In this document: in pieces, positions 1-64,000 of the stretch
Numbering within the stretch: the stretch's first letter is position 1
How the letters are laid out: the number at the start of each line of letters is the position of its first letter
Source of the DNA: Euonymus europaeus
Lineage: Eukaryota > Streptophyta > Magnoliopsida > Celastrales > Celastraceae
NCBI GenBank assembly: GCA_963580455.1
Contig: OY756957.1
Location: 9,181,001-9,245,000, forward strand
Direction of reading: 5' to 3'
Length of the DNA stretch: 64,000 nucleotides
Notes under the pieces: generated by a model
Seen by the model: only the letters and a program-made list of their open reading frames with translations
Database searches by the model: none
What the model was told of the DNA's origin: nothing
Position numbers and translations under genes: made by a program

Positions 1-84
1 TTGAAAGTTGTTTAGCTATGATTCTAGGTGATATTTTTTTAATCTTTTGTGGAGTATTTGGGGATATGGTGCTAGCCATCCCTA

Positions 85-250
85 AGGTTAGCCATATCCA
101 CATAAGGTATATCAAGTTTGAAAGTCGCTCAATGATATTGTCATTTATATTTGACATGGTTGGCCATCTGCACATATAGTATATCAAGTTTGAAAGTTGC
201 TTAACGATATTATCTTTTATATTTGACTTGGTTGGCCATTTGCACATATA
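85..250. repeat. 72-bp tandem repeat, about 2.3 copies
   Basis: The phrase TATATCAAGTTTGAAAGT recurs at 108 and 180, and CACATATA at 171 and 243, giving a 72-bp period. A degenerate further copy of the TTGAAAGTTG part sits at position 1, so the array probably continues beyond the window. No coding potential is seen. Confidence 0.75.
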
Positions 251-479
251 GCACCCGGCTGGTCTCATTTTAATTTTTTATCAAATGGCAATTGAATCAA
301 GAATAGTTCAAAAACAATAAAATTAACGATAAAAAAAAAGCTTGAAAATGCTGCTGCACCAGAAGCTCAATTTTAAGTGTACTTACTGCCATTGCTTCAA
401 AGTTCAAATTTCCCCAAATAAGGTAATTCTAATTCTATCATGGCAGTTCTTCATCAAACAGTCCCATCCTTATAGCAAC

Positions 480-800
480 TCCATCACCGCATCACCATAT
501 CCATTACTTCAAAGTTTAAAGTTCAAAGTCTTAGAGTACAATTGCTTCAAAGTATTAAACTACAATCAATTCAAACTCTTATACTACAATAACTTCAAAG
601 TGTTACACTACAATATTTTACTTAAAGATTACACATAGCACAAAAAAAGTACATAAACATTAACACATTAGCAACAGCAGCACAACTGCCCCATTTCTAT
701 AGCAGCTCCATTTCCACAGTAGCCCAATTTCTATAGTAGCTCCATTTCCACAGCAACCACATTTCTACAGCAGCTCCATCACCACAGCATCATATAGTGA
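480..800. repeat. Degenerate low-complexity repeats (CTTCAAAGT and CCATTTCCACAGCAGC types)
   Basis: From about 500 to 620 short units containing CTTCAAAGT followed by TACAAT recur at 25-35 bp spacing. From about 680 to 790 units of the type CTCCATTTCCACAGCAGC follow. An open frame runs through the first block, but its composition is that of the repeat. I see no gene between the 72-bp array and the FAR1-like gene. Confidence 0.5.
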
Positions 801-895
801 AGTCATTCCTACACATGAAAAAAATATAGTAACCACCTCAAAAAACTAAATCAAAATCATACAACATGATAGTCAATTACATTTTCGTTTAATAC

Positions 896-3089
896 TTACA
901 TAGTATTAAGAGCCGAACAATTCCTCTTGTCATGTGATTGCCCTGTTAACCCACAACCATGACAATGCCGTATCTTTTTTGTTGCAGGTTCTTTACCTCC
1001 CTTTAGTCTTTTTCCACAACCTTTACAGGGTCGTTGTAAACCGGTTGTGAAAGAGCAACACTAGGTACAGAAGATTTTCCTCCACCATTTGGCGTCATTG
1101 TTAAGATTGTATTGGAGTAACTCCAACATCTCAATTGCAACCTTATATGTGTCATTGTTAACCAATGCGGCCTCGACAATACTTCTTGTAAGCTTACTTA
1201 ATGTAGGATGCCTCAAGACTAACCCCAACCCTATCTCTTGACTGCCTCCATAGGAGCACATAGATTTTGCAGATTTGGTCCACCTATGTAGTACATATAT
1301 ACTAGGCAGTGGAGCATGCAATTGCACCCTACTAAAAGCTGCAAATATGTGGTGACATATGAATCCACATGACTCAAACTTCTTACAATTACAAGCCATA
1401 CGACTCAACGATTTATCCTCAATGACTACTCTCACACTTTGTAGACTGCTATCAACCCTCCCAACATTATAGATGCACAAGCCCTCTCCCTCTCCCTCAT
1501 TCTCAATTCTTGCAATATATGTCATGCTTGAAACAACTCATCTTGAACTTTGTAAAATATAGAGTGTGTGTACAACTCACTCATGGACTTCTCTATAGAA
1601 AACATAGTCTTCGTAATGGGTTGTTCATTGATGTCTTTGTGATCCAAAGAAATCTCTTGATGTCTTTGATGTTTGATTGCTCTGGCAAGCCTCACCATAA
1701 ATCCATCAAAGAATTTTTCTTCAAAATGTAAGACTTCAAAAAAGCGTGACAATTTTCTGCCCTTTGACTGCTAAACATACCTACAAAACAATCACAAATG
1801 TCAATAAATGGCAAAGCAAAAATGGAGTACTAACAACCGGTTATAAAAGAATAGAATACCTGCATAAAATGTATCATTAATAAATGCAGGAATCCACTTG
1901 GAGCGAATGTCATAAATTATTTTTAACCATTCATTGGTCGACAAACCACTGTGCTCAATAATTTCACTCCACTGGATTTCAAATTGTTCTGGAGTCTCTA
2001 AGTTCCATATTGACTTCTGAAAGCGATGATAGTAATCTTTTTGTTTTATTGCATCTAACTTCTTTGAAAATTTGTTTAGAATATGCCACATACATAATTT
2101 ATGCACAGTGTTCGGCAGTATTTGAGCTATGGCTTTGGCCATTGCGGGATCTTGATCCGTGATAATCATTTTGGATTGGCCAGTTGGCATCGCCGACAAT
2201 AACTGCTGAAAAAGGCATAAAAATGACTCGGTCGTTTCATAACTCAAGAATGCACATCCGAAAAAGGTCGTTTGTCCGTGATGGTTGACTCCAACAAATG
2301 GTGCAAATATCTATCGTATCGAATTGTATTAGAAGTAGTATCAAATACTATGACATCTCCGAAAGTATGATATGCATTTCTACACCCTACATCTGCCCAA
2401 AAATAATGAGTTAACTTATTTTCTTCATCCATATCGATTGAAAAATAGAACTTATAATTAATTTCCTTTTCAACCTCAAAATACTCATATAACATTTGAG
2501 TATCATGTCCAACATACAATTTAGCCTCATCCCGTCTAGAGTTGTAGAAATCTTTCTCAGTACACCCAATATTATCAATACTTCCGATCTCTAATTCCAA
2601 AATACTAATTTATTGGTGAATTGACACAATGGTTGTACTAAGTTGTTGTGTCAAAGCATTCTTTGTCGGACGCATTGATCGATGAGACTGTAGCAAATGC
2701 ACTTTTTGTGGCGTAGTAAGGTTGTGATTATGGACCTCACAAAATTTTGAAACAATGAACTTTTGATTGACATCTGACTTCACAAGAGTGATCTTAGCAT
2801 TACACCCTTCTCTAGTTAATCCATGTTTTCTTTTTGGAACATAATTTGAGTCCTTAACTTCTCGAGTCCCTTGATTATAGCAAACAAATTCCCGCCAAAT
2901 AATTTCATTACTCTTATTTTTCTTTGTAGTCCACAGCCGATTACTAAATTCGGCTTCCCTTGCATATTCATTATAGAAACGTTGAGTATCATCCAATGAA
3001 TCAAATTGTTGCCCAATTTTAGGAATGACTTCAAACCTTACTTAAGGAACAAAAGTTATATCATTACATGAAGTCGAACCCATATCCAT
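896..3089 (-). pseudogene. FAR1/FHY3-related (FRS-like, Mutator-derived) protein, broken
   Basis: The order of domains is that of FAR1-related sequences, transposase-derived transcription factors and relatives of Mutator transposases. A FAR1 DNA-binding domain (about 2990-2650, C..C..HNH zinc-binding pattern) is followed by the MULE transposase core (about 2450-1860, with ITDQDPAM and CMWHILNKF). A SWIM zinc finger (CNC..CHH, about 1405-1340) and a C-terminal cysteine cluster (HCHGCGL..HDKRNC, about 1050-900) complete it. A 79-bp GT..AG intron at 1859-1781 restores the expected frame. Breaks: a stop near 3045, an in-frame stop at about 2611, a frameshift near 2320 and frame changes around 1525. 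The start at 3089 is the first ATG upstream of the domain. It could be a host FRS gene copy or the core of a FAR1-type MULE; no terminal repeats were found. Confidence 0.85.
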
Positions 3090-4300
3090 TTGTGACACTA
3101 CATTATAATAAATTCAAAAAAAAAATACATCAATTGGATGGATTTAAAACATAACATGGTTTAGCCACAACAAAGAAATGCTCAGATTTAATAAACTAAA
3201 ATGAATACATCCACTTGAAGCCATAACCAAAAAACCATGTTCTAGTTCACATTCCACAAACAAGTCACAATTCAACCAAAAAACCATATTCATATCACAA
3301 TTAACCATGCAATACAGAGAGCCAAGAAGCATTACCAAGAGGAACCAAAATAGAAAACCATTATTCAATAGCAAAATAAAAAAACCTAATTGCAAGTCAA
3401 ATATGGGCTTGTCTAACCCGAGCAGAGGAGAAGAACTGCCGGAAGAAAGAAACGCATTGACGTGTATGAGAACCCGAGCTGCGATGGAGAACACCGAGCT
3501 TAGAAGAAGACAGGCGCGATAAGATAGACAATCCAAGCTGAAGAAGACAGAGAAAGGAGGCGCGAGACGGCTTCTGGAGAAGACGGAGAGAGGAAATCGC
3601 AGAGGAGAAGTCTCGTTCGTTTTGTGTGAGGTTGGGCTGCTGGAGAATAGATAGGATATTTCCTCACCCGTTAGATGAATCTGATGAACAAGAAGAGAAG
3701 TCTGCATTTTAAGCCCTTAAAATGAGTTTTCATGAGAGAAACTTCCTATATATACATATGTGTGTGTATATATATACACTCACAATTATATATATAATTA
3801 TATATGTGCTAAAAAATATTGTAGGAAATGATATATATATATATATATACATATATGTCTATCCAATATATAATAAAAAATAAGTTTATATTTAAATATA
3901 AAACTCCAGTAATAATTATTTTTAAAATCAAACATTGAAGAACAAATCAGGAAAGTAATTTACAACTCATTGCAATTTAATTACTAGTAATAGGATTCCT
4001 ATTACGAGTAAAAATCAATGAAACCAAATGGGCCCTAAAGCCCTATCTCATAATTATATGGGGAATTTGCAAGTCGGTACATCATTATGGACTTTTCATC
4101 ATGTCACGTTTGATAATATTTGATACATTTATGATTAATCTATGATACCATCTTGACTATGTTGAACACTAAGATTCCATGTGAGAATACTGCTTCAAAT
4201 TGATGATAATTTATGATAACCTGGTGATTGTTTTGTGATACCTACGTGATATCTCTATGATATCCACCAATGGAACGTAAGGGTATCACAGAATCAATAC
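3090..4300. other. Gene-free stretch upstream of the FAR1-like pseudogene
   Basis: No convincing gene. On the minus strand 3700-3450 is TC-rich and could be leader of the FAR1-like gene; open frames here look like chance. TA microsatellites lie at about 3755-3850. The end of the block (3985-4036) reads, on the minus strand, GGGCCCATTTGGTTTCA, a terminus typical of plant DNA transposons, but no partner terminus was found. Confidence 0.4.
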
Positions 4301-4960
4301 TACCGAAACAAGCTTCCTAATAAGCAAAAAATTTAACACCAGCAAAGCATAAAACTCCCCAAAAATACATACAATACAGAAAAACTAAAAAACAAAGAAT
4401 TTAAAGAACAATGCGAAAAAGGAAAACATCGTCCGCCATCACTATAAACAGGAGGCAGTATGAACAAAATCACCAAGGTATCATACGAGTGTCACATAAT
4501 AAAAAAAATACTAAAACAACCTTCCCTACAACCAAAAAACAAAAAATCAACAAAGCATATACCTGCCAAAAAATATGTACATACAGTAGAGAAAAATTAA
4601 AAAAAACAAAGCATCTTAAGAATAATGCGAAGAAGGAAAATAGAAAAAAAATTAGAAACCCAAACTCAACCTACTGAAACAAGTTTCCTTGTAACAAAAA
4701 AACATAACACCAACAAAGCAGAAACTCCCCAAAAATACATACAGTACAAAAAAATTAAAAAACAAAGAATCTAAAGAATAATGTGAAGAAGGAAAATACC
4801 GTCCCCCATCCTTATAAATAGGAGGCAGTATGAACAAAATCAGCAAGGTATCATATAAGTATCACATAATAAAAAATACTGAAAAAAGCCTTCCCTGCAA
4901 CCAAAAAACAAAAAATAAACAAAGCATATACCTCCCAAAAAAATACATACAATGTAAATA
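4301..4960. repeat. About 370-bp tandem duplication
   Basis: Two adjacent copies are seen, 4301-4670 and 4671 onward. The phrase TACYGAAACAAGYTTCCT occurs at 4301 and 4672, and GGAGGCAGTATGAACAAAAT at 4451 and 4821, so the period is 370-371 bp. The copies differ by scattered substitutions and small indels. The sequence is A-rich on the plus strand and open frames in it are not conserved between copies. Confidence 0.8.
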
Positions 4961-5374
4961 ACTAAAGACCAAATAATCTTCATAACAATGACAATGTACC
5001 TTCAAAAACAACTGAAATAACATAAACAACTAAGCCTGTTGTCCAAGTTTGGGGTTGTACGCCTCCAAATTTTATCTGTAATGCTCTTCTTGTTGATTTG
5101 AGTTAGTGAAATTGCCTTAAGTTAAAGGAAAAAAAACAATTATTCAATCTCTAACAAAACAAAACAAAACTTATTCCACTGCTAGAAAGTTTTGAGAAAA
5201 TGATGAATCCACTGTGACCTAATTAAATATAGAGTAACAACGCATGTTGGGAAGATATCCCCAAGCATTAAAAGCTAGGAAGAAAAGCTAAAAATATACA
5301 CCCACAAACTTAAAAACAGTTCAACACAGGACACCATTTCTGTTAAAAACTTTTGATTAAAACTCAAGATAGAT

Positions 5375-6440
5375 TGATAAGTGCCAAAATATAAATTTAG
5401 AAGTTGGTTAAATATAGACACTTATGAATGATTAAGCTTGAAAGTGATAGTTTTTGTGCCTTAAATTCAAATATTATTTTGACTATCAATTTATTGTTTT
5501 GATGCAATATTGCAGGTTTATAAGTCAAGTTTTAGTCATGCTTACTTATCATTCAACCCAAGCCTACGAAATTGTGGAATATTTCATCTATAAGTGGAGT
5601 TATGTCATCCATGACATCGCATAAATAGCTTGTATGATATTTGTATTTTATGTTCCACTTGTATGGTAAATATCATGCTATTTGCATGATATTTTTCATA
5701 TGTTTTGTCTATAAAAGGAAGGGAGGTCTTTGGTGATGAGAGATTGGAAAGATTTAAAGAAACAAAGGAAGAAGAACAAATCTTTTGGTGAGAAGAACAA
5801 AGGAGGAGAAAAAAGGCATTCTTAGTGTGTATTTCTTAAGTTTTATGTTTTACTTGTTTATGTATAATTAAACTTTTGTAGTTAGGGCTTAACTTTGAAG
5901 CCCTAAACATGATTTCAATTTTTTAAGTGTGTGGATTTCGTATTTTCTTACAAGGATGATGATTTTTGATTTTTTTCATGATATGTGAATTCTAATAGTG
6001 TTGTTCCTTTGAATAACTAACTTTGATACATTTATTGGAATTAATTGTTGTAGAATATGATCAATTGCCTTGTTGAATATGCTCTTGTTTGCAACATATA
6101 ATTTGGTTAAAAAGAATTATGAGAAATCAATTCTTGAATATCTAAGTACAAACACCATATATTAGAACTCTTGTGATGTTCATATTCTCTTTTATCTTAT
6201 TGAGTTCTTGATTGTTAATTGATGCAAACATCATGCTAGATTTCAATTGAAAATACAAGTACTGAGGCAGACACCATGCACTGTACATGCACTTAAGAGA
6301 GAATCATACAACAAGAGTCTGGTCATAACCTTGTTGTGAATGTTGTCATCATATACTTGTTGAAAGTTTCAATTTATCATTTCTTATAAATTGTTTGATT
6401 GTTTTGTGGTGGATAGTGAGTCTTAGCAAAGATTTTTAGG
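5375..6440 (+). mobile_element. Solo LTR of an Athila-like Ty3/gypsy element
   Basis: It starts TGATAAGTGCC and is collinear, in opposite orientation, with the LTR at 47873-46569. Shared landmarks include the TATAAAAGGAAGG promoter-like stretch near 5712, AACAAAGGAGGAGAAAAAAGG near 5800 and GTGGATAGTGAGTC near 6410. Similarity stops at about 6440, some 280 bp before the end of the other copy, so the 3' end is truncated. No matching internal region flanks it. Confidence 0.8.
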
Positions 6441-6607
6441 TTTTCCAATATATCCGGTGCACTTGTGATACCTATCAAAGGGAGATAAATTTGTCTAAAA
6501 GAAAGCGATTACGTGCCTTGAAGTTATTCTAGTTTTTCCATCTTGATTTACCTCCATTCATATAAAACAAATTCAACAGTTTAGATAAATCCTCTTTTTC
6601 GTTTTAA

Positions 6608-7445
6608 ATGGAGGATTCTATTACGTCTCAATCCATTCGAGTTATGAATCAAGATATTGTTTGTCTTGATTGTTTTGATGGCCAGAATTTTACTAGGTGG
6701 CAAGAGAAGATGTTGTTTTTCATTGGCACTCTCAAATTGGCTTACATCCTCAGAGACGATGTAGTGGAAGATCCTGAATAGTCCGACTAGAATTTTGAAG
6801 AAATATTGGAGAAACAACGCAAGAGGAAGGAGGATGATTTTCTATGTCGAGGCCACATACTTAACACACTCTCCAACTCAGTGTATAGCACACATTGCAC
6901 CATACAAACAACAAAGGAATTGTGGGCTGCACTAGAGAACAAACACCGCATTGAAGAGGCAAGTAATCGTAAATTTTATAAAAGTCCCACATCCATTTCA
7001 AGCACTTAATAAGTGCTAGCCCACCTCTCACTACTTACAAGATCTTTTCTCTTGTGTAGTGAGTTGGGTCTAGCCCACTTGTTACACTTAAAGAGAAACA
7101 AAGTCGTACGAGCTCGTTGTATTCATGTGAACCGGACAATTCATATATGACCCAATGTTTGTTGGTGTGTGGGGATGTGAAAATTATAACAAATTTTTAA
7201 TTGGAAATTATGTTGATTTTAAAATGACTAATGATAAGTCAATTCTTGCACAAGTGCATGAACTTCAACTTCTTGTTAGTGATCTTAAAAATGCTGGAAT
7301 AATCCTTGTAGAAGATTTTCAAGTCGAAATAAATATTGCAAAATTAATTTTTCTTCTTGAAATGGTTAAAAGAAGAAACTTAAGCATGAAAAGAATACTT
7401 AACGGTTCGGTCATTATGATTGTCAACCAGCCTCTACTCCTGTAG
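6608..7445 (+). pseudogene. Copia-1 gag (UBN2-type), interrupted
   Basis: Copia gag capsid-like sequence begins at the ATG at 6608 shortly after the LTR tail. Recognisable phrases are FDGQNFTRWQEKM and, further on, FKMTNDKSILAQVHELQ, both typical of the UBN2 gag family. An in-frame TAG stands at 6779-6781, and the gene is split by a 213-bp insertion at 6978-7190. The frame resumes across the insertion if one copy of the duplicated target is discounted. After about 7380 the gag reading breaks and passes directly into RT-domain sequence. Confidence 0.8.
6978..7190. mobile_element. 213-bp insertion with 7-bp target duplication (MITE- or TRIM-like)
   Basis: The insert is bracketed by AAATTTT at 6971-6977 and 7191-7197, and it splits the gag reading frame of copia-1, which resumes cleanly beyond it. 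Its ends are imperfectly inverted (ATAAAAGTCCCACATCC at the left; GGGGATGTGAAAATTATAAC at the right). The sequence GTCCCACATC near the left end resembles the plant snRNA upstream sequence element. No coding capacity. Family not identified. Confidence 0.65.
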
Positions 7446-8607
7446 ATCCAAATATCAAGTTAAAGAAAAATAGTGGACGTTGTGAATCTCAATTGGAATA
7501 TGCTAGTATAGTAGGGAGTCTTATGTATGCAATGAATTGCGCAAGACCCCCTATGACGTATGTTGTAGGCATGCTTTGTAGATTTACGAGTAACCCAGGT
7601 GAAGAACATTGGAAAGCAATTTCTAGAGTTCTTTGTTACCTGAAGAAAACTGTGAATTATGGGTTACGTTATTAAGGCTATCTTGTTGTATTAGAAGCAA
7701 GCATATAGGGTGAGTTTGCTTCATATTTCGCACAGCTTGAAGCTGTGGGGTCCACATAAAATGTTGTGCCAACCAAATGTCATATTTTGTAGACAGTTTA
7801 AAGCTATGACCTTACATCTTTAAGCTGTGCAAAATGAAATGATATCATATCATAACTTTTTAGAGCTTAAAACTGTGAGACCCATAATATTTTACAACCA
7901 CATTACATAATTGTGCATTCGTATCTTAAAAATTTTCAATTACTTTTTATTGTAATACATTTTTTTTGTAATTTTATCTACAAAATTAATCTAAGAGAAA
8001 AATGAACCAAACACCCCCACAACATTTTATATAGCTTAAAGCTGTGAGCTCCACAATTTTTTACACAATATTTTTCATAGCTTTAAGCACAAAATTTTTT
8101 ACAGCTTAGAGCTATGAAATGCAATTGTGAAACAAACGGACCCTATAATGATACAAGTTGGAATAATATGGAATCTAAGTCTAAATCCACAATGAGTTGG
8201 ATATTCACAATGGGTGGTGCTGCAGTATCTTGGAGTTCAAGAAGTAGACTTGTGTTTTAGATTCAACCATGTTGGCAGAGTTCATTGCATTAGTCGATGC
8301 ATCTAAAGAAGCAGAATGGCTTAGAAATTTACTTGAAGATATACCACTATGGAAAAAGCCTACTCCTGCATTGATGATTAGTTGTGATAATCAGGCAACA
8401 ATCTATAAAGTCACAAATAAGACTTTTAATGGAAAGTCAAGACACACAAGTCTTAGACATCTATCTTTGAGACAATTGCTCAAAAAGAGAGTGATTACTG
8501 TTGCTTATATAGAGTCCAAAGCAAATTTAGCTGATCCTTTGACGAAAGGTTTATCAGGAGAGATGATCTTAAAGACATCTAAAGGAATAGGGCTACGGTC
8601 TATATGA
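7395..8607 (+). pseudogene. Copia-1 RT C-terminus and RNase H, interrupted by a MITE
   Basis: The segment begins in the RT-RNase H connection (HYDCQPASTPVDP near 7420), followed by the YASIVGSLMYAMNCARP motif and HWKAISRVLCYLK, all hallmarks of copia pol. A stop at 7673 and a 436-bp MITE (7708-8143) interrupt it. The RNase H resumes with DTSWNN near 8150 and MLAEFIALVDASKEAEWL from 8269, and the polyprotein ends at 8605-8607 after the SRHTSLR and NLADPLTKGL motifs. A frame change occurs near 8260. Catalytic RT sequence and integrase are absent because of the deletion at about 7390. Confidence 0.85.
7708..8143. mobile_element. 436-bp hAT-like MITE with subterminal palindromic repeats
   Basis: The left end GGGTGAGTTTGCTTCA and the reverse complement of the right end GGGTCCGTTTGTTTCA form terminal inverted repeats. 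TATA flanks both sides. Inside, variants of AGCTTAAAGCTGTG recur at least seven times in both orientations near both ends, as in hAT-derived MITEs where such repeats bind transposase. It interrupts the copia-1 RNase H reading. No 8-bp hAT target duplication is evident, so the superfamily is uncertain. Confidence 0.7.
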
Positions 8608-8986
8608 AACTCAACTATGTTTAGTGGGAACCCAACTTTGGACTTGAAATATAATCTAAAGTTCAATGGGTATGAACAAGCTAAAAGTTTGGTTTAGAAT
8701 GATAGTAATTAGTTTTTTAAAATTCTGGTGTGCCTCATGTCCTAATCCAAGTTTTAGTGTCAGGGTCTGCATGTTAGAGGTTGGATTAAAGATCCTTAAT
8801 AAATTCTGTTGGTTTGTAAAAATCATAACTATGACAATTGCGTGATCATCTAAATCTGTGCAGGTGAAGTAACCTTGAGGTAGCCTACTTCGATACAGAT
8901 ATATGTTTTACATGTGTTGGTCTGAAATTGTTTGCATGGATTATTAATTATTTGCATGGATTATTACGAAAATATGTTGTGTGACA

Positions 8987-9860
8987 TGTTGGAATTGAAA
9001 TAAAACATGATAAGTGATATATATATATAGACAGGAGTTGTTATGGATTATATTGTTTACGTAATTGACTTTTAGCCTAAACAAATCTCCTAGTAGTGGA
9101 TATTTATTATATCACTTTAAGAAGTCTTTTGTTTTATCTCATATTGATGTACATGAGTTAATAAATTCTTATCATGGTAGGATTCTTGTCATATACGATT
9201 AACGGCTACTCTTTTCCTATATCAAGTGGAGACTTTTGGTTGCATGGCAATTCTTGTCCTATATCAAGTTGGAGTCTTGGAGTCTTTTGTTGATAATTAA
9301 CCAATATCTTATCTCAAAGTGCTTTTACAGGAGATTAAGATGTCATTATTATCATGAATTAACAAAACTTATCATGTGATACGTGCACTATATAAGAAGA
9401 CACAATATCAAGATTGAAGTTGGCCGAACCTATTGCAAATCTTGTGCCCATGTTATTTGATCTTTGTTTTATTCTCTCTCATATTATTCTTGTAATAGTG
9501 AGATTATTCATGTAAATTGAGAGAGATTAGTTTGAGAAAGAGAGTTTCATATTTCACTTGTGTTCTTGGTAAGAAGGAGTGATTCCTTGTTCGTGAAGTC
9601 TTTTGGAGGCGCCAAAAGCGAGCTCTACCTAGCTGGGTTGAGTGTGGAGGAGAAACATACACTGAATGAATGAGATGTACGAGCGATGTCTTTAGGTCAA
9701 AGATAGAGTTGTACTCTTGATTTATGATTAGTCGATTGTTCTTCAGGTTGGTCGCTCATAGACTTGAAGTTTTTCCCAGTAAGATTTCCTCGTTAAAATC
9801 GTGGTGTTCTGATTTACTTTTATTTTCCGCATTTAGTTTTCATATTTGTTGACTAACGAT
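8987..9860 (+). mobile_element. Copia-type LTR-like block inside copia-1 3' region
   Basis: It begins TGTTGGAATTG and ends in a copia R/U5-like tail (GAAGTTTTTCCCAGTAAG, then TTTATTTTCCGCA near 9830). It is not similar to the 5' LTR tail or 3' LTR of copia-1, so it is probably a separate, solo LTR. The right boundary is not clear and no target duplication was found. The flanks (8608-8986 and 9861-10283) hold copia-1 3' untranslated sequence with no other gene. Confidence 0.5.
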
Positions 9861-10283
9861 CTTGATGAGAAACACCGAACTCTCAAATTCTTTAAGTGCG
9901 ATTTGCAGACTCAACTAAAGGAATTTACCTACGAGAGTGTGGAAGTGAGGCGGCTTCCTATAAATAAATTGACCATATTCTAGAGCACTCGAAAATCAAG
10001 ATATTGCACAAGGGGACAAGCGTGCGAAGTAAAGAAACACTATAAATTCAGGACTGAGTATGTATGACAACTCCGACTTATCTACAAGGGTCCTTGGTTC
10101 AAGATCCATACACCAGAGCACCTTGATAAAGCTTTGATTTGTTTATACTAAGTTAAAGTTCAAGCCCAAAAAAACTTTTCACCTATGTACTATTTTCCAT
10201 TGATGATGTATTTTTATTGGTTTTAATGTATTTCAAGTTTTTATAATTTTATTAAATAATATATACGTATTTTGAAAATAAGG

Positions 10284-10764
10284 GTGTTGGATATTTCCAA
10301 AAACTTTTGTTTTTCTTTGTACTTGACAGAAACTTATTTATATGGATATCAATGGCTATGTGAAGAGCCACACCATTAAGAGATACATGTCTCTTGGTGC
10401 AAGAGGCATTTGTATGGTGCATGTACATGTAACTGTCATTGACAGTTATATGTCATGTGCAGTTTTCAATTCAAATTGAATAGGTGTATAGATAAGTTTC
10501 TTTGAGTGCAGTTGAGGGAGTTGCATCATCAAGTATTCCTATAAATAGAGTGTTTCAGGGTTGATTCAAATAGTGGATCTTTGAACTTCAACGAAAAATT
10601 AGAGACTTCATTGTATCCTAAAGGCTTTTTCTCACATACCTTGTGCACTTGTTATACCTATCAAAGAGAGAAATTTGTCTAAAAGAAAGCGATTATGTGC
10701 CTTGAAGCTATTCTAGTTTTTCCATCTTTATTTACCTCTATTCATATAATTTTTTTTTCAACAG
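10284..10764 (+). mobile_element. Copia-1 3' LTR (481 bp)
   Basis: It begins TGTTGG and ends CAACA, the inverted termini usual for copia LTRs. The last about 130 bp match 6447-6587 and an inner part matches, inverted, 56180-56406. A CTATAAATAGAG promoter-like box lies near 10540. The purine run directly upstream fits a polypurine tract. It abuts the truncated start of LINE-1. Confidence 0.75.
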
Positions 10765-10809
10765 AAGGAAAAGGAAGTGAATAAGAAAAACGAAGTGCGG
10801 GTAAGGATT

Positions 10810-11903
10810 TGAGAAACATAAGTGTGTGGATGAACAAAGCGTATCACACTAAATTCAAAAGTCTTCTAAATATGGAGAAAATATTGAAGCATGAAGATAT
10901 TCAAGTGGAAGCCAGGCCGATGGGGGGATGTCAAGTTCTACAAACCTTCATGACCAAGGAAGAGATGGCTAAAACCCTGGCAGAGAGACACTGACTCAGA
11001 AAATGGTTCAGCCTGATAAAACCATGGCATGAGACTGCTACATGCAGGGGACGGTATGTGTGGTTGCGCTTCTAAGGTGTTCTGCTTCATGTCTGGAACA
11101 ATGAGGTTTTCATGGATATGGCCACAAAATGGGGACAATATGTTACCTCTAACTTGGATACAGTAGAGAAAAAACATATTGATATTTGGAGAGTATTGAT
11201 CTCTACCACTGAGAAGGCTTTGATACAAGAAATGTTTAAACTTGGAAGTGGATGGTAAATTATATTCAATCATTGTCATTGAAGAGCCCAATAACTATTT
11301 CTATTCAACTCCATTCAATAAACTTTCAAAAATTCCTATGGTTGATAAATCTGGATTACGTCAAAGGTCTGGAGAGGGGAAGAATGATGACTTGAGGGTG
11401 GCTGTAGAGGGGAGAGCGCATATGCAAAGTGAGGATATTGAAGATGAAGAAGTGATTAGAGATGAAGATGTGATTGAAGAAGTGAATCGGAGCCATGTCG
11501 TAGAACATGATGCGGAGGAAGGAGTTCGGAGTACGATAGTGGCGCAGTTGACTGAGAGTCAAAGTGCATAAGCATTAGAAATTCAAAATCCAAACAATTT
11601 ATGAATTCTTCATAAAGAGGTTTCCCAACAAACTGGTGTTAGTCCCTATTTGGGACACCCTAGTGGCAGTGTAGCTCAGGGTATAGACAATGCTGGATGT
11701 GATGGGTTATATCAAACTAAAGGTGATAGGCCAATGGAAGCTGTTAGCCTAGATAATTTTGACAATGTTTCTAAGCCCATGAGCCCAATAGGCGTCTTAC
11801 AAACTGAAATAGGAGAAAGCTCTAATTGGATGGCAGTAGGCTCAAATGAAAATACATCCATAGAAAGGTTTCAATCTGATGACTCAGTTGCTAGTATTCC
11901 ATC
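10810..11903 (+). pseudogene. LINE-1 ORF1, left part (DUF4283 nucleic-acid-binding protein)
   Basis: The translation follows LINE-2 ORF1 in order: a lysine-rich start, the MGG.QVL.TF motif near 10920, WFSLIKPWHETAT near 11000, LLHVWNNEVF near 11085, then the IIVIEEP segment near 11270. This is the DUF4283 domain of plant L1 ORF1 proteins, followed by a poorly conserved acidic linker (11340-11900). A stop at 10992 and frame changes near 11070 and 11230 break it. The first part of ORF1 (an RRM in LINE-2) is missing. The frame ends at the MULE insertion and resumes at 22416. Confidence 0.8.
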
Positions 11904-12009
11904 GGGTATTTTGGAAAAGTAGTACTTTTGAAAAGTCACTTTGTAAAAATAACACTCTTTTTCAAACTAATGAAATCTAACACTTTTAAGACATTTTTGC
12001 CCTCATTAA
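11904..12009 (+). repeat. MULE left terminal inverted repeat
   Basis: 106 bp, matching the reverse complement of 22310-22415 with about seven mismatches counted by eye. It starts GGGTATTTTG and ends CTCATTAA. The next 440 bp up to the PB1-like ORF hold no other gene. Confidence 0.93.
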
Positions 12010-12223
12010 TATTTCTAGGCACATATACTTAACTCACCTTTGTGTTTGTCTCAAAAAGGCGTAGGCGACACTTTTCTTCTCTTGGAGTTTCGTTTTCATG
12101 CCAAAGCTGCTTCGCCATACAATTTTCACTCTGAAATTTGAGGTTGGTAGTCCAAAAGATCACTTACGATGTGTTGTTGTTTGGGTATGGTATGTGGGCC
12201 TGTGCGGTGCGTGTGCTATTGAA

Positions 12224-12420
12224 GTTCGAGTATCTCTAAATTTATGTTCGGATAAATGTATTTGTTTGTTCGGGTGGTATTAAATTTCAATGCTCGAGTA
12301 TTTAGAAATTTCTATGCTCGAGTATTTAGAAATTTCTGATCGAGTGCTAATTATTTTTTGCTCGAGTATTATAAAGTTTTTTTGTTCGAGTATTTAAAAT
12401 TTATTGTTTGAGCACTTTTA
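12224..12420 (+). repeat. TTCGAGTA motif array A (forward)
   Basis: About eight variants of TTCGAGTATTTA or GCTCGAGTATTTAGAAATTTC at 20-40 bp spacing. The array ends before a TTTTCAG splice-acceptor-like site (about 12440) just ahead of the PB1-like ORF, so it may lie in a 5' untranslated intron. Confidence 0.75.
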
Positions 12421-12453
12421 ATTGTATGTTCGTTTATTTTCAGTTTAATTGTT

Positions 12454-12975
12454 TTGATGAAAGAGGATTCTCAACCGAAGTCTTCATCCATTGCCATAGA
12501 ACCAAAGATGGTTCAACCAGTCAAAAAACGAAAGATTGAAGACATAATGAATAAAATGGTTAGAGCCGTTAAAAAAGACAGAAAATTTATAGCTATACTT
12601 CATCATTATGGGATTTTGCAATTCTTTCCCGGATTATCCCCTCGTGTGAAGTACATTGGAGGATTCATAGACGAGTTAGAGTTTGACACTTCTTGGATGT
12701 CCATGTCTGACATTGAATCGTTTCTTAAGGAGGATTTGAGGTATCAAACATATGATGCGTGCTACTACCAAGTACCATGCATCAAAGATTTAGAGCATGG
12801 ACTAAGAATATTGAATAACAACAATATAAGAGAGATGATTGTAGCCGTTGATGGATACCATTGCATACACGTCTATGTTACCCATATATATTCAAATGAT
12901 GACGAGCCCAATGCAGATATTGCAGAGGATGTGATATATCTTGAGCAAAATCCAATCAAGCTCCAAGAAGATTGA
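12454..12975 (+). CDS. PB1-like domain protein carried by the MULE
   Basis: A 173-residue open frame beginning at an ATG 10-15 bp after an acceptor-like TTTCAG. After a lysine-rich N-terminus (residues 1-45), residues 47-150 fit the plant PB1-like domain found at the start of many MULE-encoded proteins. Signs are a hydrophobic strand with LHHYGILQFFPG, a YIGGFIDELEFD segment, the YYQVPC..LEHGLRIL helix and a C-terminal IHVYVTH strand. Function is unknown; a protein-protein interaction role is inferred from the domain class. The frame is uninterrupted, unlike most frames in the element. It may be a separate gene or a first coding exon of a longer one; no continuation was found. Confidence 0.75.
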   Translation: MMKEDSQPKSSSIAIEPKMVQPVKKRKIEDIMNKMVRAVKKDRKFIAILHHYGILQFFPGLSPRVKYIGGFIDELEFDTSWMSMSDIESFLKEDLRYQTYDACYYQVPCIKDLEHGLRILNNNNIREMIVAVDGYHCIHVYVTHIYSNDDEPNADIAEDVIYLEQNPIKLQED

Positions 12976-12984
12976 CCATATTTG

Positions 12985-13335
12985 TAAGAACATGTTATGT
13001 TATTGCCCGAGCTGGTATTTTTATTTACTCGAGTTGTGAAGTTGTTTTATTCCAAAAATGCTAATTTTTTTACTTGAATTGGTAATTTTTGGTTACTCGA
13101 AGTAGTAATTATTTGTAATTTGAAATGGTAGTTTAATTACTCAAAATATTAATCATTTTGTTACTCGAACTAGTCATTTTGTTGCTCGTTCTCGTTACTA
13201 TTGATTACACAATATGTTAATTATATTGTTACTCGAACATAAATTAAAATTAATCGAATAGATAAATTATATACTCGAACAAATAATTTTGTACTTCAAA
13301 CAGATAATTTTTTTATTCAAACACAAAATATGGCA
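12985..13335 (-). repeat. TTCGAGTA motif array B (reverse)
   Basis: About a dozen degenerate units of TTACTCGAACTAGTAATTTTG type (the motif on the minus strand) at 20-30 bp spacing, directly downstream of the minus-strand ORF at 13743-13438. Confidence 0.7.
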
Positions 13336-13437
13336 TTCTAGATCATACTAATACATTTTAACGAGCATAACCTCTTTCATCTCATCATGAACATCTTTAG
13401 TAAGGTGAGAAAATTTTAGAAGAGATTTCTGCAGTCT

Positions 13438-13743
13438 CTATTGATCCATTTCAAAGGACTTGAACCAAGCTTTGTCTGAAAGTCGCATAAGTGATCCTAC
13501 GGAATCTTTCATAGCATTGCCCAGTTCATTGAAGCGCCTTTCAACATTGTTAAGGTAATTCTTGAGATTTTTTCTTTCAAAATTGAGATCATCCACATAT
13601 CCTCGTGGGTTCTGTTGAAATCTTAGCAGCCTCTGGTAATCTTCTTCCATTGGAGCTTGACCATTATCTATTGAAGAATATTCGTCTGCTACCCTTGTCC
13701 TTTTGGTAGAGGGAGGACCAGTGGGCTGATGAGAGGAACTCAT
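13438..13743 (-). CDS. Small MULE-borne protein of unknown function, 101 residues
   Basis: An uninterrupted minus-strand frame with an ATG start at 13743 and a stop at 13438. It has a Ser/Pro/Thr-rich N-terminus with a basic TKRTR patch (residues 14-18). Residues 35-95 are charged and probably helical (LRFQQNPRGYVDDLNFERK, then NNVERRFNELGNAMKD), compatible with a short coiled coil. It stands between the PB1-like and DUF1985 genes on the opposite strand and is flanked on both sides by reverse-oriented motif arrays. I recognise no family. Confidence 0.5.
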   Translation of the reverse strand: MSSSHQPTGPPSTKRTRVADEYSSIDNGQAPMEEDYQRLLRFQQNPRGYVDDLNFERKNLKNYLNNVERRFNELGNAMKDSVGSLMRLSDKAWFKSFEMDQ

Positions 13744-13929
13744 TGTTGAATTTATTGGAAAGTTTTCCTTGGTTTACCGGTATCATTCATTCATTGTACC
13801 CCTGTTTATAGTTAGATAAGTAGACGTGGAGAAGTGGAATACTAATTATCTTTCTAATCACGAAGAGTCACCATAGGTGCTCCCGCCATTTATGATCCCA
13901 CCCCTTCTGCTTATTTGATGGAGGAAAAA

Positions 13930-14010
13930 CATACTTGAACAAGTATATTTCTTTCTCGAACAGTTATTTAATATTTCTCGACCAATAATTTTTTTTACTC
14001 GATCAAATAT
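13930..14010 (-). repeat. TTCGAGTA motif array C (reverse, short)
   Basis: About four units (ACTTGAACAAG, TTCTCGAACAG, TTCTCGACCAA, TTACTCGATCAAA) upstream of the minus-strand small ORF. Confidence 0.6.
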
Positions 14011-14489
14011 AATTTCACTTAAATGTAATTTCACTTATTTTGTATTATTTTTATTCTTCTTCTTCTTTAAATTTTCACACTTAACAAGAAATACAAACTT
14101 AATGATGAATGACTCATGACCGTTTGAAATGACAAAATATATTATTAAAACGAGTAACTGTTCACATTCCTTCATTCCTACGAAAACGTGCAACTGCTCG
14201 AGGGTTCGCTTCCCATGGCATACATTCATTCCTGCATGACCACGCTCTTCGAACTGTCAAGCCTCTGAAAATTTCTGCAGGTAATAGTGTTTCTTTTGAT
14301 ATTGCACTCTTATTTGAGTGTTTCTTTTCATATTGCAGTCCTTTTTGTCCCATTTTCCTCTGCGACTGATTACACTGTTGGTGCACCGATTTTTTATTCC
14401 TTTTTTTGTGTTTTGGAATATTGCAAACCAGTACTTGATTTGTTCAACTTTTCGTTGAGTGTCTTTCTTTTAATCAAGTCTATTAAGAA

Positions 14490-14605
14490 TATGTTCGAGT
14501 AACATAAATTATATGTTCGAGTAACTTATATTTTCCTGTTCAAGTGTTTTAATTTTCTATTTGAGTATAAAATTTTTAATTGTTCGAGTGTTAATGTTTC
14601 GCATT
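14490..14605 (+). repeat. TTCGAGTA motif array D (forward, short)
   Basis: About five units (ATGTTCGAGTAACATAAATT and relatives), ending just before the CTCTTGCAG acceptor that opens the DUF1985 exon at about 14630; apparently intronic. Confidence 0.75.
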
Positions 14606-14629
14606 ATAACATTGTAACATCTCTTGCAG

Positions 14630-15381
14630 ATTGAAATTGAGTTATTGATTCCAGAGGAAAACCATTTCCCGGCCAGGGTTACCATATTTTCTTCAATTTT
14701 TCACGTCATCAATAGTATTAAATCCCAGTTGAATGATAACCAAAAGGAGTTGTTTCTGCGATCATGTTTTGGTATGTTCATGAACGTTGGTGATTTAAGT
14801 TGTTCAAGAAAACTTATTCACCAGATGCTTCTCCGACAACTTAGATCAGAGGAAGAAGATTTTGGAAAAAGATTGCACTTCAAATTTGCTGGAAAGATGG
14901 CCACATTTGGGGTAGAGGATTCTCTTTGATCACAGGCATATTATGTTCTAATTCATTGCCTTCTTTCTCGTCATTTGTTGATGATATTACAGTACACAAG
15001 CTCAGAAATTTGTACTTTAAGGAAAGTAATAAGAAGAAGAAGAAAGGGAAAAAGGGCATGGTGGGGGTTGATGAGGATGAATAAGGTAATGGTGGGGAGG
15101 GCAATGATGGAGATGAGGTCAAAGGCAAGGGCAGGGGTAGGATTGCGGGAATTAGCAGCGTTATGCTTGAAGAAGCATTTGAGAACTGTGAGGATGAAGA
15201 TGACAAGGTCAAACTTTCCTTGGTACACTTTGTAGAGGCTGTCTTTATGCCCAAGGAGAGAAGGAATAACATAAATATTCAGTGGCTACAATTGGTGGAT
15301 AACTTGGATCCCTTCAACAACTATCCATGGGGTACTATCTGCTTTGAATGTACTATAGACTCCCTTTGCAACGCCATGTAA
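14630..15381 (+). CDS. DUF1985 domain exon(s)
   Basis: From the acceptor at about 14629 the frame reads IEIELLIPEENHFPARVTIF, then the conserved core QKELFLRSCFGMF, KLIHQMLLRQL and LHFKFAGKMATFGVEDSL. It breaks at a stop (14927-14929) and continues from about 14995 after a lysine-rich stretch. The second half (15163-15381) carries KVKLSLVHFVEAVFMP and the characteristic LDPFNNYPWG..CFE motif. DUF1985 is almost confined to plant Ulp1-type transposon proteins; its function is unknown. A small Asp/Lys/Gly-rich insertion (15010-15160) lies between the halves. Confidence 0.8.
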
Positions 15382-15734
15382 AACAATCGAGACAAGAAGT
15401 TTAAGAAGAAGGTCGTGAAAGAACGCCTTAAAAAGGATACGTACACTCTGGTCAGATTCTCACTTGTGTTGCATGTAACCTTTGAAGCTTTAGTCATGAT
15501 ATAAGTATACAATAATGTGTTAGCATGTACTTGATTATTGTTTTTATCTTGTTGCTAGGTCTGGGCTTAGGAAGTTTTCCCGCTGATTGGGCTTAGGTAT
15601 GTATCAAAATTGGAGATAGGCAACCCAGGATTCTGAATTGGAGAAGTACTATCACGCCAAATTCAACTGAGATTGTATAGACTATTTTCAAATTTCCAGA
15701 GGTAAGACAGACATTGGATTCCCTATTCTACGTT

Positions 15735-16075
15735 AGTTCGAGTAAGTTAAATTTATGTTCGAGTTAGTAAATAAGTTATTTGAGTAACTTCAGTAGAGTA
15801 TCTTGAAATGTTTGGTCAAGTAACTTAAATAATTTCTTCGAGTAACTTTAAAAGGTTATTTGAGTAACTTTGAAAAGTTGTTCGAGTAACTTAAACATTT
15901 GATTCGTGTAACTTAAATAGGTTGTTCGAGTAACTTTAGTAGAGTATCTTCGAATGTTTGGTCGAGTAACTTAAAAATAATTTATTCGAGTAACTTAAAA
16001 AGGTTGTTCAAGTAACTTAAATAACTTGTTCGAGTAACTTAAAAAAGTTGTTCGAGTAACTTAAATATTTGATTC
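15735..16075 (+). repeat. TTCGAGTA motif array E (forward, best preserved)
   Basis: About 14 units of the form TTCGAGTAACTTAAATAATTTG, roughly 22 bp each, in direct orientation. A higher-order repeat is visible: the phrase GTAGAGTATCTT followed by a GTTTGGTC unit occurs at 15793 and 15939 (146 bp apart). The array lies in an intron of the Ulp1 gene and ends 30 bp before the TTTCTTGCAG acceptor. Confidence 0.85.
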
Positions 16076-16596
16076 ATTATAACAAGTTTATATTTTTCTT
16101 GCAGCTTGAAGTTTTAAAATTCCTCACTCCAATGGAGAGGGAGACTGAGTCTAGGTATTTTAGTAGTGTTCAAAGAAGATTTAATAAGAGGAGGGCAGAT
16201 GAGGAAGTGGCGAAGGAGAGGACAAAGAGGATGAATGATGTCATAGCAAAAGAAAATGTGGTGAAAGAAAAGGAAAAAGAAATAGAAGAGAAAGATGAAA
16301 ATGAAGAAGAGGAGGAAGAAGAGGAAAAACAAGATGAGGAAGATGAAGAAGAAGAAGAAGAAAAAGAAGTAGAAGAAGAAGAAGAAGGGAGAGATGACAT
16401 AGGAGGAGAGAGAAGGTATGTAGAATTTGATTATGGGGAGCAAGAAGAGGTGGGGAATGGGAGAGAAAGGCAGCTAAAATCATTGTATGAGATTGTGGCT
16501 GAGAGAAATGGGTTGAAGGTGGTTCACCAGCAGCTTAGTAATGATATAACTGTTTTCATATCATTCATATCAGATGGTATGGAGAAACTACGCTGA
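16069..16596 (+). CDS. Acidic coiled-coil linker exon of the Ulp1-like gene
   Basis: After the acceptor at about 16104 the frame reads LEVLKFLTPMERE, matching the VL..LTPTE block that follows DUF1985 in plant Ulp1-type proteins. A basic segment (RRFNKRRADEEVAKERTKR) follows, then about 50 residues made mostly of Glu with Lys and Asp (roughly residues 65-115). The tail is a predicted helix ending at a stop at 16594-16596. The run of GAA/GAG/AGA codons has probably expanded by slippage. It likely acts as a flexible or coiled-coil spacer. Confidence 0.7.
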   Translation: MIHYNKFIFFLQLEVLKFLTPMERETESRYFSSVQRRFNKRRADEEVAKERTKRMNDVIAKENVVKEKEKEIEEKDENEEEEEEEEKQDEEDEEEEEEKEVEEEEEGRDDIGGERRYVEFDYGEQEEVGNGRERQLKSLYEIVAERNGLKVVHQQLSNDITVFISFISDGMEKLR

Positions 16597-16779
16597 TCAT
16601 TAGTACAAATCAGTGAACTCATCCATGATGTGAATCAAAAAGGATGAGGTGATTGATAAGGCAGTGGTGATTGGTAAAGGTGATGATTATATGGTTGAGG
16701 AGTAGGGAGACAAAGACCATGCTGAACAAGGGGATGATAAGGTGGCAGAGACAAATAATGTGGTTATTGAGGAGGCTGA

Positions 16780-17000
16780 ACAGTAAACCAGTAGGGAGGA
16801 GGCTGTAGTGGGGGATGAGAAGGTGGTTGTGGAGGAGACAGATATGGAGGAGGCTGTAGTGGGAGATGATGCTGAAAGTGGGGATGAAAAGGTGGTTGTG
16901 GAGGAGACAGATAGGTAAGAGGCTGTAGTAGGGGTTGATGCTAAAATTGAGGATGATAAGGATGTCTAGGAGGCTGAGAATAGGGAGGATTGGGAGAGGG
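16780..17000 (+). repeat. Imperfect tandem repeat of an acidic coding unit
   Basis: Units reading GAGGCTGTAGTGGG.GATGA followed by AAGGTGGTTGTGGAGGAGAC recur about three times (near 16798, 16850 and 16920). They encode Glu/Val/Asp-rich peptide in one frame, now with stops. The unit is about 60-70 bp. Confidence 0.65.
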
Positions 17001-17348
17001 TGGTAGGAGATGAGGTTATCTGCGATGGACTTCTACGTTTGGCCACATACTCTACTGTAAAGTTGTGGAAGTGTCACCAAAAAAGGATGTCCAGGATGTT
17101 GAAGGCCTTCAACTAATAATTGCTGCTGCATTTCCAACTATAAGGATGGTTAAAAAAAAATATACCTGAGAAACAGGGCAGCTAGGGCACATTGGGCGAA
17201 GAAACCTGGACCATCCATGAGGACACCTTACACTTCTCCACGATATAAGAGAGTCAAGTTGGTCACAGTGAATCCTAGACCCCTCCCTACAGCAATTGTT
17301 GAAGCACACCCTCCTCCTATAAATATGAAATGGTAGTATCCTCAGAAA

Positions 17349-17660
17349 TTGGTTGATACATTCATGTCATACATGAAGAAGGATGTAGAAAATTCTCGCG
17401 CGAGCCTGGGTCCATTCCAGGTTGGTAAGGATTGGTTCAGAGTAGTCATTAGCCCAATCTCATGGTTGTCAGACACTGTAAGTACAAACGAACTGGTACA
17501 AGCATTGTATTCTCTTGGTTCATGTTTGTAAAACTGAACATTTGTCTTTGCCTTTTACAGCATATGGATATTGCTATGTACTTTATACGAGATAGAATGA
17601 AGAATAACCGACATGCACTTCAGAAGAATTCCAGTTTTCTTGACTGCATTTTCTTCATTA
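17349..17660 (+). pseudogene. Ulp1-gene block with WLSDT and HMDIAMYFIRDR motifs
   Basis: The first exon reads FQVGKDWFRVVISPISWLSDT and ends at a GTAAGTA donor (17478). After the TTTTACAG acceptor at about 17560 the next begins HMDIAMYFIRDRMKNN. This pair of motifs (PF.VG..WF....P..WL.D, then HMD..M..IR.R) precedes the protease domain in plant Ulp1-type transposon proteins. Upstream sequence (17100-17340) is coding-like in pieces but carries stops. Confidence 0.75.
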
Positions 17661-17695
17661 GTATTCAAAACCCCACATTTATATATAACTGCATA

Positions 17696-18060
17696 TTCGA
17701 GTATGTTAAATATATATTCGAGTAGGTATTGAGTAAAATTTAAAATACATTCGAGTATTTCAAAAATATGTTCGAGTAATTTTTTTTGATGCTCTTGTAA
17801 AATTTATGATATTCGAGTATGATATTCGAGTATGTTAAATATATATTCGAGTAGGTATTGAGTAAAATTTGAAATACATTCGAGTATTTAAACAATATGT
17901 TCAAGTAAATTTTTTGATGCTAGAGTACTATAGCTGTGAATTAGATGATTGTGAATGATCGAGCATGATTTCTATGATCAAGTAAAATTTTTGAATCTGT
18001 TCGAGTGACAATTATAATTGTGTTTGAGTACTAATATTAATTTTGTTCGAGTACTATTGA
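17696..18060 (+). repeat. TTCGAGTA motif array F (forward)
   Basis: About 13 units, with a clear higher-order duplication: the run starting TTCGAGTATGTTAAATATA occurs at 17696 and 17825 (129 bp apart) with the following two units. It lies in the intron before the protease exon (acceptor about 18088). Confidence 0.85.
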
Positions 18061-18089
18061 CATTTTATTTTCTTGATTTGACAACAGAA

Positions 18090-18690
18090 CCAAGTGTACA
18101 CCCATTGGAAGTAGTTCGCTGCCAAGCAAAAATGAAGAAGGCGGGTAGTGGGATGAAGATAATATGTTCCAGCATTATTTGTTAGGTGATAATCCAGAAG
18201 GTGGTGAACCATGGGCTGAACTTGAATTTCTATACTTCCCTGCCAACTTGCGTAATAAACACTGGGTTGCAGTTGAGGTCGTGATGGCTACAAAGAAAAT
18301 AAATGTGTATGACTCATTGATTAGCGCACACGATGACACTGCAATTGATCTTGCGTTTGTCCCACTGTCAACTAAGATATCTCGGATATTAGGACTATTG
18401 GGCTTAGGGGATGGCGATAACACCCCTTGGGAGGTGGAGAGGATTTCAAATATACCCCAACAGACAAACATGTGACTTTTTTTATGTTGCAATCAAGTTT
18501 TAATATAAATTTATCCCATTTTCTAATGTACAACAAAACTAATATGTAAAGTAATTTGCTTTGTTGCTCGGATTGTGGGATGTTGACAATCAAATTCATT
18601 GAATGTCTCCACGTCGATATGTCATTGAGTACGATTTCCCAGGATGATATGAGATTTTATCAGAGAAAATTTGCAATAGGATCATGGGGA
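18090..18690 (+). CDS. Ulp1/C48 cysteine-protease-like domain
   Basis: After the CAACAG acceptor the block leads into FLYFPANLRNKHWVAVEV, containing the catalytic His of the HWV motif, then INVYDSL with the catalytic Asp. The oxyanion-hole Gln is probably in the NIPQQTN segment. After the stop at 18475 and about 70 bp of non-coding sequence, the catalytic SDCGMLTIKFIECL segment (Cys at about 18560) is followed by the final helix ending near 18705. All three catalytic positions are therefore visible. The gap between QQTN and DCG lacks a clean AG acceptor, so either an intron has decayed or a small insertion has broken the gene. Confidence 0.8.
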
Positions 18691-18784
18691 CAAAAATACT
18701 CATTGTAAACAAATATTTATTTACTTGTAAAATATATTAGGGTTTAGGGTACGTATATTTTATTTTGTGTATAATTTGTTTTTG

Positions 18785-19225
18785 GCTCGAGTAGCTGTAT
18801 TTTATTTTGTGTACAACTTTTTTGGGCTCGAGTAGCTGTATTTTATTTTGTCTATATTTTTTTTGGCTTGAGTACCTGTATTTTATTTGTTCGATTATAT
18901 TAAATATTTGTTCGAATATATTAAACATTTGTTTGAGTATATTCCCAAATTTTTTTCTAGTAGCTGTTTAAGTATAGAAATTTGATGTCATAGCAAAACT
19001 TGATTAATCGAGTATAATGAGTGATCAAGTAACTGAAAATACACTGTTCGAGTGTGAATAAAGGAATTAGTGGTCGAGTAGCTTAAATATACTATTCGAG
19101 TGTGAAGAATAAATTAGTGGTCGAGTGACTTAAATGCATGTTCGAGTGAATAAATAAACATGTTTGAGTAATAACATTTATTGGTCAAGTAACATATATT
19201 TTACTGATCGAGTAAAATATAGCAA
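18785..19225 (+). repeat. TTCGAGTA motif array G (forward)
   Basis: About 18 units in the spacer between the convergent Ulp1 and transposase genes. The first three share a longer unit, GGCTCGAGTAGCTGTATTTTATTTTGT (about 47 bp apart); later ones alternate TTCGAGTG and GGTCGAGTA. All point forward, that is, opposite to the transposase gene that ends beside it. Confidence 0.8.
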
Positions 19226-19243
19226 TTGCATTCTATACCAATG

Positions 19244-21672
19244 CTATTGGCTCCTTGCATGTTTGTCTGTTGTGGCCACGTTCTCGATAACGTCCACAAA
19301 CCTCACAACAACAGTTTCACCATTTGAAGGAATTCTTTGTTGCCGTGGTCGCCCACCTTGACGTCTTGTAGCTGGAGAGAATAATTTTTTTCCATCTAGA
19401 ATTATGCATTGAACTTCAATGGCTACAGGTGAGATGGGCTCAACATATGCCACCATTATTGCCTCGTTAAAACAATATCGAGAAGACAAAGACTTAACCG
19501 ATATGTTACGTAGCCGGCTTATAGCCAATGCGTGCACACATGGTATATGGTCAAGATCAAACACCCTGCATGTACATGTCCTCGCATGCAGGTTTACCTA
19601 GCCATCACGCACGTAGTACTCGTTCTGATCGATTGGTTGAACACGCATCCTCTACGACCTCTCAGTATGCTTTTTAACTTCTTTATCGACATGCTTGCAA
19701 AGGAAAGAAGTAACAGATGCTGCCTCTACGCGGCGATCAAGAAACCATTCTTGCAGTTTTTCCCACAACTGCTCAACCAATGTTGTAATCGATGCACCGC
19801 GCACGTCGCGTAGTACGACATTTAGACATTCAACAATATTTGTTGACATTATGGTATAGCGCCTACCAACAACATGTGATCGTGACCACTTATGAAAGAT
19901 GACTTCTAACAAATAGGCATATGGTCTGCGAGCATCAACGTAACAAATCCGATTCATTAGATCCTCGAATTGTAATACTCGATATACCTTTGCAACTTTC
20001 AAATATATCGGCATAATGGAATCAAGAAACCCTTTAGCCTTTATGTTTCCTTGTATGCGCACAATGCATACACCATGAAAAGCTTCTGGCAATACTATAG
20101 AATTTTGCCTTTCAATGCTAGGATTTCTGTCTGATACTATAACTAGCTGTGAAAAATCTTCAAATGCAATGGCAGCTCTCAGTTTCTCAAAAAACCATTC
20201 TCATGATGCATTATTCTCTGAATCTCCAATCCCAAACGCAACTGGATAAGTACATTCATTGCCATCGAATGTTGTGGAAACAAATAACGTGCCCAGGTAC
20301 ATGCCCTTCAAATGAGTACCGTCAATGGAAATAATGGGCCACATTGCAATACGAAAACCAAGTAAACAAGAACCAATGGCCATGAAAAAGTACTTAAAAC
20401 GATTCCCACTATCTGACTCGATGTGAGTAACTGCCCCATAGTTATTCCTCTCCAACATTAAACAGTAATGTGGTAAGTAAGCATATGATTCTTCTGGGTT
20501 TCACCTTACTGATTCTAAGGCAGATTTCCTAGCCTTCCATGCTTTATCGTAGTTGATATTTACTCTGTATTCTTTCCGCATATCGTCTATAATGTCCTTC
20601 GGGCGGTAAACACGCCCAATGCCCTCGTGCCTGGCTCGAATATAATCCCCAACAACCTTTCTTAAGGCTTGTTTATGGCCATGATCCACAACTTCCATCA
20701 AACAAGTATGAATATTGGCAAACACTTTAACAATAAAAAGTTATGTTTCTCTTATCTTAGTCGACCTCATGCGCCACTTGCATCCAACGACAATACACTC
20801 GACCACCAAAAATGTCATGGTGGACCTCGTCACCTGGAACTGCAAGTTTTTAGTCATAGCATATATAGCAATTTGCCTCTGTAGTTCCCTCCTGTTTCTA
20901 AATACCTCACCGACCTCAAACAAACTAATTGAGCTATTGTTTGTGCTAAGCGTGTTGCTCACACTGTACTGTCCAAACTCGATGTTGCGTCCTGACACTG
21001 CACTTTGAAGGGCATTCAGAGGTGAATTTGGATTCGGGGGTTGAATCAGATCATCAGATGCTCAATTATTTGGATCATTATCGTTGTCTTCATTATATTC
21101 TATGTATCCATCATCATCATAATATTCATCTTCATGAGCAAGTCCTTCTCTATTTGGCTCAAACCATTCAAATCAAAATCCCCTGCTCTGCCCCCCTGTA
21201 CTATAAATTGGTCAATGTCCGAAAAAACAAAATGACTACGGCACGATTGTTAGGAAATGAGTGGCTATGGCTGCGTCTCTGGGACAAAGCTCTCATTTTG
21301 TGAAGGAGGATCTTCATAACGTGTTCTTGCCTGTGCTGTTAAACAAAGTGGAGTGCCAGCTCTTCATGGATCATCATTTTGCTTCACAAAGAAACGCCAG
21401 TTATCGTCATAGCGTACAACCATTGGAGGCATGTTGAAATGAGTGTTATACACGAACTGCAACACAAGATCGTCCAATGTACGATCTATGCCAGTAATCT
21501 GATATATTTTGTCCAACAACTCCTCAAACGTAGTGGAATCGTGGAGGATTATACCTTCGCTGGCACCCCCTCTATACTTGTAAGCCCCTCTAGAGATTTC
21601 CCACTCCCCACCATAGATAACCACAAAGTCAATAACTATCATAACTGTGAAATCATTAAAACATAAAGTCAA
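19244..21672 (-). pseudogene. MURA-like Mutator transposase with SWIM zinc finger
   Basis: Read from 21672 downward. An N-terminal block with a YGGEWEI..YRGGASEG start and TFEELLDKIY is followed by the Mutator DNA-binding domain (20930-20740: FEVGEVFRNRRELQRQIAIYA, C.WRMRS). Next come the W.ARKSALE segment and the DDE core. The first Asp is in IISIDGTHLKG (about 20320), the second in IVSDRNPS (about 20130) and the Glu in NIVECLN (about 19830). The SWIM finger CTC..CVH lies at 19580-19525. The protein binds element ends and catalyses transposition in the nucleus. Frames change at about 21000, 20730, 20490, 20200 and 19640, and stops occur, so it looks inactive although the three catalytic residues are in place. 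Confidence 0.88.
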
Positions 21673-21674
21673 TT

Positions 21675-21930
21675 ATAGTTACTCGAGAAAATATTATAAT
21701 TTTACTAGAACAAAAAAATAAAAGATACTCGAACAGACATAAATGTTACTCGAACATATATTGTATATTTACTCGAGCAACATGACAATACTACTCAAAC
21801 AAAAAAATTTAACAACACAAACATTAATTAACGTTACTCGATCATTTAATATAAATTTACTTGAGCATCATGAAAGAAAACTCGAACAAAAAGTTAAAAA
21901 AACTAGAACAAAAAAAAAAGTACTAGAGCT
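21675..21930 (-). repeat. TTCGAGTA motif array H (reverse)
   Basis: About ten units of GTTACTCGAACATATATT type, reverse oriented, directly upstream of the minus-strand transposase coding region, probably in its 5' untranslated region or intron. Confidence 0.8.
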
Positions 21931-22309
21931 ACTATTTTATAAAGCATGCTGATTACTGATTGATGTTTGGTTCTTGTAACAACATTACAATGTAAGTACT
22001 TCTTCAATGCAAATTATTTTCCATATGCTAAATATGTAGGGTGCACTGTTATGCTATATTGATAAGTAAGCACTCACTTGTGATATAGAGAGTCTTTAGC
22101 TGCTTGTTGGACCTGGGTACCCCGGTCTACTCTCCATCATGAGCGATGAAGGAGATGAATCATCTGTCGTTCACTTGCGATGCTTTTTTATGAGTTGCGG
22201 TAACTGTAATGATGCAGTCAAGAAGAATTCGGTATCAATCGGGGTTCTCTGTAATGCTTTTTTCTTCTTTCTTTTAGGTTTGTGCAGTTGTGCTGACTGT
22301 GCATAGTTA

Positions 22310-22415
22310 TTAATGAGGTCAAAAATGTCTTAAATATGTTAGATTTCATTAGTTTGAAAATGAGTGCTATTTTTACAAAGTGACTTTTCAAAAGTGCTAC
22401 TTTTTCAAAATACCC
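22310..22415 (-). repeat. MULE right terminal inverted repeat
   Basis: 106 bp, ending AAAATACCC, mirror of 11904-12009. It is followed immediately by the second TATTCCATC. Confidence 0.93.
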
Positions 22416-22815
22416 TATTCCATCGGGCTTTGAAAATATCATGATCTCCCCGCAAAGCAAGAGGAGGAAAGGCAAGGGGAAAAGACATAGTAGAAGGGTT
22501 GTTTGTAAGCAAATACTACTGGAGCAATGTAGAAGGGTAGCGAAAGAGGAGAAGAGGCTCAAAAAGAAACATAAAATGGGTTATCAGATCATGGGGAAAC
22601 AAATCAATTCATTATCAGGACAAAATGATCAGCAATTAAGTAAATGTAGAGCTGTTGTGGTTGATAATAGCCCTAGAAATTGCGAGAATGAAGTGCAACC
22701 CTTAATCGAAGTATGGAAAGAACTTGGTCTATCTGATCAAATGAATGACTCTGTGTTGTGCAAGCAAATGGAAGAGATTGTTACTAGGGAAGTAATGGAG
22801 GCTGCGACTAAGTAG
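22416..22815 (+). pseudogene. LINE-1 ORF1, right part
   Basis: The frame continues from the target duplication through a lysine/arginine-rich stretch (22441-22590) to LIEVWKELGLS and EIVTREVMEA before a TAG at 22813-22815. LINE-2 ORF1 ends with the corresponding WQALGLS and GIIAREVIEG. The 48-bp gap to the ORF2 ATG at 22864 is like the LINE-2 arrangement. Confidence 0.8.
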
Positions 22816-22863
22816 TAAGCTACTACATCGCTTGAAGCAATTGCTTGGTATCTTATTTTGATA

Positions 22864-25800
22864 TGTTGAAAATTCTATCATGGAATTGTTGGGTTCCGAT
22901 GATCCATACACACAGCAGAAATTAAAATTTTCATCGAAACCCTCATAAGGATCCATGCGAAAGGGCATAAATAGGTGTTAAAAGATTACCTGTTGTAGCG
23001 CAGAAATCGAACGGTTGCTAGCCTTGATAGATCCGAATCAAACAGAACTATTCGAACGAACAGCGCCCCTATGGTATCCACACGAACAAAGCAAAGACCT
23101 TCTTGTCACCGTTATGCTAGTAATCGGGGAGAAAAGCACAAAACCGTTTTGCTCTCAACTCTCTATATTGCGGTTCACTCTTGTTCAAAAAACCACACTA
23201 GGGTTATCACTCTAACCCTATATATATAGTGAGCCAAGTAAAACGAAAAGCCCACATCCCCTAAAGACAAGGAGCCCACGTTTTGACACTTGACCACGTT
23301 CAATCAATCACATTAATTAAACTGGTCATGGACCCTACATCAAGCCCTAAGCCCAAACGTAATTGTTATTCTCTAATAACGTAATCTTTGACTTATTCTA
23401 TGTGTGCGACCCTATAGGTTCTCGTTACGTTGGCAGTGAAACTAAAATCGTATTCTAGCATCACAAACAATGGGAGGTATCTAGCAACACATCATTGTTA
23501 CCCAAGTAACGGGAATGTCAATGATTCGACATAACCTTTAATCATGACCAATTTTACATGCAGTCCCTTTGTCCTTAATATCTTGATTAACATCGAGGCA
23601 TGGAATGTGTCATCCTCGTATAGGTTAATCTACGTGTTTCTCAATTCCGAGTAGACTATAAACAAACGAGATCAATATCACATACTGACTCATTTTGAGC
23701 ACGGCCATGCATTTCTCAGTCTCACTCAATCAAGGGACCCACAAATATTACTCCTGTTATATAGAAGGGACAAATTCCATTTAGGTCACTCATATCCCTC
23801 CACACAATTTTTGATACACCCAATCACTGACTTTATAGCCAACCCTTTAATTTGCAGGTGACGTTAGACAGTATCAAAGTATATAACTCCTCATGTCGGG
23901 AACCGTAGTGATTTCAGGTTAAAGGACAACATATATCATCGTCACTATGAGAATAGCTTATGACATTCATATAATAATCCATGCAGTATTCTCATGTTGG
24001 GTTTGTCCAGTACTTCTGTTCTCTAACAAGTATTCATGTATTGATTTGATATCTCATATCCATGACCCATAAGATTTGGTCATCAATCAACCTACATATT
24101 AGTCTCAATGCATTAATGTTATCCCAATTAACAATAATACTTGACTAGGGACATTTAAGAATAGTGTTCTATATGCATCCATGAGGATCTCACGTTCAAG
24201 TCACACACTTGAAGTCCCATGGCATCGAACCAACTATTCTAGGGATATTTATCACAATCATTTAAATAGAGCAGATAATAAATGAAATACCTCAATATAA
24301 CATAATAAATGTATGCTAGTACAATCATTCTACGATTGGCTCCTAGGGCATACACCAACAGGAATATCAAAAGGTTAGGCAGATCTATCAAGAAGAAGGC
24401 AGTTAAGAGGTGGTTAGTAGAAAAGAAAGTTGATGTGATAGTTATTATTGAAACCAAACTAGAGGAAAATTAGTACCTAACAATTTTCGCTGCTACATTA
24501 CGGCTGTATATGGGCCAAATGAGGAGGCTTCCAAAATGGTCTTATGACAAGATTTGGCTGCGGTTTTTCCACAAATCAACACCATGGTTACTATTAGGGG
24601 ATATGAATGAGATACTAAGCCCAACTGAGCGGTCAGGACAAGTTGGAGTTACGAGAGGTATGACTGCTCTTGCTAATTTCACATCAAATTTTGGGTTAAT
24701 TGATCTGCCATTGATTGGAAGGAAATATACTTGGCAAAACTCTAGAAGTCATAGTAGAATTGACAGAGCATTCATTACAACTGATTGGTTTATCTCTTTT
24801 TCGGATTTAAAAAGTTGGGGCTTATGTAGAGGATTATTAGATCATACTCCCATCTTCCTAGATCTTGAAAAAATAAACTGGGGTCCAAGGGCCATTTAAA
24901 TCCTTGGACTGCTAGTGGCAACATCCTTGGTTCCCTACCACTGTTATAGTTTTTTCGTAGAAGATCTCTGAACACTTCCCTACTGGACGTCATGTCCCCA
25001 AAAAATTTAAACTACTAATGCAATTGCTAAAGATTTGGAATACTGAAGTTTTTGGCAATATGGACACAAAGGTGAAAGTGATTGAAGTTGAGATTGATAG
25101 ATGGGATCTTAAGGTAGAACAAAGAACTTTGTCTTCAACTGAATGTGATATTGTGAATAATCTCAGAGGAGAGTTACGAAAGGTGAGTAAGTTGAAAGAG
25201 TCTGTATGGAATCAAAAGTCTAGATTGAAATGGACTTTTGAGGGGGATAAAACACACGTTTCTTTTTCTCTATGGCATGCATCAGAGGTAATCAGAATAA
25301 GTTGTCCTGCTTAAAGTTTGGAAGGGAAATTTTCAGTGATCCTATGCAAATAAAGCAAGTGGTGCTGAAGCACTATGAGAATCTTTTCAGTCGGCCAGCA
25401 GTGATATAAGTTGGGATGGGCTGGAATTCAAGAAGTTACCTCCTAAGATTGTTGCATCTATGGAAGAGCAATGCACAGATGAAGATATTAAAAAAGTTTA
25501 TGGGATTGCGAATGCACTAAGGCACCTGGGCCAAATGGATATAATTTCAATTTCATTAAAAAAGCATGGGATATGTTGGGTGATGATATTTTTGCCATGG
25601 TTCATCATTTTTTTGCATCTGGAAAACTGCCTCAAGGGATTAACTCCTCTTTCAACACCTTGATACCAAAACTGAAAGGAGGTCGCAAGTCAAATGAGTT
25701 CAGACCAATCAGTCTTATCAACAGCCTCTATAAGATTGTATCTAAAATTCTAGCTAGAAGGTTGAAGACATCAATGTCATTCATCATTAGCTCTTCTCAA

Positions 25801-28334
25801 TCATCTTTGATCAAAGGTCGTCAAATACTTAATAATATATTGATTGCGAATGAGCTCATACACTTGATCAAAAAGAGGAAAAAGAATGTGCTAATCTTCA
25901 AACTCGACATGGAGAAGGCTTTCGATTTGGTACGGTGAGAATACATTGACACAGTTATGTCCAGGATGGGCTTCAGTTCTAAATGGAGAGGCTGGATCCA
26001 TGAGTGCTTATCTATGGCCAGAATTTAGATTTTGGTAAATGGATCACCTACGATAGAAGTTTCTATGCATAAAGGAATTAGACAGGGGATCCTCTCTCCT
26101 CATTCTTATTTAATATAGTGGAAGAGGGGCCGCACCAGCTATTCACAAAAGCTGAACAAGCTGGACTACTAAAGGGGATTAATGTCAAGAAGGATGAGAT
26201 GTATATTTCTCATCTACAATATGCAGATGATACTTTGGTTTTTTGCAAGGCCAAAGAGCGGCACATCCTATTGATAAAACGACTGTTGAGATGCTTTAAG
26301 GTGATGTCTAGCCTCAGAGAAAATTTTAATAAAAGTTCACTTGTAGCTATGGGTAATTGCACAGAGTGGGTTCAAGAGATGGCTAGTAGACACAGATATA
26401 GGGCTGAGCAACTGCCTATTTCATATCTAGGCATGCCTTTAGGGTCAAATTACAAACAATTAAAGACATGGAAACCGATGATTGATCGATTCAACAAGAA
26501 GTTGGCCTCATGGAAGGGAAGACAATTGTCAATAGGAGAAAGATTGACCTTGATCAAAGCTGCTCTGAATAATTTGCCTATCTACTTTATGTCACTCTTC
26601 AGAGCTCCATCTACAGTGATAAAAAAAATTAGAATCTTTGCAACGGAATTTCTTGTGGGGAAGTTCATAAACCAAGCAAAGGCTCTATTGGGTCAAATGG
26701 GAAAAGGTGGTCAAATCCAAGGAAGAGGGAGGTCTGGGTATTGGCCGAATATAAGTAAGAAATAAAGTTTTGCTAATGAAGTGGGCATGGAGATATATGC
26801 ATGAAAATAATGCTTTATGGAGGAGCGTGATTTCTGGAAAATATACTCGGGGATGGATTATTGGGAATTCAAGTATTTTCCCATGCTCGTCAAATGCTTC
26901 CCACACATGAAGGTGTATACATAATCTTATCTCAAATACCAACTCTCAGCCTGGAAGAATATTTGATGAAGTCATACGTTGGGCTGTGGGTAATGGAAGG
27001 CAAGTCAAATTTTGGCATGATAAATGGGCTTCTACTATTCCTCTTAAGCAACTATTTGAAAGGCTATACAGTATTTCAAAATAGCAAGGTAGTTTTGTGT
27101 CAGAGATGGGTGAATGGTCACATTTTTGAATGGCATTGGTCTTTACAATGTAGGAGAAGAATGTTTCGTTGGGAGGAAGGACAATTACAAGAACTAAAAA
27201 ACTAACATTTCTCTTATCCCTCTATGCCCATCTAGAGATGATAAGTTGGTATGGAAATTCATAGCCCAAGGGAACTACACAGTGCAGTCATGCTATACAA
27301 AACTTGTGCAATCAGCATTTGTTCCAGCGGTAGTTAACTTGCAGTCTACGGTATGGTATGGTTTTGCTCCTCCAAAAGTCAAAATGTTTGTATGGGTTCT
27401 GTTACAAAGAAAGCTGCCAACACGAGACTCACTCTTCTAAGGAGAAATATTATTTAGGCCTCAGAAAATGCTCTAATAGTGAGGAATCAACATACCACTT
27501 GTTTTGTCAGTGTGACGGGCCTTTCTCCCTATGGTACAATATAGTCAAATGGTGGGGTTTTAAGTAGGCTCCAGCGGGATCAATTGATGCTCTCTATATG
27601 CAATGGTGTAGCATGATTACCGGTGGCCAATTTCAAATCAAAATTTGGAAACTATTATTCTTCATAATCATATGGTCTATATGGCTTGAGAGGAATGAGG
27701 TCGTCTTCAAACACAAAGTGGCAAATTGGCTGAATGTGTATAATATAGTTTTTGTCAGGTTATATGTATGGGCGCACAAACTGGATCATCGTTTCCCTTA
27801 CCAGAGTTTTCAACGACAACAATCTACGAATGCTTTAAAGGTTTGGAGTAACAATATTGGAAGAGCAATGCCGACTATTAGATGCAACTGGCTACCCCCA
27901 TCTCTAGGAACTTTAAAATGGAATGTTGATGGCTCATCCCTTGGTAAACCTAGAAAAGCTGGTGAAGGAGGAATACTTAGAGATTCTAAGGGTTATATAA
28001 AGTGATATTTCTCTTGCTATGCAGGGATTTGTGAGTCAAATGAGGCGGAGTTAGTAGCAATTAACCAAGCACTGCAGTGGACTATATATCTCATCTGGCA
28101 TTACACGGGCTGAATATTATGATAGAGACAGACTCGCAAAATGCTTATCGTTGGGCGATGGGGATGGCTGAATATCAATGGAAACTAAACAAGTTAGCGA
28201 ACTCTATTGGCTTGTGCCAACCTAGATTGCAAAATATATCACTCAAACTTATCAGTAGGTATGCAAATGGTATGGCAGATTTACTTGCAAATGAGGAAAC
28301 GAGGAGATCATCAGATTTCACACTTTGGTTCTGA
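22864..28334 (+). pseudogene. LINE-1 ORF2: endonuclease, reverse transcriptase, zf-RVT, RNase H (interrupted)
   Basis: The ATG at 22864 opens MLKILSWN, the start of the APE-like endonuclease, and is split after 22886 by a solo LTR. It resumes at 24366. The endonuclease shows LLLGDMNEIL and IDRAF/LDHTPI motifs (24600-24860). RT follows (25680-26560) with the DMEKAF box and YADDTLVF, then the LGMPLGS and GRQLSIGERLTLIKAAL segments. A zf-RVT domain (27240-27560) and a C-terminal RNase H with KWNVDGSS, ESNEAELVAI, IETDS and ANGMADLLAN (27915-28300) complete it. Stops and frameshifts occur near 24470, 24900, 25312, 25510, 25935, 26770, 27440 and 28003. The YADD site survives but the gene is dead. 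Confidence 0.87.
22887..24360 (-). mobile_element. Copia-type solo LTR, 1474 bp, in LINE-1 ORF2
   Basis: The ends are TGTTGGG at 22887 and CACCAACA at 24360. Both flanks carry GGAAT (22882-22886 and 24361-24365), a perfect 5-bp target duplication. On the minus strand it begins TGTTGGTGTATGCCCTAGGAGCC, a common start in plant copia LTRs, so minus orientation is preferred. No internal region is left. A CTATATATATAG TATA-like box lies near 23220. It interrupts the endonuclease reading eight codons after the ORF2 ATG. Confidence 0.93.
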
Positions 28335-28928
28335 ATTAGAAGGCCTGGCTGGGGTTTATGGCTGCAAAGATCGGTTAGTTGGATGAATTGATTTCATTGA
28401 GTTGGGTGGTATAGTACTTTGGTATTTCCTGGAAAGCTTTGTACTTGCTTGCTAGAATTATTTAGTAGTCTACCTTATTTTCAGTATATTATGCATGCTG
28501 GCAAATGATGTTTTGCCTCTTTCTATATGTTATCTTTTGTATTTTCATCCTTCTTCTTGAAGGATCTAGAATTTTTGATTGTACATTGATGTTTCTCCGT
28601 CATTGGTGAGGGTTAATTCTATAAAATCTCTAGGCTAAGCATGTTTATAAAAACAAAAAGCTAAACAAAAGCTTTCACTGTTCTCTCTTTTGACTGCATT
28701 AGGTATTGTTCTATTTTTCAAATAGTCCAATGCAAAGAAGGGGCAGACACAACATTTAATGTCAGGATGGGCAAAATATGTGGGGGTTCGGGGGCAACCG
28801 ATTTTTTTTATGTCATTTATTAATTTATTTCAAAAAATATGAGAAAAAATAATTCGAAAAATAATGTCATTGTAGAAACAAGTACGTATATATATACTAA
28901 TTTTTTGAATAATTTATTAATTATGCTT
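28335..28928. other. LINE-1 3' untranslated region and unassigned flank
   Basis: 28335-28660 is LINE-1 3' untranslated sequence, with a short A-rich end near 28650. 28661-28928 is AT-rich with a GGGGGTTCGGGGGCAACC stretch near 28780; no gene seen. Confidence 0.5.
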
Positions 28929-29410
28929 TTAATGAGGACCATGGGAGGCAGCTCAAGAATGCTTATAATCGTGTGCATAGGACTCGAATCAAAGAGGCGA
29001 AGAGAGACATAGTGGAACAAGGGAGGCATGGGTTAGTGTTATTCATGGAGTCTGTTGAAGCTGGTAACGAAGGCAATGGGATGCAAGGTGAGATGGGCTA
29101 CGGGCTCAGGATGTGGACTATTGGACAGAGGCAAGCCCAGTAGCAATTTAGTAGTTTTAATTAAATAATATGTTTTATTCCTTTAGGGTTTTGTTTTGCT
29201 AGTTAGTTAAGTTTTAAGAGTTGGCAGGGGGTGAGGAATGAAACTAAAAACGGAGGCTTTCTCTACCAACTTGAGCATTTGTTGTATGCTTGAGCATATT
29301 GTCTGTGCTTGACCTTGAATCATTCAGGTTTCTATCATTTGTGCTTTCATTGAGAGGTCCCTTCAACCTCTAGAGGCAGTCGTGATTCAAGCCAAAAAGT
29401 TTGAGGATTT
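28912..29410 (+). mobile_element. Gypsy-like LTR segment (copy A) with primer-site-like sequence
   Basis: 28929-29337 is closely similar, in the same orientation, to 43991-44389. Shared landmarks are GGAAGCTCA..ATGCTTATAAT, ATTATTCATGGAGTCT-like sequence, GATGTGGACTATTGGACAG, GGTTTTGTTTTGCTA and CTTGACCTTGAATCATTCA. Both copies end ATCA; copy A then reads TTTGTGCTTTCATTGAGAGG, similar to sequence that follows the 5' LTR in many plant gypsy elements, whereas copy B runs into unrelated DNA. A short open frame (from 28912, about 75 codons) enters the segment and could be a polyprotein tail. The left boundary is unknown. Confidence 0.5.
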
Positions 29411-29443
29411 AGTAACTCTTTGCAATGGGAGACAGGAACCAAA

Positions 29444-29622
29444 TGTTAGAAAATCTATATTTCTTATTCATTTTAGTAGGTTACAGTTTCTTATATATAA
29501 ACATAAGCAAAGGCAACAGAGTACAGTGGAGTATGGTTGCAGTGTGGATATTCAACACAATAAGTAGAGTATGGGCTGTAGTATGGGTATTCAATAGAGT
29601 AGGTAGATCTATTGTGAGCTAT
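29444..29622 (-). repeat. Copia-2 3' LTR, truncated, with internal duplication
   Basis: It matches 33123-33265 and begins TGTTAGAAAAT on the plus strand. An internal stretch of about 35-40 bp (TATTCAA.A.AGTAGAGTATGG) is duplicated relative to the 5' LTR. The outer U3 end is missing; the sequence passes at about 29622 into RT coding sequence. Confidence 0.8.
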
Positions 29623-29627
29623 AAAGT

Positions 29628-32279
29628 GGCCTTTAAGAGAATAAGCAACTTCAATATCAATAAAATAACGCAAGTGACCCAAATCCTTCATATCAAATGT
29701 ACAAGAAAGATGTCTTTTCACACGATCAATAGCAGTAGGATCAGATCCAGTGATGATCATGTTATCGACATAAAAAAAAGTGTCACTATACCAGTATCAT
29801 TATTAAGAAGAAACAGAGCATAATCATTATTACTAGAATGAAATCCAAGCTAAGTAATAACTTCCTGAAAACAATCATACCAAGCTCGAGGAGCTTGTTC
29901 AAGACTATAAAGAGCCTTACGTAATCGACAAACATAACCAGGAGGATAAGACAAACCAGGAGGAGGTCGCATATAAACTTCCTCAAAGAGAGAATTATTA
30001 AGAAAGACATTCTTAACATCCATCTGATACAACGGCCAACTTTTGACTCCAAAAGTCATTTTGGCCACAAGAGCAAAATTCTCCTCATAGTCAATACGAT
30101 ATTCCTGAGAGAACACTTTAGCTACAAGTCGAGTCTTATAACACTCTAGAGAGCCGTCAGAATGAGTCTTGACTTTATAAACTCATTTACACCCCACGAT
30201 GTTCTTTTTCGGAGGAGAAGGTACCAACACCCAAGTAGAAGTCATCTTAAGTGCAGAAAGTTCATCAACCATCTCACTAACCCAATTTGGATCTTGAGAG
30301 GCATCCCTGTATGACTAAGGCTCATAGAAAGAGTGAATAGTAGATAAAACAGTACGATAAGAAACATAGAAACAAGTAGAGAGAAGACTAAGTTTTGTGA
30401 TAGGACATCAAACTCAAAGAGGATACCTGCGAGACAGATCAAATGTGGTGTCATTTGACACTGAAGCAAGATCAAATTCCAGAGCAGCAGAAGGATTAGG
30501 AAATACAGGAGTTACCAAAGATGTGTTGAAGTGTTGGTTGTTGCGGGAGAAAAATGTTGAACAATAATTAGGAATAGAGGTATAATTAGAAGTAGAAGGC
30601 GAGGGTACTGTGGTAGTAGAAGAGATAGTAGAAATGTATTCATTAGATGCAACATCAGTAGGAAAAGGATCAATATGAACTAATTTGTCTTTAGAAATCG
30701 AGGGAGTCAGAGATAGAAGAAGATAGTAAGATAGATGTTCTAGGAATACAACATGTCGAGAGATATACGGACGATGAGAAATAGGATCATATCAATGATA
30801 CCCCTTTTGAGTGAGACTATACCCTAGAAAAACACATAGAGTGGAACGAGCACTGAGTTTAGTGTGATCCTTTTGAGGAAGTAGAACAAAATAGGCACAA
30901 CCAAAGACTCGAAGTAAAGAATAGTTAGCAGGTTAAGAGAAGAGAGCCTCATAAGGAGATTTACCATGAAGAAGGGGAGTGGGCATTCTCTTAAGAAGAA
31001 AAGTAGCAGTAAGAATAGCTTCATCCCAAAAGGAACCAGGAAAAGAATACGATAAAAGAAAAGACCTGGCAGTTTCAAGAATATGTCAATATTTGCGTTC
31101 AGCGTGGCCATTTTGAGCTGGAGTATTAGAATAGGAAGAGTGATGGATGGTAACCTGATCAGACAAATATTCAATGAATTTTTTCTTAAGATATCCCTTC
31201 TCCCACCCCTCTACAAGATCAGAACGCAAAAATTTTATGATAGCTGAAAATTGAATGGTGATCAAGGACTGAAAAGAACGATAAATTTGATAAAAATCAG
31301 ACTTGTGTTTCATGCGATAAGCCCAAGTAAACCGAGTATTGTTATCCATAAAAGAAACATAGTAGATAGATCCCCCATTTTTAGCAATAGGAGCAGGGCC
31401 CCGCACATCAACATGAACAAGAGAAAAGGGAGAAGTAGAAATTGAGACACTTTTATGAAATGGCAATGCCGTTTGCTTAGCAAGTTTACAACCATGGCAG
31501 TCAGAAATATCACTAGTGGGGACTATACCCAATTTCCCTGAAGAAGACAGACCGTGTAAAGGCTCACCAATCAAATGAACTAACCTAGCATGCCAAAGAT
31601 AAAATGGACTAGACATTTAATCTAAGTGGAAAGAAGAAAAGGTTATCGAAGGAACAATCGGCAAATGCAACTGCTCCACCACATAAACATCGATAATCTT
31701 ACGCTTGATCCCAATCTGCATCCCTAACTTCCAATCCCGCACACAACAAACAAAAGAACCAAAATGAATGTTAAAACCAGTACTATGAAGTTGATTGATG
31801 GACAGAAGGTTAATAGACAAGTCAGGAACATACAAAACATGAGAAAGAGAAACAAGAGTGGAAGAAGACAAAGGAATAGAACCTATAAAAGCTACCGATA
31901 AAGAAGTACGATTAACAATATAGACATTCATAGGGGATGAAGGAGAAACGCAATTATGTAATAGAGATTTGTAAGGATTCATATGGAATGCAGCACCACA
32001 GTCAATTATACTGACAAAAGAAGGGATACCAGACAAAAAATCTAGCAAACCTGAAGTACTGGAAGTCATGGCAAATGCAAATGATGGGAAAGAAGTCTTC
32101 AGTTGCTGAAGAGTGGAAAGTGCAGAAAGCAAATGGTGTGTAACTCTACGAGCGGAGGAGGGCGGATGTGGCAATAAATCACAACAAGAAACAAGAGGAA
32201 CTGAACTGAATACTCTAGAAATATCAGGCGTGAAATTGAAGATTCCAAAAAATATTATGGGCCAAAATACAAATTCCAA
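29628..32279 (-). pseudogene. Copia-2 pol: protease, integrase, reverse transcriptase
   Basis: Reading downward: a protease-like site with SIIDCGAAFHM (near 31995, Cys where Ser is usual), then the GAG-pre-integrase block with LYVPDLSINLLS. LWHARLVH and DCHGCKLAKQ mark the integrase zinc region near 31600. The DDE core follows with LVHVDVRGP, FLRSD and PAQNGHAER (31430-31095). RT has YQMDVKN and EEVYMRPPPGL, and ends GHLRYFIDIEVA near 29650. The RT active site reads YVDN where YVDD is expected (about 29770). About 20 residues are missing near 30040. Frames change near 31090, 30480, 30240 and 29840. Gag is absent. Confidence 0.87.
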
Positions 32280-32530
32280 CAGTATTGGGGACTAAATAAA
32301 AAATTACAGAAATATCAGGGAAAACACTATAAATCCATAAATAATGGGGATCAAACAACAAATTTAAAAAATATTGAGGACCAAATTGTAAATGCCAAGA
32401 ATGTCAGGGATCAAATTGGAAATTCAAAAATTACCTGGGGGCAAGCTGCAAACTTTTTAAAAAATTAGGGACAAAATTGAAAATTTCAAAAAAATCAGAG
32501 GTCAATATGAAAACCAACATATCAGTTGTT
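32255..32530 (-). repeat. About nine copies of a degenerate 30-bp repeat in copia-2 leader
   Basis: Units of the form TCAGGGACCAAATTGNAAATTCCAAAAATAT recur at about 30-bp spacing with substitutions and indels. The array replaces the position where gag would be expected, between the leader and the protease. Confidence 0.75.
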
Positions 32531-33122
32531 GAAAGAGCCCCTAATCTACTACTGAGTATAGTCAACAAAGAAAGTGCTCACTGGTTCAAATGAATAGATG
32601 TCACAATTTACAAAATCAAAGTTGACCTACTAAAACTCCCAACTTACAAAACCAGATGGGACAAAAGTTGTTGGAACTTGCAAGTTGACAACCGTGTACG
32701 CACGGTGCAACAAAATCACATATCAGAAGTCACCAGTACTTCACGCTCGACATGAAGTCGAGCAAGGGAGCAAATTATAGAGAATCGTTCGAAGCCGCAA
32801 GGGAACATAAATCCACCTTTATCGCACCAAAAGTCAAATCGATACCAGAAAATTCACAAAATGAAGAAGAACCCAGACAACCAAAAATCACAATGTCACA
32901 CGAAATCAACTTCAGAACACTAAACGAAGACCGCGAGCCATTGGAAACTAAGAACACAAAGTTGCGCACCCTAAAAATTAGTGAAAGAGAGTCACGCACA
33001 AAGAAAACAGATTCACTATACTCCAGATTATTGTCATTAGTGGCACCGGTAACCAGTGCAAACACCCAACCCATAGCAGACACAGAGCAAACCCGAACCA
33101 AGAATAGAGAGCTCTTATACCA
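32531..33122 (-). other. Copia-2 leader and primer-binding site
   Basis: Between the tandem array and the 5' LTR. The only clear element is the primer-site-like TGGTATAAGAGCTC at 33122-33109 (minus strand). A 108-residue minus frame (33101-32775) shows no recognisable domain. Confidence 0.55.
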
Positions 33123-33295
33123 TGTTAGAAAATATATATTTCTTACTCATTTTAGAAGGTTACACTTTCATATATACAAACATAAGCAAGGGCAGTAGAG
33201 TACAGTGGAGTATGGCTGCAGTGTGGATATTCAATACAGTAGGTAGATCTATTGTGAGCTATACAATATACAGCTTAATGAGTCTATCTCTAACA
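33123..33295 (-). repeat. Copia-2 5' LTR, 173 bp
   Basis: Plus-strand ends TGTTAGAAAA and ATCTCTAACA, giving perfect TGTTAGA inverted termini. Adjacent to the primer-site-like sequence. Short for a copia LTR. Confidence 0.85.
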
Positions 33296-33453
33296 ACAAG
33301 CCCAATGCATTTCAAAGCCTAAGTGCTCTATCTTTACAACTACATTTACAAAGGCCCAATCTAGAAGTGAAGTCATAAATCAATTTTGAATTGTTTGTAA
33401 CGGCTATCTTTGTCCAAGAGATGTCTTGTCTATCAGTATCTGTTTATCCAAGT

Positions 33454-33488
<35 letters not shown>

Positions 33489-33581
33489 CTCTATATCATA
33501 TTCGTATTGAACGAAAATCAATAATTCAAACTTTTTTATGGTATTAAAGCCCGGGCAAGACTCCGCCGAGTCCAGTTCTCT

Positions 33582-36530
33582 TATGGCTTCTTCTTTTTCT
33601 TCTTCTATTATGATTGTTTCTCTTCCTCTTGCTACCTCTACCACTATTGTACAAGCATATGGGATTACGACAATTCCCATCAAGCTTACTGTGATGCCCC
33701 GATCCGGGCACGCCACAAGTGCCCTCCGGCACCGTCCTAGGCCACTAGTGCAATCATCCGGCAGACCGAAAATCCGACGGCATCTCCCCGTATATCGGAG
33801 AGTCCCCGCCTGCATCAGAAACACGCAGCATAAATTCAATCCATCACACTAGCAACCTAGCTAGGCCTCAAGCCTCAAACACATGCAATCCTGATCCTAG
33901 GGCCTCAGGTCATCCACTACTAGCATGCACAAACTGATAGTAATGAACACATCAACAAATTCATAATATCATATAACCATAAAATCAAACTCAGCATACT
34001 TCATGCATACACCCTCTGGTGCCAAATGGTTATAAGTATATCATGAATAACATCAATACATCGTAAACAAAATACGTGCTAGAATACATCTCTAACACCC
34101 ACATCCTACCCAGGGCCATCCATGTCACATCCCGCCCTCACTGATCCGCTCCACCGGTACCTATACCAGTATCTCCTGTGGGAAGAAACAGAAAGTAGAG
34201 AGTGAGCAAGAAGCTCAGTAGGGTTAAGAGTAATGAGTGTATAAAGGCCGAATCCAAACAATAGGTTATGCAACAATATGAAATCTACCACATGCACGTA
34301 TACTCAACAATCACATAAAACATCAATCCGGGCAATCCCCTCAATGAGCAAACCTCATCGATACCATGGCTCGTCCATGTAATATCGAACGTGAGCAAGC
34401 TCACAACATCAACTCATCAATATCATGGTCGCTATCCATGTAATATTGAACAGGAGCAAGCTCCCTAACATCAAACGCTCTTGGACTACCCGGTTACGTG
34501 ATCCTATCACGCCCGCACCATTGTAGGCATGGTCCCTCATTAACCATACCTCTAGTGCGTTATCCTACTTGGAGATCACATGACTTGGTGGTAACTCTCA
34601 TCACCTCGTCATCCCTCCAAGTAGCTTTCAAGAATCCTAAGGATCTCCGAGTCCATACTCGGACTCCAATGCAACTCTAATGCATTTATGCCATGACATG
34701 TCGAAAAGATATATATATATATAAATGAACATCCTACATATATATATACATAACTACCATGATGCATGAATGGAAATCACATCGTGCCCATAGGTGATGG
34801 AACACACACAATCGGGTCATGCAACATCAAGAATTAACAATATTTCACAAGCAAGGTTCGTTTCCCCTTAGAAGCAATTAAGGCGGAAACACAATTAAAA
34901 TGACCAACGAGGAATCGAAACGCTCTTTAAAATATTGAGAACGAACGATAGAAAGAATGGTTGGAAATCCCCTACCTCGTGTTGAGTAATTCACCAAAAA
35001 TCTCACAATTAGGGTTTTAAACCCCGTTTCACCAAACCTAACAATTTACACAATGTTGTACTCATTTAATCATCCAAACATCTCAATATATCATATCAAT
35101 AATGAATTAAACAAACAATCAAGAGAAACTTACTTTCTCTCTCTAGAATTTCTTCTAAAATCCTCCAAAAATTCCACTTAGCTCAACTCAACATCAAACC
35201 ACGAAATCAACCTACATATATGTTCCAAATCAACCTATAAACAACATATCTAAAGCATATAACTCAACTTTTCAAGAATCTAGCAAATCTAGAAAAACCT
35301 AGAATTTCCAAAAACTAAGAAAAACTTACCAAATCACCCAAATCAAGCTTGAATCTTCCTTGCTTAGCTTCAATGATCACCAATCTACAATCTCCAAGCC
35401 AAAATCTAACCAAAAGCTCCTTCTCTCTCTTCTTCTCTCTCTCTTTCTCTTTCTCTCTTTTTCTCCTTCTCTCTCTAGTCGGGTTTCTCCAAGAGATGAT
35501 ATGCAGAAATGTCTAACTCTGTTTCTTAAAAACTGATTTCCCGACAGCAGTTCGGACGCCCTACGTATCCGTCCGGATGAATTAGTGTTCTTCTACTCAC
35601 TGCCTTCAATCTAGGCATATCTGTCTGGACGGATTACTGTTCACAACACCATTTTTCCTCCCTCAAACTTCTCTGCCTCCGTTCCAGCACAAAGCGTCCG
35701 GATGGCTGTTTAGGGTGTTCGGATGGTTTTTGTTTTTCAGAAACCCAGTTTTTCTCAAATTTATTTTCCAGTTCAGTCTAAGCTTCGATTCGATATATTA
35801 TGGGCCCGAAATGGACATGTATGCCAAAAGTTATGGCCCATTTACCGAACCTAGTTCAAAAACTATTTTTCCATGATTCCATACCTCACGGATCATCCGT
35901 AATTTGACTCAAACCAAATTTTTGGGTCGGGGTTTCACACTTACTCCCACTAATTCTTGGGGGCTTCAATTCTCTTCCCTTCTCCGAGCTTATAACCTCT
36001 TGGGATTTGTCGATGGTAGTCATCCTTGTCCTTCACAACCTGTAGCTTCTTCTACTGACCAAGAAGCTATTGCACTTTTCCATTCATGACAAAGTCAAGA
36101 TCATTTTATTCTCCATGCACTTGTGGCTTCCATTGATGCCACTGTTTTACCTCTTCTTGGAGATGTTACTACAAGTTCTCAAGCTTGGAACTAGGTTCAT
36201 ACTCTGTATGCCAGTAGCTCCCGATCCAGAGCTCAGTTCTCTAGCTGTCAAAAAGGAGCCAAGCTTATGAATTACCTACAAGATGTCAAGTGCCTTGCAA
36301 ATGAACTAGCTCTCACTAGAAATCCTGTTTCTTTTGATGATCTTACCCTATATATTCTTGATGGTCTCAGTGCTGATTATGTTGGCATCGTTGGTTCTAT
36401 TCGAACAAGGGAAAAAGCTTTTTCTTATGAAAAACTTAAAAATGTTCTTGTAGCTCAATAGGCTTTTCTTACTCGCCTCCCCTCATCAACTGATATTACT
36501 CTTCCAACCGCCCATTCTCATAAACTGCAA
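33582..36530 (+). pseudogene. Copia-3 gag (UBN2/retrotran_gag type), interrupted
   Basis: The ATG at 33582 opens a Ser-rich N-terminus typical of copia gag. After the solo LTR the frame resumes with TNSWGLQFSSLLRAYNL and FVDGSHPCP, then VHTLYASSSRSRA, LKNVLVAQ and FDDLTLYILDGLSADY. These belong to the gag capsid-like domain common in plant copia elements. Stops at 36088, 36192 and 36460 and a frameshift near 36250 break it. The zinc knuckle and everything downstream are missing. Confidence 0.8.
33690..35939. mobile_element. Solo LTR, 2250 bp, with CTTAC target duplication
   Basis: The ends TGTGATGCCCCGA and GGGTCGGGGTTTCACA are inverted (TGTGA..CCCCGA). The 5-bp CTTAC stands at 33685-33689 and 35940-35944, so the boundaries are exact. 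The termini resemble plant Ty3/gypsy LTRs that start TGTCAC.CCCCGA. It holds a (TA)n tract at 34708-34760 and a CT-rich tract at 35395-35480; on the minus strand the latter would be a GA-rich leader, which slightly favours minus orientation. No gene inside. Confidence 0.88.
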
Positions 36531-37006
36531 TTTGGGTTTAATCCTAAACCACGGGACGATCTCCGATCAAAATCCACTATAAGTCAATTTTACAATGGAA
36601 TCACGTTCTACTCAAACACCTTAACTTGGTTTGAGCTCAAGCACAAATAAAGAAGACACAAACTGCAGGAAAAACTGCACTGACCAGCCTGAAAACTACC
36701 TTCGAAACTGACCTTATGGAGCTCCAAATCAGATCTCGATTGTTCAGAATGAAGAACCAGCTGTCCTCTAACTGCTGTTCAAAATTCAGCCAAATCGGAC
36801 CATGAATAACCCTCCAACTATCAGTGTTTCCAAAACTGCGCATGAGAGAATAAACCCAGAATTTCCTTCTCTGTTTTTCTGTTTTCAGCTGCTGTCCCTC
36901 TTCCGTATTTTCATGAGAAGCTGCCCTAATATGCCACTCATGGGCTGGGCCACCAAGACACACACAAGGCTTGGTCAAATGGGCTGGACCACTAACATCA
37001 CTAACA
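36527..37006 (-). mobile_element. Probable LTR fragment, minus strand
   Basis: On the minus strand it starts TGTTAGTGATGTTAGTGG at 37006 and ends with an R/U5-like stretch (ATAGTGGATTTTGATCGGAGATCGTCCCGTGG near 36565), as in plant copia LTRs. It separates copia-3 gag from the chromovirus fragment. The left end is uncertain and no target duplication was found. Confidence 0.45.
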
Positions 37007-37009
37007 TGC

Positions 37010-37900
37010 TTAAAAAAGGTGGCTTTGTGTGGTCTAAGAAGAGTGAGCGAGCCTTTAAGGAGTTGAAATTAGCGATGTCATCAACCATCGTACTTCAATG
37101 CCCAATTTTGAACAACTTTTCGAATTCATACTAATGCTAGTGACTTTGGGATTGGAGCATTCTTAACTCAAAATGAGAAGCCAATTTCTTATTTGAGTAA
37201 GACCTTAGGGCCGCAAAAAGTGGGATGAAGTGTCTATGCAAAAGAATTACTTGTTGTGGTGGAAGCAGTGCAAGTTTGGTGACAATACCTATTGGGTCCC
37301 AAGTTCCATATTGTCACGGTCCAGCAGCCTTTGCGACACTTATTGGAACAGTGTCAGAGTAGCAAAAGTGGGTGGCTAAATTGATAGAGTTTGAATATGA
37401 GATATTTTATTGATCGAGTCGAGAAAATAAAGAGGTCGATGCGTTGTCGCGCCAGTTTGAGAAGGCTGAATTGTTGGCTGTTTGGAGGCCCCAATGGGCC
37501 ATTTGGGATGAGATACAGACTGTTGTCAATAGCGTCACTAAATGTCAAGATTTGATCAAAAAATTGAAAGGGATGAATCTGGGATTGATGGGTATGAGCT
37601 ACAGGAAAGGCTGTTGCTATTTCGTGGAAAGATTTTTGTTCTTGAAGAAGGTGAGCTACAAAACAAAATCCTTTAACACATTCGTGAGTCAGCTGAAGGC
37701 GGCCATTTAGGAGTGTATCGGACATGGGTTAGAGAGGCAAATAAATTTCATTTTGGGAGGGATTGAAAGGCCAAATTAGGAAGTTTGTGTCAGCTTGTGA
37801 TGCCTGCCAACAAGCTAAGAGTGATTCCAAGGGCCCGACTGGACTTCTTCAACCTCTGCCAATAACAGAAAAGGTATAGGACATTACCTTACATTTTATT
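37010..37900 (+). pseudogene. Chromovirus RNase H and integrase zinc-finger region
   Basis: The sequence LLKKGGFVWSKKSERAFKELK is the RT-RNase H connection. It is followed in other frames by DFGIGAFLTQNEKPISYLSK (RNase H, first Asp changed context), AKELLVVVEAVQVW, and the ENKEVDALSR segment. The integrase N-terminal part is partly recognisable (CDACQQAK-like, near 37800). Stops and frameshifts are frequent. Confidence 0.75.
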
Positions 37901-37933
37901 GAACGGCTACCTTGGTCGAATGGATATAATGGG

Positions 37934-38860
37934 GTGCTTGTGGTTGTTGATAGACTAACAAAATATGCTCACTTTATCACGATGGTGCATCCGTATATTG
38001 CAAAATCAATTGCCAAATTGTTTGTTGATAATGTGGTTAAACTTTGTGGGGTGCCAAGATCTATGGTGACAGATCGTGTCTGGATTTTTATGAGTAATTT
38101 TTGGAGGAAATTTTTAAAGCTGCAGGGAACAAAGCTTGCAACCAGCTCGGCCTACCATCCGCAAATGGATGGGCAAACCGAGATAACAAATTGATCCCTC
38201 GAACAGTATATGAGGTGTTTTGTTTATCAAAATCCAAAAACATGGGAGAAATTTCTATCATGGGCAGAATATTGGTATAATACCACCTATCATGCATCAA
38301 TAAAAAAAAATCCTCATTTGAATTCTTGTATGGGCATGCACCACCTAAACTGCTTCATTATTCTATTAGTTGTTCGATTAATGATGAAGTTGATAAGGAG
38401 TTGCAAGAGAGGGATGATCTGATACGGGAGCTTAAGTCTAACTTAGAGAAGTCCAGGAATCGGATGAAGACTTATTATAATAAGGGGAGGCACGAAGAGG
38501 AGTTTGAAGCGGGGGATTGGGTGTATTTGAAGATTCGACCATATAGACAGATGTCCATAACCCAAAAGGCTTTGTATAAGCTTGGGAGTTGTTTATATGG
38601 ACCATATAGGGTGATTGAGAAGATTGGCCCACTAGCTTATAAGTTGGAGTTGCCAGTAGGAGCTCATAGCCATAATGTTTTTCATGTGTCTTTACTTAAG
38701 CGTAGGAATGGGGATTCTAGCTTGTTGGTGCCCAACCCTCCACAGGTTGATGATAATGGCAATCTAGTTCTTAAGCCATTTTCCATTCTGAATTCTAGAA
38801 TTGTGAAGAGAGGGGGTCACATAAGGAATGAAATGCTTGTTTGCTGGGAATCTCTAACAA
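37934..38860 (+). pseudogene. Chromovirus integrase core, C-terminal domain and chromodomain-like tail
   Basis: The core shows VVVDRLTKYAHF (first Asp), MVTDRVWIF (second Asp) and YHPQMDGQTE (Glu), in the order of the gypsy integrase DDE. Stops at 38194 and a frameshift near 38340 follow. Then comes the C-terminal GPY/F-type domain with FEAGDWVYLKIRPYRQ, YGPYRVIEKIGPLAYKLELP and HNVFHVSLLK (38500-38700). The tail NSRIVKRGGHIRNEMLVCWE fits the chromodomain start of chromoviral integrases and is cut off at about 38860. Confidence 0.85.
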
Positions 38861-39731
38861 CCAACTTCCATAAAGAGTCCTTTTCAGTAATAAATCTCCA
38901 CACCCATTTAAACATAAGGGATTTATTCATAATGCATATATCCTGGATACCCAACCCTCCAAGGTTCTTAGGTTTGAGGACTTGAGCCCATTTGACACAA
39001 TGTAGCCTTTTCTTTTCATTTGAATCGCCCCACAAAAAATTCCTCTGCATTAACTCAATCGATTTAGCCACGGACTTTGGAATTTGAAATATAGACATAT
39101 AATACAAAGGTAGGTTTGACAGTGCTGCCTTAATAAGGGTTAACCTCCCCCCGATGGACAATTGACGACCTTTCCAATTAGCAAGTTTTGCTTTGAATTT
39201 TTCCAATACTGGCTTCCAAGTTTTCCTCAACTTGTGATTGGCTCCAAGAGGAAGGCCCAAGTACTTCACAGGAAGAGATTCAAGTTGGCAATTATACTTC
39301 ACAGCCCAAGCGCCAAGTTGTACCCTATCCACACCCAAGCCAATCAAGGAACTTTTTTGAAAGTTAACCCTCAGCCCGGATATCAATTGATAACATCTCA
39401 ATAAATTTTTAGTTGCAAGTAAATATTCCTCCTTTGCTTCACAAAAGACTAAGGTATCATCCGCATACTGCAAGTGGGAGATAGATAGCACATTTTTTTT
39501 CACCTCAACCCCCTTCAAGATGCCAACCTCCTCAGCCTTTTTGAATAGTTGATGCAGCCCCTCTGCAGCTATATTGAACAAAAAAGGAGATAAGGAATCT
39601 CCCTGTCTTATCCCTTTTTGCATAGTAAACTCCTGAGTTGGAGAGCCATTAACTAGAACCGAGAGTGAAGTAGTAGACATACATTCCCACATCCATTTCC
39701 TCCATTTAACCCCAAAACCCATCCGGCTCAT
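38860..39731 (-). pseudogene. LINE-2 ORF2, RT catalytic part
   Basis: The frame starts MSRMGFGVKW after a frameshift near 39760, directly following the DMEKAF box. It carries KGIRQGDSLSPFLFNI, the catalytic HLQYADDTLVF (about 39465), then KYLGLPLGANHK, RQLSIGGRLTLIKAALSNLP and MQRNFLWG. These are RT motifs of plant L1 elements. The YADD motif is intact. Similarity ends with FKWVWRF..DSLWKLVV near 38860, and the last residues of the frame (to 38817) come from the neighbouring chromovirus sequence. Confidence 0.87.
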
Positions 39732-41515
39732 GACTGTATCCAGGTAACTCCAATGAACCGAGCAAAAGCTTTTTCCATGTCTAATTTCAACAACAGACCA
39801 CTCTTCCTCCTCTTTTTCATAAGATGTACCAACTCATTAGCAATGAGAAAGCTATCAAGTATTTGCCTACCTTTCATAAAAGCCGATTGAGTGTGACTAA
39901 TTACGGAAGGCAAAACTTTTTTCAACCTCCTTGCCAAAACTTTTGAAATGATTTTATATAAACTGCTTACCAAACTGATTGGCCGATAATCTGCCAGCCT
40001 GCACGAGCCTTTAATCTTGGGAATAAGAGTGATGAATGATGAATTAACCCCAGTAGGCAGCTTACCTGATTCATAAAAATCCCAAATCATTGCACACATA
40101 TCTTCCCTAAGGAAATCCCAAGCTTTCTTTATGAAGGTGAAATTGAACCCATCTGGACCCGGTGCTTTTGAGCCCTCACAATTCCATACAGCTTCTCTAA
40201 TTTCTTCATAAGTAAAGGGGACCTCCAGAGACATAGATTCAGCAGCAGAGATGGAGCTGAAACACAACCCCTCCCAATGTACTGGTGTAAAATCTGCTTC
40301 AAATCGATTGACAAAGTGAAGCCTGACTTCATCTTTAATTTTTCGTGGGTCAAATAGCAATTCCCCAGCCTCATTTTTCAAGCAATTAAGCTTGTTTAGT
40401 TTGCCTCTAATGCATGCTGTAGCGTGGAAGAACTTCGTATTCCTATCACCTTCAGATATCCATTTTTGCCTAGATTTCTGCCTCCATAAGGACTCACTCC
40501 TCCTACTTTCCTTCCACAGATCACTTTTCAGAGAATTAAGATGCTCGGCTTCCGAAGTAGACAGGCTGCTAGACTCAGAGGCTAACTCCAACCTATCCAC
40601 CGCCTCCTCCAGGTGTCTTACTTTATTATCCACATTACCAAAGACCTCTAAATTCCAACATTTCAATAACATCTTCAGGATATGCATACTAGAAAATAGG
40701 GATTGGTTAACAGAAGAATGAGCTTTAATTTGCTCCCAAAAGACCTGGACCGAAACCCTAAAACCAGGATGAAGCCACCAGCAGTCTTACACTCTAAATG
40801 GCCTTGGTCCCCAATTGATTTTAGTTGCCTCCATATGCAAGGGTGAATGATCAGAGATGCCTCTGGGTAGACCCCATAATTTGAGACCTGGAAAAGTAGT
40901 GATCCAATCCACCGATACAAAGGCTCTATCAATCTTGCTCTGAGTTCTTGAATTTTTCCACGTAAATCTCCTACCACATAATGGAAGTTCAATTAATTCA
41001 CTCCTATTGATGAAGGAACTGAAAGATCGCATTCCCCTAGATGATCTGGATTGACCCACTCTATCTTGTGGAACCAAAGTCTCGTTAAAATCTCCAATTA
41101 AAAGCCATGGAACAGATACATTCACCCGAGACATGGCAAGTTCCTCCCATAGTAGAATCCTATCAGCTTCATTGTTATTTCCATAAACACCTGATATACG
41201 ACATTCAAAACCCGAGGATAGGAGTTTAGCATCCAGCGAAATCCATCTGGCACTTTTTACCACATCCCGAACAACCAGCGAATTGGGGTCCCAAATCATT
41301 ATCATCCCTCCTGCAGCTCCAGAAGCAGAGATTGCACTCCACTCGCAAGCAGAGTTCCCCCAACAGCTCCGGATTAAACTATAAGATACCTCCTCTAATT
41401 TGGACTCTATAATTATTAACAAATCAACCTTCTTTTCCAAGACCCAACGCCGAACTGCTCTCCTCTTCAAAGGTCTTCCCAAACCTCTAACATTCCATGA
41501 TAATAGACTGATCAT
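39728..41515 (-). pseudogene. LINE-2 ORF2, endonuclease and N-terminal RT
   Basis: The ATG at 41515 opens MISLLSWNVRGLGRPLKRRA, the APE-like endonuclease start. LLIGDFNETL (near 41090), KIDRAFVSVDW and GISDHSPLHM (near 40860) carry the catalytic Asp, Asn and His positions. An in-frame stop (40789-40787) separates it from the following RT segment. That segment has W..QKSRQKWISEGDRNTKFFH, KAPGPDGFNFTFIKKAW, LIPKIKGS..LADYRPISLV and KLDMEKAF. It ends at a frameshift near 39760. Apart from these two breaks the gene looks complete to the end of RT. Confidence 0.87.
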
Positions 41516-41555
41516 TGCAGAATATCACCATGAGAGGGTACCGGGATTGAATATA

Positions 41556-44003
41556 TCAACCCCGGCTATCTCTCCGATGTGTGGTCGATCCCTCTATAAC
41601 TTCTCTAGCGATTATCCCTTCAATTTTATCTCTGATTACTGCTTCATCTGATTTGCTTGATAGCCCCAAAGCTTGCCAAGTCGCCATGGTATCATCCACC
41701 TCAGCCTTATCTAAGTCTAGAGCCACACAACTAGGTCCAGAAGAAATAACAAGATTAGAGCTACAATCACTTGATTCTTGTGTTATATTATCATCCATTC
41801 CATGACCACGCCGTCTTTTTCTGATACGGGCACCCTCCTCAGATACACGCAAGCTTTGATTCAGTAAAATTTGTCTGAAGTTACCTCTGCTTATACGCCT
41901 CTTCCCCATATCTTTTCTAATTTTTCGAGTAAAACGGTTCGCAGTTTTGGGAGGAAAGCCTGGAGGAAAACTTCCCGCAGAATCAGAGCTTCCATGGGTG
42001 TTTACATGAACCATCGTTTCCTCCTCTAGGCTGTTGAAGCGAAAAATCTGATTTTCCATTGGATATTGCGCCATTGTTGGAATTGTGGCTGGACACGCCA
42101 CTACCTTAGGCATCATTATTGCTGTCATATTATCACAATTATTATTATTAAGGCCCACCTCCTTATCCTGGCCCACCTCTTTATTGCACATGCCCACCTC
42201 TTTATGACACTCTCGGCCTAATACCATATTCTGAGTTAAAGTTGAGCCATCACCAGCCAGTGGGACCACATTATCAATTATGTGGCCTACGCCCATTTCA
42301 ATATCAGCGACCAGACCCATCTCGCCATTAGTGATAGTGGCCACATCAGCTTTGAATAACTCTTTCTCACCATGATTCGCATCAGACTGTATTAACATCA
42401 GTGGACCCTTGTCAAAGTTTTGAAATTCAACTATCGGCAAGGGTAAGCCAGCATCATTCCAACCTGGTAACAGAGAGGACTGTCTGGGGGGAAGGTCCAC
42501 CGGAGAGTCAATTTTTGCCTCCTCCACCACCCCCGGAATGACAGGATCCATAGTAAAAGGTGGGGCAAACAAAAGACGACTGGGCTCCTCAATAATATTA
42601 ACTAAGAACTCTTCACCTTCAACTAATAACTTAATATTCTCAGTTATTGCATGCTTGATCGAGGTAGAAATCAAGATTCGCCCAACATCGACCATCTTTT
42701 TAAGAACAGAAGCATCATCAGTAGTAATATAGCAACCCCATAGGCCTCCGAGTTTAGTGAAAGTCTCCTCACTCCACACATGAAGTGGAATACCTGAAAA
42801 CCGAAGCCATGTAAAACGCTCAAAACTTGTAGCTGAGTGATGCCATGGTTTAATCAGACGGAACCATTCTCCTAGCCAATCACCATTGTGGAGGGTCTCC
42901 ATCATTACATTCATAGATTGGAAAGTCAGTAAAACTTGATAGCCTCCCATCAGTGTAGCTTGAACCTTCACTCCCTTCTTGGCCAATAATTCCTCCAGAT
43001 TCAGGAGACACTCAAAATCCTTTACATACCCAACTGCCGACCTCTCTAACCAAACTTTCTCAGCCTTATTAACCTTCACAAGCAGTTGTTTCATATCATC
43101 TGATTTTTGGGACGTCGACGCCTGAGTTCGAGGCGCAAGTGCCTTCCCTAGCAGTGCATCGGAATATTGCCTAGAGTCCGTGGTTTTTCTTGGAAAGAAG
43201 CGCCTATCCCTTTCCACCGCCGTTCCCTCACCCACAAGGCCGCCATCAGTGCTGCCAGTCCTTGCAAATCTTGCACGATTTGCCCGCAGCTTGAAACTGC
43301 CAAACCAGATGTTATTCATACCTTCCAACACACTAGGAGAAAAAATACCACCAAATCTTGCAAAACCAAATCTGCGACCATTCTTCGTTAGCTTCTTCGA
43401 TATGTAGACATCCTGAATCAGCCCAACCTTTCGTAGAGCCTTCCTTAAGACGAAGTTGTCAACACGATGCGGAAAGTTCTCAAAATAGATGGTACAACTC
43501 TCTTTGGCCGTAGAGATAAGATTCTTTAGAGGTTTATGGTTTATTTGAGGAGGGGGCTTAGTGGCAGGTTCTTGAGTAGATGGAGGGGGAGGTTGTCTTG
43601 GTACGTTAGGTGGTAATGGTGGGGGGAGTTGTCTTGGTGCGGTAGGTGGTAATGGTGGGAAAGATTGATGGAGAGGAACTGATGGATTTTTTTGGTAGGA
43701 GGAATGAAGGTTGGTTGCGGAAACAGGAAGGCTAAGGTTAGTGTTAGGGGAATGGTTGAGGAAAGTTTGATGAGGTAAATGGGTGAACGACGATGATGAT
43801 GGACAGGCGGTTGATATGGTAGTGGTGGCGGAGCCGGGTAGACATCTACCTGATAGGAGACCAGGAGATAGGGGTAGACTAGATGAGAGAGTTGTCATCC
43901 ATACACTTAACAAGGTCTCAAGAGGAAGAAAACCGACAATTTCCAAAATTACCTCTTGGGGACAAGAGTGGTCTTCGAGGGGGAGGAGAATGATGAGGAC
44001 CAA
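41556..44003 (-). CDS. LINE-2 ORF1: RRM plus DUF4283 nucleic-acid-binding protein
   Basis: An 815-codon open frame. The first ATG is at 43898; the part before it opens with TTG and is probably not translated. Counting from 44003, residues 40-160 are Ser/Pro-rich. Residues about 167-245 form an RRM with RNP2-like IYFENFP and RNP1-like RRFGFARF. Residues about 314-480 are the DUF4283 domain (MGGYQVLLTF, WFRLIKPWHHSA, FSGIPLHVW, VGRILIST). The C-terminus has a basic stretch and WQALGLS..GIIAREVIEG. Such proteins bind LINE RNA in the retrotransposition particle. The stop at 41556 lies about 40 bp before the ORF2 ATG. No CCHC knuckle was seen. Confidence 0.88.
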   Translation of the reverse strand: MVLIILLPLEDHSCPQEVILEIVGFLPLETLLSVWMTTLSSSLPLSPGLLSGRCLPGSATTTISTACPSSSSFTHLPHQTFLNHSPNTNLSLPVSATNLHSSYQKNPSVPLHQSFPPLPPTAPRQLPPPLPPNVPRQPPPPSTQEPATKPPPQINHKPLKNLISTAKESCTIYFENFPHRVDNFVLRKALRKVGLIQDVYISKKLTKNGRRFGFARFGGIFSPSVLEGMNNIWFGSFKLRANRARFARTGSTDGGLVGEGTAVERDRRFFPRKTTDSRQYSDALLGKALAPRTQASTSQKSDDMKQLLVKVNKAEKVWLERSAVGYVKDFECLLNLEELLAKKGVKVQATLMGGYQVLLTFQSMNVMMETLHNGDWLGEWFRLIKPWHHSATSFERFTWLRFSGIPLHVWSEETFTKLGGLWGCYITTDDASVLKKMVDVGRILISTSIKHAITENIKLLVEGEEFLVNIIEEPSRLLFAPPFTMDPVIPGVVEEAKIDSPVDLPPRQSSLLPGWNDAGLPLPIVEFQNFDKGPLMLIQSDANHGEKELFKADVATITNGEMGLVADIEMGVGHIIDNVVPLAGDGSTLTQNMVLGRECHKEVGMCNKEVGQDKEVGLNNNNCDNMTAIMMPKVVACPATIPTMAQYPMENQIFRFNSLEEETMVHVNTHGSSDSAGSFPPGFPPKTANRFTRKIRKDMGKRRISRGNFRQILLNQSLRVSEEGARIRKRRRGHGMDDNITQESSDCSSNLVISSGPSCVALDLDKAEVDDTMATWQALGLSSKSDEAVIRDKIEGIIAREVIEGSTTHRRDSRG

Positions 44004-44389
44004 GGGAGGAAGCTCATGCTTATAATTGTGTGTGTAGGACTCGGATCAAAGAGGAGAAGAGAGACGCAGTTGAATAAGGGAAGCGGGGGTCAATGTTATT
44101 CATGGAGTCTATTGAAGGTAGTAACGAAGGCAATGGGATGCAAGGTGAGATGAGCTATGGGTTCAGGATGTGGACTATTGGACAGGAGCAAGTCTAGTAG
44201 CAATCTAGAAGTTTTAATTAAATAATGTGTTTTATTCCTTTAGGGTTTCGTTTTGCTATTTAGTTAAGTTGTAAGAGTTGTTTGGGGGAATGAAATTAAA
44301 AACGGAGGCTTTCTCCACCAACTTGAGCATTTTTTGTATGCCTGAGCATATTGACTATGCTTGACCTTGAATCATTCAAGTTTGGATCA
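43991..44389 (+). mobile_element. Gypsy-like LTR segment (copy B)
   Basis: It matches 28929-29337 in the same orientation and ends GGATCA. Unlike copy A it is not followed by the primer-like sequence but by unrelated DNA (ACTTGGTCAAACACTG), as expected for a 3' or solo LTR end. Its left end is cut by the 5' end of LINE-2. Confidence 0.55.
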
Positions 44390-45117
44390 ACTTGGTCAAA
44401 CACTGTTATTCCTCTGCACTAGCCACCAAGCTAAGAAGCAAAATAATTATATACTATCACATCACATACATATGTATCTATTTGTTTTTGAAATTCCAAG
44501 TGGGGCAATTGCCCACACTTAGCCCTGTATAGGTTAGCCCCTGATGCTAAGGTACTCTAATCATCTATCTTTGGCTGTTTGAATTTTTTTCCCATTTATG
44601 TTCACCAGTACTCAATAAAAGTTGATCTATCTCTCTCTATTTGCTAAATAAATTGGAGGTGAAGACCATTTATTGACCCACTCTCCGGCCTTGCGATTTT
44701 TTATTTTCATTCAATTAAGAGTTTTAAGTTGAAGACACTTTGCATTTTTAAGTTGTCGTATCTTTGTATAATATGTATTCAATTCTTCTGAACTCTGCAG
44801 CTTTATTTTTGATGCTGTTGGGTTGTCTTCAATTGAAGTGCACCTCTTCATTATTCTAACTCTCGCCACATTCTTTTGGTTGCTTGTGAATGGCTTAATT
44901 GTTCCACTAGCAATATGTATACTCGAATCGATTTCATTCATGTTCATTTTGTTTATGACATGTGGGATATGGAATAAAATAGTTTCATTTTTAAAAAATT
45001 CGATATCTACAGACTTAAAAAGGAAATAAAGATGGTAATATTTGTGTTTAGAGTTTCTGTAATTCTTGTATCTCATGTTTGTTAATTTATTCAACATGTT
45101 TCATTTTACTTATTTAG
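44390..45117. other. Unassigned stretch before the RGGA pseudogene
   Basis: AT-rich with a short GGGGCAATTGCCCAC palindrome near 44500; no gene. The end (TTACTTATTTAG) is a good splice acceptor for the RGGA exon, so part of it is probably intron. The first RGGA exon was not found. Confidence 0.4.
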
Positions 45118-46533
45118 TGAGGGAGGCAAAGACTGATCCTGGCCACAGTAGGGGCCGTGGCAGTGGACGTGGTGGTGGTTTTAATCGACATTCAAGCAAT
45201 AGTGATGGTACCTTTGGCAACAACAATGGCTTTGTTGGAAGATGCAAACCCTTAGAAGAGGGGGATTTAGAGAAGCCCTCTGAAAGTTGTGGCTATAGCG
45301 AGCCTCATGGCTCTTTCCGTGGGAGTCATCACAGTGGTTTTAGCAATGGAGAAGCTGGAGAAAGGGAGCGTCCTCGTAGGATATATGACGTCGTAGTGGG
45401 ACTGGACATGGGTTAGTAATTTTATATACTGTTTTCTTGGTTAATAAAGTATCTGTAATCTGTTTCTATTTTTTTCCCTCAACTTGTGTTACCTTTTTTC
45501 AGGAATAAATTCAAACATGATGGGGCTTGTTCGTGTTTGTTAGCAATTTTTTAAATCCTTCAATTCTATTTTTCCGTCAACAGGAGATGAGTTTGGAGGA
45601 GTATGAGAAGCTATTGGAAGAAAAGAAAAACTCTACTTGCTCTCAAGGCTAAGGAATGGAAATTTGATGCGGACAAAGAGTTCGAGTCCATGTAACTGCT
45701 TTTAAATAAGAAGAGTAATGCAGACATTTTCATCAAACTGGTAATTCAAATTAATACTTCTAAGTTTTTTTAGTATACAATGTTGTTAAAGAATATTGAT
45801 TTGTTTGTCTTTGATGTTAGGGTCTTGAGAAGGAAAAACATGAAGATGCTACTGATAAGGAAGAGAAAGCCAAGAAGATTTGCAAAATTTTCACAAATTA
45901 AGTTTTATTAATTTTTTTCCTATGTATAATTCTTATTTCCTGTTTGTTCTTGGATCTGTCTTTCTTTCTGTTTTTACTTGTGTAGTGGGGCATGCCACTT
46001 GTTTCTCAACATCCATGTGCCGCTACGACTTGTGATTTCTTTAACAAAGTTGAGCATACTGCTTTTGGAACCGCATATGGTTTTTCGGCTAAGAAAAAGT
46101 GGAGCTTGTGCCCTTTTCTGATATGTTGTGAATTGTCACATATATTGAGCTGTAGTCTTTATATGATAATTTCAATTTTTAATTTTTTTTTCTACATTTG
46201 ATTAATTGTTGAGTATTTTGTTTGTTTGTTTGTGTTATGGAATTAATTCCACCTCATCTGTTAAGAGAAATTTTGGTGTTGATGTTGCCATGGCCGCTCT
46301 ATTTTTTTGTTGTTTAACTTTTTATTAGGGACGTTCCCAACTTATGGTTAATTGCAGTTGTGAGTAAAAATGAGTTTATAAAGCCTACTGAAGGAGAGAG
46401 ATACAACAATCTTGGTGGTCGTGGCCGAGGGCCAGGCCGTAGAGTTGGCTTTGGAGGAGGCAGCTTCTCAAGCAATGTTAATGCTCCTTCAATTGAGGAT
46501 CCATGGCAGTTTCCTTGTTTGTGTGCTAAGTAA
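45118..46533 (+). pseudogene. RGG-repeat nuclear RNA-binding protein A-like gene, broken
   Basis: Exon blocks bounded by GT..AG introns match the plant RGGA (Stm1/HABP4-PAI-RBP1) family. 45118-45411 is RG-rich with GERERPRRIYD. 45503-45540 corresponds to the GNEFKRDGAG block. 45584-45740 reads EMSLEEYEKLLEEKK and NKKSNADIFIKL. 45821-45876 reads GLEKEKHEDATDKEEKAKK. 46358-46533 reads EFIKPTEGERY, an RG-rich stretch, then IEDPWQFP before TAA. The family binds RNA and associates with ribosomes in plant cells. Frameshifts near 45390 and 45630, a TAA inside the LEEYEK exon near 45650 and one at 45691, and no first exon show it is inactive. Retained introns exclude a processed pseudogene. Confidence 0.83.
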
Positions 46534-46568
46534 TTTATGAATGCTGCCTCAGAATTCCCTGTGATCTA

Positions 46569-47873
46569 TGCTATATCGTTAGTAGCAATTTAAAATAATT
46601 TTACAACTATACCAATAATATATAATGGACAACTAAAAGTCGATCCCACAAGGAGTGATACTAATAAATATACAATCTAACACTTTAATATAATTTACCA
46701 TAATTGTAAAGGAAGAGGAAGTTTAAGTCTCATAAAATATAACAATAAAGATAAAAACATTAGCATTAAAAATAAAAATATAAAGTATATGATGACATGT
46801 CTATTTCAAAAAAAAAAAGTATATGATGACATGTCCTGAAAATCCTTGCTAGGACTCACTATCCACTACAAAATAATCAAATAATTTATAAAAAATGATA
46901 AATTGAAACTTTCAACAAGTATATGATGACAACATTCACAACAAGGTTATGGTCATACTCTTGTTGTATGATTCTCTCTTAAGTGTATGTACAGTGTATG
47001 GTGTCTACCTCAGTACTTGTATTCTCAATTAAAATCTAGCATCGTGTCTACATCAATTAACAATCAAAAACCCAATAAGAGAAAGAGAATATGAACATCA
47101 CAATAATTCTAATACATGGTGTTTGTACTTAGATATTGAAAAATTAATTTCTCATAATTCGTTTTAACCAAATTATATGTTGCAAATAAGAACATATTCA
47201 ACAAGACAATTGATCATTTTCTACAACAATTAATTCCAATAGATGTCTCAAAGTTAGCTATTCAAAGAAACAACACTATTAGAATTCACATATCATGAAA
47301 AAATCAAAATCATCATCCTTGTAAGAAAATATGAAATCCACACACTTATAAAATTGAAATCATGTTAGGACTTCAAAGTTAAACCCTAACTACAAAAGTT
47401 TAATTATACATAACCAAGTAGAACATAAAACTTAAGAAATACACACTAAGAATACAACCCATTTTTTCTCCTCCTTTGTTCTTCTCACCAAAACATTTCT
47501 TCTTCTTCCTTTGTTTCTTCAAATCTTTCCAATCTCTCATCACCAAAGACTTTCCTTCCTTTTATAGACAAAACATATGACAAATATCATGCAAATATCA
47601 TGATATTTACCGTACAAGTGGAACATAAAATACAAATATCATACAAGATATTTATGTAATGTTGTGGATGACATAACTCCACTTATAGATGAAGTATTCT
47701 ACAATTGCTTAGGCTTGGGTTGAATCATAAGTAAGCAACATTGCATCAAAACAATAAATTGATAGTCAAAATAATATTTGAATTTAATGCACAAAAACTA
47801 TCACTTTCAAGCTTAATCATTCATAAGTGCCTATATTTAACCAACATCTAAATGTATATTTTGGCACTTATCA
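46569..47873 (-). repeat. Athila-like 3' LTR, about 1305 bp
   Basis: On the minus strand it starts TGATAAGTGCCAAAATATA at 47873 and probably ends ATATAGCA at 46569. It contains TATAAAAGGAAGG (near 47565) and CCTTGTGGGATCGAC (near 46640), typical near Athila LTR ends. It matches the solo LTR at 5375-6440 over its first about 1020 bp. A 15-bp phrase TATGATGACATGTC is repeated at 46789 and 46820 just where the other copy stops matching. Confidence 0.75.
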
Positions 47874-49268
47874 CAACCCTCAACCAGCTTATTGCTAGTC
47901 CTTATCAATACAAGCGTAAAGAAAATGTCATGATGATTTAAAAGGAACATCACACAATAACAGAACAAAACGTAAGAGATCACAATTGCTATCCAAATTA
48001 TTATAGTCACAATTTCCAACATTTGTGTGTGTGTGCACTAAATCAAAACCTTCTTTCCACAAACCATAATTCATAAACCTCAAGAAATTATCCAAGTAAT
48101 AAATCCTCAACTCCATATTCTCAAGGGTTAGAAAATGATTTCAGTGTATAGAATTTCTCTCATGGAGTTGGAAAATAGATATACACTCAGAAGAAAAATC
48201 AATTTAAGGACAAACAAATAAACAAACAGGGATCAAAAGATAGATAGATTAGTTGTCTAGAACTTCCACCATTCTTACCAACAAACTTTCTTTGGAATTC
48301 TCAAAGATGATGAAAATTTGTAATTTTTTTTTCCTTTCTTTCTTTTTTTCTCCTTTTCTTTTGTTGTTTTTTCTTTCACAATACAATACATGTTAAACAA
48401 AGGCTCAATAAGTTACAACATTGTTGTGATTTTTTTTTATCTTTATCATCCCTCCGCATTCAACCAACATTCCACAAACCATGTAATGGTGTTCATTTAC
48501 AGCAATTATTCATTTCCAAAGATCAATGAAAGTTCATAAGTTGTTTTCTCATTTCTCTCCACTCATTTATAATTCACTTTGTGCTTTATCTTGGAAATTC
48601 TCTTGGTATTATGCATTATCATCAATCTTACCAGAAGACTTAGTATTTGTACACAAAAGAGTTTTAGAAATTATTTTCTAATAATCCAGATAGAAAAATT
48701 GACTCAAACCAATTGTATCTAATCATTGAAGTACATGCATATGTCACCACCCCCAACCTAAACTAAACATTATAATAGAGAACTGATTATGGAAATGCAA
48801 TGCAAAAAAAACAGGGGTAGAAAAATACAACCTCTGGGAAGAGGTATGCTGACAATAGTTGTAGTGGAAAGTCCTTAGTGTTGCACCCTATCCATGAGTA
48901 CAGTCAGCATGTGTTCGAGTTTGAGCTAACCAACCTCTAACTGATTTGTGGGCGAGTAGTTCCCTAACATTAGTGAGACTGTGGTGGTTTAGTAGTAACA
49001 GAAGATTGAGATGCTTTCCTTGGTAAGGCAATCGAAAGTCATGGTGTTCGTCGTCTCCTAGCAATGGTGGTCATGTGTCCAGTACTCTGACGCCAAGTAG
49101 ATTTCTCAAGAATAGTTACGGTATATGCGGAAGATAGGGGACTTCGAGGAGGGCGAATGGCCTTACTATAAAGCAACTGTCTGATGAGTCATGGAAAATA
49201 TAAGTTACCAACCTTGGTTAATCTTTTCTCCACAAAGAACTTCGCCTTTAGAATACTCTCCATGTAAA
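47874..49268 (-). other. Athila non-coding region between extra ORF and 3' LTR
   Basis: No gene seen. Directly before the LTR the minus strand reads AATAAGCTGGTTGAGGGTTG, in the position of the polypurine tract region of this family. 48300-48440 is T-rich on the plus strand. Confidence 0.5.
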
Positions 49269-49867
49269 TCATTCATAAATCAAACCATGCGCATCTATAT
49301 ATATGTATAGGATAGAAAGAATACTGCCCCGCCATTGTTGACTATGGCCAATGGGGCACAAGTTACTCTGAAGAGCATAATCAAGTAACCACAACGTTGG
49401 TGGTAAATAAGATCGACGGGTAGCTGTAGCATCGCGATCATGCCTTCTTTGACACATATCATCAATCATTTCCTCTTTGGAAATAAAGATCGGCGGCTGA
49501 AAGCGGAGAGTGACATCAGGAGTAGGCGGAAATCCAAAACATGAACTTACATCTCTAATGTGAATTGAAGCCGAATACCGACAACATCAACCTGATAAAT
49601 TGGTTGAGCTATAGAAGGGTGTGGTAATTGTAGAAGAGTGTGATAAAATGATTTAACGATATCAGGATACACTGGGTAAACTTCTTCTGGATCTAGTTCG
49701 ACTAAGAACATCAGAGAATGATCTCGAAGGTAGCTTTGTGCCCAATGATTGGCAGGTTCGTTCAGGACGTTAGAATCGATTCTTCGCTCAGGAATGATTT
49801 TAGCTCTAGCAAATAAGGCCTTCGAAGATGAAGAATTGGGAATGGCGACTCTTCGGCGACGTGGCAT
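49269..49867 (-). pseudogene. Athila extra ORF (plant transposon protein domain / env-position ORF)
   Basis: It starts MPRRRRVAIPN at 49867. The block WAQSYLRDHSLMFL..PVYPDIVKSFYHTL resembles the plant-specific domain of Athila ORF1-type proteins, in which a PVYP..V..FY motif is typical. A stop at 49547 and frameshift follow; the second part (to 49269) has TLWLLDYALQSNLCPIGH and RRGxxL-like sequence of the same domain. In Athila elements an ORF here, after pol, has been called env-like. I see no signal peptide or membrane segment, so an envelope role is unsupported. Confidence 0.65.
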
Positions 49868-50587
49868 ACTGTTTAGGAGGAAGAAAAAAATTGGTCGTAA
49901 GAGACAACAATAAAGACATCAGAGTTTAAAAAAATAATAAAGAAGAGCGTGAAAGAAAAAACAGGGGCACACCATTTTTTTTCAAATTTTTTTTTGTTTT
50001 TTTTCAAATTTTTTTTAAAAATAAATAAATAACTAATGCTTATTCACATGTAAGGTTACAGAGGCTCATTCCAATGACTTCTGTACTAACGCCATCAAGT
50101 GTTTTCCTTCGGCCTCACAGGAGACCACAACTTTTGTCCATGGGATCAAAATGTAAACCTTCAGGTCTTATACTAATGACAATACCATCATGAGATGCTC
50201 TCCCTCCCAGTTGCCCTATAAGAAAACATTTGAAAATCCAAACCACATTAAGATTGTGAAGAAAGCTCACACCTTGGACATGTGGGCGCAATCAAGTCTC
50301 ATGCACATAGAAATGTACAGTGGCCACCTGAAGGTGAAAGTGAAATGAAGTATTCTAATAATAATTTTTTATATAAAAAAATAAAATAAAATAAATACGC
50401 AAGTAGAATGAGAAAGAAATATGAGTTGCCTCCCACAAGCTCTAAGTTTAGCGTCGTCAGCCAAGCGAAACGACATATCACTTGAGTGGAACAGGATCAG
50501 AGAGCCTTAAATCTTCATCAACATGTTTTGTTGCTGGCTCTAAATAGTTTTTGAGACGATGACCATTACCTTGAAAATATTTTCAAT

Positions 50588-51586
50588 CTATGGGTGTTGA
50601 AGATTCACTGCACCATGTGAAAAAACATGAGTAATAAGAAATGGTCCATACCAACGTGAACGAAGCTTACTTGGGAATAGTCGAAGGCGTGAGTTATATA
50701 ATGAGACTTTTTGACCAAGTTCAAAATGCTTTCTCAAAATGGTCTTGTCATGATAGATCTTGGTATTCTCCTTGTAAATTTTAGAACTCTCATACGCTTC
50801 ATTTCGGAGTTCTTCCAACTCACTCAACTACAACTTTCACTGCTCTCCTACAGCCTCTATATCAAAATTTTATTGTTTGATAGCCCAATATGCTTTGTGT
50901 TCTAATTCAACTGGTAAATGACTGGGTTCGCCAAAAACTAACCTGTATGGTGACATTCCAATCAGAGTCTTATAGGCTGTACGATAAGCCCATAGAGCAT
51001 CTGTAAGACGATCAGACCAATCCTCGCGTGAGGAGCTCACAGTCCTGTCCAATATCCGCTTAATTTCTCTGTTACAAATTTCAACTTGTCTATTGGTTTG
51101 TGGATGATATGGTGTGTACACCTTATGTTTGACTCCGAATTTGCTCAATAATGCTGCAAAGAGTTTGTTATTGAAGTTTGATCCTCTATCACTAATGATT
51201 TCCATAGGTGTTCCAAATCGTGCAAAAATATGTTCTTTAAGAAATTTGAGAACAACTCGAGAATCATTAATCTTGGATGGAATTGCTTCCTCCCACTTTG
51301 AAACATAATCCACAACAAGTAAGATATATAAATAAGCTTTAGATGAAGGAAAAGGTCCCATGAAATCAATGCCCCATTCATCAAAAATTTGAACTATCAA
51401 AATAGGAGATAAAGGCAAATAATTTCTAGATGAAAGATTACCCAACCGTTGACATCTATTACAGGTAGAGCAAAAAGTATATTCATCCTTGAACAAACTT
51501 GGCCAATAAAACCCACATTGTAGTACTTTCAGAGCTATCTTCTTTGAACCACAATGTCCTCCACAAGCGTAAGAGTGACAAAACAT
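50588..51586 (-). pseudogene. Athila integrase
   Basis: The open part starts with the zinc region ([13 protein letters not shown], then CSTCNRCQR). The catalytic core follows with WGIDFMGPF (first Asp, near 51380), IISDRGSNF (second Asp, near 51190) and [16 protein letters not shown] (Glu, near 51080). The [12 protein letters not shown] segment follows. A stop at 50870 separates the C-terminal part (50827-50588: [46 protein letters not shown]). The DDE triad is intact. Integrase inserts the cDNA copy into nuclear DNA. Confidence 0.87.
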
Positions 51587-51948
51587 GAGTATCGACTGAA
51601 ATTTTGATTCTGGTACACATCGTCTGATGATTTGGTCAGAACACCATTTGAAAAGGTATAGGTCATCCCATATGTAATACTTTCCATTGTCACGAGCTTG
51701 TCCTTGGAAGTTCTTGTTAAACTTCCTGGAAGACTACCTGTAATGAGATAATTGACAATGTCAGCATACCAAGGTGTAGAAATTGTTAAAGAAAACAATT
51801 CCTCATCAGGGAAGTTATCATTTAGGGGCAAAGATTCTTCTTCGGTCACTGAATTCTTCACCAAGTAGTTGAGATTATCGACCACCACATTCTTGGATCC
51901 TTTGTTATCCTTAACCTCTAGATCAAACTCTTGTAGTAATAAAATCCA

Positions 51949-53484
51949 TCAGATTAAATGTGGCTTCGCATCCTTCTTTTGAAAAATATACCTAAGAGTT
52001 ACATGATCAGAAAATATAATTACCTTAGTTCCAATTAAATAAGGACGAAATTTTTCTAAGGCAAAAATAACATATAGAAGTTCCTTCTTCGTAGTGGAGT
52101 AGTTTAGTTGGGCATCATTGAGTGTTCTACTTGCATAATAGATGACATGAGGTCCTTTATTCACTTGTTGTCCCAAAACTACTCCCACTACATAATCAAA
52201 AGCATCACACATTAGTTCAAAAGGAAGGCTCCAATTGGGAGGCATCATGATTGGTGCTGATGTGAGAAGTAGTTTAAGCTTGTTAAAAGCCGCTAGACAT
52301 GTCTCATCAAAATCAAAAGTCACATATTTTGATAGTAAAGTATAAAATGGTCTAGCTATCTTGGAGAAGTCCTTGATGAATCTCCTGTAGAACCGTGCAA
52401 GTCTAAGGAACGATCTTATTTCCTTAACTGTTGATAGAGGTGGAAGGTTACTTATCAGATCCACTTTTGCTTTGTCAAACTCTATTCCCTTCCTAGAGAT
52501 GATATGAACAAGAAAAATTCCTTGTTGAACCATAAAATGGCATTTCTCCAGTTTAAAACTAAATTACATTCCTGACATCTTTCTAGAACCAAGGCAAGAT
52601 TATGGAGGCATTTATCAAAAGATGAACGAAATACACTACAATCATCCATAAATATCTCAATATTGTGCTCCACTATACTTGAAAATATGCTCATCATACA
52701 CATTTGAAAAGTACCTGGAGCATTGAAATTTGATTGTTGCCCGAGTATCCATCAGGAAAGCAATAATGGTTGTGACCTGCAAGACGTTCCAACATTTGAT
52801 CAATGAAAGGTAATGAAAAATGATCTTTTCTAGTACCTCAATTAACTTTCTGTAGTCTGTGCAAACACGCCATCCTGTTTAAACTCGTGTGGAAACCAAA
52901 TCATTGTCTTTATTACGGACTACTATAACTCCAGATTTTTTAGGAACCACTTGTATCGGACTAACCCATTTGCTATCAGAGATAGGGTAAATGATGCCAA
53001 CATCTAGTAATTTGAGTACTTCTTTTAGCATCACTTTCTTCATTATTGGGTTAAGCCTGCATTGAGCATCTCTTGTTGGTTTTGTTCCTTCCTCTAGTAG
53101 TATTCGATGCATACATCTAAAGGGACTAATTCCTCTAATATCAGCAGTACTCCATCCTATTGACATTTTATGCCCCTTCAATACCCTTAACAATTTCTCT
53201 TCTTTTTCAGTATTGAGATCAGATACAATGATTACGGGAAAAGTATTTTCTTCTCCCACATATGCATACTTCAAATGCTTTGGTAGTTCCTTCAACTTCA
53301 ATTTGGGTGCTTGCACAATAGATGGTACAAATTTGGTGTTAAGAGTTGGTAAAGGCTCAAAAGCAAAAATATACATACCTAAAGAAGTTAGGGCTTTAAG
53401 GTGAGCCAAAACTTCTCTGACTTGTTTATCATCATCTATGCTTGCAAGGTTATGAATTAAACTTATCCACAATATCATGATCAC
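51949..53484 (-). pseudogene. Athila reverse transcriptase and RNase H
   Basis: The first block ends KLLDVGIIYPISDSKWVSPI and VVPKKSG, the RT entry motif (about 52970-52890). The middle, near 52880-52710, is broken. The catalytic motif reads FMDDCSVF where FMDDFSVFG/YMDD is usual (about 52660). RNase H follows (52533-51949) with SFLRLARFYRRFIKDF, FELMCDAFDYVVGVVLGQ, TTKKELLYVIFALEKFRPYL and SDHVTLRYI. Stops at 52879, 52500 and 51949 and frameshifts between blocks make it inactive. Residual frames continue to 51535 with linker sequence toward integrase. Confidence 0.85.
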
Positions 53485-54067
53485 AACTATTGTTGAAAAC
53501 CTGTTGACGAATTGTATCCAATATATCTAAGTGAAAACAGTCATGTTTGTCACTTGACAATTGGAGTGCGCCAAAAACCTTGTACTCGATGGTGCATCCC
53601 TGCACATTTAGAGTTAGTGTTCCCTTTTGAACATCAATCTTGGTACCTTCCATGGCTGTGAGTGGACAACCAAGAATTAAAGTCAAGTGTGCGTCCGTCA
53701 TAGGAACTGGCTCCATCTCCAAGACTAGAAAATGAACAGGCAAGATTAATCCATCAACTTTGACTAAAACATCTTCAAGGATACCCCTAGGATATTTGAT
53801 TGATCTATCAGCCAATTGGATGCTCACAGAGGTTGCCTTTAGTTCGCTTACATTCAAAGATTCATAAACAAAGAAAGGCATTAAATTGATGGATGCACCT
53901 AAGTCAAAAAGAGCTTTCTCAAACCTGTGACCCCCAATGATACAAGGTATAGCAAAACTGCCCGAATATTTTAGTTTAGGAGGGAGTTTGCTTTGTAGAA
54001 CAGCTGAAACTTCCTCAGAAACCTTGATTGTTTCAAACTCCTTGAACTTCCTCTTACTTGTGCACAA
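53450..54067 (-). pseudogene. Athila aspartic protease
   Basis: The sequence FEKALFDLGASINLMPFFVYESL gives the active site as DLGAS, the form usual in Athila-type elements in place of DTG/DSGA. A flap-like VDGLILPVHFLVLEME and a LILGCPLTAMEGTKIDVQKG segment follow, as in retropepsins. It would process the Gag-Pol polyprotein. The frame runs from 54067 to a stop at 53450 that overlaps the RT frame at 53484 in a different phase, so a frameshift separates protease from RT. Confidence 0.83.
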
Positions 54068-54249
54068 GTCCTTGAGGAACTTTGCCTATTTGGGCATTTG
54101 TTTGATGGCATCTAAAAGAGGAATGTTAATCTCCACATTTTTGAAAGTATGCATGATTTCTTGCATTGGATTTTCTTTCTTGAATTTCTCTAATCTACTA
54201 GGAAAAGGAGCATGTGAGGAAATAAACTTTGGAGGATTAGAGTTTACCT

Positions 54250-55595
54250 GAAGGCTTGAGCTTTTCTAGAGTGGAATAGCATTGTTGCTAGAAATTGGAT
54301 CTGCAACATCTGGATTGATCAGATCTTTAGATTCGAGGTTCTTCTCTTCTTCTGCCACGCTCGTTTTTCCAGTTATTTTTCCTCCCCTCAGAGTGATTGC
54401 TTTAGCATGTTCATTAATATTTGGATTGGCAACAACTTGTCCCGGAAGCTTTCCAGGTTCTCTTTGATTTAAAGCAGTGGCTAACTGTCCCATTTGTTGT
54501 TCCATATTTGAAATGACGTTATCGGTTTTCTGCATAAATGCTTGAGTGCTTTGCGTCATAGATGTAACAATTTCTTCAAGCGATGGTTTCGGAGGCTCAA
54601 TTGGAACCCGATGTTATGGCAATTGAGCAAAAGGTTGTTGCATTGGCTGATCATTATTCCACCTAAAATTTGAATGACTCCTCCATCCTAGATTGTAGGT
54701 AGGAGCAAATAGATCACTCCTTGGTCTTTGCATGTGATTTGGATAGGTTCTCAATGCATTTATTTGGCCATCTAAGACTGCAACTTTATTTTGTGGACAA
54801 CTTTTCATGGCATGTCCAGGTGTACGACAAATAGCACACATTTGAGGGACTGAAGTGATTAGTTGCATCACTATGTCTGTCAAGTTCGCAATTTAGGCTT
54901 CCATGTTTGAACTTGATTGTGCTTCATAGACTCCAACCCTTTTTCTGAGGGTTTCTCACTCTATTGTAGCTCCATTGTTGATAAATAGTTGACAGGGTTT
55001 CGAACATCTCCTTTGCTTGCCTAGCATTTTTATTCATCAATTCACGACCAGGTGTGGCATCCACCATTTTGCGATCTGAATCCAACATCCCTTCATAAAA
55101 ATATTGCATTAGAAGCCATTCTTGAATATTATGATAAGGAAAAGAACTTAAAAGCCTCTTATATCTCTCCCAATACTCGTGGAATGCTTTTCCATCAGTT
55201 TGCTGGATACTCACTATTTCTTTCCTTATTTTGTTTTTCTTTTGAGCTGGAAAGAATTTTCTCAAGAACTTGTTTGCCAAATCTGTCCAAGTTCTTATTG
55301 AAGCTCTTGGTAAAGAGTGAAGCCATGTCTTTGTTTGTTCCTTCAAACTGAATGGGATTAATCATAGACGGACCTGCTCTTCAATTAAACTTCTTATTTT
55401 GATTGTGGAACATACATCAAAGAACTCTTTAAGATGCATGTGAGGATCTTCTCTAGCATGGCCCAAGAATGTGGGCAATAAATGGATCATGCCTGACTTT
55501 AATTTAAAATTGTCTACGGTGGTCTAGGGGTAGACAATACATGAAGCTTGATCGACTGCTTGAGGCACTGAGAAATCCTTAAGTGGCTTGTTCAT
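54250..55595 (-). pseudogene. Athila gag with zinc knuckle
   Basis: It probably starts at the ATG at 55595. Capsid-like motifs are MIHLLPTFLGHAREDPHMHL (near 55480), then LPRASIRTWTDLANKFLRKFF, EYWERYKRLLSSFPYHN and YEGMLDSDRKMVDATPG (55310-55060). A CCHC knuckle, CAICRTPGHAMKSC, lies at 54850-54805. The C-terminal part (54559-54266) includes QQMGQLATALNQREPGKLPG. Stops near 55540, 55365, 54924, 54890 and 54614 and frameshifts break it. Gag would form the cytoplasmic particle. The 55600-56175 stretch upstream is leader without a recognised gene. Confidence 0.83.
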
Positions 55596-56179
55596 GTTTT
55601 CTTAATCTTCTGCCATTTGGACTATGACTCTGGGACTTGTGGCTGGTGATGTCAAAGGTGATATCTTAGGAGTTTTACGGTCTCTTTTTCGTTGTTGACA
55701 AAATAGATGAATATCCGTTAATTTTGTGTTTAAAGAGATGTCGTCACTCAATAAGTTCTTCGAATCTAAGCGGGACATCCATGTGTCTGTACAATAGTAA
55801 AATAGCAATGAGATATTTAGGTGGCAAAGCCAATCACATCCATGAACATAAATTAATATAGAGAAAATTTGGAGGATGACAATGCCAATCAAAACTAACA
55901 GCATTAAAGGAGTTAGTATACAGTATATAAAAATTTAGTATACAAAAAAAATAAAATGGGGCAGATAAGGCGAACCACAAAAAGAAATACAAATAATTAA
56001 TGATGTTAGTAACTACTAATGCATAGTAATAGGCGGTTGAACCAACCATTAATAAAATGGGGTGATTAAGTTAACCACATTAATTAATAATAGATAATGT
56101 AAAATCTTCCATATAGGAGGTGCTACTATAAAAAGTTAGTAAACAAAAAAAATAAAAATAAAAAATAAAAGTTAGATAT

Positions 56180-56406
56180 AATGTAAGGCTACAGTGAAGT
56201 TCTCTAGTTTTTGGTAAGTTCAAAGATGCACTATTTGAATCAACCCATAAACAATTTATTTATAGGAATACTTAATGATGTAACTCCCTCAACTGCGCTC
56301 AAAGAAACTTATCTATACACCCGTTCAATTTGAATTGAAAACTGCACATGATATATAACTATCAATGACAATTACATGCACCATACAAGTGCCTCTTGCA
56401 CCAAGA
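56180..56406 (-). mobile_element. Fragment of a copia-1-type LTR
   Basis: The reverse complement matches about 10374-10605 of the copia-1 LTR through GGTGCAAGAGGCA, TCATGTGCAGTTTTCAATTC, GTATAGATAAGTTTCTTTGA and AAGTATTCCTATAAATA. It directly follows the Athila leader and is truncated at both ends. Confidence 0.8.
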
Positions 56407-56483
56407 TGTTGTGTCGGTAGAAGTTATATATACATTGTTTTGTTGTTGTTTTGATGGCATATGTATGTGTGATGTTACGTGTG

Positions 56484-56526
<43 letters not shown>

Positions 56527-56590
56527 TATATGTACATATAGATTATATTATTATATGTGTGTGTGTGATGTTGTGTCGGTAGAAGTTGTA

Positions 56591-56627
<37 letters not shown>

Positions 56628-56770
56628 TTGTATGTGTGTGTTATTGTGTCGGCATGTTACATTACATATGTATATGGGATGCTATGTGTATGTGATATGT
56701 ATTTATATAAGATGCTATGTTTTGATGTGACAATATATATATATACACAATGCAAGTACATTATAATTGT
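56404..56770. repeat. Composite TA/TG microsatellites and 163-bp-spaced direct repeat
   Basis: (TA)n at about 56483-56508 passes into (TG)n; (TG)n at about 56590-56609 passes into (TA)n. The phrase GATGTTGTGTCGGTAGAAGTT occurs at about 56404 and 56567. The block separates the LTR fragment from the caulimovirid sequence; open frames here are repeat artefacts. Confidence 0.8.
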
Positions 56771-56784
56771 GAAATGACCTAGAA

Positions 56785-58110
56785 ATGAACTCGGTTCTTT
56801 CTGTAAACAATTTGGTTTTGAAGAAAATTGTTCTAAACAAAAAGATTCCCCTTCTAAGAAACCTTCTGATTCCAAAAAGTCTTATTATTCTAAATCCAAT
56901 TATCGCTCCCGATTTTATAAGAATTCTTTTACACCAAAATCATCCCATAGGAAGAAAGAAGAAGACAAAACCTAATTCCCAACCTGACAATACAAAAAAT
57001 CCAAAAAATCCTACTTGTTACAAATGCAATAAACCAGGACACTTTGCCAGGTATTGTAACTTTCGTCAAAGGATTAATGAGTTAGAATTAGATGATAAGA
57101 TTATTGCAAAATTAGATTCAATCCTTTTAGACACTGATGATGATTCATCTCTATCTCCTTCTGATAATCATTATGATGATCTTTCTTCTTCATCTTCTGA
57201 TCCTGAAATAAACATGCTTTCTAGGGATCAAGAATTCCTTTTAGAAGTTGTTAACCATATTGATGATTCTACTATAAAGCTAGCTTACTTAGACAAATTA
57301 AAGCAAACTTTATTCCATTCTGATAATAGGATTGCTCCTCCTAAAGCAACATATAATTTAAAAGAAATCTTATCAAAACATGATCAAAGAATAGAACCTT
57401 CCTTTACTCCTGATGTTCAACATCTCCAGATAGAGATCTCTGCAATAAAAATCGAACTTAACAGCCTTCGGAATCAGCAAAAGAATGGCCGTGTGAGAGT
57501 AAATCAACTAGTTTCCATTATCGATAAAGGAAAAGGTTTAGTAATGACATCTGGAACACCAAGTGACTCAGAAGAAGACGAACGAATACGAAAGATCGAA
57601 ACAGAAGGAATTTTAATTGAAAGTTCTTATAAAAATGATCAACCTTTCCTAGGATTATTATCTCAAGTTATTGGGCAAAAATGGTTTATCAAAATAACTA
57701 TTATTGTTCGTGACTCTTATTCTTTTGATACTATTGCCTTAGTAGATTCAGGTGCAGATTTAAATTGTCTTCGTTCCGATTTAGTTCCTCATCATTATTG
57801 GGAAAACACAATTGAAGGCATGAAAACTGCAGCTGGAGAACAACTTAAGATTCTCTACAAAGTATCCAATGCAAAAATAAGCAAATCCAATGCTTCTTTT
57901 ACTTTAGATTTTTTGGGTATACAAAATATTACTAAATATGTTATTTTGGGAACACCTTTCCTCGATCTTATCAAACCATTTCATGTAAGTCATGATGGTC
58001 TTTCTACAGCTTTATCTGGGAAAAATATATTTTTCCCTTTTATCCAACAATCAGCAAAGGGACTAACTTCTTTTATAAATAGATGCTCACTTCATCATCT
58101 TATTACAGCA
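56785..58110 (+). pseudogene. Endogenous caulimovirid polyprotein fragment: zinc knuckle and aspartic protease
   Basis: An inactivated copy from a plant pararetrovirus. A basic region (56800-56970, in another phase) leads into the CCHC knuckle CYKCNKPGHFARYC near 57025. An Asp/Ser-rich linker follows (57110-57200). The aspartic protease has IALVDSGADLNCLRSDL (near 57740) and the VILGTPFLDLIKPF segment (near 57940). In Caulimoviridae the knuckle follows the coat protein and the protease precedes RT. A frame change near 56975 breaks the start. After about 58060 the expected RT and RNase H are missing and the sequence passes straight into the second ORF. Confidence 0.85.
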
Positions 58111-58113
58111 ACC

Positions 58114-59440
58114 ATGAGCACTTCCTCTAGAAGAGGACGAGGGAGAATGTCTCCACCAACAACAAGGTCACAAATGCAGAGACTTTCAAAAGAATCTTAT
58201 GCTTTAGATACAGCACCAATCCTCCCAAAGAAGTCATGGGCCGACATTGCTGATGAAGAAGATCAGAAGATAGCTCTTGCCAAAACAAGATCAAAAGGTA
58301 AAGAGGTAATTTCTGATCCTCAACCCCAAACCCCAATTCCTCAAGAGATTTTAAACAATCCTTCCCTTTTAGAATGGGTTTCATCTTTATAGAAAACACC
58401 TGAGGTTGCTTTAGCAATCCAGGCACAAAAACCACCCATTAGTTCAGCTTTAATTATTTCTGAACCCGTTTTAAAAATTGCTGCCAATTTGGCTTTATCA
58501 CAAAATCAAACACAACCTTTTACTTATGTATCCAAATATTTTGATAAACAGATTTATCAAAAGGTTGTTCTTATGGAAACTGCATTTCAAAGTAAAGATC
58601 CAAAGATTGTGGTCTCTAAGGTCTTTCCTCTAAACTGGCATTTTATGCCACAAGATTTACAAAAAAATCAAAAATTTTATGAATTTATTTTAATTGATAC
58701 CGATTCAATTTCCATGAAGAAGTACCATAACCAAGATTCTGTTCTTACACATTGTACTGTCATGATTTTAAAAGTTATAACCCCAGAAATGTGGGGACAG
58801 GAGTTACATGTAACAAAACAATTTTCATTAAATTTTAAACCTTCAGGATTTTCTTATTGGGATTATCACGAAGCTTGGACTAAAGCTTTTTTAATTGAAA
58901 ACTCTGAGCAGAGGCACTCATGATTTTTTCAATTTAGAGTTAATCAAACTTATTATTTTCCCAATTGGTTTAACGAATGGTGGTGGCACTTTGGACCTCT
59001 TCAAGAAATCTTACCTTCAATCGTCAGAGAGGGATTCGATATTTTCAGATCCTGTTATCAACCACAAAACATGGCTATACCACCTCTATTATACTTTTTC
59101 TCAATCTTTGCCATCTCATGGATTACAAATTGACAATATCAATTTCATAATGAACCTGCCAGCTTATCATACTTAGTTCGGATTTATCGTACAAAATGGT
59201 GGGACAAGTTTGATGCTACAAGAGCCTATCCTGATAATGTACTTAAATGGTTCTCTGATAATTATGCTAAAACCAAACAGATTGCAAAGTCAGAGCGCCA
59301 TTTACTTGGGATGAAATCCTTTATTAGTTCCAAATTAATTTCAGCCACATCTGAAGATGAACTTGCTCATCTTCTTCAAAAAACCTTATCTGAACTAAAA
59401 GGTCAATCCACACAATCTTCCTGAAAATCTTCTAAGAGTT
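58114..59440 (+). pseudogene. Endogenous caulimovirid second ORF, unknown function
   Basis: The frame opens at 58114 with a Ser/Arg/Gly-rich segment. It reads through SWADIADEED to a stop at 58390, then continues with QPFTYVSKYFDKQIYQ, WHFMPQDLQKNQKFYEFI and FSLNFKPSGFSYWDYHEAW (58510-58880). After a stop at 58921 it goes on with several Trp-rich segments to about 59420. Similar Trp/Tyr-rich proteins accompany endogenous caulimovirids of the petuvirus/florendovirus type, as far as I recall. No enzymatic motif is visible. The open frame from 56785 joins the protease part to the start of this one, which looks like an internal deletion. Confidence 0.6.
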
Positions 59441-59483
59441 TTAACTCTGATGATCTTCTTGACGAAGATAACTTATCAGGTCC

Positions 59484-59650
59484 AGTAAAGGCTTGGCTAT
59501 TCCACCTCAAACGGTAGGTGGTAAAGAAATAATCAAATCAGTTGAAAGTTGGAAGCTTTACTCAAAAGCCCAAAAATCCTACAAGGTACCTAACTAAGTT
59601 TGGGATTAATTGACTTAGCTATTCCACCTCAAACGGTAGGTGGTAAAGAA
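59484..59650 (+). repeat. Direct repeat of a 37-bp segment, about 119 bp apart, in the second-ORF tail
   Basis: GCTATTCCACCTCAAACGGTAGGTGGTAAAGAAA occurs near 59491 and again near 59610, with related sequence after each. Both encode an IPPQTVGGKE peptide in one frame, so a coding segment was tandemly duplicated or two copies were joined here. Confidence 0.8.
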
Positions 59651-59689
59651 ACTGTAAAAACCGTTCACAGCTGGGTATTTGCTAAAAAT

Positions 59690-60700
59690 ACCATTATACC
59701 CTTTCGGGTCCAAACATGAAGACATTATGGACAAGAAGACAAGGTAATATGCGTAGATAAGCCTTAATCCTTTGGATTATAGTAGTATGAGTATCCGTCC
59801 AAGGAGGGGGATTCTTCTTCAACCTGTCATGTAAAGGTTTGCATATTTTTTGAAGGTTAGGATAAAAATTAGCAATCTAATTTAAACTTCCCAAGAACCG
59901 TTGTAAATGATTTTTATCTAATATTTTATCAGAAAATTTGTCAACAAATTGGATAGATCGTTCGATTGGTATAATAGTACCATGATGAATATTATGACCA
60001 AGAAACCGAATATTCGTTTGAAATAATTTAATCTTTGTTTTGGACACAATCAAACCATTGTCTTTAATAATCTTGAGAAATTTGAAGAGATGATAAAAAT
60101 GTTGTTTGATATTATGAGAAAATATCAAAATATCATCAATGTAAACAATTAAGAATTGAGAATAAGGATTAAAAATGTCATTCATAATTTTTTGAAATTT
60201 AGAAGGTGCATTCTTTAAGCTAAAAGGCATAACATTCCATTCATATTGTCCAAAAGGAACAGTAAAGGCAGTTTTGTACCTATCTCGCTCTTCAATCTGG
60301 ATTTTCCAGAAACCAGATTTCATATCAAATTTTGAAAAGATTTTAGCATCGTATAATTTAGCTAGTAAATCTTTTTTATTAGGAATTGGATAACAAATCC
60401 ATTGGAGGGCTTTGTTTAAAGGTTTATAATTGATAAAAAGTCGAGGAACTCCTCGTTCAATTTCAGCATTCTTATTAACATAAAAAGCAGCACAACTCCA
60501 AGGAGACTGGCTGTGCCTAATTAACTTTTTATCTAAAAGATCTTGAATCTCTTTTCTACAGTGTTCTTCTAATTCTTTGTTCATTTGTATCCCTCGGGCT
60601 TTTGTAGGTATATTGATTTCTTGGAAATCGTTTTCATAAGGTAATTGGACAACGTGTTTCTTCCTATCCCAGAAGGCAGCAGGAAGATCAGAACAAACAT
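59690..60700 (-). pseudogene. Endogenous caulimovirid reverse transcriptase and start of RNase H
   Basis: The main frame (60584-59877) contains LLDKKLIRHSQSPWSCAAFYV, PRLFINYKPLNKALQ, FSKFDMKSGFWKIQI, GQYEWNVMPFSLKNAPSKFQ and the catalytic IVYIDDILIFS (near 60140). It ends HLQRFLGSLN before a stop. Continuation toward the RNase H (IANFY, then PPPWTD) is visible in the same direction to about 59690. RT copies the viral RNA in the cytoplasm. It lies opposite in orientation to the copy at 56785-59440, and the two meet tail to tail near 59680. No intact RNase H is present. Confidence 0.87.
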
Positions 60701-60727
60701 CATTTTCAAAGATATGTTGGAGAGATT

Positions 60728-61339
60728 CTATTTTTTCTTTGTTTCTGTTGTTGATAATTGTTGGTTAATTTGGGAGATATCAATTGTCTCAGAAAGGTGT
60801 TCAATTTGTTTTCCTTTGTTTTCAACAAAACAATTTATGGAATCTTCATAAACAGAATTTTGTGCTAAGACGTGGATATTTTTTGTGATAGGTTTTTGTA
60901 TGAAAGGAAAAATAATTTTATTTCCTAGAATCTTAGTATGAATTCCATGATTACTTATTTTAAATGGTTTGAGTAACTCAAGGAATGGGGTTCCTAGAAT
61001 AACATACTTTGTAATATTTTGAATACCTAGGAAACCAGTTTTGAGATTAACATCATTGTTTGTGATTGTAACATCAGATAATTTATAAATAATCTTAAGT
61101 TGTTCTCCTGCGGCATATTTGATTCCTTCATTTGTTTTTTCCCAATAAGGACGAGGAACTAAATCTGAACGAAGGCAATTTAAATCAGCTCCAGAATCCA
61201 CTAAGGCGATTGTATCAAAAGAGAAAGATTTTTTGATTTGAAGTGCAACTTTTATAAACCATTTTTGGCTAGTAACTTGAGACAATAATCTAAGGAAAGG
61301 TTGTTCCTTATTTTCCTTTAAATCCTTTTCTTGTTTCAT
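60728..61339 (-). pseudogene. Endogenous caulimovirid aspartic protease, second copy
   Basis: The order of motifs matches the plus-strand copy at 57640-58050: SQVTSQKWFIKVAL, the active site IALVDSGADLNCLRSDL (near 61195), AAGEQLKIIYKLSD, GFLGIQNITKYVILGTPFL and the FPFIQ end. The two copies differ by many substitutions, so they are separate lineages or old duplicates. The frame continues upstream to about 61480 with stops. It lies upstream of the RT frame on the same strand, with a stop near 60728 between them. Confidence 0.85.
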
Positions 61340-61481
61340 ATTTTTGATTTTGGATTTAAGTTTAGCAATATCCTATTGAACTGTTTTAATACTAGAGTTT
61401 GGAGTTTTCATGGTAATCTCTGTGACAGAAGATGTATGATTATGAGGTTTTATTTTGGTATTTTCTTCATCTGAAATCTTT

Positions 61482-61619
61482 CATTACGACTTAGGATATT
61501 AAATCTGGATTCCTTATGGTATCGACCATAATAAAGAGTTGATGATTGGGATATTCCCCGAGTTGAAATAAACAAAATATATAAAAAGAAATCCATATTT
61601 AATATCCTAAGTCGTAATG
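61482..61619. repeat. 32-bp inverted repeat at a head-to-head caulimovirid junction
   Basis: 61482-61513 and 61588-61619 are reverse complements with 30 of 32 matches counted by eye (CATTACGACTTAGGATATT arm). The spacer is 74 bp. Each arm is the same movement-protein coding segment, read outward on opposite strands. Confidence 0.85.
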
Positions 61620-62170
61620 ATTATACGATTAAAACTAAAGAAAGAGATATTAAACTGTTTAAGTCATATGAAACCATTAAGCTTCTAACTCAGAAATCTT
61701 TAGAAAAACGTAAGCAAAAATATAACTATCTTCATATCGGATTAGTCCAGATCGGTATTAAACCCTTAACTCGTGAAGGTTTAGATACATCAATTCTTTT
61801 ATGTTTGCGTGATTGTAGAATATTAGAGTTTAATGATTCACTCTTAGGTACAGTTGAAACTAGCCTTTGCAGTGGTCCAATTTATTTTGATTGTTATCCA
61901 AATTTTACAGTTTCCTTAAGTGATCAAATTCTTTTAGATGCACTCACTCTAAACATCAAAACTCACAATTGTAAGATGTCTTCTGGATCTCTTCCAATTT
62001 CTTTAATCTATAGGATTCATTATAAAGCTATGTCTTCAGCCTTTGGGTCGAAAGCCTTAAGAAAATCTACCAAGGGAGAAACTTTATTAATCCAAACTGA
62101 TATTGCCAGATCAAACATGACTCTTCCACGCACAATTAAGTGGGACGAGATTACCTTACCCACAACATGA
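61545..62170 (+). pseudogene. Endogenous caulimovirid movement protein
   Basis: The open frame enters near 61545 and shows SRNDYTIKTKERDIKLF, YLHIGLVQIGIKPLTREGLD and the GPIYFDCYPNFTVSLSD segment (near 61880), then PISLIYRIHYKAMSS. This order fits the 30K-type movement proteins of Caulimoviridae, which enlarge plasmodesmata for cell-to-cell spread. A TGA at 62168-62170 ends it; beyond the stop the same frame continues into a Ser/Pro-rich linker toward the coat protein. The N-terminus is uncertain because the inverted-repeat junction lies there. Confidence 0.78.
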
Positions 62171-62524
62171 GAGTTACAAGGGGTTGTACCTCCAAAGAAA
62201 GTAGAAAACACAAACATAGAACAAGTTACTCAATCCAGTGATGGAAAAGTAGAAATTACTTTTAGTTCTCGACGACACTCAATTGATTTAAACATATTTA
62301 ATCGTAGTTCGTGTATTTCGTCTTTTAGATCTGAGTTAGGAATCCCTCCTAAAAATTCCTTCTCTACTCCAAACACTTCTTATACAACAAAAAATCAATT
62401 TCCATCCAATCCAAGTACTTCTTATCACCCTAGTTTAAGTGGAGTTAATCATTCTGGTTCAATACCAAAACCATTTTACAATGTTCAACAGCTAGAATCC
62501 CAAACCAGTTCCACCCAAGAGCCA

Positions 62525-64000
62525 ATGTCACCAACTTATTCTCAAATGGTTGATAATAATGACCCAGAGTTAAATGTTCTTATCCGTAATAATTTTGTTA
62601 TCGATAAACAATCATTACAAAAAGAATTTTATTCTCCTCAAAATACAACCAAAAGAGACTGGTTCCTCAGTCATTATATAGATGAAAAAAGACAGTCTAT
62701 TCAAAAAGCATATTATGATTTTCTCAAAGTACTACAACAACAAATGCCATTCTTTGAGTACTTTGAGTTAGACATAGATGACCCCCATATTGATTGGGCT
62801 ACTTATCCTTTTACTCCGAAAGCCTCAAAAGTTTCAAAATCTTCCGAATATTTAGATTCCTCTATCAATGTTGTAACTAGGGTTCAGACCTGGTACGACA
62901 ATACTCAAAAAACAGTGATTGAATCTGAGCATCCACCTTTAACCCAACTCAAGTTAGAATATAAGAATTCTTTTGTTATTGCTACACCATTCAAAGTTAC
63001 CAAAACTGAGGAATTTAAAGGCATTGTAGAACAAAATAACTTTACAAATCGACATTTATCCACAATCGGTCAACAGTTAACTAAGATAGAAGATTATGTT
63101 CAGAAGCCAACCATTACAAAAGGTTCAGACAAACCAATGTTCAAACCTTATGAAATACCCCACAAATTAGCTAAAACATTAGCTCCTCAAGACACTGATT
63201 TCATGGCTGCCATAGAAAAGAAATTACAAGACATTAAGGAGAAAAAATTACAAGAACTTACTGCCACTCTTACCCAATTTCCTTCCTTACAAATTCCTGA
63301 AACTCCTCCTACAACATCCACAACTCCAGCTGTCAATAACCTTGACAAAACTAGTGACACTCCAACAAATTCAGACTTTGAAATAAATAAAATGACATGG
63401 CAAGCTCCTCAAAAACTTTATTATTCTAAGACAACTCCACCAGATATTCTGTTAGAAAAAAAACAGACAAACCAAATGAAATATAATGCTGACACCATTT
63501 ATGAATGGAATATCGATGGTATGTCAGATTATAATATCCTTAATTTACTACAACAAATGACGATGGTTAGCAATGCTTATAAAACTAAAATGGATACAAC
63601 TGACCAAGCTATTGCAAACTTAATTATTGCTGGTTTTACAGGATAGTTAAAGGGATGGTGGGATTACCATTTTACATCTCCTCAACAAAATGAAATTCTT
63701 AATGTAGTTAAAACCGCTTCTGATGGAACAGTTATCAAAACAGAATTAGGTGTCAAAATCCAGCATGCTGTCGCCACCCTTATCTTTTCGATCTCCAAAC
63801 ATTTCTTAGGAGACCCATCTAGCATTAGAGATAGGTCTTCTGAGCTCTTAGCTAATTTAAGATGCCGAAAACTTCATGATTTTCGTCAATACAAAGATAC
63901 ATTCTTAACAAGAGTAATGATGCGACCCGATAACAACCAACCTTTCTGGAAAGAAAAATTCTTAGCGGGTCTTCCAATCTTATTAGGTGACGAAGTACGA
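62525..64000 (+). pseudogene. Endogenous caulimovirid coat-protein region, runs off the window
   Basis: It is in the same frame as the movement protein segment. An N-terminal acidic part (NDPELNVLIRNNFVID) is followed by a long Lys/Thr-rich linker, then IANLIIAGFTG ending at a TAG (63644-63646). The same frame resumes with LKGWWDYHFT and HFLGDPSSIRDRSSELLANL, DFRQYKDTFLTR and FWKEKFLAGLPILLGDEV at the window edge. These motifs are typical of the coat protein of petuvirus-like caulimovirids, ahead of the zinc knuckle. With stops at 62170 and 63646 the polyprotein cannot be read through. Confidence 0.78.

Follow-up and report, generated by a model that had tools for sequence, protein, structure and literature searches.

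The anti-silencing protein of Arabidopsis VANDAL transposons, VANC, contains a DUF1985 domain (PMC5735166). Arrays of short motifs that point in the same direction and lie in non-coding VANDAL DNA are bound, or acted on, by VANC21 and VANC6, and the account in PMC5735166 gives VANDAL21 (Hiun) and VANDAL6 dense arrays of 8-9-bp motifs in introns, intergenic and terminal DNA, with tandem duplication and with a motif that varies by family. The Kaonashi (KIU) elements are MULEs with a VANC-type gene region joining DUF1985 and Ulp1, and KIU proteins are said to hypomethylate and to target motifs within the non-coding parts of elements of their own kind (PMC13317346). In Spm (TnpA) and maize MuDR (MURA), too, an element protein makes its own family less methylated. 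Neither protein belongs to the DUF1985 type, MURA acts at the terminal repeats, and the discussion in PMC10398659 describes no intron arrays for them.

A Mutator-like element of 10512 bp in Euonymus europaeus, lying in a window of 64,000 nucleotides (the whole stretch of DNA analysed), shares with VANDAL21 and VANDAL6 a gene for a DUF1985 protein and dense one-way arrays of a short motif, and with KIU the pairing of DUF1985 and Ulp1 in a MULE. Its eight arrays hold 74 units of TGTTCGAGTAA, mostly 21-23 bp apart, and we put at about 75% the probability that they are cis targets recognised by a VANC-type anti-silencing system with its own specificity. The kind of system is already known, having been proven in Arabidopsis, and would here recur outside that plant under a different word: TGTTCGAGTAA contains a CpG, in contrast to the YAGTATTAY or AGTTGTMC given for VANDAL21 and VANDAL6 in PMC5735166. 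Unlike those two elements, the present one is known here from sequence alone.

The element is flanked by a perfect 9-bp target duplication, TATTCCATC (11895-11903 and 22416-22424), and ends in terminal inverted repeats of ~118 bp, the right matching the left at 94% over 108 bp (Table 1). The duplication, a MURA-type transposase and an Ulp1/C48 domain mark it as a MULE with an Ulp1 domain. The degenerate or missing terminal repeats of VANDAL elements in the strict sense were not found at its ends, and the non-TIR KIU elements of Arabidopsis likewise differ from it in this respect and in motif (PMC13317346); some members of the VANDAL clade are reported with TIRs of 46-174 bp (PMC6446971). The DUF1985, Ulp1/C48 and transposase genes of this copy are all broken. 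The transposase frame contains 6 stops in 606 codons, and its PF10551 pieces score below cut-off (the MULE domain of the relative L029 reaches E 1.1e-22); the DUF1985 exon is open in the relatives L018 and L021, unlike the window copy. Since its DUF1985 gene and transposase are broken, any activity of this copy must be supplied by relatives. Ulp1/C48 and clear terminal repeats set the element apart from VANDAL21 and VANDAL6. DUF287 had no match among the 10 pieces of the element scanned, which cover part of the exons of a broken gene; the domain occurs in VANC21 and VANC6 but is not known from every VANC-type protein. ORF1 matched no Pfam family at E<=1, the small ORF none above cut-off, and an Rfam search returned nothing above gathering scores.

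Table 1. Features of the Euonymus europaeus element, in window positions.
Feature	Position	Strand	Basis or setting
Mutator-like element	11904..22415		perfect 9-bp duplication and inverted ends
Left terminal inverted repeat	11904..12021	+	alignment of element ends
Right terminal inverted repeat	22298..22415	-	alignment of element ends
ORF1, 172 aa, open	12457..12975	+	open reading frame
Small ORF, 101 aa, open	13438..13743	-	open reading frame
Broken DUF1985 coding region with stops and a frame change	14618..15378	+	N part 14618-14926; C part 15085-15378 (PF09331, E 8.4e-13)
Ulp1-type peptidase C48 exon	18149..18475	+	PF02902, E 4.2e-12
MURA-type transposase	19244..21061	-	PF03108, E 4.9e-8, and PF04434, E 2.1e-8, both over cut-off
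Array P1, 6 units	12225..12392	+	upstream of ORF1 and of candidate 3' splice site
Array P2, 7 units	13026..13279	-	between convergent ORF1 and small ORF
Array P3, 4 units	13932..14003	-	upstream of minus-strand small ORF
Array P4, 5 units	14494..14590	+	just upstream of DUF1985 exon, in predicted intron 14281-14629
Array P5, 14 units	15737..16058	+	fills predicted intron 15702-16104 (GTAAGA...TTGCAG) of DUF1985 gene; donor word present in 5 of 7 relatives checked
Array P6, 13 units	17696..18053	+	in predicted intron before C48 exon
Array P7, 16 units	18786..19214	+	between convergent DUF1985-Ulp1 gene and transposase
Array P8, 9 units	21680..21886	-	upstream of minus-strand transposase and of candidate 3' splice site

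Homology between the DUF1985 proteins of this genome and VANC is seen at the profile level: a profile of 12 DUF1985 stretches, the window's included, gave a single PDB match, VANC21, at E 7.7e-8. As single queries against the PDB, the stretch of L029 matched VANC21 at E 0.02, and that of L018 did not find it at E<=10. VANC21 structures are deposited as 9lnj and 9lnk. When a large protein set, presumed poor in plant proteins, was searched for DUF1985, not one of the 496 candidates reached E<=0.001.

The sequence-only reading had described eight arrays, of roughly 80 units of a shorter motif, confined to the non-coding gaps of the element. Scanning with a position-weight matrix (T>=8) gives 80 sites within the element, 74 of them in those eight arrays and six lone, at a density of 7.6/kb compared with 0.54/kb elsewhere in the window, so that both location and count were fairly judged; 20 dinucleotide-resampled versions of the element gave a mean of 5.1 and a maximum of 11 sites. 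The repeated unit is present as described but is longer, namely TGTTCGAGTAA. Confinement to the element also held up: TTCGAGTA/TACTCGAA occurs 28 times in the window, 26 times within the element and twice (41924, 44920) in the remaining 53.5 kb, a ~66-fold difference in density, and TCGAGTA is the element's most over-represented 7-mer (41 against 0.71 expected; 3 outside). Absence from coding exons was correct for the arrays but not for every single site: at T>=9, four sites fall in 4386 bp of coding matches. Unit orientation was said to follow the genes, with the array at 18785 as the sole exception. Wrong-strand units are absent from all eight arrays, within which 47 of the 66 spacings measure 20-24 bp, and six arrays share the strand of the gene they adjoin or sit within; the other two, at 13026 and 18786, have convergent genes on either side and are unable to test the rule. 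The outcomes that the sequence-only reading had named as refuting it did not occur: motif density is far lower outside the element, orientation is consistent, and related copies carry the arrays.

Among its suggestions, the sequence-only reading proposed splicing or transcript-stability elements. An action of the arrays in intronic RNA would agree with the gene-following strand of the six testable arrays and with the fact that five arrays sit within predicted introns or ahead of candidate 3' splice sites, but we regard it as highly improbable. P2 and P7 are intergenic between convergent genes, gene-less copies of the element keep their arrays, the arrays of another locus, L038, oppose the strand of its DUF1985 gene, and the unit period of 21.8 bp fits turns of the DNA helix. 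Host transcription factor sites, exploited by the element for its expression, would account for the arrays that lead into ORF1, the small ORF, the DUF1985 gene and the transposase. They would give no reason for each DUF1985 class to have a word of its own, and there is scarcely any likelihood of this explanation.

A self-spreading minisatellite was likewise proposed, and in part this stands. Local tandem duplication is evident in the higher-order periods of 66 bp and 148 bp in the array at 15737, and in unit numbers per slot that differ between relatives; one-base variants are frequent (360 of 734 units). Spread without function is nevertheless very unlikely, and fits badly because the units occupy eight separate sites with fixed strand and ~22-bp spacing, and the word differs with the DUF1985 family. 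Slot and strand are moreover kept in relatives, core columns are conserved while spacers vary, and the units are nearly absent from coding matches: the window element and 12 relatives together hold 518 array sites, none on the wrong strand and 18 in 27.8 kb of coding matches.

Relatives thus share with the element both the slots of the arrays and the way they point, a comparison with sibling elements that the sequence-only reading had proposed. P2 keeps its slot and strand in L012, L014, L018, L020, L025, L026 and L028, and P3 is kept in L012, L025 and L026 and has fewer than three units or is absent in L014, L018, L020 and L028. The 20 loci L009-L028 were picked for having motif pairs, so the presence of arrays in them proves nothing. 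Selection by arrays does not enter into the set defined by the left terminal repeat, which has 41 genome matches: an exact motif pair lies within 11 kb of 12 of the 18 terminal-repeat loci on C1-C12 (random placement, 0.04), and among the matches listed (incomplete for C13-C16) no such pair was found at 10 of 27 loci. Of the 150 DUF1985 matches scored among 406 candidates, not one sits within 10 kb of any of the 31 TTCGAGTA clusters listed. Both of these last results speak against the VANC-type reading. Gene-less copies retain terminal repeats and inward-pointing arrays near both ends; in L017, L019, L023, L024 and L027, both ends match the right-side end of the element. Target duplications are TAGCTGAAC at L017 and AATAAAAAT at L024.

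Binding sites for a protein of the element, the remaining suggestion, is the best-supported idea, with the VANC-like DUF1985 protein as the likeliest binder in place of the transposase or PB1-like protein first named. Binding of the transposase (or a PB1-like or ORF1 protein) for end pairing or self-regulation, like that at subterminal repeats of other DNA transposons, would explain why gene-less copies retain terminal repeats and arrays near both ends. The transposase also travels with DUF1985, so that co-divergence cannot separate the two binders. We consider transposase binding unlikely: arrays are spread over the whole 10.5-kb element and occupy introns well away from its ends; L030-L039 carry like arrays with DUF1985 and no match to the window transposase in the 4-8 kb read per locus; and the proven binder of such VANDAL arrays is VANC (PMC5735166).

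The arrays most likely serve as docking sites for the element's own silencing-lifting protein. The DUF1985(-Ulp1) protein of the family would bind TGTTCGAGTAA units that follow one another on a single strand at intervals of roughly two helical turns, whether in introns, between genes or in subterminal DNA, and dense binding, by analogy with VANC21 and VANC6, may strip DNA methylation from the element. The element's genes could then be transcribed and the element could move, and gene-less copies with terminal repeats and arrays would be activated in trans. Local tandem duplication would let arrays expand and contract, and the motif would diverge along with DUF1985, so that each family would activate mainly itself.

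A literature search found no report of the TGTTCGAGTAA motif, its CpG, its strand pattern or six classes in one genome, with Sasaki 2022 (EMBO J, e110070) outside the comparison, and one combining DUF1985, Ulp1 and MULE found no paper. VANC-like target arrays can be recognised from the DNA letters by themselves in one genome besides that of Arabidopsis, and this genome yields several DUF1985-motif pairs. With the VANC21 structure, these pairs could reveal how DUF1985 proteins choose their word, a question raised in PMC5735166, and they might be of use as components of tools that demethylate plant DNA at chosen targets.

Eleven other DUF1985 loci, not selected by arrays, bear arrays with comparable spacing whose words are akin to that of the window without being identical to it; the arrays are clear at ten of these loci and weak at one (L034). 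Together with the window they fall into six word classes, assigned from per-locus scans (the TRF rows pool loci without labels), which in the chosen register read GTTCGAGTA, GGTCGTGCC, GGTTTAGAA, TGTTTAGAA, GGTTGATAA and GGTTGAGAA. Position 3 is T in all six, and positions 1 and 2 are G or T; in the TGTTTAGAA class, spacings of 18-25 bp make up no more than roughly half of the total. That the motif differs with the DUF1985 family is also borne out by a tree and by a Mantel test (r 0.61, 20 of 720 permutations), the latter resting on six classes with words and register chosen by the analyst. It is possible, though we hold it doubtful, that all DUF1985 proteins read one ancestral site of ~9 bp in a fixed register, its beginning common to all and its 3' part particular to the family; the genome would then house six or more anti-silencing systems, blind to one another and diverged from one code, and the CpG in TTCGAGTA and GGTCGTGCC sites would let methylation gate binding. 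Motif strand equals DUF1985 gene strand in the window and at 10 of the 11 other loci, counting the weak L034 and the mixed L032 (38 against 23 sites); as a simple rule this fails at L038. Genome-wide word-pair counts are 133, 2198 and 3136, against 0, 0 and 2 for reversed controls. TTCGAGTA and GGCACGACCA are the words of two of the genome's array families.

The window lies on contig C1 of its source genome (443 Mb in 30 contigs), and its gene content (MULE, DUF1985) points to a plant. Its Mutator-like element (MULE) contains a short motif at a density far above that of its surroundings, as the sequence-only reading had claimed. In the window, TTCGAGTA, counted in both orientations, occurs 26 times inside the element and 2 times outside it, and in an unbiased word count TCGAGTA is the top 7-mer of the element (41 occurrences versus 0.71 expected; 3 outside). 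TTCGAGTA has a log-P of -98 in the element, versus -14 for the best 8-mer of 12 overlapping stretches of 3.9-8 kb from other parts of the window, two-letter words excluded. A refined matrix with the consensus TGTTCGAGTAA gives 80 sites in the element, compared with a mean of 5.1 and a maximum of 11 in 20 dinucleotide-resampled versions. Of these sites, 74 fall into the eight arrays described earlier (P1-P8, left to right), each purely single-strand, with unit spacings of 20-24 bp in 47/66 cases.

Features of the element (window coordinates) and motif words at other DUF1985 loci
Feature	Position or locus	Detail
MULE	11904-22415	~118-bp inverted repeats; perfect 9-bp target duplication TATTCCATC
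DUF1985	15085-15378	Pfam
Intron filled by array P5	15702-16104	predicted; GTAAGA...TTGCAG
Peptidase_C48	18149-18472	Pfam
DBD_Tnp_Mut and SWIM		minus strand; Pfam; MULE pieces there below cut-off
GGTCGTGCC	L029	word on DUF1985 strand
GGTTTAGAA	L030, L032, L036, L037	word on DUF1985 strand; L032 mixed
TGTTTAGAA	L031, L035, L039, weakly L034	word on DUF1985 strand
GGTTGATAA	L033	word on DUF1985 strand
GGTTGAGAA	L038	word opposite to DUF1985 strand

The arrays P4 and P6 lie within predicted introns (the gene models being sequence predictions), P1 and P8 upstream of candidate 3' splice sites, and P2 and P7 between convergent genes. The predicted P5 intron was checked in 7 relatives, with the donor word found in 5/7 and the acceptor pattern in 2/7. 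Because the DUF1985 region is broken by stops and a frame change, and the transposase frame by 6 stops in 606 codons, the window copy is probably dead; the DUF1985 exon is open in the relatives L018 and L021. Two small ORFs (12457-12975 and 13438-13743) are open and match no Pfam family above cut-off. Both are kept in relatives, with amino acid identities reaching 89% and 86%, respectively, and the former may perhaps take the place of VANB. Near the element, a weak endonuclease match (24474-24896; PF03372, E 4e-4, below cut-off) suggests that it may sit within an older LINE-like copy.

Genome-wide there are 133 exact copies of the pair TTCGAGTA-N14-TTCGAGTA, against 0 when it is read backwards. 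Among 20 loci fetched around such pairs, 13 have a tblastn match to some protein piece of the window element and 7 do not. In the window element and 12 relatives (L013, with a weak small-ORF match alone, being excluded), the arrays of shared slots keep their orientation, L015 being rearranged; the units per slot differ (5 to 21 in P2), and P3 is absent or has <3 units in L014, L018, L020 and L028. These copies hold 518 array sites, of which 0 are on the wrong strand and 18 fall in the 27.8 kb of coding matches. The 21 loci combined contain 79 arrays with 374 perfect and 360 one-mismatch units, spaced by 20-24 bp in 479/655 cases (best period 21.8 bp). The commonest substitutions are G4A (52) and C3T (49), a pattern expected from CpG methylation decay; C3A (40) and A8G (40) are frequent too.

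Five fetched loci (L017, L019, L023, L024 and L027), without a match to any coding piece of the window element, are 2.2-3.5 kb copies with a terminal repeat at each end and inward arrays. Each end resembles the transposase-side end of the window element, which would explain the inward orientation. The 9-bp duplication is perfect in L017 and L024, has one mismatch in L019 and two in L027, and is not recognisable in L023; in L009 and L016 neither a coding match nor paired ends were seen. To avoid selecting loci by array, the terminal repeat was used as query, giving at least 41 matches at 27 loci (40 of 59 candidates scored), and an exact motif pair lies no more than 11 kb from at least 17 of these loci. 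On contigs C1-C12, chosen because the pair listing, in contig order, appears complete there, the count is 12/18 (0.04 by random placement). Loci without a listed pair may be diverged, truncated or array-free. At C11:17439610-17441260, a window-type terminal repeat lies ~1.2 kb from a DUF1985 match that belongs to a different clade, and the TTCGAGTA pairs listed include none there; this may be an element with a switched motif or a nested insertion.

The Arabidopsis anti-silencing protein VANC21 is reported to bind YAGTATTAY in VANDAL21, in dense, one-orientation arrays in introns, intergenic and terminal DNA, while VANC6 targets bear AGTTGTCC/AGTTGTAC; each protein triggers sequence-specific methylation loss, and DUF1985 and DUF287 are named in the Fig. 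5 legend of the same study (Hosaka 2017, PMC5735166). A crystal structure of VANC21 and co-evolution with its targets are mentioned in a meeting report (PMC8756742), and in KIU, VANC genes carrying Ulp1 are said to work likewise (review PMC13317346, citing Sasaki 2022). A profile from 12 DUF1985 stretches of the source genome matches VANC21 in PDB (E 7.7e-8), more strongly than the single query L029 (E 0.02); with the single query L018, VANC21 was not found in PDB. From the VANC findings, this profile match and the KIU parallel, we infer that the arrays would be docking sites for the DUF1985 protein of the TTCGAGTA element family, with binding and demethylation as predicted steps. Because clear terminal repeats set it apart from typical VANDALs, the element would be classed as working like a VANC system, not as a VANDAL. 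In the literature covered on such motifs outside Arabidopsis, which did not extend to the most relevant study, Sasaki 2022, no report of the TTCGAGTA motif was found.

The PF09331 profile gave 406 candidates in the genome, of which 150 were scored, all above cut-off, and 11 of these loci (L029-L039) were read, picked by score and open-frame length, not by arrays. Clear arrays, mostly one-strand, are present at 10/11, and their short spacings have medians of 21-22.5 bp; the L034 array is weak (6 exact GTTTAGAA), and in the TGTTTAGAA class spacings of 18-25 bp range from 7/16 to 27/52. The arrays could instead be bound by the transposase, which travels together with DUF1985, but it is DUF1985 that is homologous to VANC21, and there are DUF1985 loci with like arrays that lack a match to the window transposase in the 4-8 kb read.

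The summed similarity of the six word classes is 85 versus 57 +/- 3.6 for letter shuffles (0/5000 reach 85); for the resemblance of the window and L029 words to the other classes the signal is modest, as 178/5000 shuffles of these two alone reach the observed value. In the DUF1985 tree the TTCGAGTA family pairs with L029 (support 0.999), their words having T-C-G in common, and the Mantel r between the six motif classes and DUF1985 is 0.61 (20/720 permutations). A scored DUF1985 match lies 10 kb or less from 2/6 listed GGCACGACCA clusters (random 0.03) and from 0/31 listed TTCGAGTA clusters. Lower scores in the TTCGAGTA clade, together with the limit of 150 scored candidates, presumably explain the latter; by tblastn, DUF1985 pieces of the TTCGAGTA family occur at 9/20 fetched loci.

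Pairs of GGTTGAGAA number 3136 in the genome (control 2). At C1:10141840-10149131 and C1:20626175-20629060, GGTTGAGAA arrays adjoin plus-strand DUF1985 matches (C1:10141022 and C1:20625385), with plus-strand arrays nearest the gene and minus-strand arrays beyond, unlike L038, at which minus-strand arrays alone were seen. A 111-bp satellite-like repeat in L038 (2414-3312; 8.1 copies, 94%), composed of GGTTGAGAA units, indicates that such arrays can also expand in longer blocks. The GGCACGACCA family, with 2198 pairs in the genome (control 0) and, at L029 99-1910, an open MURA-type transposase frame of 604 aa, is probably young and recently active.
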